NCBI RefSeq assembly: GCF_028898945.1
Contig: NZ_CP118607.1
Span: forward strand, 3,396,001-3,460,000
Source of the DNA: Pseudomonas sp. PSKL.D1
GTDB taxonomy: Bacteria > Pseudomonadota > Gammaproteobacteria > Pseudomonadales > Pseudomonadaceae
Direction: 5' to 3'
Length of the DNA stretch: 64,000 nt
A program made the translations under genes and the position numbers. How positions within the stretch are numbered: the stretch's first letter is position 1; the number at the start of each line of letters is the position of its first letter. Positions 1 to 64,000 of this stretch are shown here, piece by piece. Below the pieces are notes generated by a model. It worked only from the letters and a program-made list of their open reading frames with translations. It did not search any database and was not told the DNA's origin.

Positions 1-578
1 GCCGCATCCACGGCTTGGGGCAGGTCGATGATGACCGGGCCATCGGGGCCCAGCAGCACGTTGAATTCGGACAGGTCACCATGCACCAGCCCTGCACACA
101 GCATCAGCACGATCTGGCGAATGACGAAGGCGTGATGCTCACGGGCTTCATCGGCCTCCAGGTGCACATCGTTCAACCGTGGGGCGGCATCGCCATCGGC
201 GTCGGTGACCAGTTCCATCAGCAACACGCCGTCCTGGAAATCGAACGGTTTAGGCACCCGCACACCGGCGTTGGCCAGGCGGAACAGCGCTGCGACCTCC
301 GCATTCTGCCAGGCGTCCTCGGCCTCTTTGCGGCCATATTTGCTGCCCTTGGCCATGGCCCGGGCCTGGCGGCTATTGCGCACCTTGCGGCCTTCCTGAT
401 ACTCCGCCGCCTGGCGGAAGCTGCGCTTGTTGGCCTCTTTGTAGACCTTGGCGCAGCGTACCTGGCCGCCACACCGCACCACATAAACGGCAGCTTCCTT
501 GCCGCTCATCAGCGGCCGTAGCACTTCGTCGACCAGGCCGTCTTCGATGAGCGGTTCGATTCGTTTTGGCGTCTTCAT
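1..578 (-). CDS. RIO-type serine protein kinase, 5' part (3' end outside window)
   Basis: Reading leftward from an ATG at 578 gives an open frame of 192 codons that runs off the window edge. Near the N-terminus SGKEAAVYVVR (about residues 25-35) looks like the RIO-type nucleotide loop, CAKVYKE (about 42-48) supplies the ATP-binding lysine, HGDLSEFN (about 166-173) is the catalytic loop and IIDLPQAVD replaces the DFG metal-binding segment. These are the marks of the bacterial RIO1-like kinases found in pseudomonads, whose substrates are not well known. It lies 42 bp downstream of, and in the same direction as, the semialdehyde dehydrogenase gene, so read-through is possible. A 12-codon frame (616-578) ends on TGATG at this start. 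Confidence 0.88.
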   Translation of the reverse strand, partial: MKTPKRIEPLIEDGLVDEVLRPLMSGKEAAVYVVRCGGQVRCAKVYKEANKRSFRQAAEYQEGRKVRNSRQARAMAKGSKYGRKEAEDAWQNAEVAALFRLANAGVRVPKPFDFQDGVLLMELVTDADGDAAPRLNDVHLEADEAREHHAFVIRQIVLMLCAGLVHGDLSEFNVLLGPDGPVIIDLPQAVDA

Positions 579-620
579 CAGGCTGTGTTCAGGGTCCTTA
601 CCATGTTGGCGGACATCCTC

Positions 621-2192
621 TCACAGGTGGCCCCGGTCATACACCCCATCAACCAGGCGCAACAGCCCCAACGGGTTGGCATCGCGCAAGGCCTGTGGCA
701 ACAGCGCATCCGGGCAGTTCTGGTAACACACCGGCCGCAAGAAGCGGTCGATGGCCAGGCTACCCACCGACGTACCGCGCGCATCGGACGTGGCCGGGTA
801 CGGGCCACCGTGCACCATCGCGTCGCTCACTTCGACGCCAGTCGGGTAACCGTTCACCAGCAGCCGCCCCACCTTGCGCTCCAGCATCGGCACCAGGGTG
901 GCGAATTGCTCAAGGTCAGCAGGCTCGGCAATCAGGGTGGCGGTCAACTGGCCATGCAGCCCGGCCAATGCCTGGCGCAGTTGCGCCTCGTCGGCCACCT
1001 CCACCACCACCGTGGTCGGGCCAAACACTTCGTCCTGCAGCACGGCGTCGCCGTCGATGAGCAGGCTGGCATCGGCCTTGAACAGTTGCGCATAGGCCAG
1101 GTTGCCTGCCTGAGCCGGCCCGGCGAGGTGCTGCACCTGCGGGTGCTCAAGCAAGCGCTGCACGCCCTGCCCATAACTGCGCAATGTGCCCGCATTGAGC
1201 ATGCTCTGGCCCGGCTGGTCGGCCAGCCGCGCGCCCAGTGCGGTGACGAAGGCGGTAAAAACAGGCCCGGCAATGCCAATGACCAGCCCAGGGTTGGTGC
1301 AAAACTGGCCACATCCCAGTACCACAGAGGCTGCCAATTCCGCGGCCACCTGCTCGCCCCTGGCCTGCAACGCACCCGGCAATACCAGCACCGGGTTGAT
1401 GCTGCTCATTTCCGCAAATACCGGAATAGGCTGCGGGCGCGCGGCGGCCAGGTCGCACAATGCCCGGCCCCCCTTGAGCGAGCCGGTAAAGCCCACGGCC
1501 TGGATGGCCGGGTGTTTGACCAATTGCTCCCCTACTCCCGCGCCATAAATCATGTTGAATACCCCGGCCGGCATGCCGGTAGCCCGGGCCGCGCGCTCGA
1601 TGGCCTCGCCCACGTACTCGGCGGTGGCCATATGGCCACTGTGAGCTTTCATCACCACCGGGCAGCCGGCTGCCAGTGCGGCGGCGGTGTCGCCACCGGC
1701 GGTGGAAAACGCCAGCGGGAAATTGCTCGCACCGAACACGGCCACCGGGCCAACGCCGGTGCGGTACTGGCGCAGGTCCGGGCGCGGCAGCGGTTGGCGC
1801 TGCGGCTGGGCGCGGTCGATGCGGGCACCCAGAAAATCGCCACGGCGCAGCACCTGGGCAAACAGGCGCAACTGGTTGCTGGTGCGGCTGCGTTCGCCCT
1901 GAATGCGGGTGGCGGGCAGTGCAGTTTCGCGGCAGGCGGTGGCGATGAACGGCTCGCCAAGGTTGTCCAGTTGCTCGGCGATGGCGTCCAGAAACTGTGC
2001 CCGGCGCTCTGGGGCCAGGCGGTTAAAGGCAGGGAACGCCTGTTCGGCGGCATCGGCGGCGGCATCCACCTCCTCGACGGTGGCTTGGGTGAAGATGACC
2101 GGCAAGGCCTCGCCGGTGCGGGCATCGAAACTGTGCAGGCGTACGCTGCCAGCGGCGCTGCGGGCGCCGCCGATGAAATTGCTTCCAGACAT
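621..2192 (-). CDS. Alpha-ketoglutarate semialdehyde dehydrogenase (NAD(P)+-dependent)
   Basis: The 523-residue protein belongs to the aldehyde dehydrogenase superfamily, in the branch that oxidises 2-oxoglutarate semialdehyde to 2-oxoglutarate, the last step of non-phosphorylative pentose, glucarate and hydroxyproline degradation. Visible catalytic elements are the oxyanion Asn in ASNFP (about 157), Lys182, the general base Glu261 in the FAEMSS segment and the nucleophile Cys298 in GCGQFC. Length fits the family. It is the promoter-distal gene of the leftward MFS / AraD1-like / dehydrogenase operon; the 152 bp gap before it carries a REP element, which may lower its expression relative to the upstream genes. 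The context points to a Weimberg-type pathway in which this enzyme feeds the TCA cycle. Confidence 0.9.
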   Translation of the reverse strand: MSGSNFIGGARSAAGSVRLHSFDARTGEALPVIFTQATVEEVDAAADAAEQAFPAFNRLAPERRAQFLDAIAEQLDNLGEPFIATACRETALPATRIQGERSRTSNQLRLFAQVLRRGDFLGARIDRAQPQRQPLPRPDLRQYRTGVGPVAVFGASNFPLAFSTAGGDTAAALAAGCPVVMKAHSGHMATAEYVGEAIERAARATGMPAGVFNMIYGAGVGEQLVKHPAIQAVGFTGSLKGGRALCDLAAARPQPIPVFAEMSSINPVLVLPGALQARGEQVAAELAASVVLGCGQFCTNPGLVIGIAGPVFTAFVTALGARLADQPGQSMLNAGTLRSYGQGVQRLLEHPQVQHLAGPAQAGNLAYAQLFKADASLLIDGDAVLQDEVFGPTTVVVEVADEAQLRQALAGLHGQLTATLIAEPADLEQFATLVPMLERKVGRLLVNGYPTGVEVSDAMVHGGPYPATSDARGTSVGSLAIDRFLRPVCYQNCPDALLPQALRDANPLGLLRLVDGVYDRGHL

Positions 2193-2244
2193 AGGGAGTT
2201 CCTTGTTCGCGGCTGAAGCCGCTGCGTCAGATTGATGCGGCCTT

Positions 2245-2329
2245 TGTAGGAGCGGCTTCAGCCGCGATCACCGGCGCAGCCGGTGCCAGGCATCGCGTTG
2301 CCTGCATCGCGGATGAATCCGCTCCTACA
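2245..2329. repeat. REP/REPIN element A (inverted pair)
   Basis: Two inverted copies of a REP unit: TGTAGGAGCGGCTTCAGCC on the left and GGATGAATCCGCTCCTACA on the right. The halves have different stem tips (GGCTTCAGCC versus GGATGAATCC), so this is a mixed pair. It sits in the 152 bp gap between two genes of one operon, where it may affect mRNA stability or act as a partial terminator. Confidence 0.85.
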
Positions 2330-2344
2330 GAGGCCCGGTGTGGG

Positions 2345-3334
2345 TCAGAGGCTTTTCACTACGCCCGGGCGGATTTGCCGGGGCGCAGCGGCGATACCAT
2401 TGCGCAGGGGCTGGCCGAATGCCTCCAGGCTGACCTCGAAGGTGTCACCTGGCCTTGCCTGGATGCCATCGGCAAACGACAAGGTGGCCGTGCCGAAGTA
2501 ATGCACGTGCACATCCCCAGGGCGCAGGAACTGGCTGTACTTGAAGTGGTGGAATTCCAGGTTCTCGAAGCTGTGGCACATGTTCTGCTCACCCGAGAGG
2601 AACGGTTTGCTCCACAATTCCTGCCCGTCCCGCAGGATGCGGCTGCGGCCCTCCAGATGGGCAGGCAATTCGCCGACGCGCAGTTCGGGCCCGAAGCTGC
2701 AGGCGCGCAACTTGGAATGGGCCAGGTACAGATAGTTGCGCCGTTCCATTACATGGTCGGAAAACTCGTTGCCCAGCGCATAGCCCAAACGGAACGGCGT
2801 GCCATCGGTGCCGATCAGATACAGCCCGACCAGCTCCGGCTCTTCGCCGGCATCCTCGGCAAAGGCCGGCAGTGGCAAATCGGCGCCGGGGCGCACAACG
2901 ATGCCGCCATCGCCCTTGTAAAACCACTCGGGCTGCGCGCCCTCCTCGCCCGCTGGCGGTCGCCCACCTTCAAGGCCCCACTGGAACATGCGCATGCTGT
3001 CGGTAACAGCACCTTCAGCCTGCTGCTGGTGCATCTTGTCGCGGGTAGCCGCGCTGCCCAGGTGGGTCAGCCCGGTGCCGGTGACCAGGCAGTGCGCCGG
3101 GTCTTCGTGGTCCAGCGGCGGCAATACCCGGCCTTCGGCCAGCAGCGCCCGGTAATCATGGCGCTCGCCCAGGCCGGCCTGCGTGACCTCGCCGGCCAGG
3201 TCTCGGCCAGCAGCTATGGCGTGCAGGGCCAGTTCACGGGTGCTGGTGACGCCGAGGATTTCCAGGGCGCTGTCGCCCTCCACCACGCCCACCCGGCGTT
3301 GGCCGGCGGCGGTTTCGAATTGGATCAGTCGCAT
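2345..3334 (-). CDS. AraD1/GguC-like fumarylacetoacetase-superfamily dehydratase (2-keto-3-deoxy-pentonate dehydratase)
   Basis: The 329-residue protein starts MRLIQFETAAGQRRVGVV and contains LVTGTGLTHLGSA, both typical of the AraD1/GguC group in the fumarylacetoacetate hydrolase superfamily. Members dehydrate 2-keto-3-deoxy-L-arabonate (or the xylonate equivalent) to 2-oxoglutarate semialdehyde using a divalent metal. It lies 28 bp downstream of the MFS transporter gene and upstream of the semialdehyde dehydrogenase that would consume its product, and opposite an IlvD/Edd dehydratase that would make its substrate. Whether the natural sugar acid is L-arabonate, D-xylonate or a related acid cannot be decided from sequence. 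Confidence 0.86.
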   Translation of the reverse strand: MRLIQFETAAGQRRVGVVEGDSALEILGVTSTRELALHAIAAGRDLAGEVTQAGLGERHDYRALLAEGRVLPPLDHEDPAHCLVTGTGLTHLGSAATRDKMHQQQAEGAVTDSMRMFQWGLEGGRPPAGEEGAQPEWFYKGDGGIVVRPGADLPLPAFAEDAGEEPELVGLYLIGTDGTPFRLGYALGNEFSDHVMERRNYLYLAHSKLRACSFGPELRVGELPAHLEGRSRILRDGQELWSKPFLSGEQNMCHSFENLEFHHFKYSQFLRPGDVHVHYFGTATLSFADGIQARPGDTFEVSLEAFGQPLRNGIAAAPRQIRPGVVKSL

Positions 3335-3362
3335 GCTTGTGCTCGCTTGTGGGTTGCGGGAA

Positions 3363-4670
3363 TCAGTGGGAGGCGTCTGCCACCCGCGTGGCGCCCTGGC
3401 GCTGGCGGCGCTCCAGGCGGTTGTAGACGACGCCGGTGAGTACCAGCCCGAACAGCATCACCACGGCCAGGAAGTACAACCCGGAAGACAGCTGGCCGGT
3501 GTGCTCCTTGAGTGCGCCGATGCCGAATGGGCCGAGGTAGCCGCCCAGGTTGCCGATCGAGTTGATCAAGGCAATGCCGGCGGCGGCGCTGGCGCCCGAG
3601 AAAAACCGGCCCGGCAAGGTCCAGAAGATGGCGGTGCAGGAGAACAGTGCGAACGCCACCAGGCACAACGCCGCCAGTTGCAGCGCCGGCGCGCTGAGCC
3701 AGGCGCTGAGGAACAGCCCCAGCGCACCCAAGGCATACAGCAAGCCCAGGTGGCCATAACGATCGTTGAGGCGGTCGGAACTGCGCGGAATGATCAACAG
3801 CCCAATGATGCCGAACAGGTATGGCACTGCCGAGATGAACCCCGTCATCAGGTCGCTACCGCCAAACTGGTGAATCAGCGTGGGCAGCCACAGCCCCAGG
3901 CCATAAATGCTCAGGGTCACCGGCAGGTAGAACAGCGCCAGCAGCAGCACCCGGCCGTCCTTCAGCGCATGCAGCGGGTTGCCATGGCGGGTCTGGCCGA
4001 ACTCGCGCAGGTCGTTGGCCAGTTGCTCTTTCAGCCAGGTGCGTTGTTCATCACTCAGCCAGCGCACCTTGTCGGGCCCATCGGGCAGCAGGCGCAGGGT
4101 TGGCCAGGCCAACAGCACGGCCGGAGTGCCGATGCAGATGAACAGCCATTGCCAACCGTGCAGGCCAAGGTTGCCGTCCAGCCCCAGCAGCGCCCCGGAC
4201 AGCGGCCCGGTGACCAGCATTGCCAAGGGCTGCGAAAGAATGAAGAAGCCCAGGATCTTGCCGCGATGGCGCACCGGGTACCACTGGGTGATGTAGTACA
4301 GCACGCCGGGGAAGAAGCCGGCCTCTGCCGCCCCCAGCAAAAAACGCATCACATAAAAGCCATTGGGCCCGGTGACAAACGCCATGCCGACCGTGATCGC
4401 ACCCCAGGTCAGCAGGATGCGGGCAAACCAGCGGCGTGCCCCGAAGCGGTCAAGCATCAGGTTGCTGGGCACTTCGAACAGGAAATAACCGATGAAGAAC
4501 AGCCCGGCACCCAGGCCGTAGGCGGCGTCGCCCAGGCCAATGTCGGCGCCCATGTGCAGCTTGGCAAAGCCCACCGCCGAGCGGTCGACGTAAGCCACCA
4601 GGTACAACAGCACCAGAAAGGGGATGAGTTTAAGCGTGATCAGGCGGACGAGCCGCTGCTCCTGAATCAT
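3363..4670 (-). CDS. MFS transporter, anion:cation symporter type (sugar-acid uptake)
   Basis: A 435-residue inner-membrane protein with about 12 hydrophobic segments. The N-terminus VAYVDRSAVGFAKLHM, the FLFEVPSNLMLDRFGAR loop and the RHRGKILG motif are typical of the ACS branch of the major facilitator superfamily, which takes up galactonate, glucarate, tartrate and similar acids. GGAGA precedes the ATG by about 7 bases. It is the first gene of the leftward operon and starts just left of the two palindromic operators, so it is probably co-regulated with the divergent dehydratase. The likely role is uptake of the pentonate degraded by the neighbouring enzymes. Confidence 0.87.
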   Translation of the reverse strand: MIQEQRLVRLITLKLIPFLVLLYLVAYVDRSAVGFAKLHMGADIGLGDAAYGLGAGLFFIGYFLFEVPSNLMLDRFGARRWFARILLTWGAITVGMAFVTGPNGFYVMRFLLGAAEAGFFPGVLYYITQWYPVRHRGKILGFFILSQPLAMLVTGPLSGALLGLDGNLGLHGWQWLFICIGTPAVLLAWPTLRLLPDGPDKVRWLSDEQRTWLKEQLANDLREFGQTRHGNPLHALKDGRVLLLALFYLPVTLSIYGLGLWLPTLIHQFGGSDLMTGFISAVPYLFGIIGLLIIPRSSDRLNDRYGHLGLLYALGALGLFLSAWLSAPALQLAALCLVAFALFSCTAIFWTLPGRFFSGASAAAGIALINSIGNLGGYLGPFGIGALKEHTGQLSSGLYFLAVVMLFGLVLTGVVYNRLERRQRQGATRVADASH

Positions 4671-4755
4671 GGCGAGGTCTCCGATTGTTTTTGTAATGGG
4701 GACAGCACATGGCCGGGGTGTTTTGGGCAGACCTCCGGCGCGGTGAAGCCAGAAT

Positions 4756-4768
4756 ATAGTATTACTAT
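4756..4768. promoter_or_regulatory. Operator palindrome 1 in the divergent promoter
   Basis: ATAGTATTACTAT is a perfect palindrome around a central T. It is nearly identical to the second site at 4830-4841 and lies on the transporter side of the divergent promoter. Odd-length AT-rich palindromes of this kind are usual for FadR-type GntR regulators, and such a regulator is encoded at 6756-7478. Confidence 0.72.
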
Positions 4769-4829
4769 TTAAATCGACAAGCCTTCACAAATAGGATTTT
4801 TGCCGATAGAGTCATTCGCATAACGACAA

Positions 4830-4841
4830 ATAGTAATACTA
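4830..4841. promoter_or_regulatory. Operator palindrome 2 in the divergent promoter
   Basis: TAGTAATACTA (4831-4841) is a palindrome with a central A and is the complement of the core of site 1. The centres of the two sites (4762 and 4836) are 74 bp apart, close to seven helical turns, so a dimer bound at each would face the same side of the DNA. This site sits 15 bp before the dehydratase ATG. Confidence 0.72.
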
Positions 4842-4856
4842 ATAAGGTGTTCACCG

Positions 4857-6590
4857 ATGTCTGATAAAAAACCTGCTCTGCGCTCCGCCCACTGGTTCGG
4901 CACGGCTGACAAGAACGGCTTCATGTACCGCAGCTGGATGAAGAACCAAGGCATCCCGGACCACGAATTCCAGGGCAAGCCGATCATCGGCATCTGTAAC
5001 ACCTGGTCCGAGCTCACCCCCTGCAACGCCCACTTCCGCAAAATTGCCGAACACGTGAAAAAAGGCGTGCTGGAGGCCGGCGGGTTCCCGGTGGAGTTCC
5101 CGGTGTTCTCCAACGGCGAATCCAACCTGCGCCCCACCGCCATGCTCACCCGCAACCTGGCGAGCATGGACGTGGAAGAAGCCATTCGCGGCAACCCGGT
5201 GGACGCGGTGGTGCTGCTCACCGGCTGCGACAAAACCACCCCGGCCCTGCTGATGGGCGCCGCCAGCTGCGACGTGCCGGCCATCGTGGTGACCGGCGGG
5301 CCGATGCTCAACGGCAAGCACAAGGGGCGCGACATCGGTGCCGGCACCATCGTGTGGCAAATGCACGAGGCCTTCAAAGCCGGGCAGATCGACCTTAACG
5401 AGTTCCTCTCGGCCGAAGCCGGCATGTCGCGCTCGGCGGGCACCTGCAACACCATGGGCACTGCGTCGACCATGGCCTGCATGGCCGAAGCCCTGGGCAC
5501 CTCGCTGCCCCACAACGCCGCCATCCCGGCGGTGGACGCCCGCCGCTACGTGCTGGCACACCTGTCAGGCATGCGCATTGTCGAGATGGTTCACGAAGAC
5601 CTGCGCCTGTCGAAAATCCTGACCCGTGAGGCGTTCGAAAATGCCATTCGGGTAAACGCTGCCATTGGCGGCTCGACCAATGCGGTCATCCACCTCAAGG
5701 CCATCGCCGGGCGCATCGGCGTCGACCTGCAACTGGAGGACTGGACCCGCATCGGCCGCGGCACGCCAACCGTGGTCGACCTGCAGCCTTCTGGCCGTTT
5801 CCTGATGGAAGAGTTCTACTACGCGGGCGGCCTGCCCGCCGTGATCCGCCGCCTGGGCGAACACGGCCTGCTGCCCAACCCGACGGCACTCACCGCCAAC
5901 GGCAAAAGCCTGTGGGACAACTGCCAGGCCGCGCCGCTGTACGATGACGAGGTGATCCGCCCCATCGACCGCCCGTTGGTGGCTGACGGTGGCATCTGCA
6001 TCCTGCGCGGCAACCTGGCGCCCAAAGGTGCGGTGCTCAAACCCTCTGCCGCCACCCCGGCCCTGATGAAGCATCGCGGCCGCGCCGTGGTGTTCGAAAA
6101 CTTCGAGGACTACAAGGCGCGCATCAACGACCCGGAGCTGGACGTGGATGCAAGCTCGATACTGGTGATGAAACACTGCGGGCCGAAGGGTTACCCGGGC
6201 ATGGCCGAAGTGGGCAACATGGGCCTGCCGGCCAAGCTGCTGGCCCAGGGTGTGACCGACATGGTGCGGATTTCCGACGCACGCATGAGTGGTACTGCGT
6301 ATGGCACGGTGGTACTGCATGTGGCGCCGGAAGCGGCGGCCGGCGGGCCGTTGGCCGCGGTGCGCGAAGGCGACTGGATTGAGCTGGACTGCTACGAAGG
6401 CCGCCTGCACCTGGACATCGGTGATGAGGAGCTGGCCGGGCGGCTGGCGGACCTTCAGGCACCGGCGCAGCTGATCAGCGGCGGGTATGCGCGGCTGTAC
6501 ATCGACCATGTGATGCAGGCGGATGAAGGGTGTGATTTTGACTTCCTGGTCGGGTGCCGGGGGGCTGCGGTGCCCAAGCATTCGCATTGA
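4857..6590 (+). CDS. IlvD/Edd-family sugar-acid dehydratase (L-arabonate/D-xylonate type)
   Basis: The 577-residue protein converts an aldonate to the 2-keto-3-deoxy acid. The three cysteines that hold the [2Fe-2S] cluster in L-arabinonate dehydratases are visible: Cys56 in PCNAH, Cys124 in GCDKTTPA and Cys197 in GTCNTMGT. The serine in RMSGTAYGT near the C-terminus corresponds to the proposed base. Length and motifs fit the pentonate dehydratase branch rather than dihydroxy-acid or phosphogluconate dehydratase. The gene is divergent from the MFS/AraD1/dehydrogenase operon and shares its operators; a GntR-type regulator follows. Substrate preference (arabonate, xylonate, galactonate or fuconate) is not resolved by sequence. 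Confidence 0.9.
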   Translation: MSDKKPALRSAHWFGTADKNGFMYRSWMKNQGIPDHEFQGKPIIGICNTWSELTPCNAHFRKIAEHVKKGVLEAGGFPVEFPVFSNGESNLRPTAMLTRNLASMDVEEAIRGNPVDAVVLLTGCDKTTPALLMGAASCDVPAIVVTGGPMLNGKHKGRDIGAGTIVWQMHEAFKAGQIDLNEFLSAEAGMSRSAGTCNTMGTASTMACMAEALGTSLPHNAAIPAVDARRYVLAHLSGMRIVEMVHEDLRLSKILTREAFENAIRVNAAIGGSTNAVIHLKAIAGRIGVDLQLEDWTRIGRGTPTVVDLQPSGRFLMEEFYYAGGLPAVIRRLGEHGLLPNPTALTANGKSLWDNCQAAPLYDDEVIRPIDRPLVADGGICILRGNLAPKGAVLKPSAATPALMKHRGRAVVFENFEDYKARINDPELDVDASSILVMKHCGPKGYPGMAEVGNMGLPAKLLAQGVTDMVRISDARMSGTAYGTVVLHVAPEAAAGGPLAAVREGDWIELDCYEGRLHLDIGDEELAGRLADLQAPAQLISGGYARLYIDHVMQADEGCDFDFLVGCRGAAVPKHSH

Positions 6591-6598
6591 TGGCGGCT

Positions 6599-6667
6599 GC
6601 GCATCGCGGATAAATCCGCTCCTACAGGCAACCATGGACTGTAGGAGCGGATTTATCCGCGATGCGC
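6599..6667. repeat. REP/REPIN element B (inverted pair)
   Basis: A nearly perfect inverted repeat: GCGCATCGCGGATAAATCC on the left is mirrored by GGATTTATCCGCGATGCGC on the right, with CGCTCCTACAG/CTGTAGGAGCG inside and a short central spacer. It begins 8 bp after the dehydratase stop and could also work as a stem-loop terminator between that gene and the regulator. Confidence 0.88.
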
Positions 6668-6755
6668 CGTGCCAACGGCGCTCAATCTGCGCACCAACAC
6701 AAAACCAACGCAATGCTATGATGCCCCCCCGCCCGAAGGATCGCCGCTGCCCCAC

Positions 6756-7478
6756 ATGAACTACCGCCAGCCCACCACGCGCAAGAGCATGCATGCCACC
6801 CTGGTCCAGGACCTTGGCCTGCAGATCGTTTCAGGCCAGCTCCAACCCGGGCAAAAATTGCCCGCCGAGACCAGCCTGTGCGAAGCCTATGCCATCAGCC
6901 GGCCGGTATTTCGTGAAGCCATGCGCGCCCTCACCGCCAAGGGCTTGATCGAAGCCCGCCCCCGGGTGGGCACGCTGGTGCGCCCGCGCCACGATTGGCA
7001 CATGCTCGACCCCGATGTGCTGCACTGGCTGATGCAGGCCACGCCGCAGCAGGAATTTTTCAATACCTTGTCCAGCGTGCGCTGGGTGATCGAACCCGCC
7101 GCGGCGGCGCTGGCAGCCACCAATGCCACGCCCGCCGACGTCGAATCGATCAGCGACGCCTACCGGCGCATGGAGGCTGCACGCACCCATGAAGAACGCC
7201 TGCAGCCCGACCTGGACTTCCACGCCCGCATCGCCGACGCCACCCACAACGACCTGCTGGCCTACCTGTGCAACATGCTGTCGCTGGCCCTGCGCGAATC
7301 GGTGAGCTATTCCAACCAGCGGCCCAACTTCGACGAACTGGCGCTGCCACGGCACAAGGCGATCCTCACCGCCATCCAGAACGGCGATGCCCTGGGCGCG
7401 CGGCACGCCTCGCTGGTGCAACTGGAAGATGCACGGGTGGCGTTGAGCAAGGTGCTGGGGCAAGACCCGATCGGCTGA
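6756..7478 (+). CDS. GntR-family regulator, FadR/FCD subfamily
   Basis: With the ATG at 6756 the protein has 240 residues. An N-terminal winged helix (LGLQIVSGQLQPGQKLPAE, then SRPVFREAMRALTAKGLIE) is followed by an all-helical FCD effector domain with metal-ligand-like residues (the DFHARIADATHND segment and LPRHKAIL). FadR-type regulators commonly repress sugar-acid catabolic genes and are released by a pathway acid. The two TAGTA-N-TACTA palindromes in the divergent promoter are its probable targets. An upstream in-frame start at 6669 would run through REP element B, so it is unlikely. Confidence 0.86.
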   Translation: MNYRQPTTRKSMHATLVQDLGLQIVSGQLQPGQKLPAETSLCEAYAISRPVFREAMRALTAKGLIEARPRVGTLVRPRHDWHMLDPDVLHWLMQATPQQEFFNTLSSVRWVIEPAAAALAATNATPADVESISDAYRRMEAARTHEERLQPDLDFHARIADATHNDLLAYLCNMLSLALRESVSYSNQRPNFDELALPRHKAILTAIQNGDALGARHASLVQLEDARVALSKVLGQDPIG

Positions 7479-7479
7479 G

Positions 7480-8364
7480 TCAGGCGCCGTCGTCGTCCAG
7501 CACCGTCCAGCTGCTGTCGGGGTCGAAGCGTTTCATGCCCTTGGCCACCTGCTCGCCTTTTGGTCCCAGGTCTTTCTCGAACACCTGGCCATCGTGGCTG
7601 ATCATGAAGCTCATCACCCCGCTGTCGTTGTACTGCGCGGGCCAGGCGACCATGGCAAAGCCGCGGCTCATGTGGTTGCCGATCAAATAGCTGTAGGCAC
7701 CTCCCGGTGCTGACGGGCCCTGTGCATCAAGAATGCGGAAGTGATAGCCGTACCAGTCATCGCCCACCTTGTCCTGGCCGAACAGCGGGCCCAAGGGGCT
7801 GATGTCACCGCCCGCTTCGTCTGCCCAGTACAGCCCGTCATGGGTGCCCGGGGTGCTGAAAATACGCTGCGCGTACTCAAGGGCACCGTTGCCGTTGCGG
7901 TCCTGCGCGGCGTACTCCATTTGCGCGTCGTGGTAGGCACGCAGCGACTGCAACGCCGCCAACTCGTCACGGCCAATGCGCCGTGCTCGGATTTCGGCGG
8001 CGCCGGCCTTTAGGTCGAAATGCCAACCGTTGCTGCCGCGCACCACGGGGATGGGCAACGTCCACTGGGCAGCGCCCACGGCCAGGTGGGCTTTGCGATC
8101 GCCGTCTCTTTCCAGGGTGTGCTGTTCACGGTAATGCTGCAGGAAGGCGTCCACGTCGCTGCGTTGCACACCCGCACGCGGTATGTACGTGCGCCAGTCA
8201 TCACCCAGCAGCTGCGCCAACCGGGTTTCGTCGGCGTGATCGGTGCCCAAGGCCTCAATGAAGGCATTGACGGCTTTGTCGGGTGTAGGGAAAGCCTGAG
8301 GCTGCGCCATGGCCAGGCACGGCAGGGCCAACAGGCAAACGTTGAGCATTGGCATGCGTTTCAT
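7480..8364 (-). CDS. DUF2950 exported protein
   Basis: The 294-residue protein begins with a short signal peptide (VCLLALPCLAMAQ) and matches the DUF2950 family: a helical N-terminal half and a C-terminal half with GDDWYGYHFRILDAQGP and a block rich in aromatic residues and glycine. DUF2950 genes are almost always next to a DUF3300 gene, as here; the start overlaps the DUF3300 stop by four bases (ATGA), indicating translational coupling. Function is unknown; the pair is assumed to act in the periplasm or envelope. It converges on the GntR gene with one base between the stops. Confidence 0.9.
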   Translation of the reverse strand: MKRMPMLNVCLLALPCLAMAQPQAFPTPDKAVNAFIEALGTDHADETRLAQLLGDDWRTYIPRAGVQRSDVDAFLQHYREQHTLERDGDRKAHLAVGAAQWTLPIPVVRGSNGWHFDLKAGAAEIRARRIGRDELAALQSLRAYHDAQMEYAAQDRNGNGALEYAQRIFSTPGTHDGLYWADEAGGDISPLGPLFGQDKVGDDWYGYHFRILDAQGPSAPGGAYSYLIGNHMSRGFAMVAWPAQYNDSGVMSFMISHDGQVFEKDLGPKGEQVAKGMKRFDPDSSWTVLDDDGA

Positions 8365-9704
8365 CGACGGCCCCCTCCACCACGGCGCATGGGTGCACTG
8401 GGCCGGGATATTTGATGCCCCACGGCGCGTGAGGTGTTGGGCCGTTGCGCCAGCGCCTGGCTGGTACGGCCGCGATTGGCCTGGGTGATGCTGCGCTGAG
8501 GCGAGCGCACGCCTTCGAAGGCATTGTTGCGCGCCCTGCCTTGTGCACTGGCTGCACGGTTCTGCAGGGCCTGGCGCTGTTGGCCGGCCTGCGGGTTGCG
8601 GGGTTCCTGGCGCCGTTCGGCCAGCCGGGGGTTGTTGGCCTGGTCCTCGCGCACCCGTTCCCGTGCCTCACGGTTGCTGGTGGCTGGCCGTTCGATGCCG
8701 GCACGGTCAAGCGATGCCCGCGCCTTGTCCCGGGCTTGCGCGCGCTGGGCATCGTCGCCCCGGAATGCCACGCGCTGGTTGGCGCCCTGCAATTGCCGGC
8801 CAAACTGCTCGCGGCTGCGGCTGTCGCGGTACGGCACGCCGTCGCGGTGCACGGCATTGTGCTGCCAGCGGTTCTGGTTGTTGGTAATACGGTTGTTGAC
8901 GTTGATGTTGTTGTAGCGGTTCACGTCGATGTCGATGTCATTACGCCCCCAGTCACAGTCGCCCCACAGCGAGTTGACAATGGCCACGCCGGTACCGAAT
9001 GCCAAACCTGCCATCAGCGCGGAGCCCGCGTAGTACAAGGGAGAAGGCGGGTAATAAACCGGCGGCGAGGATGGGTAGGCCCAGGTGCCGTAGGCGGTGG
9101 TCGGGTTGTAGGTGGGCACGTACACCACTTGCGGGTCGACAGGCTGAATGATGATGGTGCTGCTTGATGAACTGCTGGCGGGTGTGCTTTGGCTGGCGGC
9201 AGGTGCCGCCTGCACGGTGACGTTCTGGTACTGGTTGCTCTGCAGGTTGCCCGCCGCTTTTGCCTGTTGCCGCAAACGCTGCACGGCGCCCATTACATCG
9301 TCGGGCTGGGCCAGGAAGGCATCGCCCAGCCGCTGTACCCACACCGGGTCTTGCCCCAGCACCACCAGCACCTGGGGAAACGCCACCAGCGCCTGCACGC
9401 TTGGGTCCCAACTCTGGCCCGCCACCTGCTTGACCGCATCATCACCCTGGGCCTTGGGGTTGGCCTTGGACCAGGCCACCGCTTCGGCCACCTCACCGGG
9501 GTAGGTGCTGGCCATCAGTATTTGAGCCAACAGCGAGTCCGGGTACAAGGCAATGGGCGCCAGCATCTGGTCCAGTTGCTCCCGGGTGAACACTGCCTGC
9601 CCGGCCTCGGTGCTTGCCGGGGGAGGGTCTTGGGCCAGTACGGGCACTGCCGTCGTGCCCAGGCACACCATTACCGACACGACGCATAACCATGGCATTC
9701 GCAT
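8361..9704 (-). CDS. DUF3300 exported protein
   Basis: From the ATG at 9704 (GGGGGA about 6 bases before it) the protein has 447 residues with a signal peptide ending near VPVLAQ. The conserved DUF3300 block follows (REQLDQMLAPIALYPDSLL, then QDPVWVQRLGDAFLAQP). The middle holds a Gly/Ser-rich hydrophobic stretch and an Asn-rich run (NRYNNINVNNRITNNQN), and the C-terminal third is a low-complexity Arg/Gln/Ala tail. The protein is probably envelope-associated, with a disordered basic tail. Function unknown. An earlier in-frame ATG at 9767 lacks a convincing ribosome site. Confidence 0.88.
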   Translation of the reverse strand: MRMPWLCVVSVMVCLGTTAVPVLAQDPPPASTEAGQAVFTREQLDQMLAPIALYPDSLLAQILMASTYPGEVAEAVAWSKANPKAQGDDAVKQVAGQSWDPSVQALVAFPQVLVVLGQDPVWVQRLGDAFLAQPDDVMGAVQRLRQQAKAAGNLQSNQYQNVTVQAAPAASQSTPASSSSSSTIIIQPVDPQVVYVPTYNPTTAYGTWAYPSSPPVYYPPSPLYYAGSALMAGLAFGTGVAIVNSLWGDCDWGRNDIDIDVNRYNNINVNNRITNNQNRWQHNAVHRDGVPYRDSRSREQFGRQLQGANQRVAFRGDDAQRAQARDKARASLDRAGIERPATSNREARERVREDQANNPRLAERRQEPRNPQAGQQRQALQNRAASAQGRARNNAFEGVRSPQRSITQANRGRTSQALAQRPNTSRAVGHQISRPSAPMRRGGGGRR

Positions 9705-9855
9705 CACAGTTCCCCCAAGGCTCCGGGCGGGTGGGAACTTAAGGGTAGCAAAGGCTGGCGGCATCAATAGTCACTATCGAAGATGACAATTTCTACCAGA
9801 ACGGCGCCTTCAATAACCTAGCTCCATCGCCACACACCACCTTTGGAGCAACCCG

Positions 9856-10113
9856 ATGAACACCGCCGCCCGCCTGCTGCTCGCTACCCTGACCGCTGCC
9901 GGCATCGCCGTGCTCACCGGTTGCGCCAGTGCCAACCACCCCGAACTGCGCCCCTACACCGCTGAAGAAACCCGCCAGCTGCAGCTTGAAGCCATTCAAC
10001 GCCAAGGGCTGTCTCTGGACGAGTACGAGTTGCGCAAACGCGTCATCCTGCGGGCCGATACACCGCAGGCAGTGACTGAAACCCGCGACATTGAGCCGGG
10101 CATCAAAGGCTGA
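9856..10113 (+). CDS. Small lipoprotein of unknown function
   Basis: This 85-residue protein has a lipoprotein signal: a hydrophobic stretch ending in the lipobox LTGC (Cys at about 23). The mature part is short, charged and predicted helical (EETRQLQLEAIQRQGLSLDEYELRKRVI would form helices) with no recognisable domain. It is probably anchored to the outer membrane. It stands alone, divergent from the DUF3300 gene and 69 bp before the porin gene, with which it may be co-transcribed. Confidence 0.78.
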   Translation: MNTAARLLLATLTAAGIAVLTGCASANHPELRPYTAEETRQLQLEAIQRQGLSLDEYELRKRVILRADTPQAVTETRDIEPGIKG

Positions 10114-10182
10114 AAGGTTTCCCCTGCCCTTTGACGAGGGTATGCTCTGCCCCTTCAGAGCAAGCCATCCAGGACGATGCCC

Positions 10183-10902
10183 ATGACCAGGCCCCTGCTG
10201 CTGTTGAGCGCGGCCCTTCTGTTCAGCCCGGCGCTGCTGGCCCAGCAGATCCAGCGCCAGTTGGGCGACTTCGACTTCAAGCTTGGCACCACACCCTCGC
10301 GCAGCATGGCCCAGGGCCTGATTTCGCCCAGTGCGGTCGGCGCCTTTCATGGTGGCCTGGACCTCAGCCACCCCAGCGGCTGGTACGTCGGCCAATACGC
10401 CCCGAGCATGGGCGTAACGCCCGAGTCCACCCTGCGCCTGGACAGCTACCTGGGTTACAAACACCACTTCGACAACAGCCTGGGTTACGAAGTGGGCTTG
10501 ATTCACTACAGCCAGCCGAACCTGGCCGGGGCCGACAGTTATGCCCTGTACGGTGGCCTTTCAGTGTTCGGCAGCCGCTTTGGCGGCGCCTTGCGAGACA
10601 ACCCCGACAACCGCACCGGCACCCTGTTCGCCGACTTTGGCCATTTGCCGCTGTTCGATGTCGACCTCACCGTGAAGCTGGCCCATCACCGCCTGGGAAC
10701 GCCCTTCACCATTGGCGACGGTAGCCAGATAAGCGCGTTTTCCGACTGGTCACTGGAGTTGTCCCGCCCGTGGCTGGGCATCGACCTGAACCTGATCTAC
10801 AGCAATTCCGACCTCAGCGGCGGCGGCTGCGATGCCTATGCCGGCATCAATGCCTATTGCGAAAGCATGGTAACCCTCAAGGCGCAGCGCAGTTTCTTCT
10901 AG
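10183..10902 (+). CDS. TorF-type putative porin
   Basis: An exported 239-residue beta-rich protein: signal peptide ending at LLAQQ, then GGLDLSHPSGWYVGQYAPSM, YLGYKHHF and YEVGLIHYSQP, which are repeated strands of the family annotated as TorF-like porins (conserved about 230-250 residue outer-membrane barrels). The C-terminal residue is Phe preceded by Phe, as required for outer-membrane assembly. Two cysteines (GGGCDAY and NAYCESM) could form an extracellular disulfide. The ATG at 10183 has AGGACG nine bases upstream and is preferred over the one at 10177. Substrate unknown. Confidence 0.8.
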   Translation: MTRPLLLLSAALLFSPALLAQQIQRQLGDFDFKLGTTPSRSMAQGLISPSAVGAFHGGLDLSHPSGWYVGQYAPSMGVTPESTLRLDSYLGYKHHFDNSLGYEVGLIHYSQPNLAGADSYALYGGLSVFGSRFGGALRDNPDNRTGTLFADFGHLPLFDVDLTVKLAHHRLGTPFTIGDGSQISAFSDWSLELSRPWLGIDLNLIYSNSDLSGGGCDAYAGINAYCESMVTLKAQRSFF

Positions 10903-10916
10903 ACCTTCGCATTCCT

Positions 10917-11001
10917 TGTAGGAGCGGCTTTAGCCGCGAACACCGGCGAAGCCGGTGCCAGGCACCGCGTCGCCTGCTTCGCGGCTAAAGCCGCTCCTAC
11001 A
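10917..11001. repeat. REP/REPIN element C (inverted pair)
   Basis: TGTAGGAGCGGCTTTAGCC is mirrored by GGCTAAAGCCGCTCCTACA, with the inner CACCGGCGAAGCCGGTG stem between them. It lies between the converging porin and LysR genes, the usual REP position. Confidence 0.9.
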
Positions 11002-11070
11002 GGATACGCGTCGCGCTTGCGGCCTCAGTTCCCAGTGCGACAGCTCAGCCCGAATGGGCTGGGTAATCTC

Positions 11071-11952
11071 CTATAGGTCACCGCCTGCCAACAACCGGGT
11101 CATCACTGCGGCCAATGCCTTGACCATCACGTCGGCAGTAGGCCGGTGGACAATGACAATCTCGTAGCTGTCCACCTCCGGCAACCCCTGCGCAGCCCCC
11201 AGCACCCGATGCTCGCCAGTCGCGGCCCGCGGCGGCAGCAAGCTGATGCCCATACCATCGGCCACCGCCGCCTGGATGCCGCTGAGGCTGGAACTGGTAA
11301 AACTGATACGCCAACGCCGGCCCATGGCTTCGATAGCGGTAATCATGTCATCGCGGTACAGCCCGCGCGGCGGGAAGGTCACCAGCGGGATCGGGTCCAG
11401 GTCGAAAGCCGGCAGGCGCGCGCTGTCGATCCATTGCAGCCGCTCAGGCCAGCACGCCACCCCTTCGCGGCTGTTGCGCCGCTGCTTGAGCAACACCAAG
11501 TCAAGCTCGCCGTTGTCGTAGCCCTGGCTGAGGTCGCGGCAAAAACCGCTGGTGACTTCCAGCTTCACCTGCGGATGCTCGCGGCTGAACGCCGACAGCG
11601 CATTGGTGGTGCGCCCACCCACGAAGTCCTCTGGCACGCCCAACCGCACGGTTACGCCGACCATGGCACCAGCCAGGGCTTCGAGCATCTGGTCGTTCAG
11701 CGCCAGCATGTGCCGGGCATAGCCGAGCAGTGTTTGCCCGGCATCGGTGGGCAACACATCGCGGTTACCCCGCACCAGCAGGCGATGGCCCACCATGTCT
11801 TCGAGGCGGCGCACTTTCTGGCTGATGGTCGACTGGGTGGAATGCAGGCGCGTGGCGGCCGTGGTGAAGCTGCCGCAATCGGCCACCACGACGATGGCGC
11901 GAAGCAGGTCGAGGTCGAACAGGGCCCTATTCGATTTCACGCTGATGGACAT
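11071..11952 (-). CDS. LysR-family transcriptional regulator
   Basis: Taking the ATG at 11952 gives 293 residues. The N-terminal helix-turn-helix (SFTTAATRLHSTQSTISQKV) is followed by the LysR substrate-binding fold (VRLGVPEDFVGG, then GIQAAVADGMGISLLPP). The gene lies downstream of gamma-glutamyltransferase in the opposite arrangement from a classic divergent pair: ggt is also leftward and starts upstream of it, so the target cannot be read from position. It probably senses a small carboxylate or amino acid; the true effector is unknown. The in-frame ATG at 11994 is an alternative start that would add 14 residues. Confidence 0.84.
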   Translation of the reverse strand: MSISVKSNRALFDLDLLRAIVVVADCGSFTTAATRLHSTQSTISQKVRRLEDMVGHRLLVRGNRDVLPTDAGQTLLGYARHMLALNDQMLEALAGAMVGVTVRLGVPEDFVGGRTTNALSAFSREHPQVKLEVTSGFCRDLSQGYDNGELDLVLLKQRRNSREGVACWPERLQWIDSARLPAFDLDPIPLVTFPPRGLYRDDMITAIEAMGRRWRISFTSSSLSGIQAAVADGMGISLLPPRAATGEHRVLGAAQGLPEVDSYEIVIVHRPTADVMVKALAAVMTRLLAGGDL

Positions 11953-12015
11953 CTGGGTATTCAACTTATGAATGGCAGAACTGCGTTCTATCACGCGCCA
12001 TCCTGCCCTGCAACG

Positions 12016-13797
12016 CTAGTCACCCAGCGCAACCCCTTCACGCCTCGGATCAGCACCGCCACTCCAACCATCGCCCTTACGCTGGATAATCTGCATGCCG
12101 CTGGTCATGGTCATCGGCGTCACCTCGTGCCCCCAAGCGGCCAGTTGCCGGATCAGCGCCGGGCTGGCCAGCTCCGCCTCTACTTCAGTGCCCAGGTTGC
12201 GGCTGCCAAAATTGGGCAGGTTGGCCGCTTGCTGCGGGTCCAATTGCCAATCCAGCAGGCCGATGAGGGCTTTGTTCACGTAACCAATGATCTGCGAACC
12301 GCCAGGCGAGCCAAGGCTGGCCACCAGCTCACCGGTGCTGCGCGAAAACACCAGCGTCGGCGCCATGGCCGACAGCGGCCGCTTGCCCGGCTGTACGCGG
12401 TTGGCCACTGGCTTGCCGCCTTCTTGCGGGATGAACGAAAAGTCGGTGAGGTGGTTGTTCAGCAGAAAGCCGTTGACCATCAGGTGCGAGCCAAATGCCG
12501 ACTCCACCGAGGTGGTCATGGCCAGTGCCTGGCCATTGTCGTCCACAGCCGACAAGTGCGAGGTAGCGATGCGCAGGGGGGAACGATCCGGCGCCAGGGC
12601 CAGGTCCGCGCCTGCCGGCGTGCCAGGCAAAGCGCGGTTCATGCTGTATTTGCCCAGGTGTGTGGCGCGTTCGGCCAGATACGCCGGTGCGGTCAGCGCT
12701 TTGACCGGCACAGGCACGTAGTCGCTGTCGGCCAGGTACTGGGCGCGGTCGGCGAACGCCAGCCGTTCGGCTTCGGCGATCAGGTGCACGGCCAGAGGCG
12801 CAGGCTCAAGCCCTGCCGGGGAATCGCTCACCCGGGGACGCAGCGCTGCCAGGTTGCGTTGCGAGGCCTGCAGGATGCCCAAGGTCTGCAACACCGCCAC
12901 CCCGCCCGACGACGGCGGCGGCATGCCGCAGATTTGCCAGGCTTTGTAGGGGCCGCAGACCGGAGCGCGCTCCTTGGCCTGATACGCGCGCAAATCCTGT
13001 AGCGACAACTGCCCGGCGTTGGCATGCCCACGCACCTGGGCCACCATCGCCTCGGCTACCTCGCCGGTGTAGAACGCATCGGCGCCCTGCTCGGCAATGC
13101 GCTGGAAGGTTTGCGCCAGTTCAGGATTGCGCAGGCGCGTGCCTACCGCCAGCGGTTTGCCTTGGCCATCCAGAAAGTAACGGGCCATGGTGGGCGACCG
13201 GGCAATGAACGGGTCGCCCGCGATCAGGGCATGCAGGCGTTCAGACACCGGGAAGCCTTCCCGCGCCAGGGCAATGGCCGGCGCGAACAGCGCATGCCAC
13301 GGCAACTTGCCATGTTGTGCGTGGGCCAGCTGCAACGCACGCAAAACCCCCGGCACGCCCACCGAACGCCCACCGATCTGCGCCGCGCGGAACGGCATCG
13401 GCGTGCCGTCAGGTTGCAGGAACAGGTTTTCAGTCACCGTTGCCGGGGCGGTTTCCCGGCCATCGAACGCCTGCACTCGCTGGCCATCCCAGTACAGGAT
13501 GAAACCACCGCCACCAATGCCACTGGACTGCGGCTCCACCAGCGTCAGCACCATCTGCATGGCGATGGCGGCATCGATGGCACTGCCACCGGCCCGCAGC
13601 ATCGCCCGCCCCGCTTCACTGGCCAGCGGGTTGGCAGCCGCCACCATATGCCGGCTGGCCGTGGCCGGTTGCAGGCCGCTGCGGTAGCCAGAGGCGCGTT
13701 CGGGTGGTGTGGGCAGCGCCTGGTCGGCCACGGCCCAGCCACAACTGACGGCCAGGCTCAGGGCGGTGAGCAGGGGTGCGAACGGGTGTGCCTTCAT
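12016..13797 (-). CDS. ggt: Gamma-glutamyltransferase (glutathione hydrolase)
   Basis: A 593-residue periplasmic Ntn-hydrolase precursor with a signal peptide (LSLAVSCGWAVAD). It cleaves gamma-glutamyl bonds of glutathione and transfers the glutamyl group. The autoprocessing Thr starts the small subunit in ATSHLSAVDDNGQA; downstream GSPGGSQII is the glycine loop of the active site, and AMTTSVESAFGS follows the processing site as in known enzymes. Length fits the family. It stands with the sigma/anti-sigma genes upstream and a LysR gene downstream, without evident operon partners. Confidence 0.93.
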   Translation of the reverse strand: MKAHPFAPLLTALSLAVSCGWAVADQALPTPPERASGYRSGLQPATASRHMVAAANPLASEAGRAMLRAGGSAIDAAIAMQMVLTLVEPQSSGIGGGGFILYWDGQRVQAFDGRETAPATVTENLFLQPDGTPMPFRAAQIGGRSVGVPGVLRALQLAHAQHGKLPWHALFAPAIALAREGFPVSERLHALIAGDPFIARSPTMARYFLDGQGKPLAVGTRLRNPELAQTFQRIAEQGADAFYTGEVAEAMVAQVRGHANAGQLSLQDLRAYQAKERAPVCGPYKAWQICGMPPPSSGGVAVLQTLGILQASQRNLAALRPRVSDSPAGLEPAPLAVHLIAEAERLAFADRAQYLADSDYVPVPVKALTAPAYLAERATHLGKYSMNRALPGTPAGADLALAPDRSPLRIATSHLSAVDDNGQALAMTTSVESAFGSHLMVNGFLLNNHLTDFSFIPQEGGKPVANRVQPGKRPLSAMAPTLVFSRSTGELVASLGSPGGSQIIGYVNKALIGLLDWQLDPQQAANLPNFGSRNLGTEVEAELASPALIRQLAAWGHEVTPMTMTSGMQIIQRKGDGWSGGADPRREGVALGD

Positions 13798-13859
13798 CAG
13801 TTACATGCCTGTAATCGTTATCGTCATCCGGATTGACCGACGATCTTACAGGCCCCGCA

Positions 13860-14612
13860 CTACAACCCCAACCGCAACGCCTCCCCCACGCCGGCCCCGC
13901 GCACATCATCTGCCGCGCTGACCAGGGCAAAGTTGTAGGCCCCATGGGACCAGTAGCGCGCCTCCAATTGCCCATCCACTCGCTGCCCCTGGGGCATGCG
14001 CTGGTAATGGTCACCGGGCGAGCGCAGGAACAGGCTGATGCGCTGGCCTTTGTGGTCTTCGAACACCAGCAAGGCTGCCGGGCCGGTTTCGTTGCTCAAC
14101 AGCCGTGCGCCCACCGGTTCGAAGCCGTAACCGGTCAGGTCTGGCAACTGCCCCACCCGACTGAAGTGCTTACCCAGCCAATCGCGCAGTCGCGTCGGGT
14201 CGCTGGCCTGTATGTCCAGCGTGTCACTGCCGGCAAACAGGCGATGGGCCTGCACGGCATCGGCCATGGGCAATTCGTTGCCGGCCAACGTGACTTGACG
14301 CGCCTGCCAGCCGCCAACGCCGCCGATGCCCAGCGCCAGCAGCAAAACGGCAGCAGAGGCCAGGCGACGCTGTCGGCGCTGGCGCAAACCGGCCTGGAGC
14401 TGGCGCAGGTCAAGCTGCGGGGCGCCGGCAGGTTCACCCAACCCTGCCAGTGCCGCGCGCAACCTTCGGGCATCACTGCGCCAGGCTTCAACCTTCATGG
14501 CCTCCTCGGGGTTGGCGCTAAGCCACGCCTGCACCTCGGCCCGGCGCGCCGGCTCGAGCCGGTCGTCAACGTAGGCATGCAACTCGTGTTCGGTGGGGAT
14601 CAGGCGTGTCAT
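13860..14612 (-). CDS. Anti-sigma factor for the adjacent ECF sigma factor
   Basis: The 250-residue protein has an N-terminal anti-sigma-like helical region (HELHAYVDDRLEPARR), a single membrane helix at about residues 84-100 (the LASAAVLLLALGIGGVGGW segment) and a periplasmic sensor part. The zinc-binding cysteines of ZAS anti-sigma factors are absent. Its ATG overlaps the sigma stop by four bases (ATGA), so the two are translationally coupled. The gene pattern (sigma, membrane anti-sigma, catalase-like protein, cytochrome b561) fits a redox-responsive ECF group; the inducing signal is inferred, not shown. Confidence 0.88.
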   Translation of the reverse strand: MTRLIPTEHELHAYVDDRLEPARRAEVQAWLSANPEEAMKVEAWRSDARRLRAALAGLGEPAGAPQLDLRQLQAGLRQRRQRRLASAAVLLLALGIGGVGGWQARQVTLAGNELPMADAVQAHRLFAGSDTLDIQASDPTRLRDWLGKHFSRVGQLPDLTGYGFEPVGARLLSNETGPAALLVFEDHKGQRISLFLRSPGDHYQRMPQGQRVDGQLEARYWSHGAYNFALVSAADDVRGAGVGEALRLGL

Positions 14613-15130
14613 TTCAGTCTCCGCACGGCCGGGGGCTGGGGCTGGCCCTCGGTCAGTTCACGCAGGGCGCCGCGCGCGCGTGACAGGCGCGACATCACCG
14701 TACCGATGGGAATCCCCAGGGCCTGGGCGGCCTCCTTGTAACTGAGGCCTTCGACGCTGACCAGCAGCAACAAGGCCCGCTGTTCGGTCGACAGCCGGGC
14801 AAATGCCTGAAGGTCGGCCTGCGCCAGCACGATATCCTCGACGGCGTCGCCCACCGCTTCACTTTCCCGCTCACCACGGCCAAACCAGGACAACCAACGC
14901 GCATGCAGGCGATCGCGCCGTTTGCCATCCAGAAACAGGCGATAGAGGATGGTGAACAGCCATGCCCGCAACGCTTCGGCATCGCGCTGCTGGCTGCGGC
15001 GGCTCAAGGCGCGCTCGACGGTGGCCTGCACCAGGTCGTCGGCACTGCCCGCTTCACGGGTGAGCCAGATGGCGAAGCGGCGCAAACGCTGCAGCAGTTC
15101 ACGCCACTGATGTTCGTCCAGGTCGTGCAT
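14609..15130 (-). CDS. ECF RNA polymerase sigma factor
   Basis: At 173 residues it has only regions 2 and 4 of the sigma-70 family. Region 2 is seen in FAIWLTREAGSADDLVQATVERAL and the following RAWLFTILYRLFLDGKRR; region 4 is the helix-turn-helix in YKEAAQALGIPIGTVMSRLSRAR, which reads the -35 element. It is followed by its anti-sigma gene and divergent from the catalase-like gene. The sequence GGGAATAA-N14-CGTC occurs on both sides of the promoter centre, so the sigma factor probably drives both its own operon and the neighbour. Confidence 0.92.
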   Translation of the reverse strand: MHDLDEHQWRELLQRLRRFAIWLTREAGSADDLVQATVERALSRRSQQRDAEALRAWLFTILYRLFLDGKRRDRLHARWLSWFGRGERESEAVGDAVEDIVLAQADLQAFARLSTEQRALLLLVSVEGLSYKEAAQALGIPIGTVMSRLSRARGALRELTEGQPQPPAVRRLK

Positions 15131-15169
15131 GGCGGTTTACCGGCCCTTGGGGTTGTCAGTGTAGGGGCA

Positions 15170-15226
15170 GACGCACGGCAACAAAACTTATTCCCGCCCA
15201 GGGAATAAGTTTTGCCCTGCCCCGTC
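15170..15226. promoter_or_regulatory. Mirror-image divergent ECF promoters
   Basis: The centre is a perfect 14-bp inverted repeat: CAAAACTTATTCCC (15182-15195), GCCCA spacer, GGGAATAAGTTTTG (15201-15214). Rightward, GGGAATAA (15201-15208) is followed after exactly 14 bases by CGTC (15223-15226); leftward, GGGAATAA (15195-15188) is followed after exactly 14 bases by CGTC (15173-15170). These have the form of ECF -35 and -10 elements with equal spacing in both directions, one serving sigma/anti-sigma and one serving the catalase-like/cytochrome b561 operon. Confidence 0.8.
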
Positions 15227-15259
15227 GTACTGGCACTTTCACTGAACCGGACGACTACC

Positions 15260-16306
15260 ATGACCTCACCCCTGCAAGGCCCGGCCAAGGCCCTGCGCCT
15301 GGCTGGCATCGGTGCCGTGATGCTGGGCCTGGGCGCAGGCTTTGCCTATGCCGCTGGCTGGCTCGGCGGGCCGCAACTGACGCCGCAACGCATCATCGAC
15401 ACCTTCGAGGCCCAGGCCGGCCACTACCCCGGCTACCGGAAAAACCACGCCAAGGGTTTGTGCGTGAGTGGCTACTTCCAGCCCAGCGGCCAGGCCGGCG
15501 CACTGTCCACGGCACGCGCCTTCAGCCAGCAACGCGTGCCCGTGATCGGCCGTTTCGCCATCGGCGGAGCCAACCCGTTCGCCCCGGACACGGGCATCCC
15601 CGTGCGCAGCCTGGCGATCCAGCTGAGCACCGACGATGGCCAAGTGTGGCGCACCGGCATGAACAACCCACCCGTACTGGCGGTGAGCACGCCACAGGGG
15701 TTTTACGACCAGGTGCTGGCCGGGGCGCCCGCCCCTGCCACCGGCAAGCCGGACCCGGCCAAGCTGCAGGCCTTCTTCGCCGCCCACCCGGAAAGCGCGG
15801 CCTTTCGCCAGTGGGCGGCGGGCTACAAGCCCAGCGACAGCTTTGCCAGCACCGCCTATCACAGTATCAACGCCTTCCGCCTGATCGACGCCCAAGGCCA
15901 GGCCCACCCGGCACGCTGGCAACTGGAACCGCAAACCCCATTCGCCCCGCTGCCTGGCCAGGTCGACGACAAACAGTTCTTGCAACATGACCTGCAGCAA
16001 CGCCTGGCCCAGGCCCCTTTGCGCTGGTCCTTGCGCCTGGTGCTGGCCGAAGCCGGCGATGCCGTGGACGACCCCGCCCGCCCATGGCCGGCCGAGCGCC
16101 GCAAGGTCGACGCCGGCACCCTGGTCATCGAGCAGGTGGACGCGCCGGAGCAAGGCGCCTGCCGCGACCTGAACTTCGACCCGTTGATCCTGCCCAGCGG
16201 CATCGAACCCTCTGCCGACCCGATCCTCGCCGCCCGTTCGGCCGCCTATTCGGAGTCATTCAACCGCCGCAGCCGTGAAACCCTCGGCACAGGAGCCAAA
16301 CCATGA
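15260..16306 (+). CDS. Catalase-like peroxidase (small-subunit catalase family), membrane-anchored or exported
   Basis: With the ATG at 15260 the protein has 348 residues. An N-terminal hydrophobic stretch (GIGAVMLGLGAGFAYAAG) suggests export or anchoring. The catalase fold is recognisable in KNHAKGLCVSGYFQPSG, FSQQRVPVIGRFAIGGANPF and IPVRSLAIQLSTDDGQ, followed by YHSINAFRLIDAQGQ. The canonical catalytic His-Asn region is shifted relative to large catalases, as in the catalase-related peroxidases that often neighbour cytochrome b561. It overlaps the cytochrome b561 start by four bases. The likely role is peroxide or organic peroxide removal in the periplasm, with electrons from cytochrome b561. 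Confidence 0.84.
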   Translation: MTSPLQGPAKALRLAGIGAVMLGLGAGFAYAAGWLGGPQLTPQRIIDTFEAQAGHYPGYRKNHAKGLCVSGYFQPSGQAGALSTARAFSQQRVPVIGRFAIGGANPFAPDTGIPVRSLAIQLSTDDGQVWRTGMNNPPVLAVSTPQGFYDQVLAGAPAPATGKPDPAKLQAFFAAHPESAAFRQWAAGYKPSDSFASTAYHSINAFRLIDAQGQAHPARWQLEPQTPFAPLPGQVDDKQFLQHDLQQRLAQAPLRWSLRLVLAEAGDAVDDPARPWPAERRKVDAGTLVIEQVDAPEQGACRDLNFDPLILPSGIEPSADPILAARSAAYSESFNRRSRETLGTGAKP

Positions 16307-16836
16307 CGCCCCATGCTTTCCACCCACTGGCCCGCCTGCTGCACTGGCTGATGGCCGTGTTGATCCTGGCCATGCTGTTCATCGGCGTGAGCATGGTCGG
16401 CGACTTGTCACCGCGCCATCCTTTGCTGATCGAGCTGCACAAGGCCACGGGCCTGGCATTGCTGGCCCTGGTGCTGCTGCGCATCGTGCTGCGCCTGACG
16501 CTGCCGCACCCACCGCTGCCGCGCGATCTGCCTTACCTCCAGCGCCTGGCAGCCGGGGCCTCACATGTGCTGCTATATGGCCTGATGCTGGCCATGCCTC
16601 TGCTGGGCTGGGCCATGCTGTCGGCGGGGGGCTACCCGCGCCCGCTGCAGTTGCCCGCTATCGCCCCGCACGACCTGCAATTGTATGCCGTACTGCGCCA
16701 GGCCCATGGCTGGGCAGGCTACCTGCTGTTCGCCACCGTGGTGGTGCACCTGGGTGCAGCGCTGATGCACGCGCTGGTGCGCCGCGATGGCGTGCTGCGC
16801 AGCATGTGGCCCGGCCCTCTGCGTCGCAACCCATGA
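16303..16836 (+). CDS. Cytochrome b561 family protein
   Basis: A 177-residue inner-membrane protein with four hydrophobic helices. Histidines placed in or near the helices (LARLLHWLMAVLIL, LIELHKATGLALLAL, ASHVLLYGLMLAMP and VVHLGAALMHALV) are the expected heme b ligands. It probably carries electrons across the membrane for the adjacent catalase-like protein, the two stops and starts overlapping (ATGA). Both are expected to be under the divergent ECF sigma factor. Confidence 0.9.
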   Translation: MTPHAFHPLARLLHWLMAVLILAMLFIGVSMVGDLSPRHPLLIELHKATGLALLALVLLRIVLRLTLPHPPLPRDLPYLQRLAAGASHVLLYGLMLAMPLLGWAMLSAGGYPRPLQLPAIAPHDLQLYAVLRQAHGWAGYLLFATVVVHLGAALMHALVRRDGVLRSMWPGPLRRNP

Positions 16837-16923
16837 TGGCACCGCGCCCTGGCAGGCTCGACAAGCGATAACGGCGCTCATTAAGCTGCGTGACTTTCCT
16901 GCCGAACTGCCCTGGACTGCCCG

Positions 16924-18123
16924 ATGAACCTCGCAAAGGACCCTGCAACCCCGTCCAGCACTCTGGACTTGCGCCCGTTATTGCTGGCCAACACGGCCTG
17001 CACCATGTCGATGATGGCCTTCGTCGCACTGATCGGGCCAATCGCCCGCCTGCTGGGCATGGCCACCTGGCAAGCCGGTGCGGCGGTCACCGTGGCGGGC
17101 GTGGTGTGGGTGCTGCTGGCGCGCCCCTGGGGCCGCGCCGCCGACCGCCTGGGCCGGCGCCGCATCCTGCTGCTGGGCAGCGCCGGCTTCACCCTGGCGT
17201 ACTGGCTGCTGTGCCTGTTCGTCGAAGGTGCGCTGCGCTGGCTGCCCGGCGCGACCGTGGCGTTCGTCGGCCTGATGCTGGCGCGCGGTTGCATCGGCGC
17301 CTTTTACGCGGCCATCCCGGTGGGCGGCAATGCGCTGATCGCCGACCACGTCGAACCGCAACGCCGGGCCCGGGCCATGGCCTCGCTGGGGGCGGCAAAC
17401 GCCGTGGGGCTGGTGCTGGGGCCCGCGTTGGCGGCGCTGCTGGCGCGGCACAGTTTGAGTTTGCCCTTCCATGTGATGTCGCTGCTGCCTGCCGCCGCTT
17501 TTGTGGTGTTGCTGTTCAGGCTCAAGCCACAGCCGTTGGCCCATCGCCATGCTCCCAGCCCGGTGCGCTTGAGCGACCCGCGCCTGCGCCGGCCGCTGCT
17601 GGTGGCGTTCAGCGCCATGCTCAGCGTGACCGTGTCGCAGATCGTGGTGGGCTTTTTTGCCCTTGACCGCTTGCAACTGCCCCCCGCCGAAGCGGCCCAG
17701 GCCGCCGGCATTGCGCTGACCACGGTGGGCGTGGCGCTGATCCTGTCGCAAGTGCTGCTGCGCCAGCTGGAATGGCCGCCGTTGAAGATGATCCGCGTGG
17801 GTGCCAGCGTTTCGGGCGTCGGCTTTGCCTGTGGCGCCCTGGCCAGCAGCGCACCGCAGTTGTGGGGTTGCTACTTCATCGCGGCCACCGGCATGGGCTT
17901 CGTGTTCCCGGCGTTTTCGGCGCTGGCAGCCAACGCAATGCAGGCATCCGAACAAGGTGCCACCGCAGGCTCCGTAGGGGCTGCGCAAGGCATGGGCGCC
18001 GTGATCGGGCCGCTGGCAGGGACGCTGATCTACGCCGTCGACCCGCGCTTGCCCTTCGTGGCGGTGGCAGTGCTGTTGCTGCTGGTCGGGCTGTGGCCGA
18101 CACCGCGTGAACATCAGCCCTGA
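16924..18123 (+). CDS. MFS transporter, drug-efflux type
   Basis: A 399-residue protein with about 12 membrane segments. ARPWGRAADRLGRRRILLLG is the motif A loop of the major facilitator superfamily, and ALGAANAVGLVLGPALAALL-like glycine-rich sequence in helix 5 resembles motif C of drug:H+ antiporters. Substrate unknown. It is 87 bp after cytochrome b561 and 79 bp before the XRE-cupin regulator gene. It could be a separate unit or extend the ECF-dependent transcript; no terminator is visible between them. Confidence 0.83.
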   Translation: MNLAKDPATPSSTLDLRPLLLANTACTMSMMAFVALIGPIARLLGMATWQAGAAVTVAGVVWVLLARPWGRAADRLGRRRILLLGSAGFTLAYWLLCLFVEGALRWLPGATVAFVGLMLARGCIGAFYAAIPVGGNALIADHVEPQRRARAMASLGAANAVGLVLGPALAALLARHSLSLPFHVMSLLPAAAFVVLLFRLKPQPLAHRHAPSPVRLSDPRLRRPLLVAFSAMLSVTVSQIVVGFFALDRLQLPPAEAAQAAGIALTTVGVALILSQVLLRQLEWPPLKMIRVGASVSGVGFACGALASSAPQLWGCYFIAATGMGFVFPAFSALAANAMQASEQGATAGSVGAAQGMGAVIGPLAGTLIYAVDPRLPFVAVAVLLLLVGLWPTPREHQP

Positions 18124-18202
18124 CAAGCACTGCGCGCAACCGATCAGAGTGTGTTTTAATGCGCTGCCCATTATTTTTGACACCTCTGATTACAAGGCGG
18201 CT

Positions 18203-18748
18203 ATGGACACGGGGACACGACTCAAACTGGTGCGTGAGCGCAACAACCTCTCCCAGCGGGAACTGGCTCGCCGCAGCGGGCTGACCAACTCGACGATCTC
18301 GCAGATCGAGCAAAACCGTGTGAGCCCTTCGGTCAGTTCCCTGAAAAAGCTGCTCGAAGGCATCCCGATGTCGCTGGCGGAGTTTTTCAGTTTCGACGAG
18401 CCGGTGCGCGAGGAGCGCTTCGTGTTCCGCGCCAGCGAGCAACCGGACCTCGGCCGCAACGGCCTGCGCATGTTGCTGGTGGGTGCCAGTGTCGAGGCCC
18501 GGCAGATGCGCATGTTGCGCGAGCTGTATGCACCGGGCGCCGACTCGGGCGAGCCGATCGTACATGCCGAGGGCGAAGAATGCGGCCTGGTCACCCGGGG
18601 CACCGTGGAGTTGTGGGTCGATGGCCAGGTGAGCATCCTCAATTCGGGCGATGGTTACTACATCCCCACCACCCTGCCGCACAGCTTCAAGAACATCGGC
18701 CAGGACGAAGCGGAAATCATCAGCGCCAATACCCCGGCCAATTTCTGA
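18203..18748 (+). CDS. XRE-family regulator with C-terminal cupin domain
   Basis: From the ATG at 18203 the protein has 181 residues: an N-terminal helix-turn-helix (LSQRELARRSGLTNSTISQIEQ) and a C-terminal cupin_2 sensor domain (HAEGEECGLVTRGTVEL, GDGYYIPTTLPHSFKNIG). The arrangement is that of PuuR-type regulators of polyamine and amino acid catabolism. It might control the upstream MFS gene or distant targets; no puu-type genes are adjacent. A longer reading from 18107 would overlap the MFS stop and lacks a ribosome site. Confidence 0.85.
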   Translation: MDTGTRLKLVRERNNLSQRELARRSGLTNSTISQIEQNRVSPSVSSLKKLLEGIPMSLAEFFSFDEPVREERFVFRASEQPDLGRNGLRMLLVGASVEARQMRMLRELYAPGADSGEPIVHAEGEECGLVTRGTVELWVDGQVSILNSGDGYYIPTTLPHSFKNIGQDEAEIISANTPANF

Positions 18749-18778
18749 TCAAAGTCTTGCACTGCCTGGGCTGGCCCT

Positions 18779-18860
18779 TTCGCGGCTAAAGCCGCTCCTA
18801 CACGCACTGCATCCCCTTGTAGGAGCGGCTTCAGCCGCGAACACCGGCAAAGCCGGTGCC
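18779..18860. repeat. REP/REPIN element D (inverted pair)
   Basis: TTCGCGGCTAAAGCCGCTCC on the left and TTGTAGGAGCGGCTTCAGCC on the right face each other, followed by CACCGGCAAAGCCGGTG. It separates the converging XRE-cupin and isomerase genes. Confidence 0.87.
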
Positions 18861-18866
18861 ATACCG

Positions 18867-19460
18867 TTACTGGCCTAGCGCCGCCTCCACAAAATCCAAC
18901 CGATCCTGCCCAAAATACATCTGCCCCTCTACAAAACAGGTCGGTGCCCCAAACACACCCCGCGCCACCGCCGCTTCCGTCGCCTGTTTCAACGCTGCCT
19001 TCACCTCAACATCCGCCGCCAAGGCATGAAACGCCGCCGGGTCGAACCCCGCCTGGCCAAGCGTGTCGTCCAGCACCGCCACATCACCCAAATTGCGCCC
19101 CTGCGCCCACAGGCCGTTGAACAGTGCCTCGAGCAGCGGCGCCAGCCGTTCAGGTGAGCGCATTTGCACCCCGAACACCCCACGCATCAACGTCAAGGTA
19201 TTGATCGGAAACCCTGGCGGCAGGGTAAACGGCACGCCGTACCGCGCGGCATATCGCCCAAGGTCGATGAACATGTAACGCCCCTTGGCCGGCACCATGG
19301 CCGGTGAGGCATTGCCCGTGGCCTGGAACACCCCGCCCAACAGAATCGGCCGGTACTCCAGGGTGGCGCCATGGCGGGCGCACAGGGCGGGGAGCTGGGT
19401 CCAGGCCAGGTAGCTGGCCGGGCTGCCCAGATCAAAATAGAACGCTACGGTTTTGCTCAT
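18867..19460 (-). CDS. 2-hydroxychromene-2-carboxylate isomerase family protein (DsbA/GST-kappa fold)
   Basis: The 197-residue thioredoxin-fold protein resembles glutathione-dependent 2-hydroxychromene-2-carboxylate isomerase of naphthalene degradation. The active-site Ser13 lies in FDLGSPASYLAW, and GVFGAPTCFVEGQMYFGQDRL near the C-terminus is the family signature. No ring-cleavage genes are present, so the natural substrate is probably another glutathione-dependent isomerisation. It lies 20 bp downstream of the SDR gene and would be co-transcribed with it under the divergent TetR regulator. Confidence 0.9.
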   Translation of the reverse strand: MSKTVAFYFDLGSPASYLAWTQLPALCARHGATLEYRPILLGGVFQATGNASPAMVPAKGRYMFIDLGRYAARYGVPFTLPPGFPINTLTLMRGVFGVQMRSPERLAPLLEALFNGLWAQGRNLGDVAVLDDTLGQAGFDPAAFHALAADVEVKAALKQATEAAVARGVFGAPTCFVEGQMYFGQDRLDFVEAALGQ

Positions 19461-19480
19461 GGCAACTCACTCCTTGGGGG

Positions 19481-20212
19481 TTACCAGCGCTCCATCCACG
19501 GGCGCAGGTCGAGTTCGAAGGTCCAGGCATCGCGGGGCTGTGCGTGCAAGAACCAGTAGCTGTCGGCGATATGGGCCGGGGCCAGAATGCCGTCCTGTTC
19601 TTTGAGGGCGTAGCGCTCCGGGAAACTGTCGCGGATAAAGGCCGTGTCGATGGCGCCGTCTACCACCACATGGGCAACATGAATATTCCGCGGCCCCAAC
19701 TCACGGGCCATGCTCTGGGCCAGCGCGCGCAGCGCATGCTTGGCGCCCGCGAAGGCGGCAAAACCGGCGGAGCCACGGGTTCCAGCGGTAGCTCCGGTGA
19801 ACAGGATGGTGCCGCGCTCGCGCACGACCATACGCCGCGCGACGGCCTGGGCCGTGAGAAACCCTGCGAAGCACGCCATTTCCCAGATCTTGAAGTACTT
19901 GCGCGGCGTCTCATCGAGGATGCTGCAAGGCACATTGGCGCCGATATTGAACACAAAGGCTTCGATCGGGCCGATATCGCGCTCGATGGTTTCGACCAGC
20001 TCAGTCACCTCTTCTTCCTTGCGCGCATCCGAGCCAAAGCCATGGGCCTGGCCACCGGCGGCGCGAATTTCATCCACCAGCGGTTGCAGCTTTTCGGCCT
20101 GGCGGCGTGTTACGCATGCAACGTAACCCTCGCGGGCAAAGCGCTTGGCAATCTCGCCCCCGGTGGCGTCACCCGCGCCAATCACCAGCACCACTTTTTG
20201 TTGTTCTGCCAT
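19481..20212 (-). CDS. SDR-family protein lacking the usual catalytic Ser and Tyr
   Basis: A 243-residue Rossmann-fold protein of the short-chain dehydrogenase/reductase family. The dinucleotide loop is VIGAGDATGGEI instead of TGxxxGIG, and NIGAN replaces NNAG. The YxxxK motif reads FAGAK, with Phe154 in place of Tyr and Lys158 kept, and the position 13 residues before it is Ala141 rather than Ser. Thus binding of NAD(P) seems possible but ordinary dehydrogenase chemistry is doubtful. It is the first gene of the operon with the isomerase and faces a TetR gene across a palindromic operator. Confidence 0.85.
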   Translation of the reverse strand: MAEQQKVVLVIGAGDATGGEIAKRFAREGYVACVTRRQAEKLQPLVDEIRAAGGQAHGFGSDARKEEEVTELVETIERDIGPIEAFVFNIGANVPCSILDETPRKYFKIWEMACFAGFLTAQAVARRMVVRERGTILFTGATAGTRGSAGFAAFAGAKHALRALAQSMARELGPRNIHVAHVVVDGAIDTAFIRDSFPERYALKEQDGILAPAHIADSYWFLHAQPRDAWTFELDLRPWMERW

Positions 20213-20234
20213 GCGTGCCTCCTTTGATGAATGA

Positions 20235-20249
20235 TCGTTTAGTAAACGA
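20235..20249. promoter_or_regulatory. TetR operator in the SDR/TetR divergent promoter
   Basis: TCGTTTAGTAAACGA is a perfect palindrome with a central G, 22 bp upstream of the SDR start and 51 bp upstream of the TetR start. Its size and symmetry fit a TetR-family dimer site; binding would repress the SDR/isomerase operon and the regulator itself. Confidence 0.78.
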
Positions 20250-20300
20250 ACGCTATGTTAAGATCGCCCCCAACGTCAAGCCAGCGCGAAGAGGTTGTGC

Positions 20301-20864
20301 ATGCGCTACTCCACCGAACACAAACAGCAGACCCGCGACAAACTGCTGGCCAGCAGCGGCGCGCTGGCCAAGCGCGGCGGCTTTGCCAGCACTGGCGTTG
20401 CCGGCCTGATGAAAGCCATCGGCCTGACCGGCGGGGCCTTCTACAACCACTTCCCGTCCAAGGACGACCTGTTCACCGAAGTGGTGCGCCAGGAGCTGTG
20501 CAACAGCCCGCTGGCGCGCCTGGCCGAGCAAGGTGCCGACCGCGAACGTCTGCAACGCTGCCTGCAGCAGTACCTGAGCCTGGCCCACCTGCACAATGCC
20601 GAGGGTGGCTGCCCGTTGCCGCCGCTGGGTGTGGAAATTGCCCGCGCGCAACAACCTGTGCGCGAAGAGGCCGAGCACTGGCTGGTGCAACTGCATGCGG
20701 CCTGGAGCCAGACCTTGAACGACGAAGCCTTGGCCTGGGTTTTGATCAGCCAGTGTGTCGGCGCCTTGGTGGTCGGGCGCATGCTGGCCAGCGAGCAGGT
20801 GCAGGGCGAGTTGCTGCACGCCAGCCAACAGTTTGTTTGCAGGGCCTTGAATGAAGCGGATTGA
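20301..20864 (+). CDS. TetR-family transcriptional regulator
   Basis: From the ATG at 20301 it has 187 residues. The helix-turn-helix is in FASTGVAGLMKAIGLTGGAFYNHFPSKDDL, close to the AcrR/NemR-like group that senses electrophiles or xenobiotics. Conserved cysteines (LCNSPLA and GGCPLPP) might take part in sensing, as in NemR-like proteins; this is an inference. It is divergent from the SDR/isomerase operon with a clear palindrome between them, and its end overlaps the start of the next gene by 14 bases. Confidence 0.9.
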   Translation: MRYSTEHKQQTRDKLLASSGALAKRGGFASTGVAGLMKAIGLTGGAFYNHFPSKDDLFTEVVRQELCNSPLARLAEQGADRERLQRCLQQYLSLAHLHNAEGGCPLPPLGVEIARAQQPVREEAEHWLVQLHAAWSQTLNDEALAWVLISQCVGALVVGRMLASEQVQGELLHASQQFVCRALNEAD

Positions 20865-21444
20865 ATGGTTGCTGGCGCTGCTGCTCGCCGCACCGGCACT
20901 GGCCGAACAAACCTGCCCGCCCGGGCAGTATCAGGTGTGCCTGATGGGCTGCTTCTGCGCACCGATCGACCCCGGGCAGGCAGGGCAGATTCTGAAAGAT
21001 GTGGAAACCATGGCCTCCGGCAGCCTGGCCTTCGCGTTACGCCAGGCCCGGGACGAGGCAACCGCTAACGGCACACAGCCCATTCCCTTGCACATTCGCG
21101 CCCAGCTGGAGCCGTGGTACGACTTTGCGGTGCTGGACGCGGCGCGCTACCGGGTGGGCAACGAGCAGCAGGTCAGCGCCGCCAACGCGCTGTTGCAAAA
21201 CCCGGATGTGAATGCGGTGACCTTGATCGACACGATCATTTTCCGCCACACCGGCGATGCCGAGGACAACGTGGCGCTCTGGGCCCATGAACTGAAACAT
21301 GTGCAGCAGTATCAGGAGCTGGGAGTGGAGGAATTCGCCCGGCGCTATACCCGTAACTACGAGGACCTGGAGGGGCCGGCCTATGCGATCGAGGCCGAGG
21401 TGAGCAAGGCGTTGCGCCAGCGCAGTTCGGGGCAGGCGCGCTAG
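20851..21444 (+). CDS. Exported DUF4157-like protein with HExxH motif
   Basis: The 197-residue protein has a signal peptide (WLLALLLAAPALAEQ), then four Cys in a short segment (TCPPGQYQVCLMGCFCAP) that may form disulfides. Near the middle, WAHELKHVQQY (His146-Glu-x-x-His150) is the HExxH zinc-protease signature, and YAIEAEVSK downstream offers a possible third-ligand Glu. This is the pattern of the DUF4157 proteins, which are presumed metallopeptidases. It starts inside the TetR gene, so it is translationally linked to it. Target unknown. Confidence 0.78.
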   Translation: MKRIEWLLALLLAAPALAEQTCPPGQYQVCLMGCFCAPIDPGQAGQILKDVETMASGSLAFALRQARDEATANGTQPIPLHIRAQLEPWYDFAVLDAARYRVGNEQQVSAANALLQNPDVNAVTLIDTIIFRHTGDAEDNVALWAHELKHVQQYQELGVEEFARRYTRNYEDLEGPAYAIEAEVSKALRQRSSGQAR

Positions 21445-21459
21445 CCTGCCCCGTGTCGA

Positions 21460-22452
21460 TCAGGACGAAACCGCAGCCCCCTGCTCCGCTTGCTCACGAC
21501 TGGCGTAGCGCTGCGCCAATACCGCGCACACCATCAGCTGGATTTGATGGAACAGCATCAGCGGCAGGATCATCGCCCCGATCCCGCTGCCAACGAACAA
21601 CACCTGGGCCATCGGCACGCCGGTGGCCAGGCTTTTCTTGGAGCCGGCAAACAGGATGGTGATGCGGTCTTCAAGGCTGAAGCCCAGCACCTTGCCCAGC
21701 AGCCGCGTGGCCAGCAGCACCACCGCCAGCAGAATGCCGCACACCGCAAACAAACCGGCCAGGTGCTGCGGCGAAACGGTGTGCCACAACCCGGTCACCA
21801 CGGCCTCGCTGAAGGCGGTGTAGACCACCAGCAGAATCGACCCTTGGTCCACCAGCTTGAGCCAGCGCGCATTGCGCTTGACCCAGGCACCGATCCAGCG
21901 CCGCGCGATCTGCCCGGCAACGAACGGCACCAGCAGTTGCATCGTGATCTTCAGTACCGCATCAAGGCCGGAACCTGTGTCACCACTGGCGCCCAGCAGC
22001 ATCATCACCAGCAGTGGTGTGAGGAAGATGCCCAGCAGGCTTGAGGCCGCAGCACTGCAGATGGCGGCCGGCACGTTACCCCGAGCCAGCGAGGTGAAGG
22101 CAATGGCCGACTGCACCGTGGCCGGCAATGCGCACAAGTACAGCACACCCAAATACAGGTCGTTGCCCACCAGCGGCACGAACAAAGGCTTGAACGCCAT
22201 CCCCAGCACCGGGAACAGCACGAAGGTGCAGGAGAACACCAACAAGTGCAGGCGCCAGTGCCCGGCACCGGCGATGATCGCCTCGCGGGACAGTTTGGCG
22301 CCGTGCAGGAAGAACAGCAGGCCGATGGCCAGGTTGGTCAGCCAGCCAAAATACACCGCGCCGTCGCCCGAGCAGGGCAGCACGGTGGCGATGAACACCA
22401 CACTGAGCAAGGCCAGGGTGAAGTTGTCGAACAACATGCGCAAATACTTCAT
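21460..22452 (-). CDS. Bile acid:sodium symporter (SBF/YfeH-like) family protein
   Basis: With the ATG at 22452 the protein has 330 residues and about ten hydrophobic helices. FFLHGAKLSREAI, the LCALPATVQSAIAFTSLARGN segment with the crossing helix, and GSKKSLATGVPMAQVL are the marks of the SBF-like (YfeH/PA-type) branch. Substrate is not known; related carriers move organic anions with sodium. Its start is 119 bp from the divergent beta-lactamase start, and its end converges on the HExxH gene. Confidence 0.86.
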   Translation of the reverse strand: MKYLRMLFDNFTLALLSVVFIATVLPCSGDGAVYFGWLTNLAIGLLFFLHGAKLSREAIIAGAGHWRLHLLVFSCTFVLFPVLGMAFKPLFVPLVGNDLYLGVLYLCALPATVQSAIAFTSLARGNVPAAICSAAASSLLGIFLTPLLVMMLLGASGDTGSGLDAVLKITMQLLVPFVAGQIARRWIGAWVKRNARWLKLVDQGSILLVVYTAFSEAVVTGLWHTVSPQHLAGLFAVCGILLAVVLLATRLLGKVLGFSLEDRITILFAGSKKSLATGVPMAQVLFVGSGIGAMILPLMLFHQIQLMVCAVLAQRYASREQAEQGAAVSS

Positions 22453-22571
22453 AACAGTTTCCGTCTTGTCGTTGTGCAGGTGGCGAGGATAAGGTTCTGG
22501 GTTTTTTCCTGCTAACGCCGGAACCCCCATCGGTGTCGCTTAACGGACACCTTATGAAAAAGGATCTTTGC

Positions 22572-23750
22572 ATGCCCGCCGTTCGCATCATCCCACTACT
22601 CACCGCCATGGCCCTTGCGGCAAGTGGCATGGCCGCGCACGCAACCGTGCTGCCGCAGGCCTCCATGGATCAGGTGATTGCACCGCTCATGAAGGCGCAC
22701 GGCATCACCGGCTTGGCAGTTGGCGTTTATGCCAATGGTCAGTCGCACGTATTCAGTTACGGCGTTGCCAGCAAGGCCGACGCTACCCCGGTCACAGCCG
22801 ATACGCTGTTCGAAATCGGCTCGCTCAGCAAGACCTACACCGCCACCCTCGCCGCATTGGCCGCTGCCGAAGGCAAGCTGGACCTCAGTGCCCCGGCAAG
22901 CCGCTACCAAACGGCCCTGGCCGGCGCGCCGCTGGGCAAAGCCAGCGTTCTCGAACTGGGCGCCTATAGCGCTGACTGCCTACCGCTGCAGTTCCCGGAC
23001 GCCGTGCAAACGCCAGAACAGGTGCTGGCGTTTTTCCGCAACTGGAAGCCTGTCTCCCCGCACGGCACGCAGCGCTGCTATTCCAACCCGAGCCTGGGGC
23101 TGTTCGGCGACCTGGCTGCACGCTCCCAGCAACAACCCTTTGCCACGTTGATGACCGGCAAACTGTTACCGCTGATGGGCCTCGAACATACCTACTTGCA
23201 GGTGCCGCGCAGCGCGCAACACCTTTACGCCCAAGGTTATGACGCCAACAACCAGCCGGTGCGGGTAAACCCCGGCCCGTTTGCCGATGAGGCCTACGGC
23301 ATCAAGACCAGCGCCAGCGACCTGCTGCGCTACACCCGCCTGCACATGCACCCTGGCGAGGTGTCCCCTGTATTCGCGAAAACCGCCGCCATCGCGCAGG
23401 CCGGGTACTTCCAGGTGGGTGCAATGACTCAGGGGTTGGGCTGGGAACGCTACCCTCTCCCCGTTTCGCTGAATACCCTGCTGGCCGGCAACGGCGCAGG
23501 GATGGTACTTCAGCCTCAACCCACCACCGCCCTGCGCCCCGCCCTGCCTGCGCAGCGCGATGCCTGGTACAACAAGACAGGCTCCACCAACGGCTTTGGT
23601 GCCTACGCGATGTTCATCCCGTCCGAGGACGTTGCCGTGGTGTTGCTGGCCAATCGTAACTACCCGAACGAGGCGCGCGTGCAGGCCGCCTGGCAGATCC
23701 TCTCCCTGTTGCAAAAGCACCCCGCTGAAGGATTGTCCGACAAGATGTAG
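22572..23750 (+). CDS. ampC: Class C beta-lactamase (AmpC type)
   Basis: From the ATG at 22572 (AAGGAT upstream at good spacing) the protein has 392 residues with a signal peptide ending about MAAHA. All three serine beta-lactamase motifs are present: Ser84-Leu-Ser-Lys87, Tyr170-Ser-Asn172 and Lys335-Thr-Gly. The surrounding segments (GLAVGVYANGQ, LPLQFPD, TGSTNGFGAY) are those of chromosomal AmpC enzymes rather than of generic penicillin-binding hydrolases. No ampR gene is adjacent, so it is probably not induced through a local regulator. An earlier frame from 22533 lacks a ribosome site. Confidence 0.9.
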   Translation: MPAVRIIPLLTAMALAASGMAAHATVLPQASMDQVIAPLMKAHGITGLAVGVYANGQSHVFSYGVASKADATPVTADTLFEIGSLSKTYTATLAALAAAEGKLDLSAPASRYQTALAGAPLGKASVLELGAYSADCLPLQFPDAVQTPEQVLAFFRNWKPVSPHGTQRCYSNPSLGLFGDLAARSQQQPFATLMTGKLLPLMGLEHTYLQVPRSAQHLYAQGYDANNQPVRVNPGPFADEAYGIKTSASDLLRYTRLHMHPGEVSPVFAKTAAIAQAGYFQVGAMTQGLGWERYPLPVSLNTLLAGNGAGMVLQPQPTTALRPALPAQRDAWYNKTGSTNGFGAYAMFIPSEDVAVVLLANRNYPNEARVQAAWQILSLLQKHPAEGLSDKM

Positions 23751-23775
23751 TGACAAAAAATATTCACTACAAAAC

Positions 23776-24012
23776 CATTGACGCCGTTCATCACCCTTGT
23801 GCATGATGAAGCCGTCTCCCCGATCGGGAGCGGTGGCAAGGGTATTCCAGACGGCTTGCGCGGTAACGCAGGCCGTTCGTGGAGCGGGAAACTGTCCAAA
23901 AGGCAGCGTGAGAAAGCCCCTGTTGCGATGCTGCTGTAGCAGCCGTGGTAGCGCGCTACATCCTGTGGCGCCAACTGTGAAAATCAACAACAAATGGGTA
24001 ATGGGGGCTTTT
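23776..24012 (+). ncRNA. Putative structured leader RNA before the 110-residue protein
   Basis: The 262 bp between the beta-lactamase stop and the next start has no credible gene but several inverted repeats: AAGCCGTCT (23809-23817) pairs with AGACGGCTT (23849-23857) around an inner CTCCC/GGGAG hairpin; GCTGCT-GT-AGCAGC (23930-23943); and TAGCGCGCTA (23949-23958). Near the start codon lies AACAACAA (within 23985-23992), the CA-type motif bound by Hfq/Crc. I do not recognise a known riboswitch class. It may be a 5' untranslated region or a separate small RNA. Confidence 0.4.
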
Positions 24013-24345
24013 ATGATGAACTTGAACAACAATCCGACCATCGACCAACTGGCCCAGCTGTTCGCCGTGCGCAAAGACAGCCTCGACGACCACCTGCTGT
24101 GGGTAAGCCAAACCGGCGAAGTGCGGCTCGACCGCCTGCCGCCGAACACGGTCGAAGATGAATTTGAAGCGCACCTGCCGAGCATGCGCGCCCGCTTCAA
24201 GGTCTACCGCCGTGGCCAAGGCTACGTCGGCAAGAAGGCCGCCGCCGACACCGAGTTCGTCGGCCGCGTGCTGCAGACCCTGCAACAAGAATGGCCCGCC
24301 GCCCGTGAGCGGCAGGCAGTCAAGGTGATTGAACCGCTCAATTGA
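24013..24345 (+). CDS. Conserved hypothetical protein, 110 residues
   Basis: A soluble protein with no signal peptide. It starts MMNLNNNPTIDQLAQLF, contains VRKDSLDDHLLWVSQTGEV and RGQGYVGKKAAADTEFV, and ends QAVKVIEPLN. The alternation of amphipathic strands and helices suggests a small single domain, but no family is recognised. The start at 24013 is supported by GGGGGC five bases before; in-frame starts further upstream would read through the structured leader. A strong terminator follows 18 bp after the stop, so leader, gene and terminator form one small transcription unit. Confidence 0.75.
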   Translation: MMNLNNNPTIDQLAQLFAVRKDSLDDHLLWVSQTGEVRLDRLPPNTVEDEFEAHLPSMRARFKVYRRGQGYVGKKAAADTEFVGRVLQTLQQEWPAARERQAVKVIEPLN

Positions 24346-24363
24346 GGGTTCGCACCACTTACA

Positions 24364-24391
24364 GAGCCCGGCCCTTTTAGGCCGGGCTTTT
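24364..24391 (+). terminator. Rho-independent terminator
   Basis: AGCCCGGCC, a loop CTTTTA, GGCCGGGCT and then TTTTT: a nine-pair GC-rich stem followed by a T run, just after the 110-residue protein gene. Confidence 0.93.
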
Positions 24392-24429
24392 TCGTTTGGG
24401 GTCTTCGGCTTCAGGTGGTGGTTGCCAGG

Positions 24430-24574
24430 GAGATCAAGCGCCGCTCGCGCGGCGCATCGCGGATGAATCCGCTCCTACACGTGCCGAACCTGTTACGCCA
24501 TGGTTGCCTGCCTTGGCGCGCCCCTGTAGGAGCGAATTTATTCGCGATGCGCCGCGCGAGCGGCGCTCGATCTC
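24430..24574. repeat. REP/REPIN element E (long inverted pair)
   Basis: An inverted repeat of about 145 bp. GAGATCAAGCGCCGCTCGCG and GCATCGCGGATGAATCCGCT on the left are mirrored by AGCGAATTTATTCGCGATGC and CGCGAGCGGCGCTCGATCTC on the right, with about 38 unrelated bases in the middle. It is longer than the other REP pairs here except element G, with which it shares the outer GAGATC...GATCTC ends. It occupies most of the gap between 24346 and 24648. Confidence 0.85.
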
Positions 24575-24610
24575 CCAGAAGACAAATACCTCAAGGCAAA
24601 CACCCCCGAA

Positions 24611-24637
24611 CAAAAACCCCGCCATCCGGCGGGGTTC
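24611..24637 (-). terminator. Rho-independent terminator of the 62-residue protein gene
   Basis: Read leftward: GAACCCCGCC, loop GGAT region, GGCGGGGTTTTTG. The T run is on the minus strand and follows the stop of the small gene at 24649, which supports that gene as a real transcription unit. Confidence 0.88.
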
Positions 24638-24648
24638 TATGAGCAAAC

Positions 24649-24837
24649 TCACTTTTTCGTTGGAACCCTGGGCGTGAAGCGGCCCTTCTTACTGCGCTGC
24701 AAATGCGCAGGCTGCAGCCGTTCCGAATCATCCAGGGTCATGTGCGCGAAGCCCAGGCGAAAATCCGCCTGCCCGCAACGCACCTGGCTGTTGATGGGGA
24801 ATGCATCGTTCATGTCTTCGAAAAAGGACTCGCTCAT
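24649..24837 (-). CDS. Small hypothetical protein, 62 residues
   Basis: The frame runs MSESFFEDMNDAFPINSQ to TPRVPTKK. It is acidic at the N-terminus and basic at the C-terminus (SKKGRFTPRVPTKK) with one Cys, and no domain is recognised. AGGGAGACAGGGC stands just before the ATG as a strong ribosome site and a terminator on the same strand follows 12 bp after the stop, so it looks like an independently expressed gene rather than a chance frame. Opposite-strand frames over the same bases lack such signals. Confidence 0.68.
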   Translation of the reverse strand: MSESFFEDMNDAFPINSQVRCGQADFRLGFAHMTLDDSERLQPAHLQRSKKGRFTPRVPTKK

Positions 24838-24976
24838 GCCCTGTCTCCCTTCAGTGGCGACCGCGCCGGCAAGCAGAAGGCTTGCCTGATCAAACGCGAC
24901 CTGTGCCAGTGAGACTAGCCGGTCATTCGTGGACCGCTCGGCCGCGGCCCGCAGAACCGACCAGTGGCAGCGCGCC

Positions 24977-25297
24977 TTACTTCAAACGCACTGCTGTACC
25001 GGTAGCGAAGACCACGACCATGCCACCTTGCACCGAGGGCATGCTGATTTCGAAGTCCACGCCTACCACTGCATCGGCTTGCAACTGCCGTGCCCGGGCT
25101 TTGAGTTCTTCGGTGGCCTGCTCGCGGGCCTCGCGTAGCGCGCTCTCCAGGGTTTGCGAACGCCCCCCGAAGAAGTCACGAAACCGTGCAAAGAAATCGC
25201 GCACGAAGTTGATGCCCTGCACCGATTCGGAGCTGACCACGCCCAAATACTCGGCAATCGGGCGGCCTTCGAGCTGGCTGGTGGTGGAAATGATCAT
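24977..25297 (-). CDS. YbjQ/UPF0145 family protein
   Basis: From the ATG at 25297 the protein has 106 residues. ISTTSQLEGRPIAEYLGVVSSESVQG and AVVGVDFEISMPSVQGGMVVVFATGTAV are the conserved blocks of the UPF0145 family, which forms pentamers and is sometimes called a heavy-metal-binding domain although no metal function is proven. The middle region (LESALREAREQATEELKARARQL) is a helix. A longer reading from a TTG at 25303 is unnecessary. It is single-gene, 49 bp upstream in sequence from the EamA gene end. Confidence 0.88.
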   Translation of the reverse strand: MIISTTSQLEGRPIAEYLGVVSSESVQGINFVRDFFARFRDFFGGRSQTLESALREAREQATEELKARARQLQADAVVGVDFEISMPSVQGGMVVVFATGTAVRLK

Positions 25298-25346
25298 GGG
25301 CAAAGGCTCCGTCGCTCAGGCAAAGGAGCCCAGTCTAACAAACGCT

Positions 25347-26231
25347 TCAGGCACTGGCCGCCCGTAGCCGCTGCCCAAGCTTGGGCCCGAACACATTCAC
25401 CAACAGCCCCAGCATCACCAGCATCGCGCCCCAGCCCTGCACCGCCGTCAGCCGTTCGCCCAGCAACCAGGCCGACGAACTCAGGCCAATCACCGGCACC
25501 AGCAAGGAGAACGGCGCCACCTTGCCCGCCGGGTGGCGTGACAGCAGCTTGCTCCACAGGCTGTAGCCCACCATCGTGGCGACAAACGCCAGGTAAGCCA
25601 ACGCCAGCACCGAGCTCCAGCCGATGTTGGCCAAGGCATGGCCGATCCGCTCTGGCCCTTCGAGCCACCACGACAGCGCCAGAAACGGCAGCGGCGGAAT
25701 CAAACCACCCCAGATCACCAGGGCCACCAGGTCCACCGAGCCGAAGCGGCGCGTGATGATGTTGCCCAAGCCCCACATGGCGCCGCCACACAAGGTCAGC
25801 AACAGGGCAATCACCGGCACATGGCTGCTGTTTTCACTGCCGATCAGCGCCAGGCCGCTAGCCGCCACCAACAGCCCCAGCACACTGGCAAGGCGCATGC
25901 GCTCCCCCAGGAACAGTGCGGCGAAGCCCAAGGTGAAGAAGGCCTGGGACTGCAGCACCAGCGACGCCAGGCCCGGTGGCATGCCGCTGTACATGGCCTG
26001 GAACAGGAACGCGAACTGGCCAAGGGAAATGGTCATGCCGTAGGCAATCAGCCAGCGCCACGGCAGCTTGGGCCGCTTCACCAGCAAAACCGCCGGGAAC
26101 GCCACCAGTAGAAAGCGCAGCGCCCCCAGCAGCATCGGCGGCAAGCCATCGAGGCCAACCTTGATGACCACGAAATTGACTCCCCAGGCGACGATCACCA
26201 CCAGGGCGATCAGCAGGTCCTTGAGCGGCAT
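25347..26231 (-). CDS. EamA/DMT-family transporter
   Basis: With the ATG at 26231 the protein has 294 residues and ten membrane helices in two EamA repeats: the first begins DLLIALVVIVAWGVNFVVIK, the second VPVIALLLTLCGGAMWGLGN. The motif GERLTAVQGWGAMLVMLGL closes the second repeat. Such carriers export amino acids or metabolites; the substrate here is unknown (it is close to the O-acetylserine/cysteine exporter type). The 235 bp between this gene and the NCS1 permease gene carries the divergent promoters. Confidence 0.88.
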   Translation of the reverse strand: MPLKDLLIALVVIVAWGVNFVVIKVGLDGLPPMLLGALRFLLVAFPAVLLVKRPKLPWRWLIAYGMTISLGQFAFLFQAMYSGMPPGLASLVLQSQAFFTLGFAALFLGERMRLASVLGLLVAASGLALIGSENSSHVPVIALLLTLCGGAMWGLGNIITRRFGSVDLVALVIWGGLIPPLPFLALSWWLEGPERIGHALANIGWSSVLALAYLAFVATMVGYSLWSKLLSRHPAGKVAPFSLLVPVIGLSSSAWLLGERLTAVQGWGAMLVMLGLLVNVFGPKLGQRLRAASA

Positions 26232-26466
26232 TGCAGCATCCTTCTTCAGGCGTTCTAGACATATTTCGTAACAGCATAAGGCGAATTCTTTGCAGGGGAC
26301 CAGCACAGTTGCGGCAAACCCTTGCGCAACAGTCGGGCTGTTATGCCGGCAATACTTCACTTGACCTTACTTGTATAGACATGCTCATATCTGGAGCAAG
26401 TCAGCGCCACGATGCCGTGCCGGTGACCCACCTCCCTTACACAAAAACAATGAAGTGGAGCCCTCG

Positions 26467-27864
26467 ATGTCCAGCAAATCCGTGCTCGAACGGCGTTCGA
26501 TCGATTACATTCCCGAGGCTGAGCGCCATGGCAAGGTGTACAGCCAGTTCACCCTCTGGCTGGGTGCCAACCTGCAGATTACCGCCATCGTCACCGGCGC
26601 CCTCGCCGTGGTGCTGGGCGGTGATGTGTTCTGGTCATTGGTCGGCCTGCTGCTGGGGCAGTTGATCGGTGGTGCGGTCATGGCCCTGCACGCGGCCCAA
26701 GGGCCAAGGCTGGGTTTGCCGCAGATGATTTCCAGCCGCGTGCAGTTTGGCGTGTATGGTGCGGCCATTCCGATGGTGCTTGTGTGCCTGATGTACCTGG
26801 GCTTCACGGCGACCGGCACGGTGTTGTCCGGGCAGGCGATCGGGCAGTTGCTGAGCGTGAGCGACAGCACCGGCATCCTGATTTTCGCATCCGTGATCGT
26901 GCTCGCGACCCTCGCCGGCTACCGCGTCATTCACTGGATCGGCCGCATCGCCAGTGTGCTGGGCATCATTGCCTTCATCTATTTGTTCAGCCGTATCCTG
27001 ATGATCGCCGACATCGGCGACTTGCTGAACAACCGCCACTTCACCTGGGCCTCGTTCCTGCTGGCGGTTTCGCTGGCCGCATCCTGGCAAATCGCATTCG
27101 GCCCTTACGTGGCCGACTATTCGCGCTACTTGCCAAGCACTACCTCGCCGGTCAAGACCTTCCTCGCCGCTGGGCTCGGCTCGGTGCTCGGCGCCCAGGC
27201 CTCGATGATCCTCGGCGTGTTTGCCGCCGCCATCGCCGGTGGCCAGTTCTCCGGGCGTGAAGTGGCCTACATCGTCGGCCTCGGCGGCGCGGGCACCACT
27301 GCAGCATTGCTGTACTTCAGCATTGCTTTCGGCAAGGTGACGATCTCGACGCTGAACTCCTACGGCAGCTTCATGTGCATCGCCACCATCATCAGCGGCT
27401 TTCGCGGGCACCTGGCAATCAGCCGCGTGCAACGCCTGGTGTTCGTGCTGGCCATCGTCGGCGCGGCCACGCTGGTAGCCCTGCTCGGCCAGCACTCGTT
27501 CCTCAGTGCCTTCAAGTCGTTCATCCTGTTCCTGCTGACCTTCTTCGTGCCCTGGAGCGCGGTCAACCTGGTGGACTACTACTTCATCACCAAGGAACGT
27601 TACGATATCCCGGCACTGGCCGACCCCGACGGCCGCTACGGGCGATGGAACTGGCCGGGCATCAGCGTGTACACCGTGGGTGTGCTGATCCAGATGCCGT
27701 TCATCGACACCAAGCTTTATACCGGGCCGATGGTTGCCCACCTGGGCGGCGTGGATGTGTCCTGGTTGATCGGCCTGGTAGTGCCAAGCGTGTTGTACTA
27801 CGTGGTGGCACGCCGACGCGCCGCCGAAGCACCGGCCAGCATGATCGTGCCGCAGGTGCGCTGA
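26467..27864 (+). CDS. NCS1-family purine-cytosine permease-like transporter
   Basis: A 465-residue protein with about 12 helices. The N-terminal ERRSIDYIPEAERHGKVYSQFTLW block, GLPQMISSRVQFGVYGAAIP and FGPYVADYSRYLPSTTS are typical of the nucleobase:cation symporter-1 family (CodB/Fcy2-like, hydantoin or purine uptake). It lies 74 bp upstream of a YghU-like gene with no catabolic partner. Substrate unknown. The start at 26467 is set by the conserved N-terminus; an upstream in-frame start at 26371 has no support. Confidence 0.88.
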   Translation: MSSKSVLERRSIDYIPEAERHGKVYSQFTLWLGANLQITAIVTGALAVVLGGDVFWSLVGLLLGQLIGGAVMALHAAQGPRLGLPQMISSRVQFGVYGAAIPMVLVCLMYLGFTATGTVLSGQAIGQLLSVSDSTGILIFASVIVLATLAGYRVIHWIGRIASVLGIIAFIYLFSRILMIADIGDLLNNRHFTWASFLLAVSLAASWQIAFGPYVADYSRYLPSTTSPVKTFLAAGLGSVLGAQASMILGVFAAAIAGGQFSGREVAYIVGLGGAGTTAALLYFSIAFGKVTISTLNSYGSFMCIATIISGFRGHLAISRVQRLVFVLAIVGAATLVALLGQHSFLSAFKSFILFLLTFFVPWSAVNLVDYYFITKERYDIPALADPDGRYGRWNWPGISVYTVGVLIQMPFIDTKLYTGPMVAHLGGVDVSWLIGLVVPSVLYYVVARRRAAEAPASMIVPQVR

Positions 27865-27938
27865 CCGGGCTTCATTTGCACTGTGCCACCGCCCCGTGGC
27901 ATAGATACATGCTTTGCGCCTTTCATGGAGTGCCGAGC

Positions 27939-28778
27939 ATGAGCAAAACCCCTTATATACCGCCCAAGGTCTGGCGAAACGAGGCTGCCTCTGGCGGCCA
28001 GTTCGCCAGCATCAATCGCCCGGTGGCCGGCCCGACGCATGACAAGGAACTGCCAATAGGCAAGCACCCCTTGCAGCTTTACTCCCTGGCCACGCCCAAT
28101 GGCGTGAAGGTCACCATTCTGCTGGAAGAATTGCTCGCGCTGGGGCACGCCGGTGCCGAGTACGACGCCTGGCTGATCCGCATTGGCGAAGGTGACCAGT
28201 TCTCCAGTGGCTTCGTGCAAGTCAACCCCAACTCCAAGATCCCTGCCCTGCTCGACAACAGCGTGGAGCCGCCAGTGCGGGTGTTCGAGTCGGGTTCGAT
28301 TCTGCTCTATCTGGCTGAGAAGTTCGGCGCCTTGTTGCCAAAGGACGCGGCAAAACGTACCGAGAGCCTGAACTGGCTGTTCTGGCAGATGGGTTCTGCA
28401 CCGTACCTGGGCGGTGGTTTTGGTCACTTCTATGTGTATGCCCCAGAGAAGTTCGAATACGCCATCAACCGCTTCACCATGGAAGCCAAGCGGCAACTGG
28501 ACGTGCTTGATCGCCGCCTGGCCGAAAGCCGCTACCTGGGCGGTGATGACTACAGCATCGCCGATATCGCCGTGTGGCCCTGGTATGGCCAGCTGGTGCG
28601 CGGCAACCTGTATGGCGCCGCGGAGTTTCTGGCGGTCGAGGAATACCCTAACGTGCAGCGCTGGGCAGAAGAGATAGCCCAACGCCCTGCCGTGCAGCGC
28701 GGCACGCGGGTGAACCGCACTTGGGGGGATGAGGCCAGCCAGGTGGCCGAGCGGCATTCGGCTGCCGACCTGGGCTGA
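27939..28778 (+). CDS. yghU: YghU-type glutathione-dependent disulfide-bond oxidoreductase
   Basis: A 279-residue nu-class glutathione transferase. The N-terminal extension (PPKVWRNEAASGGQFASINRPVAGPTHDKELPIG) is followed by a thioredoxin fold (LQLYSLATPNGVKVTILLEEL, NPNSKIPALLD, FESGSILLYLAEKFG) and a helical C-terminal domain with GDDYSIADIAVWPWYG. YghU proteins bind two glutathiones and reduce disulfides or peroxides. The ATG at 27939 follows GGAG by about 11 bases. A stem-loop (GGGGAGCA/TGCTCCCC, 28791-28812) follows the stop. Confidence 0.92.
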   Translation: MSKTPYIPPKVWRNEAASGGQFASINRPVAGPTHDKELPIGKHPLQLYSLATPNGVKVTILLEELLALGHAGAEYDAWLIRIGEGDQFSSGFVQVNPNSKIPALLDNSVEPPVRVFESGSILLYLAEKFGALLPKDAAKRTESLNWLFWQMGSAPYLGGGFGHFYVYAPEKFEYAINRFTMEAKRQLDVLDRRLAESRYLGGDDYSIADIAVWPWYGQLVRGNLYGAAEFLAVEEYPNVQRWAEEIAQRPAVQRGTRVNRTWGDEASQVAERHSAADLG

Positions 28779-28790
28779 ACCGATGGCGCG

Positions 28791-28812
28791 GGGAGCATCC
28801 GATTGCTCCCCT
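28791..28812. terminator. Stem-loop after yghU
   Basis: GGGGAGCA, loop TCCGAT, TGCTCCCC: an eight-pair stem without a T run. It may slow or end transcription before the amidase gene, but it is not a classic terminator. Confidence 0.45.
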
Positions 28813-28906
28813 GCAACAACCCATTTCTGCGGCGCAAACCTCCCTCCCCACAGACCTTCTAGTACACTCCTCGCACTAGCCCCCACCTGAACATTTTGGT
28901 GAAAGC

Positions 28907-30610
28907 ATGATCGAGGTAACCGAGGTTTCCATTGCCGAGCTGCGTGACGCGCTCGAGTCTGGCCGCACGACGGCGGTCGAGCTGGTCAAGGCCTACCTGG
29001 CGCGCATCGACGCCTACGATGGAGCCGACACCGCCACCGCGCTGAACGCCGTGGTCGTGCGTAACCCAGAGGCCCTTAAAGAGGCCGAAGCGTCCGATGC
29101 CCGCCGCGCCAAGGGCCAAACCCTGAGCCCGTTGGACGGCATCCCCTACACCGCCAAGGACAGCTACCTGGTCAAAGGCCTGACCGCCGCCTCCGGCAGC
29201 CCGGCCTTCAAAGACCTGGTGGCCCAACGCGACGCCTTCACCATCGAGCGCCTGCGCGCCGCCGGTGCCGTGTGCCTGGGCAAAACCAACATGCCGCCCA
29301 TGGCCAACGGCGGCATGCAGCGCGGCGTGTACGGCCGCGCCGAAAGCCCCTACAACGCCAGCTACCTGACCGCGCCCTTCGCATCCGGCTCGTCCAACGG
29401 TGCCGGCACCGCCACGGCGGCCAGCTTCAGCGCCTTCGGCCTGGCCGAAGAAACCTGGTCCAGTGGCCGTGGCCCCGCGTCCAACAACGGCCTGTGCGCC
29501 TACACCCCGTCGCGCGGCGTGATTTCGGTACGCGGCAACTGGCCGCTGACGCCGACCATGGACGTGGTGGTGCCGTACGCCCGCACCATGGCCGACCTGC
29601 TGGAAATCCTCGATGTGGTAGTGGCCGACGACGCCGACACCCGTGGCGACCTGTGGCGCCTGCAGCCCTGGGTGCCGATCCCGGCAGCATCCAGCGTACG
29701 CCCGGCGTCCTACCTGGACCTTGCCGTGAACGCCAGCGCCCTGAAAGGCAAGCGCTTTGGCGTGCCTCGCATGTACATCAATGCCGACCTCGAAGCCGGC
29801 ACCTCGGAGAAACCAGGCATCGGCGGCCCGACCGGCCAGCGCATCAACACCCGCGCCAGCGTCATCGACTTGTGGAAGCAGGCGCGCCAGGCCCTGGAAG
29901 CGGCCGGTGCCGAAGTCGTCGAAGTCGACTTCCCGCTGGTGTCCAACTGCGAGGGCGACCGCCCGGGCGCCCCGACCGTGTACAACCGTGGCATCGTCAG
30001 CAAGGCATTCCTGCACGACGAGCTGTGGGAACTCTCGGGCTGGGCCTTCGACGACTACCTGCGCGCCAACAACGACCCCAAGCTCAACCGCCTGGCCGAC
30101 GTTGACGGCCCGCAAATCTTCCCCCACGACCCGGGCACCCTCCCCAACCGTGAAGACGACCTGGCCGCTGGCATGGACGAGTACGTCAACATGGCCAAGC
30201 GCGGCCTGAAAACCTGGGACCAGATCGAAACCCTGCCCGACGGCCTGCGGGGCCTGGAGCAAACCCGCAAGCTGGACCTGGAAGACTGGATGGACACACT
30301 GGGCCTGGACGCGGTGCTGTTCCCGACCGTGGCCGACGTGGGCCCGGCCGATGCCGACGTCAACCCGGCCTCGGCAGACATCGCCTGGAGCAACGGCATC
30401 TGGGTGGCCAACGGCAACCTGGCCATCCGTCACCTGGGCGTGCCGACCGTCACCGTGCCAATGGGCGTGATGGCCGATATCGGCATGCCGGTGGGCCTGA
30501 CCTTCGCCGGTAAGGCCTACAGCGACAATGCCTTGCTCAGCTATGCCGCAGCGTTCGAATCGACCGGTGAGCGGCGCATGATCCCGCCGCGTACGCCTGC
30601 CCTGGGTTGA
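28907..30610 (+). CDS. Amidase signature family hydrolase
   Basis: The 567-residue protein belongs to the amidase signature family. The Ser-cisSer-Lys triad is visible: Lys84 in GIPYTAKDSYLV, the cis-Ser in FASGSSNGAG (about 162) and the nucleophile in WSSGRGPASNNG (about Ser186). The protein is longer than GatA and has a family-specific insert of about 100 residues in the C-terminal half (LWELSGWAFDDYLRANNDP). It stands alone between yghU and the carboxynorspermidine genes and ends in a hairpin. Substrate unknown; it is not part of a GatCAB operon. Confidence 0.88.
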   Translation: MIEVTEVSIAELRDALESGRTTAVELVKAYLARIDAYDGADTATALNAVVVRNPEALKEAEASDARRAKGQTLSPLDGIPYTAKDSYLVKGLTAASGSPAFKDLVAQRDAFTIERLRAAGAVCLGKTNMPPMANGGMQRGVYGRAESPYNASYLTAPFASGSSNGAGTATAASFSAFGLAEETWSSGRGPASNNGLCAYTPSRGVISVRGNWPLTPTMDVVVPYARTMADLLEILDVVVADDADTRGDLWRLQPWVPIPAASSVRPASYLDLAVNASALKGKRFGVPRMYINADLEAGTSEKPGIGGPTGQRINTRASVIDLWKQARQALEAAGAEVVEVDFPLVSNCEGDRPGAPTVYNRGIVSKAFLHDELWELSGWAFDDYLRANNDPKLNRLADVDGPQIFPHDPGTLPNREDDLAAGMDEYVNMAKRGLKTWDQIETLPDGLRGLEQTRKLDLEDWMDTLGLDAVLFPTVADVGPADADVNPASADIAWSNGIWVANGNLAIRHLGVPTVTVPMGVMADIGMPVGLTFAGKAYSDNALLSYAAAFESTGERRMIPPRTPALG

Positions 30611-30616
30611 TCCATT

Positions 30617-30640
30617 GCGGGCCGCCTCGCGGCCCGCTTT
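30617..30640. terminator. Terminator-like hairpin after the amidase gene
   Basis: GCGGGCCGC, loop CTC, GCGGCCCGC followed by TTTG: a strong GC stem with a short T run. Confidence 0.75.
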
Positions 30641-30774
30641 GCCCGCCATCAGAACAGTCACACAAACCTGTTCCAATCCCCCCTGACGAAATACGCATCT
30701 CGCCCTTTCGATCTGCAGCAAGTGAAGGCACAATGCGTGTCCTTTTTTTGGCCGGCCTGGCCGGGGGCCTTTAA

Positions 30775-31872
30775 ATGATCAAGACGCCGTACTACCTCAT
30801 CGATAAAACCAAGCTGCTGGGCAACATGGAGAAGATCGCCTACGTGCGCGAACACTCCGGTGCCAAGGCGCTGCTCGCCCTCAAGTGCTTCGCGACCTGG
30901 TCGGTATTCGACCTGATGCAGCAGTACATGGACGGCACCACCTCTTCGTCGCTGTTCGAGCTCAAGCTCGGCCGCCAGAAATTCGCCGGCGAAACCCACG
31001 CCTACAGCGTGGCGTGGGCCGATGACGAAGTCGAGGAAATGCTCGAGAACTGCGACAAGATCATCTTCAACTCGATCGGCCAGCTGCAGCGCTTTGCCGA
31101 GCAGTCCGAAGGCAAGGTCCGTGGCCTGCGCGTCAACCCGCAGGTCAGCAGCTCCGACTACCTGCTGGCCGACCCGGCGCGCCCGTTCAGCCGCCTGGGC
31201 GAATGGGACCCGGCGAAGATCGAGCAGGTGATCGAACAGATCTCCGGCTTCATGTTCCACAACAACTGCGAGAACGGCGACTTCGGCCTGTTCGACAAGA
31301 TGCTCTCGCACATCGAAGAGCGCTTCGGCCACCTGCTGCACAAGGTCGAGTGGGTGAGCCTGGGTGGCGGCATTCACTTCACTGGTGAAGGCTACGCAAT
31401 CGATGCCTTCTGCGCGCGCCTTAAAGCGTTCTCCGAGAAGTACGGTGTGCAGGTTTACCTGGAGCCGGGCGAAGCGGCCATCACCAACAGCGCCTCGCTC
31501 GAAGTGACCGTGCTGGACACCCTGTACAACGGCAAGCACCTGGCCGTGGTCGACAGCTCGATCGAAGCACACCTGCTCGACCTGCTCATCTACCGCCTCA
31601 ACGCCAAGATGGCCCCCAACGACGGTGAGCACACCTACATGGTCTGCGGCAAATCGTGCCTGGCCGGTGACATCTTCGGCGAGTACCAATTCGACCGCCC
31701 GCTGGCCATCGGCGATCGCCTGTCGTTCATCGACACGGCAGGTTACACAATGGTCAAGAAAAACTGGTTCAACGGTCTCAAGATGCCGGCCATCGCGGTC
31801 AAGCAGCTCGACGGCAGCGTCGAAGTTGTGCGCGAGTTCGGTTTCGAAGACTACGTTTCCAGCCTGTCGTAA
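30775..31872 (+). CDS. nspC: Carboxynorspermidine/carboxyspermidine decarboxylase
   Basis: A 365-residue fold-type III PLP enzyme that removes CO2 from carboxy(nor)spermidine to give norspermidine or spermidine. It has the expected marks: ALLALKCFATWSVFDLMQQ with the PLP lysine, the TTSSSLFEL segment, HNNCENGDFGLFDKML, WVSLGGGIHFTGEGYAI and the PGEAAI phosphate-binding turn, and the catalytic Cys in MVCGKSCLAGDIFGEY. Length fits the family. It is 32 bp upstream of the dehydrogenase that makes its substrate, so the two form an operon for the aspartate-semialdehyde route to triamines. Confidence 0.94.
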   Translation: MIKTPYYLIDKTKLLGNMEKIAYVREHSGAKALLALKCFATWSVFDLMQQYMDGTTSSSLFELKLGRQKFAGETHAYSVAWADDEVEEMLENCDKIIFNSIGQLQRFAEQSEGKVRGLRVNPQVSSSDYLLADPARPFSRLGEWDPAKIEQVIEQISGFMFHNNCENGDFGLFDKMLSHIEERFGHLLHKVEWVSLGGGIHFTGEGYAIDAFCARLKAFSEKYGVQVYLEPGEAAITNSASLEVTVLDTLYNGKHLAVVDSSIEAHLLDLLIYRLNAKMAPNDGEHTYMVCGKSCLAGDIFGEYQFDRPLAIGDRLSFIDTAGYTMVKKNWFNGLKMPAIAVKQLDGSVEVVREFGFEDYVSSLS

Positions 31873-31904
31873 GGCAGGCCCTCAAGTAAGGAGCAACAGG
31901 TAAA

Positions 31905-33149
31905 TTGAAGAAGAACGTTCTTATCATTGGTGCAGGAGGTGTCGCCAAGGTGGTGGCCCACAAGTGCGCGCAGCATAACGACGAACTGGGTCGTATCGCT
32001 ATCGCGTCACGGAACATCTCCAAATGCCAGGCCATCATCGACAGCGTCAAGGCCAAGGGTAGCCTCAAGGTACCCGCCGACATCCAGGCCTTTGCGCTCA
32101 ATGCCCTCGATGTCGAGGCAACCAAGGCACTGATCCGCGAAACCGAATCGCAGATCGTGATCAACGTGGGCTCCGCGTTCCTGAACATGTCGGTGCTGCG
32201 TGCCTGCATCGATACCGGTGTCGCCTACCTGGACACCGCCATTCACGAAGAACCGGGCAAAATCTGCGAAACCCCGCCCTGGTATGGCAACTACGAGTGG
32301 AAGCACCTCGAAGAATGCCAGCAGAAGAACATTACCGCCATTCTCGGCGTCGGCTTCGACCCGGGTGTGGTGAACAGCTACGCGAAACTCGCGCAGCAAC
32401 AGTATTTCGACAGCATTGATTCGATCGACATCCTCGACGTCAATGCCGGTTCGCATGGCAAGTACTTCGCCACCAACTTCGACCCGGAAATCAACTTCCG
32501 CGAGTTCACCGGGCAAGTATGGAGCTGGCAGAACAGCCAGTGGACCAGCAACACCATGTTCGAAGTCAAGCGTACCGACGACCTGCCCGTGGTAGGTTCG
32601 CAAAACCTGTACCTGACCGGCCACGACGAGGTTCATTCGATTTCGAAGAACCTGAACGTGCCGAACGTGCGTTTCTGGATGAGCTTCGGCGAGCACTACA
32701 TCAACGTGTTCACCGTGCTGAAAAACCTGGGCCTGCTCTCGGAGCAACCGGTGAAAACCGCCGAAGGCCTGGAAGTGGTACCGCTGAAAGTGGTCAAGGC
32801 CGTGCTGCCGGACCCAGCCTCGCTGGCCCCGGGCTACACCGGCAAAACCTGCATTGGTGACCTGGTCAAGGGCACCAAGGACGGCCAGCCGCGTGAAGTG
32901 TTCATCTACAACGTAGCTGACCACGAAGAAGCCTATGCCGAGACCGACAGCCAGGGCATTTCCTACACTGCCGGTGTACCGCCAGTGGCAGCGGCCCTGC
33001 TGGTCGCCCGTGGCGAATGGGATGCCAAGCGCATGGTCAACGTCGAGGAACTGCCGGCCGAGCCGTTCCTGAAGGCGCTGGACGTGATGGGCCTGCCAAC
33101 CCGCGTGAAGGATGAAAACGGTGATCGTCCTTGGGACGCTGAAGCCTAA
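31905..33149 (+). CDS. Carboxynorspermidine dehydrogenase/synthase (saccharopine dehydrogenase-like), TTG start
   Basis: The 414-residue protein is of the Lys1/saccharopine dehydrogenase type and reductively condenses aspartate semialdehyde with a diamine to make carboxy(nor)spermidine. The N-terminal Rossmann loop VLIIGAGGVAKVVAHKC binds NADPH, and WYGNYEWKHLEECQ, GVGFDPGVVNSYA and DVNAGSHGKYFATNFDPEIN are family blocks. The first possible codon matching the conserved N-terminus is TTG at 31905, with AAGGAG about 11 bases upstream, so an unusual TTG start is likely. It follows the decarboxylase gene, and a very long stem-loop closes the operon. Confidence 0.92.
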   Translation: MKKNVLIIGAGGVAKVVAHKCAQHNDELGRIAIASRNISKCQAIIDSVKAKGSLKVPADIQAFALNALDVEATKALIRETESQIVINVGSAFLNMSVLRACIDTGVAYLDTAIHEEPGKICETPPWYGNYEWKHLEECQQKNITAILGVGFDPGVVNSYAKLAQQQYFDSIDSIDILDVNAGSHGKYFATNFDPEINFREFTGQVWSWQNSQWTSNTMFEVKRTDDLPVVGSQNLYLTGHDEVHSISKNLNVPNVRFWMSFGEHYINVFTVLKNLGLLSEQPVKTAEGLEVVPLKVVKAVLPDPASLAPGYTGKTCIGDLVKGTKDGQPREVFIYNVADHEEAYAETDSQGISYTAGVPPVAAALLVARGEWDAKRMVNVEELPAEPFLKALDVMGLPTRVKDENGDRPWDAEA

Positions 33150-33152
33150 GCA

Positions 33153-33192
33153 TGTAACTAGCAAGGCGCCGACTGGCGCCTTGCTAGTTACA
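33153..33192. terminator. Long perfect stem-loop after the carboxynorspermidine operon
   Basis: TGTAACTAGCAAGGCGCC (33153-33170), loop GACT, GGCGCCTTGCTAGTTACA (33175-33192): an 18-pair perfect stem with a four-base loop, starting 3 bp after the stop. The 3' side continues ATCAAAAACTTTT rather than a T run. It probably ends or protects the transcript and marks the left edge of the A+T-rich insert. Confidence 0.82.
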
Positions 33193-33370
33193 ATCAAAAA
33201 CTTTTGACACACTCTGCCCTACAAACTTTATTGCAAAATACTTCGGTACCGTCTTCTCCATAGTGCTTGCAATTCAATGGCACTTGCCCTGATAATTTTT
33301 GACGTCCCTCCGAGAGAACACAAACGGGCACGCCTTTGAACTCTCACCTCCTTACGAGCAAATACATCAT

Positions 33371-34285
33371 ATGGACTTGAAGATAGCATGGTGGAACTGC
33401 CACCTATCTCCACCAAGCACCCAAGCAAAGCCAAAAGGCGCTTCAACAGAATTTTTACTGATCATACAGGGGCTACTAAATCTCAAAATTGATATTTTGT
33501 GCCTGTGCGAAGTTAATGATAATGACTGCGAGGCCATCAAGGAATATCTGGCATTCGCCAGCATCGAAAAGCCCGAACTCTCCAAATTTTCAGTCAAATC
33601 CTTGTTTAGCAAGCGCGGAAACTCAATCGATGATTTCGCACTATTATATAATCGCGAAAAAATCACTATTGAGGGCGAAGCTGTCGCGCTCAACAAAAAA
33701 ACCGATATTACCGAAAAGTATTTAAAGGTTGGCAACCGACTCCAACTCACACTACCAGGCAAGCTGACGCTCTGGCTCTTCATGTGTCACTGGCAAAGTC
33801 GTGGAACTTATCATGAGGACGCGCAAATACGATCAGAGCTTGCCGCAGCCCTGCGCAGCAGCGTGAACGAGATATTGGATAATTCGCCAGATGCCTTAAT
33901 AGCCGTCTGTGGCGACTTCAATGATGAGCCCTTCAACCGATCGGTACAAATGGACCTGAAAGCTAGCCGTGACATTCATTATGTCAGAAGAAGAAAAAAG
34001 TCACTTTTCAACCCCTTCTGGCGGCTCATGGGGGTTACCGATCTTGTTGAGACACCTCATCACCCCGTGGGAACGTGCTACACTTCGGACAGCATCCACC
34101 TGACTCACTGGAAAACTTTCGATCAGATCATTCTGTCCTCAGGTTTTCTTCTTGATGATTGGAAGTTTTCTGGTGAAGGGGCTGAGATCATACATTATAT
34201 TCGCCCTGAGAACCCAACCTCAACGTGGCATGAAATCTCTGATCATTATCCTATTCTCTGCAGCCTAAAAAGGGTATCACAATGA
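33371..34285 (+). CDS. Endonuclease/exonuclease/phosphatase (EEP) family protein in an A+T-rich insert
   Basis: From the ATG at 33371 the protein has 304 residues with every EEP catalytic element in order: Asn9 in AWWNCHLSP, Glu47 in ILCLCEVND, His140 in FMCHWQSR, Asp182/Asn184 in CGDFNDEP, Asp251 in KTFDQIILS, and Ser290-Asp-His292 in EISDHYPIL. So the metal-dependent hydrolase site looks intact; the substrate (DNA, RNA, phosphoinositide or nucleotide) is not known. Base use is unlike the neighbours: the 60 bases at 33481-33540 hold only 23 G+C, compared with 39 of 60 at 32761-32820. The next gene overlaps its stop by four bases, so the two are co-translated. The pair looks horizontally acquired. 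Confidence 0.85.
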   Translation: MDLKIAWWNCHLSPPSTQAKPKGASTEFLLIIQGLLNLKIDILCLCEVNDNDCEAIKEYLAFASIEKPELSKFSVKSLFSKRGNSIDDFALLYNREKITIEGEAVALNKKTDITEKYLKVGNRLQLTLPGKLTLWLFMCHWQSRGTYHEDAQIRSELAAALRSSVNEILDNSPDALIAVCGDFNDEPFNRSVQMDLKASRDIHYVRRRKKSLFNPFWRLMGVTDLVETPHHPVGTCYTSDSIHLTHWKTFDQIILSSGFLLDDWKFSGEGAEIIHYIRPENPTSTWHEISDHYPILCSLKRVSQ

Positions 34286-34827
34286 ATTTTTTAGACCTCA
34301 TAGGAAAAGGCATAGAAAAGTCCAACACTTCCAAAGCCGCCTCTCGAGAAGTTGAACTTGTCTTCAAAGAGCTGAACACTCAACTCCAAGAGTTTCGACC
34401 TTTCCCCCTTAAGCTGTACAGATCCACTTCCACGATGCAAAACTTAGCGCTTACTCTCGGAAAATTGCATAACGCTGAGCATGAGTACCTTCCGGAGGAC
34501 CAACTCCACCTGTCAGCAGAGCTTTACGAAAATACTTTTGCAATAGAAACCGTTGCAGGTTGGAGACAGCACATAGATGGCTATCCGTGCACGCTCAAAT
34601 TTAGCGGGCAAGAAATATCATGTTTCAATAAAAAAGAATTACTCTCTGCCATTTCAGAGCTTTTGACATCCATCTCATTTGGAAATGCAGTTAACAATCT
34701 CATAGAACGATCAAAAAACAAAAAATCAGAAACACCGCCCCCGCATGATTCGGCACCCACCCCCAATAAAAAAACCGCCAAGAAGCCTACTCGTAAAAAG
34801 CCGGAGGACCACAGTCCATCAATGTAA
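34282..34827 (+). CDS. Hypothetical protein with basic Lys/Pro-rich tail, partner of the EEP protein
   Basis: A 181-residue protein I do not recognise. The first half is predicted helical (VELVFKELNTQLQEFRPFPL, then TLGKLHNAEHEYL), the middle has a small beta-like part (NTFAIETVAGWRQHI, YPCTLKFSGQEISCF) and the last 40 residues are low complexity, rich in Lys, Pro and Thr (KKTAKKPTRKKPE), as in nucleic-acid-binding tails. It starts on the ATGA that ends the EEP gene. Codon use is A+T-rich (22 G+C in 60 at 34681-34740). No signal or membrane segment. Role unknown; the coupling suggests it works with the nuclease. Confidence 0.7.
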   Translation: MNFLDLIGKGIEKSNTSKAASREVELVFKELNTQLQEFRPFPLKLYRSTSTMQNLALTLGKLHNAEHEYLPEDQLHLSAELYENTFAIETVAGWRQHIDGYPCTLKFSGQEISCFNKKELLSAISELLTSISFGNAVNNLIERSKNKKSETPPPHDSAPTPNKKTAKKPTRKKPEDHSPSM

Positions 34828-34842
34828 ATGACTGTCAATTTC

Positions 34843-34885
34843 GAAAGGCTGCTGCACCTGTCAGCGTAGACGCGGCAGCAGCCCT
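34843..34885. terminator. Terminator between the A+T-rich pair and the methyltransferase gene
   Basis: GGCTGCTGC (34843-34851) pairs with GCAGCAGCC (34871-34879), with an inner loop of about 19 bases, followed by CTTCAGTGTTTTCTTTTT. It lies between converging genes and could serve both. Confidence 0.72.
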
Positions 34886-34899
34886 TCAGTGTTTTCTTT

Positions 34900-35946
34900 T
34901 TACTTTCGTACCTCCAGAATCAGATTAAACGGCGTCTGCTTCGCACGCCGGAACTGCGTGAACCCTGCCTCCTCGAACACCGCCCGCAACCGCGCCTCCC
35001 CTGCCTGTGCGCCCAGCCCCAATCCCACTTCCTGCGACAACGAATTCGGCGTGCAGATAAACGTCGACGCCGCATAGAACAACCGCCCTACCGGCGTCAG
35101 GTTGCCATCCAGCGAATCCTCGGCATAGGGTTCCACCAACATCACCGTGCCATCTGCCTTCAGCGCACGATACGCATGCCGGGCTGCCCCCACCGGGTCA
35201 CCCATGTCATGCAGGCAATCGAAGAAACACACCAGGTCATGGTCATGGCCCGGGTAATCCTTGGCCGATGCTTTCTGGAAACTCACCCGCCCCTCAAGCC
35301 CGGCTTCGCGCGCGCGCTCGCTGGCCGTGGTGATCGACGGCCCATGGTAGTCATACCCCATGAATTTCGACGCTGGAAACGCCTGGGCCATGACCAGCGT
35401 CGAGGCACCGTGCCCGCAACCCACGTCCGCCACTTTGGCACCGGCGTTGAGCTTACCCACCACACCCTCCAGCGCTGGTAGCCAATCAGCCACCAGAAAT
35501 GTCCGGTAGCCGGGGCGGAAGAATCGCTCGGTGCCACTGAACATGCACGGGTGATGATCGCCCCAGGCCAGCCCGCCATCGCCGCGCATGGCGGCCACCA
35601 GCTTGTCCTTGTCGTGGAACAGCGCCGCCACCACCGCAGCGCCACCGGCCATGTAGGCCGGTGAATCTTCCAGCGCCAGCGCCATGGCCTGCTCTGGCGG
35701 CAGCACGAACTGCCCCTTTTCGTGGACCATGTAGCCCGATGCCGCCTGGGCATTGAGCCACTCGCGCACCAGGCGCGGGTGGCAACCGGTTTTGGCCGCC
35801 AACGCCTCCGGTGTGGTCGGCAGGCTGTCGGCCATGGCCCGGTACAGGCCCAGTTCGTCACCCAGGATCACATTGGCCAAGGTCGCCGCCGCGCCCATGT
35901 CATTGACCAGCTTGCCCATGAAATCGTGAAGCTTTGCCTCGTCCAT
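34900..35946 (-). CDS. Class I SAM-dependent methyltransferase with N-terminal winged-helix-like domain
   Basis: The 348-residue protein has an N-terminal helical dimerisation/winged-helix region (LGLYRAMADSLPTTPEALAAKTGCHPRLVREWL) like the O-methyltransferase and Rv2258c-type enzymes, then a Rossmann methyltransferase domain: VADVGCGHGASTLVMAQAFP (motif I), GYDYHGPSI (motif II) and DLVCFFDCLHDMGDP (post-I). Substrate unknown. It is transcribed toward the A+T-rich insert and away from the frameshifted gene. Confidence 0.87.
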   Translation of the reverse strand: MDEAKLHDFMGKLVNDMGAAATLANVILGDELGLYRAMADSLPTTPEALAAKTGCHPRLVREWLNAQAASGYMVHEKGQFVLPPEQAMALALEDSPAYMAGGAAVVAALFHDKDKLVAAMRGDGGLAWGDHHPCMFSGTERFFRPGYRTFLVADWLPALEGVVGKLNAGAKVADVGCGHGASTLVMAQAFPASKFMGYDYHGPSITTASERAREAGLEGRVSFQKASAKDYPGHDHDLVCFFDCLHDMGDPVGAARHAYRALKADGTVMLVEPYAEDSLDGNLTPVGRLFYAASTFICTPNSLSQEVGLGLGAQAGEARLRAVFEEAGFTQFRRAKQTPFNLILEVRK

Positions 35947-36184
35947 GACCTGCCCTCCTCTGCAAGAAGGCCACCGTCAGCGAGGGAGTCCGGCCCGAGG
36001 GGGCGGTGGTCGGGTAAAGTTGGACTTGCAGCCAGCACTCCGTCTGCAAGTTGAATGTAAGTTTAGATGTCTGAATCAAGCTGAAGCGGGATTTGGACTA
36101 CAACATGCCTTGGGATTCTTACCCTGCTTCTCGGCCCATTCTGATACTGAATCGCAATAACATCATCAGCCTGTCACCAAGGCG

Positions 36185-36741
36185 ATGAAGCACTCAATGC
36201 ACCACGAATATCTGGCCGAACTCATCGGCTTCAAGCATGCCGCCCGAGATCAGGCAGCAAGCGAAACCTTGCTCCTGAATGATCACCTCGGGCGAGCACT
36301 GAAAGTTGAGGAGATTGATCTGCAAGCGATTGAGGCTCATGAGTACTGGCACCCCAACCCGCATGATTTCGCCTGGCACCGCATCCCATTGTGGAAGGCC
36401 CGCAACGCTCACGCTGGTGCACTCGATATCGCCATCTGGTTCGAAGACCGACTGGCGGGGCTTTGCTGGGCATCACCGCAAGGCAGCAAGGAGAAAATCA
36501 TGGTGCTGTATCTGCAGCGCAACCCGGATAATACGCTGCCCACGCGCGGATACATCACCCCTTTATGCATGAGCGCTGTCCGCTACTACGCACTGCTGCT
36601 GGGTTTAAGGTGGGTGGTTGTGAAGACCCCCTCCCCGAGGCTCGTGTCGCTTATCATCTCGACGGCTTCCGGCAGGTCAAAGGCTTGGGCCTTGCCTATG
36701 ATCTGTCAGGTATTTATGCTGCATCCAATCAAGAGGGTTGA
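36185..36741 (+). pseudogene. Frameshifted conserved gene (acyltransferase-like), disrupted near 36625
   Basis: The frame from 36185 reads a plausible protein up to about GLRWVVVK (near residue 146: NDHLGRALKVEEIDLQAIEA, HAGALDIAIWFEDRLAGLC, YLQRNPDNTLPTRGYITPLC). After the C-rich run at 36625-36636 (GACCCCCTCCCC) sense continues in the other frame as PLPEARVAYHLDGFRQVKGL, LAYDLSGIYAASNQEG and a stop at 36739-36741. A single lost base (or two extra) explains this. The C-terminal pattern resembles the end of small acyltransferases, but the family is not certain. In the unshifted frame translation runs on into the next gene, which would fuse two unrelated proteins; that reading is not credible. 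Sequencing error in the C run is the alternative. Confidence 0.6.
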
Positions 36742-36745
36742 CGTT

Positions 36746-36937
36746 ATGACAAACCAATCAGCCGATTTCAGCGAAAATGTTGCTCATTACAAGGCGATCG
36801 CTGAAAAGAAAATCGCTTTGCTACGTGAGTCTGCCCGGTTCAAGGGTTTTATCACCCAAGCAACCGTGGACGAATTCGCCAAGATAGAAGATTTCACCTA
36901 TGCAGGCCTGTCGCTGAAGGTCAGCAAAGCAACTTGA
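36746..36937 (+). CDS. Small hypothetical protein, 63 residues
   Basis: ATG at 36746 with GAGGG about 9 bases before it. The protein (MTNQSADFSENVAHYKAIA ... GLSLKVSKAT) is short, charged and helical, without signal or known domain. It begins 5 bp after the restored stop of the preceding frameshifted gene, so the two probably formed an operon. A GACGCTGG/CCAGCGTC hairpin (36946-36973) follows. Confidence 0.62.
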   Translation: MTNQSADFSENVAHYKAIAEKKIALLRESARFKGFITQATVDEFAKIEDFTYAGLSLKVSKAT

Positions 36938-36945
36938 TACCGTTG

Positions 36946-36973
36946 ACGCTGGCACGAAGCAGTACCAGCGTCG
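36946..36973. terminator. Hairpin after the 63-residue gene
   Basis: GACGCTGG, loop CACGAAGCAGTA, CCAGCGTC: an eight-pair stem close after the stop, without a T run. Confidence 0.5.
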
Positions 36974-36980
36974 TTGTCAC

Positions 36981-37013
36981 GAAAGATCAGGTTCGATTCC
37001 TGTCGTCGCACCC
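36981..37013 (+). other. tRNA 3'-end-like remnant
   Basis: GATCAGGTTCGATTCCTGTC looks like a T arm (stem CAGG/CCTG around TTCGATT) followed by an acceptor-like GTCGCACC. The upstream bases do not fold into the rest of a tRNA, so this is not a functional gene. It may be a leftover attachment site from an integrated element, or chance. Confidence 0.3.
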
Positions 37014-37039
37014 TTTCCAACAGTGCGCGATCTGCCTGA

Positions 37040-38617
37040 CTATGGAGTTACTCCACCTGTCGGCGGATTCAGCTGCAACACCTCATTGGTATACGCCCAC
37101 TCCTTCAACACCTCATCCGGGTGGTCATTCAGGCGCATGCCATACGACGGCACGATCTGCTTGATCTTTGCCTGCCACTCGGGCGTTGCCACCTTGTCCT
37201 TGAACACCTTGTTCAGCAAATCGAGCATGATCGGCGGGGCCGTCGAGGCGCCCGGCGATGCGCCGAGCAGGCCAGCGATGCTGCCGTCTTTGGACGTGAC
37301 GATCTCGGTCCCCAGCTTGAGCACGCCGCCCTGGCTGTCGTCCTTTTTGATGATCTGCACCCGCTGCCCCGCCTGCCACAAGCGCCAGTCCTCTTTCTTC
37401 GCCTCCGGGAAGTAGGTTTGCAGCGCTTCGAAACGGTCGTCGTCCGACTGCAGCACCTGGCCGATCAGGTACTGCACCAGGTCGAACTCGCGCACGCCCA
37501 CACGCACCATCGGCCAGGTATTGTGGATACTGGCGCTGGCGAACAGGTCCAGCAGCGAGCCCTGTTTCAGGAACTTGGTCGAGAACGTGGCAAATGGCCC
37601 GAACAGGATCATCCGTTTGCCATCGAGCACGCGGGTGTCCAGGTGCGGCACCGACATGGGCGGGGCACCGGTGGCGGCAATGCCGTAGGCCTTGGCCATG
37701 TGGCGCTGGGCGATGGCCGGGTTGTCGGTAACCAGGAACGAACCACCCACCGGGAAGCCGGCGTAATCCTTGGCTTCGTCGATGCCGGACTTTTGCAGCA
37801 AAGGCAGCGCCGCACCGCCAGCGCCAATGAACAGGAACTTGGCATCGGTGGTGGCCTTGGTGCCGTCCTTGAGGTTTTTGTACTCGACGTGCCACGAACC
37901 GTCATCGTTGCGGGTGATGCCCTCTACCTCGCTGGACAATTTCAGGTCAAAATTCGGCCGGGTTTGCAGGTAGCCCACATATTGGCGGGTGATTTCGCCG
38001 AAGTTCACGTCCGTGCCAATGGGCGTCCAGGTAACCGCCAGTTTCTGGTTGGGGTCACGGCCTTCCATCATCAGCGGCACCCACTTGGCGATCTGCGCGT
38101 GGTCCTCGGAATACTGCATGGGCTTGAACAGCGGGCTGGCCTGCAGGGCCTCGTAGCGCTTTTTCAGGAAGCGAATGTTGTCATCACCCCACACAAAGCT
38201 CATGTGCGGCGTGGTGTTGATGAACGAATGGGGGTTCTTGAGTACGCCCTGGCGCACTTGCCAGGCAAGGAACTGGCGGGTTATCTGGAACGACTCGTTG
38301 ATCTCCACGGCCTTGCTGATGTCGATCTTGCCGTCCTTTTCAGGGGTGTAGTTCAGCTCAGCGAGGGCCGAGTGGCCGGTACCGGCGTTGTTCCAGCCGT
38401 TGGAGCTTTCCTCAGCCACCTTGTCCAGGCGCTCGACCATCTGTATCGACCAGCCCGGCTCCAGCTCGTTGAGCCACACGGCCAGGGTGGAACTCATGAT
38501 GCCGCCGCCCACCACCAGAACATCGACTTTCCTGCTCTCGGCGGCCTGGGCGCCAAACATGCTCCAGGCCAGCGTGAAACCGGCCAGCGCCAGCTTCGAT
38601 CTGAGCGTGATCCTCAT
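37040..38617 (-). CDS. mqo: Malate:quinone oxidoreductase with N-terminal signal/anchor
   Basis: From the ATG at 38617 the protein has 525 residues. It oxidises malate to oxaloacetate and passes electrons to quinone, using FAD. The FAD loop is in [19 protein letters not shown], and [23 protein letters not shown] is the family signature. The first 25 residues ([20 protein letters not shown]...AQAAES) form a signal-like or anchor segment that most Mqo proteins lack; it may bind the enzyme to the membrane. P. putida strains carry several mqo paralogues. It stands alone. Confidence 0.92.
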
Positions 38618-38758
38618 GTTACCTCCTACGCCTGATGTAATCCGTGAAGTTCTGATCAAGCGTAGCTGACGGATTTGCTCAGGTATTTACGAGAGACGGC
38701 TTGCATTCGGCAATGACTCAAAATACTGTATGAATATTCAGTACCTCGAGACAGCCCC

Positions 38759-39975
<1,217 letters not shown>

Positions 39976-39979
<4 letters not shown>

Positions 39980-40812
39980 TCGCACTCAATTGCGATGACC
40001 TGTTCGGCACTTGGCGCGACCAGGCGCGGACATTGCTGGGGCATGGTATAGACCCCGCCGAGGTGAGCTGGGCGCAAGGCCCGATGGACGACCTGCTGGC
40101 TGTGCCGGCCCCATTGCCTGATGGGCCGGCCCCCTTCCGCGCCAAAGTACCCGCGGCCCTGCTGACCCTGCTGGAGCAAGCCGCCCGCTACCGCGGTGAA
40201 CAACGCTGGAACCTGCTGTACGAAGTGCTTTGGCGGGTGGCCCATGGCGACCGTACGGCCATGCTGGCAGGTGATCGCCTTGGCAGCGAACTGCACCGGC
40301 GTATCAAGCAGGTCAGCCGCGAGGCCCACCATTTGCACGCCTTCGTGCGGTTTGTGCCGTTACCGGAACCTGTGGCTGCACAGTTACAACTGGACATGGT
40401 TGCCTACCACGAGCCCGCCCACGACATTCTGCACAGCGCCAGCGCGCACTTTGCCGATCGCCTGGGGCGCCTGCGCTGGCTGATTGCCACGCCGCAGGAT
40501 GGCATCCGCTTCGATGGCGAGCGCTTCGACTATCAACGCCACTGCCCTGAGCCCTGGCGGCAATGGGCACGTAACGCCGACGACCCCGGCGCCGAACTGT
40601 GGCGTACTTATTACCGCCACACGTTCAACCCCGCCCGCTTGAACCCCGACGCCTTGCGCCTGCACATGCCGGGGCGATTCTGGCGGCACTTGCCTGAAGG
40701 CATGCTGATTCCACAACTCGAAGGCTTGGCCCGGCAAGGCAAGCAACGAGACGGCCAGGCGCTGGAAGTGGGCATGCAGCGCGGGAAGCAGATTAATCAT
40801 TCCGAGCGTTAA
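39976..40812 (+). CDS. TIGR03915/DUF4130-type partner of the radical SAM protein
   Basis: With the ATG at 39976 the protein has 278 residues. QRWNLLYEVLWRVAHGDRTAML, RIKQVSREAHHLHAFVRF and the YHEPAHDILHSASAHFADRL block are the marks of the TIGR03915 (SAM_7_link/DUF4130) family, which is found next to the radical SAM protein and is fused to a uracil-DNA-glycosylase-like domain in other bacteria. Here no glycosylase domain is fused. The ATGA overlap means the two are made together. The pair is believed to act on DNA, but no reaction is established. Confidence 0.9.
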
Positions 40813-40895
40813 ACCCGCTGGTTTCCACGAATGTGAAAATTTTGTAAAAAAATTTGGCATACCACCTTCCAACGTGCGACGCATCCTGACACACT

Positions 40896-40914
40896 GATTG
40901 CGAATTGTTCTCAT
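40896..40914. promoter_or_regulatory. Fur box upstream of the TonB-dependent receptor
   Basis: GATTGCGAATTGTTCTCAT fits the pseudomonad Fur box (interrupted GATAAT/ATTATC repeats, here G-ATTG-CGAAT-TGTTCTCAT) and lies 41 bp before the receptor ATG, where iron repression is expected. Confidence 0.65.
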
Positions 40915-40954
40915 GCGCTCTTCCATTAACAATCAGTAACAGGATTTGCCAATC

Positions 40955-43129
40955 ATGTCGTTGCCGCTCGCGCCCACGCGCTCGCTCCCTGCCCGCAATC
41001 TCCTCGCCCTTGCCGTGTGCATGGCCATCACCGCCCCGGCCTTGGCCGAAGAACCCGGTAAACAGCCCGAGACGCTGGAATTGGGCGCAACCGAGATCAG
41101 TTCCGATGCATTGGGCAGTACCACCGAAAACACGGGGTCCTACACCACAGGCAGCATGTCGACGGCCACCAAGCTGCCGCTGAGCCTGCGTGAAACCCCA
41201 CAGGCAGTGACCGTGATCACCCGCCAGCGCATGGACGACCAGGCCATGACCAGCATCAACGACGTGGTCGCCGCCACCCCTGGCCTGTTCCTCGACTATT
41301 CCAGCGGCCCGGGCCGGCAAACCTATACCGCACGCGGCTTCGACATCGACAACCTGATGTATGACGGCATTCCCAGCGGCTACCAAGGCTGGACCGTCGG
41401 CGCGCAGCCGAACCTGGCAATGTTCGACCGGGTCGAGATCGTGCGCGGCGCTACAGGCCTGGTAACCGGCTCCGGCAACCCTTCGGCGGCGATCAACCTG
41501 GTGCGCAAGCGCCCGCTGGCCGAGCAGAAGGTCACCCTCACCGGCGCTGCCGGCAGCTGGGACAACTACCGCGGCGAAGTGGACGCCTCCAGCCCGCTCA
41601 ACGACAGCGGCACGCTGCGTGGCCGGGTGGTGGCCTCGTACCGCGACGCCAACAGCTTCATCGATGACGTGGAAGAAGACCACGGCCTGTTCTACGCCGT
41701 GACCGAGGCCGACCTCTCCGAAGACACCCTGCTGACTGTCGGCTTCTCCCACCAGAAGGACAAGACCAACTACTTCTGGGGCGCCATGCCCACTGCCTTG
41801 AACGGCCACCACCTGGACTTCTCGCGCTCCTACAACCCAGGCACCGACTGGGAGAACAAGGACCAGGAGATCAACACCGTGTTCGCCGAGGTGCGCCAGC
41901 GCCTGGCCAACGACTGGAAGCTGCAGGTCAACGCCAACTATTCCGAGCAGAACGCAACCTTCACCGGCTCCTACCAATCGCGCTGGGCAGGCCTGCAAGC
42001 GCCGCTGTCGCGCACCGTCTACCAGTCCAGACACCAGGAAAACCAGGCCGGTGTTGATGGCTTCCTCAGCGGCCCGTTCGAGGCCTTCGGCCGCACCCAC
42101 GAGTTGGTGGTGGGCGCCAGCAAGCGCATCTACGACATGGACACCCGCAACTACAGCCCCTACGACACCAACTACCCGCTCGACGGCGGCAAGCCGGACT
42201 TCGTGCACACCGGCAACAGCCGCGCGGTGACTACCCAGGACGGTGTGTACATGACCACCCGCCTGAGCCTGGCCGACCCGCTGAAGCTGATCCTGGGTGG
42301 CCGCCTGGACTGGTACGACTACGACGACAAGGAAAGCTCCACCGCCGACTACAAGGTCACCCGCAACGTCACCCGCTACGCTGGCCTGATCTACGACCTG
42401 GACGACCACCACTCGGTGTACGTGAGCTACAGCGACATCTTCAACCCGCAGAGCTACAAGGATGCTTCCGGTAGCCCGATCAAACCGATCGAAGGCAAAA
42501 ACTACGAAATCGGCTTGAAAGGCGAGTACTTCGATGGCGCCCTGAACGCCAGCATCGCACTGTTCCGCATCGATCAGGAAAACCGCGCCGTCTCGCAGAC
42601 CGACCTGAGCGGCTGCAGCGACCCGACCAACTGCTACGTCGCCTCCGGTGAAGTGCGCAGCCAGGGCGTCGACCTGGAACTGCAAGGCGCGCTGACGCCG
42701 AATTGGCAGGTGGGTGCCGGTTACACTTATGCCCGCGTGCACACCCTCAAGGATGCCGCCAACCCGACCAACGAGAACCAGCGCTTCGACACCGACACCC
42801 CGGAACACCAGTTCAAACTGTCGACCACCTACCGCCTGCAAGGCCCGCTGGAAAAGGCCCGCATCGGTGGCAACATCACCTGGCAAAGCCGCATCTACAA
42901 CGACTTCACCGTGGCTGACGGCAGTGAATACCGCCTGATCCAGGGATCCTACGCCATCACCAACCTGATGGCCGGGTACCAGGTGAACGAGCACCTGGAC
43001 TTGCAGGTAAACGCCAACAACGTGTTCGACCGCCATTACTACTCGGCCATCGCAGGCTCGGTGGATTACGCCGGCGACACCTGGGGCACGCCTCGCAACC
43101 TGATGCTGACCGCCAAGTACAGCTTCTGA
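40955..43129 (+). CDS. TonB-dependent siderophore receptor
   Basis: From the ATG at 40955 the protein has 724 residues: signal peptide ending MAITAPALAE, a plug domain with a TonB-box-like segment (LELGATEISSDA) and the conserved RETPQAVTVITRQRMDD, RGFDIDNLMYDGIPS and FDRVEIVRGATGL blocks, then a beta barrel ending in KYSF with the required C-terminal Phe. It imports ferric siderophores, of hydroxamate/FhuE-FpvA type by similarity; the exact ligand is not readable. There is no sigma/anti-sigma pair next to it and no signalling extension, so control by the upstream Fur box alone is likely. Confidence 0.93.
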   Translation: MSLPLAPTRSLPARNLLALAVCMAITAPALAEEPGKQPETLELGATEISSDALGSTTENTGSYTTGSMSTATKLPLSLRETPQAVTVITRQRMDDQAMTSINDVVAATPGLFLDYSSGPGRQTYTARGFDIDNLMYDGIPSGYQGWTVGAQPNLAMFDRVEIVRGATGLVTGSGNPSAAINLVRKRPLAEQKVTLTGAAGSWDNYRGEVDASSPLNDSGTLRGRVVASYRDANSFIDDVEEDHGLFYAVTEADLSEDTLLTVGFSHQKDKTNYFWGAMPTALNGHHLDFSRSYNPGTDWENKDQEINTVFAEVRQRLANDWKLQVNANYSEQNATFTGSYQSRWAGLQAPLSRTVYQSRHQENQAGVDGFLSGPFEAFGRTHELVVGASKRIYDMDTRNYSPYDTNYPLDGGKPDFVHTGNSRAVTTQDGVYMTTRLSLADPLKLILGGRLDWYDYDDKESSTADYKVTRNVTRYAGLIYDLDDHHSVYVSYSDIFNPQSYKDASGSPIKPIEGKNYEIGLKGEYFDGALNASIALFRIDQENRAVSQTDLSGCSDPTNCYVASGEVRSQGVDLELQGALTPNWQVGAGYTYARVHTLKDAANPTNENQRFDTDTPEHQFKLSTTYRLQGPLEKARIGGNITWQSRIYNDFTVADGSEYRLIQGSYAITNLMAGYQVNEHLDLQVNANNVFDRHYYSAIAGSVDYAGDTWGTPRNLMLTAKYSF

Positions 43130-43219
43130 GTTGACCCGGCGCAGGGACGCGCCGCATCCGCATGGCATACTGAGCGCAGGCCACGGCCACTCAGTCACAA
43201 TCCTGCAACAGGAACCGCC

Positions 43220-43723
43220 ATGCTCATCCGCCCTGAAACACCCGCCGACTACCCGGCCATCCGCGCCCTCACCCTGCAAGCCTTTACCAATCACCCCCAT
43301 CATGCACCCGGCCAGGCGCCAACCGAGCACCTGATCATCGAGCGCCTGCGCGAGCATGGCGCCTTGAGCCTGTCGTTGGTGGCCGAGGACGACACTGGCA
43401 TTGTCGGGCAGGTGAGCTTTTCGCCCGTGCGCATCGACGGTAACGACTGCGGCTGGTATGGGCTTGGGCCGATTGCCGTGGCGCCCGATCAGCAGCGGCA
43501 AGGTATCGGCGCAACGTTGATGAACGAGGGGCTGGCGAACATGCGCAAGCGCGGGGCCAAGGGCGTTGTGTTGCTGGGCGACCCCGCTTACTACCAACGC
43601 TTCGGTTTCAAGGCTTATCCGCAGTTGTGCTACCCGGGCGTGCCGCCCGAGTACTTCATGGCCGTGGCATTTGAAGGCGATGTGCCCAGCGGAACAGTCA
43701 CCTACGACGCCGCCTTCATGTAA
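43220..43723 (+). CDS. GNAT N-acetyltransferase, YhbS-like
   Basis: The 167-residue protein has the GNAT core: LIRPETPADYPAIRALTLQAF at the N-terminus and GLGPIAVAPDQQRQGIGATLMNEGL, the acetyl-CoA-binding loop (QxxGIG). LLGDPAYYQRFGF is typical of the YhbS branch. Substrate unknown. It is 90 bp after the receptor gene and its last codons overlap the LysR gene end, which converges on it by 8 bases. Confidence 0.9.
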   Translation: MLIRPETPADYPAIRALTLQAFTNHPHHAPGQAPTEHLIIERLREHGALSLSLVAEDDTGIVGQVSFSPVRIDGNDCGWYGLGPIAVAPDQQRQGIGATLMNEGLANMRKRGAKGVVLLGDPAYYQRFGFKAYPQLCYPGVPPEYFMAVAFEGDVPSGTVTYDAAFM

Positions 43724-44594
43724 CGGCCAGGCACAACTCCATGAACCGCGCCGCCGCCCGTGAAGGGGTGGCGGCGTGGGGCAGCAAAATGGAAAAGCGC
43801 CTCACCAGCGGCTCAGGTGTGATGCACAACCGCTTCAATGCCCCGTCCTCGTGGCGGATGGACATGGCCGAAACAAAGCCGATGCCCATGCCCGCGCGCA
43901 CCGCTTCCTTCACCCCTTCCACACCGGCGATTTCCAGCGCCACCCGCATGGCCACACCACTGCGCGCAAACGCCCGCTCGACAATCTGCCGCACGCCGGA
44001 ACCGCTTTCACGCAGCACCAGCGGATAATCACCAAGCGCCTGCAGGGTCACCTGCTCACCCTCTGCCAAAGCATGGCCTGCCGGCACGATGGCAACGATT
44101 TCATCTTCCTGCCAAGGCGTAACGCCCGTGCCCAACGGTAACTCCTGACCAGGCGGGCCCTCGATGAGGGCAATGTCGACATCACCCAGCGCGGCCACGA
44201 TTTCCGCCGTATTGCCATGGGAGGTGCTGACCTGCACGTCCGGGTAGCGGCCATGGAAATCGGCAATCAGGTACGGCAGCAGGTAACTGGCTGGCGTGGT
44301 ACTGGCGCCGATGCGCAAGGTTCCGCGTTCAAGGCCGCGCAAAGCATCACGCAGCGCCTGGGCCTGATGGAAGGTTTCACGCAGGCGCTGGGCATGGGCC
44401 AGCAGTTGCTCACCCGCCGCCGTCAGGCGCACACCCCGGCCTGCGCGTTGGTAAAGCGGTTCGCCAAAGGCCTCTTGCAGCACTTTGAGCTGGCCGGATA
44501 CCGCCGGCTGCGACAAGTGCAAGGCCTGCGCGGCATGGCTGATGTTGCCGTGCTCGGCAACGGTGGCGAATGTTATCAGCTGTTCTGGAGTCAT
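43716..44594 (-). CDS. LysR-family regulator (YeiE-like)
   Basis: A 292-residue regulator: helix-turn-helix in NISHAAQALHLSQPAVSGQLKVL and an effector domain with GTLRIGASTTPASYLLPYLI and the VEGVKEAVRAGMGIGFVS hinge. It is divergent from a YeiH-type gene, the arrangement of YeiE-YeiH in enterobacteria, where YeiE responds to sulfite. The 14-bp palindrome TTATAAGCTTATAA between them is a fitting LysR-type site. The sulfur-related role is inferred by family and position only. Confidence 0.86.
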   Translation of the reverse strand: MTPEQLITFATVAEHGNISHAAQALHLSQPAVSGQLKVLQEAFGEPLYQRAGRGVRLTAAGEQLLAHAQRLRETFHQAQALRDALRGLERGTLRIGASTTPASYLLPYLIADFHGRYPDVQVSTSHGNTAEIVAALGDVDIALIEGPPGQELPLGTGVTPWQEDEIVAIVPAGHALAEGEQVTLQALGDYPLVLRESGSGVRQIVERAFARSGVAMRVALEIAGVEGVKEAVRAGMGIGFVSAMSIRHEDGALKRLCITPEPLVRRFSILLPHAATPSRAAARFMELCLAVT

Positions 44595-44645
44595 TTTTGT
44601 AAAGTATCAGCTAAACGGATATTTGCCATTCCAAATGACGATTTT

Positions 44646-44659
44646 TTATAAGCTTATAA
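44646..44659. promoter_or_regulatory. LysR-type site between the regulator and yeiH
   Basis: TTATAAGCTTATAA is a perfect palindrome in the 110 bp gap, with an A+T-rich core of the T-N-A form used by LysR-type regulators. Confidence 0.68.
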
Positions 44660-44704
44660 CCGAATTAAAGTAGGCCATGTCATCACACATTCCGGAGGAC
44701 TCAC

Positions 44705-45766
44705 ATGGCCACGGTCCCATCCCACCCTGCCCTTGCCCCTACCCTCTCCACCCGAGGGCGGCTCAACGGCATATTGTTCGTCGCGCTGTTCGCGCTTGCC
44801 GTCACCCAATTGGCCGCGCTGCCAGCCATCGCCAACCTGGGCATCAGCCCGCTGATCGTCGGTATCGTTGCCGGCGCACTGTATGGCAATGCCCTGCGTG
44901 ACGGCGTGCCCGCCAGCTGGGCAGCCGGCATCAATTTCTCGGCCCGTGGGCTGCTGCGCATCGCGGTTGCCTTCTTTGGCCTGCGGGTAAGCCTGCAGGA
45001 AATCGCCGAAGTCGGTTGGTCGGGGCTTCTCGTGTCGCTGCTGGTGGTGGCCAGTACCCTGCTGATCGGCCTGTGGTGCGGCATGAAATTGCTCAAGCTG
45101 GACCGCGACACCGCGTTGTTGACCGCCGCTGGCAGCGCCATCTGCGGTGCCGCCGCCGTGTTGGCATTCGAGTCGGCCCTGCGCAGCGCGCCGCACAAAA
45201 GTGCCATGGCCGTTGGCAGCGTCGTGCTGTTCGGCACGCTGTCGATGTTCCTCTACCCGCTGGCGATCAACGCCGGCTGGCTGCCCCTCGAGACCCTGGG
45301 CAGCGGCCTGTTCCTGGGCGGGACGATCCATGAAGTCGCCCAGGTGGTCGGCGCGGCCAGCAACGTCAGCCCCGAGGCCACGCACATCGCCACCATCGTC
45401 AAGATGACCCGCGTGATGCTGCTGGTGCCCGTGCTGCTGGTGGTGGGCCTGTGGGTCAGCCGTTCGCGCCAGCCGGGCCAGGCGCAGGGCAATGGCCGCA
45501 TTGCGATGCCGTGGTTTGCCTTCGGTTTTCTGGCACTGGTGCTGGTCAATTCGCTGCAGGTGCTGCCCGGCAGCGTGACGCAGGCCATCAACAGCCTGGA
45601 CACCTTCGCCCTGACCATGGCCATGACCGCCCTGGGCATGGAAACGCGCTTCAGCCAGATCCGCCAGGCCGGCCCGCGGGCACTGGCCACCGGTGCCATC
45701 CTCAACCTGTGGCTGCTGGGAGGGGGGGTGGCAATCACACTGGGTGTGCAAAAGCTGTTTGCATGA
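44705..45766 (+). CDS. yeiH: YeiH family (UPF0324) membrane protein
   Basis: The 353-residue protein has about ten membrane helices and the family blocks GISPLIVGIVAGALYGN, AGINFSARGLLRIAVAFFGLRVSL, LTAAGSAICGAAAVLAFE and LGGTIHEVAQVVGAAS. YeiH is a putative exporter; sulfite or sulfate has been suggested but transport is not settled. It is probably activated by the divergent LysR protein. AGGACTCAC before the ATG gives a usable ribosome site. Confidence 0.88.
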   Translation: MATVPSHPALAPTLSTRGRLNGILFVALFALAVTQLAALPAIANLGISPLIVGIVAGALYGNALRDGVPASWAAGINFSARGLLRIAVAFFGLRVSLQEIAEVGWSGLLVSLLVVASTLLIGLWCGMKLLKLDRDTALLTAAGSAICGAAAVLAFESALRSAPHKSAMAVGSVVLFGTLSMFLYPLAINAGWLPLETLGSGLFLGGTIHEVAQVVGAASNVSPEATHIATIVKMTRVMLLVPVLLVVGLWVSRSRQPGQAQGNGRIAMPWFAFGFLALVLVNSLQVLPGSVTQAINSLDTFALTMAMTALGMETRFSQIRQAGPRALATGAILNLWLLGGGVAITLGVQKLFA

Positions 45767-45816
45767 CATATGGTGTTGTCAGAGAAGGATGTTTTACCTG
45801 CACAGGAAAGACTTAG

Positions 45817-47190
45817 ATGCCCCAACGCCATGTCATCAATGCATCCGTCAGCCCCAAAGGCAGCCTGGAGACGCTGTCGCAACGTGAAGTCCAACAACTG
45901 AGTGAAGTGGGTACCGGAAGCCTCTACACCCTGTTCCGCCAGTGCGCCCTGGCCATCCTCAACACCGGCGCCCATGTTGATAATGCCAAGACCATCCTCG
46001 AAGCCTACAAGGACTTCGAGGTGCGTATCCACCAGCAAGACCGTGGCGTGCGCCTGGAGCTGCTGAATGCACCGGGCGACGCCTTCGTCGATGGCGAAAT
46101 GATCGCCAGCACCCGCGAGATGCTGTTCAGCGCGCTGCGCGACATCGTTTACACCGAAAGCGAACTGGCCAGCCAGCGCATCGACCTGGAAAGCTCCCAG
46201 GGCATTACCGATTACGTGTTCCACCTGCTGCGCAACGCCCGCACCCTGCGCCCGGGTGTGGAGCCGAAGATGGTGGTGTGCTGGGGCGGGCACTCGATCA
46301 GCAGCGAGGAATACCAGTACACCAAAAAAGTTGGCCACGAACTGGGCCTTCGCAAGCTGGACGTGTGCACCGGTTGCGGCCCGGGCGTGATGAAGGGGCC
46401 GATGAAAGGCGCCACCATCGCCCACGCCAAGCAGCGCATGCACGGCAGCCGCTACCTGGGCCTGACCGAACCGGGCATCATTGCCGCCGAAGCGCCCAAC
46501 CCGATCGTCAACGAACTGGTGATTTTGCCGGACATCGAAAAGCGTCTTGAGGCTTTCGTGCGCGTCGGCCACGGCATCATCATCTTCCCGGGGGGTGCCG
46601 GCACCGCCGAGGAATTCCTCTACCTGCTCGGCATCCTCATGCACCCCGACAACCAGGCCTTGCCCTTCCCGGTAATCCTCACCGGGCCACGCAGCGCCGA
46701 GCCGTTCCTGCAGCAGTTGCACGCCTTCGTGGGGGCCACCCTGGGCGAGCAAGCCCAGCGCCACTACCAGATCATCATCGACGACCCGGCCGAAGTGGCA
46801 CGGCACATGGTCGAAGGGCTCAAGGAGGTGAAGCAGTTCCGCCGCGAGCGCAACGATGCCTTCCACTTCAACTGGCTGCTGAAGATCGACGAGGGCTTCC
46901 AGCACCCGTTCGACCCGACCCACGCCAACATGGCCGAACTGGCCCTGCGCCGCGACCTGCCGGCCCATGAACTGGCCGCCAACCTGCGCCGGGCGTTTTC
47001 CGGGATCGTGGCCGGTAACGTGAAGGACAAGGGCATCCGCCTGATCGAGGAGCACGGGCCGTACCAGATCCGTGGTGACAGTGCGGTGCTGGAGCCGTTG
47101 GGGCGCCTGTTGCAGGCGTTTGTTGACCAGCACCGGATGAAGTTGCCGGGTGGGGCGGCGTATGTGCCGTGCTATCAGGTTGTGACCTGA
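45817..47190 (+). CDS. ppnN: Pyrimidine/purine nucleotide 5'-monophosphate nucleosidase
   Basis: The 457-residue protein cleaves the N-glycosidic bond of nucleoside monophosphates to base and ribose 5-phosphate and is linked to purine salvage and the (p)ppGpp response in E. coli (PpnN, formerly YgdH). The LOG-type lysine decarboxylase fold is seen in VCTGCGPGVMKGPMKGAT and the phosphate-binding IIFPGGAGTAEEFLY; N- and C-terminal PpnN domains frame it (VSPKGSLETLSQREVQQL and YQIRGDSAVLEPLG). A terminator follows. Its position after yeiH is not an obvious functional link. Confidence 0.95.
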   Translation: MPQRHVINASVSPKGSLETLSQREVQQLSEVGTGSLYTLFRQCALAILNTGAHVDNAKTILEAYKDFEVRIHQQDRGVRLELLNAPGDAFVDGEMIASTREMLFSALRDIVYTESELASQRIDLESSQGITDYVFHLLRNARTLRPGVEPKMVVCWGGHSISSEEYQYTKKVGHELGLRKLDVCTGCGPGVMKGPMKGATIAHAKQRMHGSRYLGLTEPGIIAAEAPNPIVNELVILPDIEKRLEAFVRVGHGIIIFPGGAGTAEEFLYLLGILMHPDNQALPFPVILTGPRSAEPFLQQLHAFVGATLGEQAQRHYQIIIDDPAEVARHMVEGLKEVKQFRRERNDAFHFNWLLKIDEGFQHPFDPTHANMAELALRRDLPAHELAANLRRAFSGIVAGNVKDKGIRLIEEHGPYQIRGDSAVLEPLGRLLQAFVDQHRMKLPGGAAYVPCYQVVT

Positions 47191-47199
47191 AAGAACGTG

Positions 47200-47219
47200 G
47201 GGCCGCTTTGCGGCCCTTT
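47200..47219 (+). terminator. Rho-independent terminator after ppnN
   Basis: GGGCCGC, loop TTT, GCGGCCC followed by TTTC: a compact GC stem 10 bp after the ppnN stop. Confidence 0.82.
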
Positions 47220-47261
47220 CGCTTTCGCAGAGGGTACTGCAATTGCAAGCGTGCGCGGATC

Positions 47262-47348
47262 CTGTAGGAGCGGCTTTAGCCGCGAAGCAGGCGACGCGGT
47301 GCCTGGCACCGGCCTTGCCGGTGTTCGCGGCTAAAGCCGCTCCTACAG
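47262..47348. repeat. REP/REPIN element F (inverted pair)
   Basis: CTGTAGGAGCGGCTTTAGCC is mirrored by GGCTAAAGCCGCTCCTACAG, with GGTGCCTGGCACCGGCCTTGCCGGTG inside. It separates the converging ppnN and diguanylate cyclase genes and is the close counterpart of element C in reverse order. Confidence 0.9.
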
Positions 47349-47356
47349 GCCCCCTG

Positions 47357-48511
47357 TTACCTCACAGGGCTAACCACCAACCGGATACTGTCCCGCCCCC
47401 CGCGCTTGGATTGGTAAAGCGCCACATCCCCCTGCTCGATCAACGCCGCCAGGCTCGCTGGCGGCTGGTCGAACAAGTTGGCGCCGATGCTCAAGGTAAC
47501 CGGCTGCGGCGTTGGCATGGCCTGCTCGGCAAACTGCTGGAACTGGCCCCGCAGCACCCCACCCAACTCCACCACCCGCTCGCTGCTGGCATCGCTGAGC
47601 AGGATCACGAATTCATCCCCGCCCAACCGCGCCGCCAGCGAGCGCTCCGGCAGCACCGCGCGGATCATCTCGCTGAGCGCCACCAGCAAACGGTCGCCGG
47701 CCGCATGGCCGTGCAGGTCGTTGACCAGTTTGAAGTTGTCGATATCGATCAACAGAAGCGCGCCTGGGTGCGCCGGGCTGACTGCTTTGAACAAATGGGT
47801 CGCCCGCACTTCCAGGGCACGGCGGTTGTACAGCGCAGTCAGTGGGTCGCGAGCGGCCAGGCGGGCGATACGCTCCTCACGGCGATAGCGCACGGTGCCG
47901 GTCATCGACAAGGCAATCAGCATGATCGCCATCGCACCCTCGACCAGGGAAATCTGGATGATCAGGCCGCCGAAGGTCGCCAGGTCAATCAGCGTGCCGG
48001 GGGTGATCGCGATGATCGCTTTGGCCACGTAGAACAGCCCATGGATCAGCAGCACATAGCGCAACTGCACCGCGCCAACGCTCAGCGATTTGCCATGCGG
48101 GCGCAGCAGCATGCTGCCTTTGAGGGTGAGCAATGCCACCAGCAGCGAGTTGACCATCAACATGACCTTCGACCACTGCGGCCCGGCCGGTAACGCCAAC
48201 AAGGCAAACCAGACCAGCACCAGCAGCAACCAGGCCCGCGACAGCCGTGTCTGGGTGAAGCGCACCACCCCAAGCAAGAAGCACGTGTGGGCCACCACCA
48301 GCAGGCCGTTGGCAAACCAGATGCCGATGAACAGCAGGCCGATCCCGCGCAGCAGGGCAAGGGTCGAGCCAATGGTGATGGTGGCAAACCCTGCGCTCCA
48401 GAACAGCAGCGAAGGTTCGCGGACACTGCGCCATTCAATCGCAAGGTACAAGGCAGCGGCGGCTGCCAGGGCGATGGTAATGGTCAGCATCGTGGGTGGA
48501 TCGAGCGCCAT
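47357..48511 (-). CDS. Membrane diguanylate cyclase (GGDEF)
   Basis: A 384-residue protein with about six N-terminal membrane helices (residues 8-205, MASE-like) and a C-terminal GGDEF domain: RDPLTALYNRRAL, LLIDIDNFKLVNDLHGHAAGD and the intact active site Gly297-Gly-Asp-Glu-Phe301. The residue expected to be Asp in the RxxD allosteric inhibition site is Ala here (RSLAARLGGDEF), so product inhibition through the I-site is probably absent. It should make cyclic di-GMP in response to a membrane-sensed signal. It lies between REP element F and the pssA gene. Confidence 0.9.
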   Translation of the reverse strand: MALDPPTMLTITIALAAAAALYLAIEWRSVREPSLLFWSAGFATITIGSTLALLRGIGLLFIGIWFANGLLVVAHTCFLLGVVRFTQTRLSRAWLLLVLVWFALLALPAGPQWSKVMLMVNSLLVALLTLKGSMLLRPHGKSLSVGAVQLRYVLLIHGLFYVAKAIIAITPGTLIDLATFGGLIIQISLVEGAMAIMLIALSMTGTVRYRREERIARLAARDPLTALYNRRALEVRATHLFKAVSPAHPGALLLIDIDNFKLVNDLHGHAAGDRLLVALSEMIRAVLPERSLAARLGGDEFVILLSDASSERVVELGGVLRGQFQQFAEQAMPTPQPVTLSIGANLFDQPPASLAALIEQGDVALYQSKRGGRDSIRLVVSPVR

Positions 48512-48615
48512 GGGTGGATTGGCCTATCTGGTTAACAAATAAAAGCGCGATTGTATTCGCTTGTCATGACTTTTCAGAGAGGTGCCGATGAATATAGCCC
48601 GCCCACGGCTGCGTT

Positions 48616-49944
48616 TCAGAGCACCCGCTTGATCAGTGGCTCCAGGCGGCTGTAGCGCAAGCGCCGAAGGAAGGTGCGCACCTCCTTGGGGTGCTCGGCC
48701 TTGACGCCCAGGTCGTCGGGCGAAACGATACGTGGCGCGTGCCTGCGGATGCCCTCCAGCTCCACGGCACGTGGTACCAGCCATTGGCCTTGCGGGTCGT
48801 CGATCAGCAGGCCGTTTTCCAGGTCAAGGTTGAAGCCGCGCGGGTTGAGGTTATTGCCGGTCAACAGCGAATAGCGCTGGTCCACCCAGATGCCCTTGGC
48901 ATGGAAGGTGTGGCCAGGGTCATTCCACACCCGCACCACCAACTGGCTGCAGGCCAGCGCAACTTGCCGACGGCGCACGAACGCCCGCAGGTTGTCTTCA
49001 TACAGGTAGGGCAACGCACCGCTGGCGCTGAAGGGCTCGCCCGGTGCGATGTAAAAGTCGTTGGCGGTGCGGTGGCCGACGATCAGTTCGATGCGCACCC
49101 CACGGCTGAGGGCTTGGTCGAGCTCGCGCATCACCACGCGCGGCGGGTTGAAATACGGCGTGCTGATAACGATCTGTTCCCGCGCCGCCGCCAACAGCGC
49201 GCACAACGCGCGGTTCAGCGGGTTGCCACGGCCCACCCCTAGCAGCGGCACCACCCGCAGCCCCTGTCCGGTTGCGCTCGCTGGCGCCTCATAGGCCATG
49301 CGCCGCAGCCTGGCGCGCAGGCGGCGGATGTCACCGCGCAGGCTGCGGTTGGCAGGCGGCGCCGGCAAATCCAGGCGTGGCGTTGCGGTGTGGTGCAGCA
49401 GGCGGCGCACCAGGTCGACCATCGAGTCGGCCAGTGCAGCGCACTGGAACAGGTGATAGCGGTCCAGCCGGTAGCGGTCGAACCGGTGCAGGTAAACGTT
49501 ATTCAGGCTGGCGCCGGTATAGATCACGCAATCATCAATCACACTGCCCTTGAGGTGCAGCACGCCAAACAGCTCGCGGGTTTGTACCGGCACACCATGG
49601 ATGACCACATCCAGCCCGCGCAACTGGCGCTGGGCCTGATACCAGGCGGCGTTACCCGGTTGCCGCCCGGCCCCCAGCAAACCACGACGGGCACGGAACC
49701 AGTCGACCACAATGACGATTTCCAGCGCCGGCCGGGCAGCCTTGGCCCGGTACAGGGCATCGAGCACTTCCTGGCCGGCCTCGTCCTCCTGCAGGTACAG
49801 GGCAACGATGACGATGCGCCGGGTGGCCGCGCCAATGCGCTCGAGCAGGCAGGCGCGGTAAGTTGCCGCGTCGGGCAATACCTGGATCGCCTCGGCGGGC
49901 ATGGCAAAGCCTGGCAACGCCGCCAGCATGGTTTCGGGGTTCAC
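48616..49944 (-). CDS. pssA: Phosphatidylserine synthase, PLD superfamily (type I)
   Basis: The 442-residue protein has two HKD-type motifs, LHLKGSVIDD and FHAKGIWVDQ, in the order and spacing of the PLD-type CDP-diacylglycerol:serine O-phosphatidyltransferase. GNPLNRALCALLAAAREQIVIST and LLTGNNLNPRGFNLDLENGLLI further support this. It acts at the cytoplasmic face of the inner membrane in phosphatidylethanolamine synthesis. No membrane helices are visible, as expected. It is a single gene with its start 145 bp from the divergent GlxA-type regulator. Confidence 0.92.
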   Translation of the reverse strand: MNPETMLAALPGFAMPAEAIQVLPDAATYRACLLERIGAATRRIVIVALYLQEDEAGQEVLDALYRAKAARPALEIVIVVDWFRARRGLLGAGRQPGNAAWYQAQRQLRGLDVVIHGVPVQTRELFGVLHLKGSVIDDCVIYTGASLNNVYLHRFDRYRLDRYHLFQCAALADSMVDLVRRLLHHTATPRLDLPAPPANRSLRGDIRRLRARLRRMAYEAPASATGQGLRVVPLLGVGRGNPLNRALCALLAAAREQIVISTPYFNPPRVVMRELDQALSRGVRIELIVGHRTANDFYIAPGEPFSASGALPYLYEDNLRAFVRRRQVALACSQLVVRVWNDPGHTFHAKGIWVDQRYSLLTGNNLNPRGFNLDLENGLLIDDPQGQWLVPRAVELEGIRRHAPRIVSPDDLGVKAEHPKEVRTFLRRLRYSRLEPLIKRVL

Positions 49945-50089
49945 GTACGTTCACCTTCTGTCTGCATTCGGGTCCATTCCTGGCCGCAGCCCCTGGGTGT
50001 ACTATCCACCGGGCAACGACCCATAACAACAAGAAACCTGCGAGGCCTTTTCCCACTGCCCCCGCCTCAGCTTGCACAGGATGACCCCG

Positions 50090-51082
50090 ATGGTCCACCC
50101 CACTCTTGCAAACGTATCGGCCAATGCCGCCAAGACCTTCGGGTTTCTGATCTTGCCCAGCTTCACCACCATTGGCCTGGCCTCGGCGGTGGAGACGTTA
50201 CGCATGGCCAACCTGGCGGCACGCCGTACGTTGTACCGTACAGTGCTGATTGCCGCCAGCGCTGAACCGGTCATGGCCAGCAACGGCATGCGTGTGCTGC
50301 CGGACCATGCCCTGGCCGACGCACCCGCGCTGGACGCCCTGTTCGTGGTCGGCGCCAACCCCATCGACCGCAGCCGCTCCACCCGGCCCTTGATCGACTG
50401 GCTGCGCCAGCTGGCGCGCCAGCGCCTGCCGTTGGGTGGCATTTGCACCGGGAGCTACCTGCTGGCCAAGGCCGAGTTGCTCAAAGGTTATCGCTGCACC
50501 ATTCACTGGGAAGACATTCAGGCCTTGCAGGACCATTTCCCCGGCATCGTCATCTCCAACCAGCTGTTCGAGCTGGACCGCGACCGTTTCACCTGCTCCG
50601 GTGGCGTGGCAGCCATGGACATGATGCTGCAACTGATCGCCCGCGAACCCGGTGGCCAGGACATTGCCGCCAAGGCAGCCGAGCTGCTGCTGTGCGACCG
50701 CATGCGCGGCGAGCGTGAGCGCCAACGGGTGCCGCTGCGTACCTTGCTGGGGGCGGCCCAGCCCAAACTGAGCCAGGTGGTGGCGATCATGGAAGCCAAC
50801 CTGGAGGAGCCGCTGGGGCTGGAAGAGCTGGCCAGCCTCAACGAAGTGACCGTGCGCCAGCTGGAGCGGTTGTTCCACAAGTACCTGCAGCGCACACCCA
50901 GCCAGTATTACCTTGAGTTGCGGCTGGCACGGGCGCGGGAACTGCTGTTGCGCAGTGATGTACAGGTGCGGGAGGTCGCGCTGGCATGCGGGTTCAGCTC
51001 GCCAGCGCATTTTTCCAAGAGTTACAGCCGGTTCTTCGGCTTGTCGCCGCTGGGGGAGCGGCGACAGGCATCGTTGCATTGA
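50090..51082 (+). CDS. GlxA-type AraC-family regulator
   Basis: With the ATG at 50090 (AGGA eight bases before) the protein has 330 residues. The N-terminal half is a class I glutamine amidotransferase-like (DJ-1/PfpI) domain with LPLGGICTGSYLLAKAELLKG, where Cys stands at the usual nucleophile elbow; the C-terminal half has two AraC helix-turn-helix motifs (LGLEELASLNEVTVRQLERLF and VREVALACGFSSPAHFSKSYSRFFG). This is the arrangement of GbdR/ArgR/CdhR-type regulators of quaternary amine and amino acid catabolism. Target unknown; no amine genes are adjacent. Confidence 0.9.
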   Translation: MVHPTLANVSANAAKTFGFLILPSFTTIGLASAVETLRMANLAARRTLYRTVLIAASAEPVMASNGMRVLPDHALADAPALDALFVVGANPIDRSRSTRPLIDWLRQLARQRLPLGGICTGSYLLAKAELLKGYRCTIHWEDIQALQDHFPGIVISNQLFELDRDRFTCSGGVAAMDMMLQLIAREPGGQDIAAKAAELLLCDRMRGERERQRVPLRTLLGAAQPKLSQVVAIMEANLEEPLGLEELASLNEVTVRQLERLFHKYLQRTPSQYYLELRLARARELLLRSDVQVREVALACGFSSPAHFSKSYSRFFGLSPLGERRQASLH

Positions 51083-51106
51083 TGGGCCGGGCCCGGCAAC
51101 GACAGG

Positions 51107-52435
51107 TCAGTGGCCGTGTTGCAGCTCGGCCCGCACGTCACTCACCTGCGCGGCGGTGACCGCCGCGGCGTGGTTGGACCACCCTTGACGCAGGAAGGTG
51201 GCCAGTTCCGCCACTTCGGCATCGTCCATGCGCTCGGCAAAGCCAGGCATCGGCAGCACTGACGGTGCGCGCTCGGTCGATGGCGTCTGCGCGCCGGCCA
51301 GGATCACGTGGATCAACGCCGCCGGGTTGTCGGCATTCACCACCGAGGCACCATCCAGGCGCGGGAACACCTCTGGCGCACCTTCACCCGACACGAAGTG
51401 ACAGGCACCGCAGTTGTCCACGTAAAGGCGCTCGCCCAGGTTCAGGCCCTTGGCCGCAGTCAGTTTGGCGGTCGTGCCTTCGCTACGCTGGGGCTGGTGC
51501 TGATAGGCCGGCGCCTTGCCGCCTTCGAGCGACTTGAGGTACACCGCCATCGCTTGCAGGTCTGCATCGCTCATGTGCGAGGTGCTGTTGGCGATCACGT
51601 CCTTCATCTCACCGGCCACCGAAGCCACGCTGTTACGCCCGCTGCCCAGGTAGTCGACGATCTGCTGCTGGCTCCAGTGCGGCATGCCGCGCAGTGCCGG
51701 CACCGCCCAGCCATTGAGCTCGGCACCGGTCAGGTAGCCACCGGCGCTTTCGTCCAGGCCCTTTTCCTGCATGGTCAGTGCCCGCGGGGTGTGGCACGAA
51801 CCACAATGGCCCAGGCCTTGTACCAGGTAGGCACCGCGTTGCAGCTCGGACTGCGCCGCCGCTTCGGCAACGCCCTCATCCGCGGGCAGCGGCGAGAACA
51901 GCGTGCGCCAGTACGCCAGCGGCCAGCGGATCGACAATGGCCACGGGATGTCGTTGGCCTTGTTGGCCTGCGCCACCGGTGCCACGCCCTTCATGAAGTA
52001 GGCGTACAGCGCTTCCAGGTCCTGGTCGCTGACCTTGGCATAGGACGGATACGGCATCGCCGGGTACAGCGCGCTGCCGTCGTGGCCGATGCCACGACGC
52101 ATGGCGCGCTCGAAGTCGCCGTAGGTCCAGTTGCCGATGCCAGTGCTGGCATCCGGGGTGATGTTGGTGGAATAGATGGTGCCGATCGGCGAGGCAATGC
52201 CCAACCCACCGGCGAACGGTTTGCCGCCGTCATGGCTGGTGTGGCAGGCAACGCAGTCACCGGCCCGCGCCAGGTAGGCGCCCTTTTCGATCAATTGCGG
52301 GCTCATGGCCTGCTTCATCTGTGCCTGCGGGTCACCGGAGCGGTTGAGCACCACGCTCAGCGCCCAGGCCAGCAACGCGGCCACGGCCGCCAGCACGACC
52401 AGTACGGCCAGGCGGGAACGAACTTTGGATGTCAT
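51107..52435 (-). CDS. Triheme cytochrome c subunit of an FAD-dependent sugar/gluconate dehydrogenase
   Basis: A 442-residue protein with an N-terminal membrane anchor (ALLAWALSVV region, residues 8-30) and three c-type heme sites: Cys61-Val-Ala-Cys-His65, Cys211-Gly-Ser-Cys-His215 and Cys342-Gly-Ala-Cys-His346. This triheme arrangement belongs to the cytochrome subunit of membrane gluconate 2-dehydrogenase and related alcohol/sorbitol dehydrogenases, which passes electrons to ubiquinone. It is the last gene of the three-gene operon, 12 bp after the flavoprotein. Confidence 0.92.
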   Translation of the reverse strand: MTSKVRSRLAVLVVLAAVAALLAWALSVVLNRSGDPQAQMKQAMSPQLIEKGAYLARAGDCVACHTSHDGGKPFAGGLGIASPIGTIYSTNITPDASTGIGNWTYGDFERAMRRGIGHDGSALYPAMPYPSYAKVSDQDLEALYAYFMKGVAPVAQANKANDIPWPLSIRWPLAYWRTLFSPLPADEGVAEAAAQSELQRGAYLVQGLGHCGSCHTPRALTMQEKGLDESAGGYLTGAELNGWAVPALRGMPHWSQQQIVDYLGSGRNSVASVAGEMKDVIANSTSHMSDADLQAMAVYLKSLEGGKAPAYQHQPQRSEGTTAKLTAAKGLNLGERLYVDNCGACHFVSGEGAPEVFPRLDGASVVNADNPAALIHVILAGAQTPSTERAPSVLPMPGFAERMDDAEVAELATFLRQGWSNHAAAVTAAQVSDVRAELQHGH

Positions 52436-52447
52436 CGTGTGCGCTCC

Positions 52448-54217
52448 TTACGCTTGCACCAGCGGGCCGGGGTTTTTCAGGTACTGATCCTTGATGGCCT
52501 GGGCCGAGAACAGCGTGAGTGCACCAATCAGCGAGGTCGGGTTGGCCTGGAAGTTTTGCGGGAAGGCGTTGCCGCCCGGCACGAACACGTTGTGCACATC
52601 CCAGCTCTGCAGGTAGCGGTTAAGCGCGCTGGTTTCCGGCGAATCGCCCATGATCGCGCCGCCCACGTTGTGGGTGGACACGTACTTGGTGATGTCCCAG
52701 TGCGAGTCCATGCCCAGGAAGCTCTCGGAGTAGCTGTCCGGGTCAAGCTCCTTGGTGATGTCCAGCACGATTTTGCGCAGGTGCTGCTGCAGCTTCAGTT
52801 CGTTCTGCTTCCAGTCGAAGGTGATGCGCAGCAGGGGCAGGCCCCACGGGTCTTTGTAGGTGGGGTCGAGGTCGACATAGTGGTCGCGGTACGACATGCA
52901 GCCGGTGGAGATGCTGATCTTCATCGAGTGGCCGTACCAGTCCTGCATGCCCTCTTTCCAGCCCTGGCCCCACTCCGGGGTGCCGCCTGGCAACGCGGTG
53001 CCGATCGGCGTGCCGGTGGCCTGGGAGCTGTGGATCTTGGCGCCGCCGATAAAGCCCAGCGACGGGCCGTCATAGTTGCCCGGGGACACGTCGTTGAACA
53101 TCTGCCCGGTGGCGCCGGCGGTGGCGAACGGGTTGAAGTGCTTGTCCTTGAAGAACAGCGTGGCGCCGCCGTTGCTCAGGAACGCATAGTTGCGCCCGAC
53201 CGTGCCTTTGCCGGTGACCGGGTTGTACGGCTGGCCGATGCCCGACAGCAGCATCAGGCGCACGTTGACGAACTGGAACGCCGCCAGCACCACGATTTTG
53301 GCCGGCTGGAACACGGTGTTGCCATCGGCATCGGCGTAGGTGATGCCCTTGGCGGTCTTGCCGTCGGGGTGCAGTTCAACCTTCAGGACGTTGGCATTGA
53401 CCCGGTAGTCGAAGTTGGGCATGCGCTTGAGCGCGTCCATCACGGCAGTTTGCGGCGAGGCCTTGGAGAAGTTCAGGCACGGGTACTTGCTGCAGTAGCC
53501 GCAGTAGTTGCACGGGGCGATCTGGTTGCCGTAGGGGTTCTTCCAGGCCCGCGACACGTTGGCCGACGGGTTGGGGAACGGGTGGTAACCCAGCTTGCGC
53601 GCGGCGTCGGCGAACATTTTGTTGTTCAGCGTGTCTTCCAGCGCGGGCAGCGGGTACGGGTTGGAGCGCGGGCCTTCGAACGGGTCGCCGCCTACCAGGA
53701 TCTGGCCGTTGAGGTTGCCGGTGTTGCCCGACAGGCCGCAGATCTTGTCGAACTTGTCCAGGTACGGTTCGATTTCGTCCCAGGTGAACGGGTAGTCGCC
53801 GATGGTCATGTCGCTTTGCAGGATACCGGGCTTGTAGGCCTGGTCTGCGTAGGTCTTGAGCTTGATGTCGGTGGGCGTCGGGCGGATCAGCACGCCCGTC
53901 CAGTGCAGGCCGGAGCCACCCACGCCGGTACCCGGCACGAAAGCGCCCCACTGGCGGGTGGGCAGCGCGGTGCTGTTGAGGTTGTGACGCACGGTCAGCG
54001 CGCCATCCTTTGGGGTGACCATGATCTTGTTGCGCACGCCGTAGGCGTATTGGTCAGCCGGCTTGGGGTAGGCGAAATCGGCGTTGGAGCGGTCTTCACC
54101 GCGCTCGAAGGCACGTACTTTCAAGCCTGCCTGGGCCAGCTCGATGCTCATCAACGAGCCAGCCCAACCCAGGCCGACGACCGCTACGTCGACTTCGTCA
54201 TTGGTAATGTTTGCCAT
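52448..54217 (-). CDS. GMC-family flavoprotein subunit of gluconate 2-dehydrogenase (or related sugar dehydrogenase)
   Basis: The 589-residue protein oxidises a sugar acid or polyol in the periplasm using FAD. The ADP-binding loop is VAVVGLGWAGSLMSIELAQ; GTGVGGSGLHWTGVL holds the isoalloxazine region; His in STHNVGGAIMG and Asn in NPTSLIGAL are the catalytic pair. A Cys-rich segment, Cys236-x2-Cys239-x2-Cys242-x4-Cys247, may bind an iron-sulfur cluster as in FAD-dependent glucose and fructose dehydrogenases. It has no signal peptide; export is expected with the Tat-signal small subunit encoded upstream. Gluconate is the likely substrate, giving 2-ketogluconate, but paralogues differ. Confidence 0.9.
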   Translation of the reverse strand: MANITNDEVDVAVVGLGWAGSLMSIELAQAGLKVRAFERGEDRSNADFAYPKPADQYAYGVRNKIMVTPKDGALTVRHNLNSTALPTRQWGAFVPGTGVGGSGLHWTGVLIRPTPTDIKLKTYADQAYKPGILQSDMTIGDYPFTWDEIEPYLDKFDKICGLSGNTGNLNGQILVGGDPFEGPRSNPYPLPALEDTLNNKMFADAARKLGYHPFPNPSANVSRAWKNPYGNQIAPCNYCGYCSKYPCLNFSKASPQTAVMDALKRMPNFDYRVNANVLKVELHPDGKTAKGITYADADGNTVFQPAKIVVLAAFQFVNVRLMLLSGIGQPYNPVTGKGTVGRNYAFLSNGGATLFFKDKHFNPFATAGATGQMFNDVSPGNYDGPSLGFIGGAKIHSSQATGTPIGTALPGGTPEWGQGWKEGMQDWYGHSMKISISTGCMSYRDHYVDLDPTYKDPWGLPLLRITFDWKQNELKLQQHLRKIVLDITKELDPDSYSESFLGMDSHWDITKYVSTHNVGGAIMGDSPETSALNRYLQSWDVHNVFVPGGNAFPQNFQANPTSLIGALTLFSAQAIKDQYLKNPGPLVQA

Positions 54218-54253
54218 AAAAAACCTTGAATGCTGTGGTGCAGGGCGAAGGGA

Positions 54254-54973
54254 TCAACCGCGCTGGCCGGTCAGGCTGACCGGGCCGAGGGGGTACGGGA
54301 CGTTGTGCTGGGCCACCCATTCCAGGTAGCTGGCACGGGCGCCGGGGAAGCCGATGGCGATCCACGCCTTCATGCCCTTGTTGCCGCCGTAGATGGGGTC
54401 GGCCAGCCAGCCCTGACGGGTGTGGTTGAGCAGTTCGCCGAAGAACAGCTTGCCTTTGAGCACGTCTTCGCCATGGGCGGTGAAGTCGACCTGCCCGGCC
54501 TGCAACTTTTTCAGCACCGCATCGCGCTGCTCCAAAGGCAGTAAGGCGAAGTGCTGGCCATGGTTGGCCTGGCACCAGCTTTCCAGCGCGGCAATGCCTT
54601 TGCGGTAGATCTGCTGCGGGGTGAACGGCAGCTGGTAGCCCAGGGTTGCCGGCGCGTTCAGGTCGAACGGCCCTTCCAGGTAGATCTCGCTGCCCAGGTC
54701 ACCGGCCAGTTGCTGGTCAATGAAGATCGGCACGTTGGTTTCCAGCGCGCCCGGCCCACGGCCGTCGGCGGGGATCAGGCGGTCGCACGCCGCCAGGATC
54801 AGCGTCCACTCGGCAGGCGTGAAGAAGATCGGGGTGTAGCTGTCGAGGTTGGGCGCCGCCATTTCCGCGGCCATCGCCGCACTCAGGCCCTTTACGGTGA
54901 TGCCCATGGCGGGCAAGGCAATCAGCGAAGAAAGCAGAAACTTCCTACGCGAGGTTTCCTTTGCTAACAACAT
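54254..54973 (-). CDS. Gluconate 2-dehydrogenase small subunit (subunit 3), Tat signal
   Basis: A 239-residue small subunit that starts with a Tat signal, Ser8-Arg-Arg-Lys-Phe-Leu13 followed by a hydrophobic helix (LLSSLIALPAMGITVKG). YTPIFFTPAEWTLILAACDRLIP is the family signature. It is needed for export and maturation of the flavoprotein, which has no signal of its own. It is the first gene of the leftward operon, 36 bp before the flavoprotein gene. Confidence 0.92.
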   Translation of the reverse strand: MLLAKETSRRKFLLSSLIALPAMGITVKGLSAAMAAEMAAPNLDSYTPIFFTPAEWTLILAACDRLIPADGRGPGALETNVPIFIDQQLAGDLGSEIYLEGPFDLNAPATLGYQLPFTPQQIYRKGIAALESWCQANHGQHFALLPLEQRDAVLKKLQAGQVDFTAHGEDVLKGKLFFGELLNHTRQGWLADPIYGGNKGMKAWIAIGFPGARASYLEWVAQHNVPYPLGPVSLTGQRG

Positions 54974-55469
54974 TCAGGTCTACCTAATGACTAATCACAA
55001 AGACCCGTGACGGCGCAGGCCTGTGCAGGCTGCTGTCTGTTTATCTGGTCATCCATATGAATGACGTCGTACATCACGGCTCGGAAAGGATAGCAGCCTA
55101 TCGAAAGTGCTACAAAACATTTCTCACGGGAATGTCAATGACGCGAATGTCGCAGGTTGGGTGGAGGGGTGTAGTGGTCGTATGACTGGTGTGGCGATTT
55201 TGAGATCGAGCGCCGCCGCGCGGCGCATCGCGGATGAATCCGCTCCTACAGGCCTGTGATAGCGTTGTAGGAGCGGATTCATCCGCGATGCGCCGCACGG
55301 CGGCGCTCGATCTCAAAACCAACAACCATCCTGAGGCGTACTCCCCTGGCCAGCTCCCCGCTCACGGATCTTCCCGATAACAGGTCACCGCTGAGACTTG
55401 TTTCACTCCTACAGTTGATGAGCGGCCCGCACGCCGCACCCGGCACTCATTCATCACAGGAGGCGCAAG
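54974..55469. other. Intergenic region between the dehydrogenase operon and the hydrolase gene
   Basis: A 496 bp gap with no credible gene. It holds the leftward promoter of the dehydrogenase operon near 54974-55100, REP element G at 55198-55318, and a rightward promoter region for the hydrolase. I see no known regulatory motif in 55319-55457. AGGAGG at 55458-55463 is a full-strength ribosome site for the hydrolase at 55470. Confidence 0.7.
55198..55318. repeat. REP/REPIN element G (long inverted pair)
   Basis: TTTTGAGATCGAGCGCCGCC on the left matches GGCGGCGCTCGATCTCAAAA on the right as a long inverted repeat, with GCATCGCGGATGAATCCGCT and AGCGGATTCATCCGCGATGC inside and about 18 bases in the centre. 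It is the most regular of the seven elements and shares its GAGATC ends with element E. Confidence 0.92.
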
Positions 55470-56300
55470 ATGGGATACGTCACAACCAACGATGGCGTTG
55501 AGATCTTCTACAAAGACTGGGGCCCGAGCGATGCCCCGGTGGTGTGGTTCCATCACGGCTGGCCCCTGAGCGCCGACGACTGGGACGCGCAAATGCTGTT
55601 CTTCCTGGCACAGGGCTACCGGGTGATCGCCCACGACCGCCGTGGGCACGGGCGCTCCAGCCAGGTGTGGAACGGGCACGACATGGACCATTACGCCGAT
55701 GACGTGGCTGCGGTAGTCAAGCACCTGGGCATCAAGCAGGCGGTGCATGTGGGGCACTCCACCGGCGGCGGTGAAGTGATCCACTACTGCGCCCGCTACA
55801 GCAACGAACGTGTCGCCAAGGCCGTCATCATCGCTGCGGTGCCGCCGCTGATGGTGCAAACCGCCAGCAACCCGGGCGGGCTGCCGAAGTCGGTGTTCGA
55901 CGACCTGCAGGCCCAGCTCAAGGCCAACCGGGCGCAGTTTTTCCTCGACATCCCGACCGGGCCGTTCTATGGCTACAACCGCCCGGGCGCCAAGGCCGAT
56001 CAAGGGGTGATCCACAACTGGTGGCGCCAAGGCATGACAGGCTGCGCCATCGCCCATCACGATGGCATCGTCGCGTTCTCACAAACCGACTTCACCGAAA
56101 GCCTGAAGAAGGTCACGGTGCCCGTGCTGGTGATGCACGGCGACGACGACCAGATCGTGCCGTACGAAAATTCCGGGCCGCTGTCGGCCAAGCTGCTGCC
56201 CAACGGCACGCTGAAGACCTACGCAGGCTACCCGCACGGCATGCCCACCACCCATGCCGATGTGATCAACGCGGACTTGCTGGCGTTCATACGCAGTTGA
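55470..56300 (+). CDS. Alpha/beta hydrolase, non-heme chloroperoxidase-like
   Basis: The 276-residue protein has the alpha/beta hydrolase triad: Ser in GHSTGGGEV, Asp in HGDDDQIVPY and His in GYPHGMPTTH, with the HHGWPLSADDWD oxyanion region and DRRGHGRSS. These are features of cofactor-free perhydrolase/haloperoxidase-type enzymes, whose true reaction is usually esterase or perhydrolase activity. A strong AGGAGG ribosome site precedes it. It stands alone and converges on the HD-GYP gene with three bases between stops. Confidence 0.9.
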   Translation: MGYVTTNDGVEIFYKDWGPSDAPVVWFHHGWPLSADDWDAQMLFFLAQGYRVIAHDRRGHGRSSQVWNGHDMDHYADDVAAVVKHLGIKQAVHVGHSTGGGEVIHYCARYSNERVAKAVIIAAVPPLMVQTASNPGGLPKSVFDDLQAQLKANRAQFFLDIPTGPFYGYNRPGAKADQGVIHNWWRQGMTGCAIAHHDGIVAFSQTDFTESLKKVTVPVLVMHGDDDQIVPYENSGPLSAKLLPNGTLKTYAGYPHGMPTTHADVINADLLAFIRS

Positions 56301-56303
56301 GCG

Positions 56304-59180
56304 TCAGGAGGCGGGGGCCGACGCCCCCTCCTCCAGTTGCCGCAACCAATAGGCCACATCCACTTCGTCCATCTGCTCGGCGCGCAAGAAGCGCTCGCCA
56401 TACGCGCGGTGCACGCCACTGCTGAGGAACAACCGCAGCAGCTGCCCGTCGACATGCTGGTCACGTGCCATGGCCACCAGGATCTTCACCGACTCGGACA
56501 GCGTCTTGGGCGGTTTGTATGGCCGGTCGGCGGCAGTCAGGGCCTCGAAAATGTCGGCAATCGCCATCACCCGTTCGGCAACGCTCAGGTCGTCCCTGTT
56601 CAACCGGCGTGGGTAGCCGGCGCCGTCCATGCGTTCGTGGTGGTTGCCGGCGATGTCGGGCACGCGCCGCAGTTGCCGGGGGAATGGCAGCGCCTTGAGC
56701 ATGATGATGGTCTGCACGATGTGTTCGTTGATCTTGAAACGCTCTTCATCGTTGAGCGTGCCACGGCGGATCGACAGGTTGTACAGCTCGCCCTGGTCGT
56801 TGGCATGGGCCGGCAGACGCATATCGAAGCCCCAGCTGTTGCGTGGGTCGCCCTTGGCCACCGGCGGCTTGCGTGCGCCCCAGGCGGTACGGTGTTCCTC
56901 GCGGTCGACGAGCAGCCGCTCTTCAACCGGCAAGGCTGGCTTCGCCAGGCCTGCATAACGGCCCTCCTCATCGCGAGACAGGCCCAGGCGGTTGTCGAAA
57001 TGCCGCCACCAGCGCCGCTGGCTGATGTGTTGCAAGCGCTCCACGTCTGCCTCCTGCATGAACTCGCCGCCGATGTTGGCCTTGGCCACGAAGGCAAAAT
57101 CGTCCTGCAACTGCGCGTGGCATTGCTCCAGCTGCACCTGCAACGTTTGGCGATCTTCACCCTTGGCCACGCCTTGCCAATAGGCAAGCTCCGCGTCGCG
57201 CCAGAGCACTTCGAACCGGGTGCGGATCTCGTGTATGCGGTTGTAAAGCGTCTCCAGCTTGGTGGCCTTGTCCACCACATGCTCGGGGCTGGTGATCTTG
57301 CCGCAATCGTGCAACCAGGCCGCAACATGAAACTCGTAGCGTTCGGCCTCGGTCATGGTGAAATCGGCATAGGGGCCGCTGTTGGCCTGCACGGCCTGGT
57401 CCAGCAGCATCTGGGCCAGCTGCGGCACCCGTTCGCAATGGCCGCCGGTATAAGGGCTTTTGGCGTCGATGGCATCGGCCAGCAGCTTGATCATGGCATC
57501 GAGCAGGCGTTGCTGCGCCTCCACCAGCTGACGCGTTTCGATGGCCACGGCGGCGGCACCGGACAACTCCTCCACAAAACGCCGGAACGGCTGGCCGACT
57601 TCATCACGCAACTGCTCGTTTTCCAGTTGCAGCACGAGCACGCCAAGCAACGCGTGGCTGCGGTCACGCAGCACCACGGGAAGACCACGCTCGTGCAGGC
57701 CCAGCGCCTGGGCAACCAGCGCCTGAGGGGCTTGTTGCTGGTCGGGCGGCAGGTTCAACCGCGCCGGGTAACCCTCGCCCCGGCAGGCAGCGGCCAGTTG
57801 CAGCACGTCGTGGTCGCTGTCGAACAGGTACACGGCGCCTGCCTGCAAGCCCGCAGCGTCGACCAGGTGCTTGAGCACGCCGTCGAGCATGCGCTCCAGC
57901 TGGGTCTCGCGGCTGAGGGTCAAGGTGATGGCCTGGAAGTTGCGGATGGTGCCGGTCATGCGGCTGAGCACGCGGCTGAGTTCGCGCACTTCGTGAACCC
58001 GCGACGTCACCCCCACTTCGCGGCTGAAATCAAACCCGGCCAAGGCACGCACCTGCTCGGCCAGCAGGCGCAGTGGCCGGCCGATGCGCTGGCCGATCAA
58101 CCCGCCCAGCAGCAGCAATACCGCCATCAGCCCCGCCGTCCACAACAGTTGATCGAACAGCACGTTGCGCGCGCTGGCCAGCAGTTCGTGCCCTGGTACG
58201 GCAATCAGAACCTGCAATTGCTGGCCGGCCAGGGTGGTCAGCGGCACGCGCATGCCATACCAAGTGCTGCCCTGCACCTGATAGGCCTGGGGTTCGCTGC
58301 CGTGGGGCGGGTTGGCATGCACCTGCTGCAGGCTGGCGATGCCCAGCTCTGGCAGTTGGGCCAGGCGTACACGCTGCCCCTCGTGCACGATGATACGTTG
58401 CAGGTCCGGGTAGGCGACGACGCTGCCCGCGTCGTCGAGCACGGCAATTTCGGTACCGGCGGTCATGCGCAGGTCACGGCTTTCCAGGGCCAGGTCATTC
58501 ACCGAAACGTCCATGCCGATGACCGCCCCGCCATCGACGCTGCGTTGGGCCATGGTCATGCCGATTTCGCCGGTGGTGAAGAACACGTAGGGGTGGGTGA
58601 GCGCCGTGGTGGGTCGGGCGAAGGCGTCGACGAACCAGGGGCGGCTGCGTGGGTCGTAGCGGTAGCCCGGTTTTGCCTCGGCGTGCAGGAGGGCCAGTTG
58701 CCGGTCATAAAAACGCCATTCGCCCTGCATTGTGCCATCGCTGGCCTGGGTGATGCTCTGCACCAGAAACTGCGTGCCTGCCGGGGCAACGAAGCGTTGC
58801 AGCAACTGGGGGTCGCGCAGGCGGCGCACCAACAGGAACTCGCCGTTGGGGTAGCCGATGTAGGCGGCACTGACCATCGGGTTGGCGTTCAGGCTTTCAA
58901 CCAGCTGTGGCAGGCGCTGCAGGCGTGCGTCGAGGCTGGCGTCTGCCGGGTTGAAGGCCAACAGGCGGATGCTGCTTTGCACCGGGTCGATCAAGCGCCG
59001 GGCACGCTCATCGATGGTTTTGCCAAATTGCTGCGCAGCATCGCCGGCGGCGGCCACCAGTGTCTGCTGAATGCCCCTGTAGCCTTGCCAGGCCAGCCCG
59101 GCCCCAAGCAGCAACATGCCCAGCATGATCGCCAGCGCAACCAGCCATTGCAGCGAAATGCCGCGTCCGTGCTCGCCCAT
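56304..59180 (-). CDS. HD-GYP phosphodiesterase with dCache-like sensor, HAMP and GAF domains
   Basis: From the ATG at 59180 (AGGGAG eight bases upstream) the protein has 958 residues. Order: membrane helix (about 10-30), periplasmic dCache-like sensor (about 35-340, with PRSRPWFVDAFARPT), second helix and HAMP (QRIGRPLRLLAEQVRAL), a GAF-like domain (about 430-560) and an HD-GYP domain. HD is in WLHDCGKI and the GYP signature in NHHERMDGAGYP is complete. About 230 residues separate the two, compared with about 60 in usual HD-GYP proteins, so a large insert lies between the metal-binding parts. It should hydrolyse cyclic di-GMP in response to an extracytoplasmic ligand. Confidence 0.9.
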   Translation of the reverse strand: MGEHGRGISLQWLVALAIMLGMLLLGAGLAWQGYRGIQQTLVAAAGDAAQQFGKTIDERARRLIDPVQSSIRLLAFNPADASLDARLQRLPQLVESLNANPMVSAAYIGYPNGEFLLVRRLRDPQLLQRFVAPAGTQFLVQSITQASDGTMQGEWRFYDRQLALLHAEAKPGYRYDPRSRPWFVDAFARPTTALTHPYVFFTTGEIGMTMAQRSVDGGAVIGMDVSVNDLALESRDLRMTAGTEIAVLDDAGSVVAYPDLQRIIVHEGQRVRLAQLPELGIASLQQVHANPPHGSEPQAYQVQGSTWYGMRVPLTTLAGQQLQVLIAVPGHELLASARNVLFDQLLWTAGLMAVLLLLGGLIGQRIGRPLRLLAEQVRALAGFDFSREVGVTSRVHEVRELSRVLSRMTGTIRNFQAITLTLSRETQLERMLDGVLKHLVDAAGLQAGAVYLFDSDHDVLQLAAACRGEGYPARLNLPPDQQQAPQALVAQALGLHERGLPVVLRDRSHALLGVLVLQLENEQLRDEVGQPFRRFVEELSGAAAVAIETRQLVEAQQRLLDAMIKLLADAIDAKSPYTGGHCERVPQLAQMLLDQAVQANSGPYADFTMTEAERYEFHVAAWLHDCGKITSPEHVVDKATKLETLYNRIHEIRTRFEVLWRDAELAYWQGVAKGEDRQTLQVQLEQCHAQLQDDFAFVAKANIGGEFMQEADVERLQHISQRRWWRHFDNRLGLSRDEEGRYAGLAKPALPVEERLLVDREEHRTAWGARKPPVAKGDPRNSWGFDMRLPAHANDQGELYNLSIRRGTLNDEERFKINEHIVQTIIMLKALPFPRQLRRVPDIAGNHHERMDGAGYPRRLNRDDLSVAERVMAIADIFEALTAADRPYKPPKTLSESVKILVAMARDQHVDGQLLRLFLSSGVHRAYGERFLRAEQMDEVDVAYWLRQLEEGASAPAS

Positions 59181-59303
59181 GGCAGGCACTCCCTAATTGG
59201 CGTTATCACTAGAGTGTAATCAGCCAGCCCGAACGCGCTGGAAAGTTGCAGGATACTGGCACAGTGCAATTAGCCGTACCAGCACGTTGTAGCGCGAAAA
59301 ACC

Positions 59304-59327
59304 TGTACAAACTTTTTGACTTGTACA
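59304..59327 (+). promoter_or_regulatory. PplR/LitR-type light-regulator box 1
   Basis: TGTACA (59304-59309), exactly 12 bases, TGTACA (59322-59327). This equals the direct repeat T(G/A)TACA-N12-TGTA(C/T)A bound by the B12-dependent LitR/CarH-family regulators PplR1-3 in P. putida. It overlaps a TTGACT element (59316-59321) that could be a -35. Confidence 0.82.
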
Positions 59328-59354
59328 AATTCATACCTAGGCTTCAGGTATACC

Positions 59355-59378
59355 TGTACAACATACTGAGCCTGTACA
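59355..59378 (+). promoter_or_regulatory. PplR/LitR-type light-regulator box 2
   Basis: TGTACA (59355-59360), exactly 12 bases, TGTACA (59373-59378). Same spacing and same flanks (CYTGTACAR) as box 1, 51 bp further on. It ends 19 bp before the first ATG of the operon. Confidence 0.82.
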
Positions 59379-59397
59379 GGATTTACCGGAGCCGCGC

Positions 59398-59820
59398 ATG
59401 TCTGCCTACCTGCAAACCTTCGCCGAACGCTTTGCCGCACTGGATGCAGGCAACCTTGCTAATTTGGGGCAGTTGTACAGCGATGACGTGACGTTCCGCG
59501 ATCCGCTGCACCACGTAGTCGGCCTGGAGCAACTGCAAGCGTACTTCGCCGAGCTGTTCGGCAACGCACAGGAAATCCGCTACGGGTTCGAAGGCGCGGA
59601 CGAGGTGCGGCCCGGCCAAGGCTACCTGCGCTGGACCCTGGAGTTTCGCCACCCACGCCTGGCCAGCGGGCGTTTGATCAGCCTGCAAGGCTGCAGCCAT
59701 GTTTGCTGGCACGACCGGGTGTATTTTCATCAGGATTATTTCGATGCCGGTGCCCTGCTCTATGAGCACGTACCTGTAATGGGTGGCGCAATCCGCTGGC
59801 TCAAGGGCCGGCTGGCATGA
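59398..59820 (+). CDS. SnoaL/NTF2-like protein, first gene of the light-type operon
   Basis: A 140-residue small alpha+beta barrel protein of the NTF2/SnoaL fold: MSAYLQTFAERFAALDAGNLANLGQLYSDDVTFRDPLH at the N-terminus and WHDRVYFHQDYFDAGALLYEHVPVMG at the C-terminus. It may be a small-molecule isomerase or a binding partner of the following enzymes. Its stop overlaps the SDR start (ATGA). Two PplR/LitR boxes lie just upstream. Confidence 0.88.
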   Translation: MSAYLQTFAERFAALDAGNLANLGQLYSDDVTFRDPLHHVVGLEQLQAYFAELFGNAQEIRYGFEGADEVRPGQGYLRWTLEFRHPRLASGRLISLQGCSHVCWHDRVYFHQDYFDAGALLYEHVPVMGGAIRWLKGRLA

Positions 59821-60569
59821 GCCGCTGCTGGCTGACCGGTGCCAGTAGCGGCATCGGCGCGGCACTCGCGCTGCGCCTGCTGGAACAAGGCCACCAGGTG
59901 GCATTGGGTGGCCGGCACGCCGCGCGCCTTGAACCGTTGGCCGAGCGCTTTCCGGGCCAGGTGCTGCTGGCCATCGGTGACCTCGACGCGCCGCAGCAAG
60001 TTGCCGCCATATGTAGCCAGATCGAGCAAGCCTGGGGCGCACTGGATTTGGTCATCCTCAACGCCGGCACCTGCGAATACCTGGAACCCGGCCGCTTCGA
60101 CCCCGTGTTGGTTGAGCGCGTGGTCCGCACCAACCTGTTCGCCGTCAGCCATTGCATTCAGCAGGCTCTGCCACTGCTGCACCGCGGCCAACGTCCGCAC
60201 CTGGTGGTGATGGGCAGTTCGGTCAGCTGGCTGGCATTGCAACGCGCCGGGGCCTACGGTGCCTCCAAAGCCGCTGTACGCTACCTGGTCGAATCCCTGC
60301 GCATCGACCTGGCTGCCGAGGGCATCGACACCACGCTGGTCAGCCCCGGCTTCGTCGACACCCCCCTGACCCGGCGTAACGACTTCCCCATGCCACAGTT
60401 GTGGAGCGCCGAACGTGCTGCCGGGCACATTATCAATCGCCTGCCCCAGCGCCCGCTGGAAATCGCTTTCCCCGGCCTGTTCACCTGGGTGCTGCGCCTG
60501 CTTGGCGCCCTGCCTGCCGGTTTGCGGATGCGCCTGGGCCAGCGCCTGGCGCGCAAGGCAGAGGGCTGA
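59817..60569 (+). CDS. SDR-family oxidoreductase of the light-type operon
   Basis: The 250-residue protein has a complete SDR active site: TGASSGIG at the N-terminus, NAGT in place of NNAG, the Ser in GSSVSW and YGASK. SPGFVDTPLT matches the nucleotide-side loop. The C-terminal third is hydrophobic and Arg-rich (PGLFTWVLRLLGALPAGLR), suggesting contact with the membrane. It is expected to act on a lipid-like substrate together with the flavin protein and the CFA-type enzyme. It overlaps the preceding gene and is 2 bp from the next. Confidence 0.88.
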   Translation: MSRCWLTGASSGIGAALALRLLEQGHQVALGGRHAARLEPLAERFPGQVLLAIGDLDAPQQVAAICSQIEQAWGALDLVILNAGTCEYLEPGRFDPVLVERVVRTNLFAVSHCIQQALPLLHRGQRPHLVVMGSSVSWLALQRAGAYGASKAAVRYLVESLRIDLAAEGIDTTLVSPGFVDTPLTRRNDFPMPQLWSAERAAGHIINRLPQRPLEIAFPGLFTWVLRLLGALPAGLRMRLGQRLARKAEG

Positions 60570-60571
60570 CC

Positions 60572-61819
60572 ATGCGCATCGCCATCATTGGCAGCGGTAT
60601 CGCCGGGCTGACCTGCGCCCACCTGCTGTGCCGCCAGCATGAGATCACCGTGTTCGAGGCAGCCAGCTGGGTCGGCGGGCATACTCACACCGTTGACGTG
60701 CAATGGCGCGGTCAAGCGTACGCGGTGGACACGGGTTTCATCGTATTCAACGACTGGACCTACCCACACTTCATCCGCTTGCTCACGCACCTGAAGGTGC
60801 CCTCACGCCCCACCGAAATGAGCTTCTCGGTGCACGACCCGCGCACGGGCTTCGAGTACAACGGCCATGACCTGAACACCCTGTTCGCCCAACGCCGCAA
60901 CCTGCTGTCGCCGGGGTTCTGGGGCATGCTGCGCGACATTCTGCGTTTTAACCGCCAGGCCATCGCCGACCTCGACGCCCAACGCATCGATGCCGGCACC
61001 ACGCTGGGCAGCTACCTGCACGAACACGGCTACGGCAACCGCTTCATCGAGCACTACATCGTGCCCATGGGCTCGGCGATCTGGTCGATGCCGTGCGCTG
61101 AAATGCTCGCCTTCCCCCTGCAGTTTTTCGTGCGCTTTTGCCGCAACCATGGGCTGTTGTCGGTCAGCAACCGGCCGCAATGGCGGGTGATCGAAGGCGG
61201 TTCGCGCAGCTACCTTGCGCCGCTGTGCCGGCCCTTTGCCGAGCGCATTCGCCTCAACTGCCCGGTCAGCCGGGTGGCCCGGGACGAGGCCGGCGTGACG
61301 CTGCACAGCCCGGCCGGGCCGGAGCGTTTCGACAAGGTGGTGTTCGCTTGCCACAGCGACCAGGCCCTGGCGCTGCTCGAAGCGCCCAGCACAGACGAAC
61401 GTGCAGTGTTGGCGGCCATTACCTACGCCAGCAATGACGTGGTGCTGCACACCGACACCCGGCTGCTGCCCCGCCGTCGTCGGGCCTGGGCCAGCTGGAA
61501 CTACCGGCTGGGCGGCCCCGGGCATGCCCCCGCAGCGCTCACCTATGACATGAACATCCTGCAAGGTTTGCAGGCACCGGTCACGTTCTGCGTAAGCCTG
61601 AACCAGACAGCGCTGGTGGACCCTGCGCAAATCCTCGCCCGTTTCGACTACGCACACCCGCAGTACAGCCTGGCCGCCGTGGCCGCCCAGGCACGCCAGG
61701 ACGAGCTGCAAGGCCAGCAGCACAGCTATTACTGCGGCGCCTACTGGGCCAACGGTTTCCACGAGGACGGCGTGCTAAGCGCACTGAACGTGGCCGAACA
61801 TTTCGGAGAACGCCTGTGA
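60572..61819 (+). CDS. FAD-dependent amine oxidase-like protein of the light-type operon
   Basis: From the ATG at 60572 the protein has 415 residues. IAIIGSGIAGLTCAHLL is the FAD loop and EAASWVGGHTHTVDVQWRG the second glycine stretch. VIEGGSRSYLAPLCRPFAERI and NVLHTD-like blocks (SNDVVLHTDTRLLPRRRRAW) are characteristic of the conserved family found with CFA synthase and DUF1365 genes. It may desaturate or oxidise a fatty acyl chain, as needed to form furan fatty acids; this is an inference from context. It overlaps the DUF1365 gene. Confidence 0.88.
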   Translation: MRIAIIGSGIAGLTCAHLLCRQHEITVFEAASWVGGHTHTVDVQWRGQAYAVDTGFIVFNDWTYPHFIRLLTHLKVPSRPTEMSFSVHDPRTGFEYNGHDLNTLFAQRRNLLSPGFWGMLRDILRFNRQAIADLDAQRIDAGTTLGSYLHEHGYGNRFIEHYIVPMGSAIWSMPCAEMLAFPLQFFVRFCRNHGLLSVSNRPQWRVIEGGSRSYLAPLCRPFAERIRLNCPVSRVARDEAGVTLHSPAGPERFDKVVFACHSDQALALLEAPSTDERAVLAAITYASNDVVLHTDTRLLPRRRRAWASWNYRLGGPGHAPAALTYDMNILQGLQAPVTFCVSLNQTALVDPAQILARFDYAHPQYSLAAVAAQARQDELQGQQHSYYCGAYWANGFHEDGVLSALNVAEHFGERL

Positions 61820-62613
61820 CCAGCAGCCTGTGCCATGGCTGGGTCAGCCATCGACGCTCCAGCCCCAGGCCCCATGCGTTCCGCTACCGCATCGGCATGT
61901 TCTACCTGGACCTGGCTGAAGACCCTGCCCTGCTGCTCGGCCGCAAGCGGTTTGCCCCGCTGTGCTGGCGCGAAACCGACTACCTGCCCTCGCTCACCCG
62001 TACAGGCACACCGCTGGCCGACGCTGCCCGCCAGCTGGTCGGCCAGGCCACCGGGCAACCGCCCCGGGGAGCCGTACATCTGCTCACCCAGCCCCGTTGC
62101 TGGGGGTTGTCGTTCAACCCGGTGAGCGTTTACTTCTGCCATGACCTCGACGGGGTGCTGGCGGCCCTGCTGCTGGAAGTGCGCAACACACCATGGCGGG
62201 AGCGCTTCCATTACGTATTGCCCGTGCACGGCAACCTGGCCCAGCCGTTCGCCATGGCCAAGGCGTTTCATGTTTCGCCCTTTCTGCCGCTGGACATGGA
62301 TTACCGCTTGCGCTTCGCCCTTGATGCCCGGCACGTTCGTGTACACATGGAAAACTGGCACGACGGGCAGAAGGTGTTCGCAGCCGACCTGGCCCTGCAA
62401 CGCCAGCCCCTGGATCGCGCTGCCGTGCGCAGGCACATCTTCACCTTCCCCTGGATGAGCCTGCGCACGGTCTCGGCCATTTACTGGCAAGCCCTGCGCC
62501 TGCTGTTCAAACGCACCCCTGTTCACGATCACGCAGCCAGCCGGGGCCACCTCGCGCTGGGCCACCCCGTTTGCGAGGAACCCGACCATGCCCAATCCCA
62601 CCCTGAGCGTTAG
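61816..62613 (+). CDS. DUF1365 protein, GTG start
   Basis: The 265-residue protein starts at a GTG that overlaps the preceding stop (GTGA). It contains CHGWVSHRRSSPRPHAFRYRI, RCWGLSFNPVSVYFCHD and MDYRLRFALDARHVRVHMENW, all typical of DUF1365, which has no established activity and nearly always sits between the flavin protein and a CFA-type methyltransferase. It overlaps the CFA-type gene by 26 bases. Confidence 0.9.
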   Translation: MTSSLCHGWVSHRRSSPRPHAFRYRIGMFYLDLAEDPALLLGRKRFAPLCWRETDYLPSLTRTGTPLADAARQLVGQATGQPPRGAVHLLTQPRCWGLSFNPVSVYFCHDLDGVLAALLLEVRNTPWRERFHYVLPVHGNLAQPFAMAKAFHVSPFLPLDMDYRLRFALDARHVRVHMENWHDGQKVFAADLALQRQPLDRAAVRRHIFTFPWMSLRTVSAIYWQALRLLFKRTPVHDHAASRGHLALGHPVCEEPDHAQSHPER

Positions 62614-63847
62614 CAAAACGGCAGGCCTCACGCCCTGGCTCGGCGGCGTGGCCCGCAGCGCCGTGCTGGCTCAGTTGCAACGCCTGAGCCACGGCCACTT
62701 GCGGGTTATCAGCCATGACCGGCAGTGGACCTTTGGCGATGTGGGCAGCCCGCTGTACGCCGAAATCGAAGTGCTCGATGAGGCCGCGTGGAGCCTGGTG
62801 GCGGGCAATGGCTCGATCGGCGCGGGCGAAGGCTACATCCACGGTTACTGGCGCAGCCCGGACCTCGCCGCCGTGACCCGGGTGTTCGTGGCCAACCTCG
62901 ACGTGCTCGACGCCATGGAAACCGGCCTGGCACGCTTCGGCCGGCCGGCATTGCGCCTGCTGCACAGGTTCAACCGCAACAACCGGCGCGGCGCGCGGCG
63001 CAACATCCTGGCCCACTACGACCTGGGCAATGCGTTGTTCGAGCAGTTGCTCGACCCTACCCTGATGTACTCGGCCGCCCAGTTCGACAGCCCCGAACAA
63101 ACACTTGAACAGGCCCAGCTCAACAAGCTGGAGCGGATTTGCGAAAAGCTCGAACTCAAACCCCACGAACACCTGCTGGAAATCGGCAGCGGCTGGGGCA
63201 GCCTGGCCATTTATGCCGCCACCCGCCACGGTTGCCGTGTCACCACCACGACGCTGTCCGAAGCGCAGTACACGTATACCCTGGGCCGCGTGAAAGCGCT
63301 GGGCCTGGAACAGCGCATCACGGTGCTGCGCGAGGACTACCGCGACCTGCGCGGTCAGTTCGACAAACTGGTGTCGATCGAGATGATCGAAGCCGTCGGC
63401 CACCGCTATTTGCCCACCTACTTTCGCCAATGCGCCAGGCTGCTCAAGGAGGACGGGCTGTTGCTGTTGCAGGCCATCACCATCCGCGACCAGCGCTATG
63501 CCCAGGCGCAACGCTCGGTGGATTTCATCCAGCGCTACATCTTCCCCGGCGGCGCCCTGCCCTCGCTGAGCGTGCTGCTCGATACCGCCAGCCGCCAGAC
63601 CGAACTGAACCTGGTGCACATGGAGGACTTCGGCGCCGGTTACGCCCGGACCTTGCGCCATTGGCGCGACAACCTGCGCCAGAGCCGCGCAACGCTGCTG
63701 GAGCTGGGTTATGACGACACCTTCCAGCGCCTGTGGGAGTTTTACCTGTGTTATTGCCAGGGCGGTTTCGAAGAGCGGACCATCGGCGTGGCGCAACTGC
63801 TGTGGGCTGCGCCAAAGGCCCGGCGGGCGCCTTTGCCGATCGGTTGA
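62588..63847 (+). CDS. Cyclopropane-fatty-acid synthase family methyltransferase (Cfa/UfaM-like)
   Basis: A 419-residue SAM-dependent enzyme of the CFA synthase family. The SAM loop is LLEIGSGWGSLAIYAAT, and QRSVDFIQRYIFPGGALPSLS, EMIEAVGHRYLP and EDFGAGYARTLRHW are family blocks. In this operon type the enzyme methylates an unsaturated phospholipid acyl chain; homologues in Rhodobacter and P. putida (UfaM) act in furan fatty acid formation, which protects from singlet oxygen. Whether this one makes a cyclopropane or a methylated diene precursor cannot be told from the sequence. Confidence 0.88.
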   Translation: MPNPTLSVSKTAGLTPWLGGVARSAVLAQLQRLSHGHLRVISHDRQWTFGDVGSPLYAEIEVLDEAAWSLVAGNGSIGAGEGYIHGYWRSPDLAAVTRVFVANLDVLDAMETGLARFGRPALRLLHRFNRNNRRGARRNILAHYDLGNALFEQLLDPTLMYSAAQFDSPEQTLEQAQLNKLERICEKLELKPHEHLLEIGSGWGSLAIYAATRHGCRVTTTTLSEAQYTYTLGRVKALGLEQRITVLREDYRDLRGQFDKLVSIEMIEAVGHRYLPTYFRQCARLLKEDGLLLLQAITIRDQRYAQAQRSVDFIQRYIFPGGALPSLSVLLDTASRQTELNLVHMEDFGAGYARTLRHWRDNLRQSRATLLELGYDDTFQRLWEFYLCYCQGGFEERTIGVAQLLWAAPKARRAPLPIG

Positions 63848-63849
63848 GC

Positions 63850-64000
63850 ATGGGCCGCGCCTGGCTGGTGGGCAATGCGGTGTGGCTGCAGCTGGGGTGG
63901 TGGGCATGTGTGCTGGGCGCTCAACGGCCCTGGCTGCTGATGGCGGCGCCGATTGGCCTGGGGGTCCACTTGTGGTTGTGCCGCCAGCGCGCTGCGGAAA
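63850..64000 (+). CDS. DUF2878-type membrane protein, 5' part (runs off window)
   Basis: ATG at 63850, two bases after the CFA-type stop. The 50 visible residues (MGRAWLVGNAVWLQLGWWAC, then a second helix at about 30-45, LMAAPIGLGVHLWLC) are hydrophobic and fit the DUF2878 family that follows CFA and DUF1365 genes in many proteobacteria. The 3' end is outside the window. Confidence 0.75.
   Translation, partial: MGRAWLVGNAVWLQLGWWACVLGAQRPWLLMAAPIGLGVHLWLCRQRAAE

What the first reader, a model, noticed from the sequence alone, without database searches (positions are those of the whole stretch)
59300..59400. Two tandem PplR/LitR light-regulator boxes drive the lipid-modification operon
Four copies of TGTACA occur in 75 bp, arranged as two pairs with exactly 12 bases between members (59304/59322 and 59355/59373). 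This is the direct repeat reported for the B12-dependent PplR1-3 regulators of P. putida, and the same work listed the furan fatty acid gene ufaM among the light-induced genes. Here it stands before a six-gene operon ending in a CFA/UfaM-like enzyme, so the whole operon, including the unassigned SnoaL-like, flavin and DUF1365 proteins, is probably switched on by light. A double box is unusual and may give stronger or stepwise repression.
Basis: partly seen in the sequence, partly recalled or inferred. Interest (0 to 1): 0.82.

Follow-up and report, generated by a model that had tools for sequence, protein, structure and literature searches.

The report
Double light-repressor operator before furan-lipid genes

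Summary
In detail: two perfect TGTACA-N12-TGTACA boxes at 59304-59327 and 59355-59378, the only perfect ones in the 5.88 Mb genome. It is not unusual. The same two-site promoter was footprinted in P. mendocina (P6650, PMC9758184): site 1 over the -35 TTGACT, site 2 between start and ATG, PmlR2 repressor, released by a blue-light LOV protein. Here TTGACT is 59316-59321, a TAGGCT -10 follows after the same 16 bp, and a start 48 bp before the ATG would be 59350. A perfect double box occurs in 136 of 398 Pseudomonas genomes (reversed control 0); 77 of 80 named loci have one at the operon head. The genome has two class II LitR genes and one short LOV with its cysteine. B12 dependence is not supported. 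The flavin and DUF1365 proteins belong to the protein types of UfaD and UfaO. Possibly new: in many relatives the lipid genes follow rudS-pplR1-phrB under a TATGAT promoter; in this lineage they form their own operon with a TAGGCT-type -10 (C at -8 in 26 of 26 against 4 of 28), hinting at stress-sigma control, and this genome lacks the LitR-LOV pair that often sits beside it.

The parts
59304..59327 (+). Operator site 1, TGTACA-N12-TGTACA, overlapping the predicted -35
   Evidence: same place as Site 1 of P. mendocina P6650
59316..59321 (+). Predicted -35, TTGACT, inside site 1
   Evidence: sequence; identical hexamer in P6650
59338..59343 (+). Predicted -10, TAGGCT, 16 bp after the -35 (P6650 has TATGAT there)
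   Evidence: sequence; TAGGCT type common in the split lineage. A sigma-70 consensus scan found no promoter
59350..59350 (+). Predicted transcription start, 48 bp before the ATG by analogy with P6650 (inference)
   Evidence: P6650 start mapped by 5'-RACE and CAGE; not measured here
59355..59378 (+). Operator site 2, TGTACA-N12-TGTACA, between predicted start and ATG
   Evidence: same place as Site 2 of P6650
59398..59820 (+). SnoaL-like protein, first gene, role unknown
   Evidence: Pfam SnoaL_2
59817..60569 (+). Short-chain dehydrogenase/reductase
   Evidence: Pfam adh_short
60572..61819 (+). FAD amine-oxidase-like protein, candidate UfaD desaturase
   Evidence: Pfam Amino_oxidase and NAD_binding_8; UfaD is described as an NAD/FAD-binding desaturase
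61816..62613 (+). DUF1365 protein, candidate UfaO oxygenase
   Evidence: Pfam DUF1365 E 4e-72; UfaO carries DUF1365; only DUF1365 match in the genome
62588..63847 (+). CMAS-family fatty-acyl methyltransferase, candidate UfaM, not the housekeeping CfaB
   Evidence: Pfam CMAS; under the cut-off of each curated CFA synthase model listed; a CfaB at 737 bits (cut-off 650) is elsewhere in the genome
63850..64000 (+). DUF2878 protein, sixth gene, runs out of the window (L016 11851-12339)
   Evidence: Pfam DUF2878 E 9e-38; frame

Best explanation
59304-59378 is the double operator of a class II LitR repressor (PplR1 and/or PplR3 in this genome) over the promoter of a six-gene operon that most likely makes methylated furan fatty acids. 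In the dark the repressor sits on site 1 (over the -35) and site 2 (just after the start) and keeps RNA polymerase out. Blue light makes a cysteine-flavin adduct in a short LOV protein, which binds the repressor and takes it off the DNA. The lipid enzymes then modify membrane phospholipids, presumably as protection against singlet oxygen. Shown here: sites, geometry, conservation, presence of LitR and LOV genes, gene content. Inferred: binding, light response, transcription start, product.
For: Exact boxes with the P6650 layout. Perfect double box in 136 of 398 genus genomes, reversed control 0 of 398. By a looser rule, a double box at the operon head in 52 of 54 hand-picked wide-context loci and in 30 of 30 closest SnoaL loci, the window's own among them (the two sets share 11 genomes), and in 77 of 80 named loci, the best 80 of 488 confirmed. 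The rule fires on 5 of 5214 random pieces without a consensus box and 33 of 5360 reversed pieces of the same loci. Two LitR genes with MerR domains. A short LOV with the DCRFLQ cysteine, matched end to end by solved 'sensory box' LOV chains such as 5luv and 3sw1 (that these are Pseudomonas short LOVs is recalled). In P. mendocina PmlR2 footprints both sites, blocks transcription in vitro and is released by illuminated LOV; ufaM rises 25-33-fold in light.
Against: No binding or light data exist here for this species. TAGGCT is only 3 of 6 to the sigma-70 -10 and the promoter scan found nothing. The LitR-LOV pair that flanks this promoter in many relatives is missing, so the operator must be read by regulators encoded elsewhere. 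One search also lists three weaker MerR-like proteins that I did not examine. In 30 of the loci behind the first gene after a perfect double box is rudS in 25, a photolyase-like gene in 1 and snoaL in 4, so that genus count mostly concerns the longer relative of this operon.
Confidence: 0.86

Rival explanations
1. Same operator, but the promoter has two gates: light removes PplR, and the TAGGCT-type -10 needs the stationary-phase/stress sigma factor RpoS (or RpoH) for strong output.
For: Among promoters with TAnnnT at the -10 place, split operons have C at -8 in 26 of 26, the longer operons in 4 of 28. The RpoS -10 motif is given as CTATACT or KCTAYRCTTAA (PMC11784136, PMC5650638, passages); the window's CCTAGGCTTCA fits 8 of 11 by my count. 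18 of 41 split promoters keep TTGACT against 26 of 30 intact. From memory only: the TOL Pm promoter has a like -10 read by stress sigma factors; searches did not show this.
Against: 40 of the 42 split rows in the tree lie on one side of one branch, so the counts are not independent. 15 of 41 split promoters lack TAnnnT at that place and were left out. TTGACT kept in the window argues for sigma-70. A weak sigma-70 -10 would look the same.
Confidence: 0.3
2. The operator is bound, but by another MerR-type protein for a non-light signal, and light is not the natural input here.
For: The local LitR-LOV pair is absent. PP_2736-PP_2738 of P. putida KT2440, which I take from memory to be part of this operon, rose with methanol (PMC10308882, passages). 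LitR paralogues share a similar DNA-binding domain.
Against: Two class II LitR genes and a LOV with its cysteine are present, and both boxes fit the published consensus.
Confidence: 0.08
3. Four TGTACA by chance or codon usage.
For: TGTACA is threefold over-represented in the window.
Against: Conservation of sites, spacing and position across the genus against low controls.
Confidence: 0.01

Closest known systems
P6650 promoter of P. mendocina NBRC 14162 with PmlR2 and PmSB-LOV (PMC9758184, passages and two sections read)
   Same: Two TGTACA-N12-TGTACA sites; site 1 over the -35 TTGACT; 16-bp spacer; site 2 between start and ATG; 48 bp from start to ATG if the start is as predicted; SDR, FAD protein and ufaM downstream
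   Different: -10 is TATGAT there and TAGGCT here; P6650 heads a nine-gene unit with pmlR1 and phrB (that its first gene is rudS is my inference from relatives), here the lipid genes stand alone
PplR1-3 regulon of P. putida KT2440 (Sumi 2020, not held; seen only as cited in PMC9758184)
   Same: Consensus T(G/A)TACA-N12-TGTA(C/T)A; ufaM, phrB, pplR1 among light-induced genes
   Different: KT2440 has three LitR and two short LOV proteins; here the searches found two and one
Furan fatty acid genes of R. sphaeroides and R. palustris (PMC7380195, passages)
   Same: FAD protein (UfaD), DUF1365 (UfaO) and methyltransferase (UfaM) have consecutive locus numbers in R. palustris, as the three types are consecutive here
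   Different: There tied to singlet oxygen and ChrR; in R. sphaeroides ufaM (RSP2144) lies outside the operon. Orthology of the methyltransferase was not tested
CarH/LitR class I B12 photoreceptors
   Same: MerR-type DNA-binding domain
   Different: No PF02310 B12-binding domain listed for PplR1 or PplR3; B12-binding_2 borderline in PplR1, weak in PplR3

Membership tests
Class II LitR (PplR/PmlR) operator of Pseudomonas | TGTACA-N12-TGTACA site(s) | tested here: met
   two exact sites, the only perfect ones in the genome
Class II LitR (PplR/PmlR) operator of Pseudomonas | Site 1 overlaps a TTGACT -35 | tested here: met
   TTGACT 59316-59321 inside site 1
Class II LitR (PplR/PmlR) operator of Pseudomonas | Site 2 between transcription start and ATG | tested here: inconclusive
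   position fits if the start is at 59350; start not mapped
Class II LitR (PplR/PmlR) operator of Pseudomonas | LitR and short LOV genes in the genome | tested here: met
   PplR1- and PplR3-like genes; LOV with cysteine, the only one of 36 PAS_9 matches in a frame under 341 aa; the others were not examined
Class II LitR (PplR/PmlR) operator of Pseudomonas | Conserved at the operon head in relatives | tested here: met
   77 of 80 named loci; 52 of 54 and 30 of 30 in overlapping unnamed sets
Class II LitR (PplR/PmlR) operator of Pseudomonas | Protein binding and light induction | not testable with these tools
   needs footprint and RT-qPCR
P6650-type promoter | TATGAT -10 | tested here: not met
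   TAGGCT at that place
Furan fatty acid pathway | UfaD, UfaO and UfaM protein types together | tested here: met
   family level only: Amino_oxidase/FAD, DUF1365, CMAS
Furan fatty acid pathway | Orthology with characterised enzymes, or product | not tested
   reference sequences were not fetched; needs lipid analysis
B12-dependent CarH/LitR | B12-binding domain PF02310 in the regulators | tested here: not met
   no PF02310 listed at E up to 1 for either protein; B12-binding_2 borderline in PplR1 (over cut-off, under it)
RpoS-dependent promoter | CTATACT-like -10 (KCTAYRCTTAA) | tested here: inconclusive
   8 of 11 by hand; C at -8 conserved; no functional test

The most novel reading that the evidence does not exclude
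In one Pseudomonas lineage the furan-lipid genes stand apart from the light-repair operon (rudS-pplR1-phrB) and run under their own double operator, whose core promoter is of a TAGGCT instead of a TATGAT type. This would make them answer to light AND a stress sigma factor. In the window's genome the operon also sits without a neighbouring repressor-photoreceptor pair, so a perfect operator is read in trans, while the rudS operator of the same genome has decayed (20 of 24 letters, by hand).
Probability: 0.3. Interest if true: 0.45.

Novelty: new member of a known kind. Interest (0 to 1): 0.3.

Why it matters
It shows that the double box is usual rather than odd, gives a genus-wide set of natural variants of a short-LOV/MerR switch, and puts the three furan fatty acid protein types under a predicted light switch in a non-phototroph. 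The TATGAT to TAGGCT difference and the missing local sensor are directly testable cases of rewiring around a kept operator.

Tried and rejected
Chance or codon usage: rejected. B12 as the direct signal: not supported. 'Double box unusual': rejected. Third LitR gene in this genome: the 322-aa frame at 4191289 found weakly by PF02607 reads as a different protein by eye, and a PplR3 query gives PplR1 and three weak MerR-like hits that I did not examine. RNA hairpin over site 2: its 8-bp stem follows from the palindromic hexamers and folds no better than shuffles (z -0.10). Plasmid copies of the operon: no match in 'near' mode. The Pm promoter -10 in print: searches gave nothing, so it stays a recollection. 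Whether the methyltransferase is orthologous to R. sphaeroides UfaM or to the dispensable RSP1089: not resolved. Sumi 2020, the primary PplR paper, is not held. Searches that could have shown print on this operon's separate state or its -10; the listings showed no such report, but I read only passages of PMC9758184 (plus two sections), PMC7380195, PMC11417400, PMC11784136, PMC5650638 and PMC10308882; in PMC5481539 the words sought gave no passage.

What the counts leave out. One search found SnoaL relatives in 281 of 398 genomes; I used the 30 closest (window's own included) and 54 loci picked by hand from its capped list, 14 of them for kinship to the window. Before the -10 counts I dropped 11 duplicate genomes, and there 15 of 41 split and 2 of 30 intact promoters had no TAnnnT and were not counted. 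Three of 80 loci (L187, L203, L205) failed the length or presence filter of the tree. No double box under the rule: L152, L155, L187, L188, L218; L187 and L188 show degenerate boxes by eye. The script anchored L228 and L236 differently and labelled them none. Of the 25 loci with a LitR-LOV pair, one (L162) has it 2.6 kb away.

Full report
What is there. Searches confirm four TGTACA at 59304, 59322, 59355 and 59373, in two exact TGTACA-N12-TGTACA boxes 51 bp apart. One search finds no other perfect box in the 5.88 Mb genome; at up to one mismatch there are 18 forward matches against 6 for the reversed-pattern control. The hexamer itself is over-represented in the window (18 against 5.9 expected), so pairing and position carry the argument.

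What it matches. PMC9758184 (passages and two named sections) maps the light-inducible promoter P6650 of P. mendocina: TTGACT-N16-TATGAT, start 48 bp before the ATG, Site 1 over the -35, Site 2 between start and ATG, both TGTACA-N12-TGTACA, footprint +32 to -45 on the sense strand. In the window TTGACT is 59316-59321 inside site 1, TAGGCT follows after 16 bp at 59338-59343, the ATG is 59398, and a start 48 bp upstream would be 59350, which puts site 2 (59355-59378) between start and ATG. The paper shows repression in vitro, release by illuminated LOV, and 25-33-fold light induction of ufaM. It also states that B12 is not needed for PplR-mediated induction in P. putida; PMC11417400 (passages) describes these regulators as adenosyl-B12-dependent.

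Is it unusual. No. The perfect double box, with a 12-42 bp gap, occurs in 136 of 398 genus genomes (window's included), the reversed pattern in 0 of 398. In 30 of those loci the first gene after it is rudS in 25, a photolyase-like gene in 1 and snoaL in 4. With a looser rule, double boxes stand at the operon head in 52 of 54 hand-picked wide-context loci and 30 of 30 closest SnoaL loci (window's own among the 30, 11 genomes shared), and in 77 of 80 named loci, the best 80 of 488 confirmed. The rule fires on 5 of 5214 random and 33 of 5360 reversed pieces of the same loci.

Two arrangements. In 32 of the 54 wide-context loci the lipid genes follow phrB in one unit, mostly rudS-pplR1-phrB-snoaL-SDR-FAD-DUF1365-CMAS-DUF2878, with the double box before the first gene in 30 of 32 and no box of 11 or 12 matching letters just before snoaL. 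In 22 of 54, as in the window, snoaL is the first gene with its own double box. Among the named loci 37 of 80 are of the long and 43 of the separate kind; both samples were chosen by kinship or by hand, so these are not frequencies in the genus. RudS is a tRNA 4-thiouridine desulfidase reported in light-responsive operons. In a UfaD tree of 77 of 80 named loci plus the window (midpoint root, SH-aLRT only), 40 of 42 split rows form one side of a starred branch (99) and two (L211, L238) fall among the long ones. Those two, and L203, which the tree filter left out, also carry double boxes. So the operator goes with the head of the operon, whichever gene that is.

Core promoter. Where TAnnnT stands at the -10 place, split promoters have C at -8 in 26 of 26 and intact ones in 4 of 28; the third base is G in 23 of 26 against 0 of 28 (the window is one of the 26). 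Shared descent means the Fisher values there are not probabilities. C at that place is a feature of the RpoS motif CTATACT. This is a hint, not a test. In the 30 closest loci a (T/C)ATA(C/T)C element abuts site 2 in 30 of 30, TATACC in 23 of 30; it is unexplained.

Regulators. The genome has a PplR1-like gene (L101 6015-6914) next to rudS and phrB, and a PplR3-like gene (L103 4644-5582) near a short LOV with the DCRFLQ cysteine. Of 36 PAS_9 matches this is the only one in a frame under 341 aa; the others were not examined. Both regulators have MerR domains; PF02310 is not listed for either; B12-binding_2 is borderline in PplR1 (over the cut-off, under it). In 25 of 43 split named loci (24 of them adjacent, L162 2.6 kb away) and 11 of 22 split context loci a divergent LitR gene and a short LOV lie upstream of the double box. 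The window's genome belongs to those without. An HD-domain gene stands there instead, and its homologue is found at none of the 134 relatives' loci within the stretches held. If the operator works, it is read in trans. The genome's rudS promoter has a decayed pair, TATACA-N12-TGCATA and TGTACG-N12-TGTACA, 50 bp apart.

Genes. Pfam: SnoaL_2, adh_short, Amino_oxidase/FAD, DUF1365, CMAS, DUF2878. PMC7380195 (passages) shows that UfaM (methylase), UfaD (FAD desaturase) and UfaO (DUF1365, oxygenase) suffice for the furan fatty acid 9M5-FuFA, and cites earlier work that singlet oxygen kills cells unable to make it. In R. sphaeroides ufaM lies outside the operon and RSP1089 inside it is dispensable, so the name UfaM for the window's methyltransferase is likely but not proven. 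It is not the housekeeping enzyme: a CfaB over its cut-off lies elsewhere.

Verdict. An orthologous case of a published light-repressor operator, on a variant core promoter. Binding, light response and product are inferred.

Noticed in passing
59345-59356: 12-bp palindrome CAGGTATACCTG overlapping the start of site 2; its TATACC part is kept as (T/C)ATA(C/T)C in 30 of 30 closest loci. It may be a second -10 or a contact site.
   Followed up: partly
L101 3887-3910: Single box TATACA-N12-TGTACA 50 bp before a flavin oxidoreductase gene upstream of rudS; boxes at a like place are listed in 6 of 32 intact relatives.
   Followed up: partly
L101 4966-5039: Degenerate double box before rudS in the window's own genome, weaker than the one in the window.
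   Followed up: partly
56304-59189 (-): Divergent neighbour carries an HD_5 domain (GAF and HAMP below their cut-offs), a candidate HD-GYP sensor; not found beside this operon in 134 relatives' loci.
   Followed up: partly
59474-59479: A fifth TGTACA lies inside the snoaL gene, without a second TGTACA at 12 bases.
   Followed up: no
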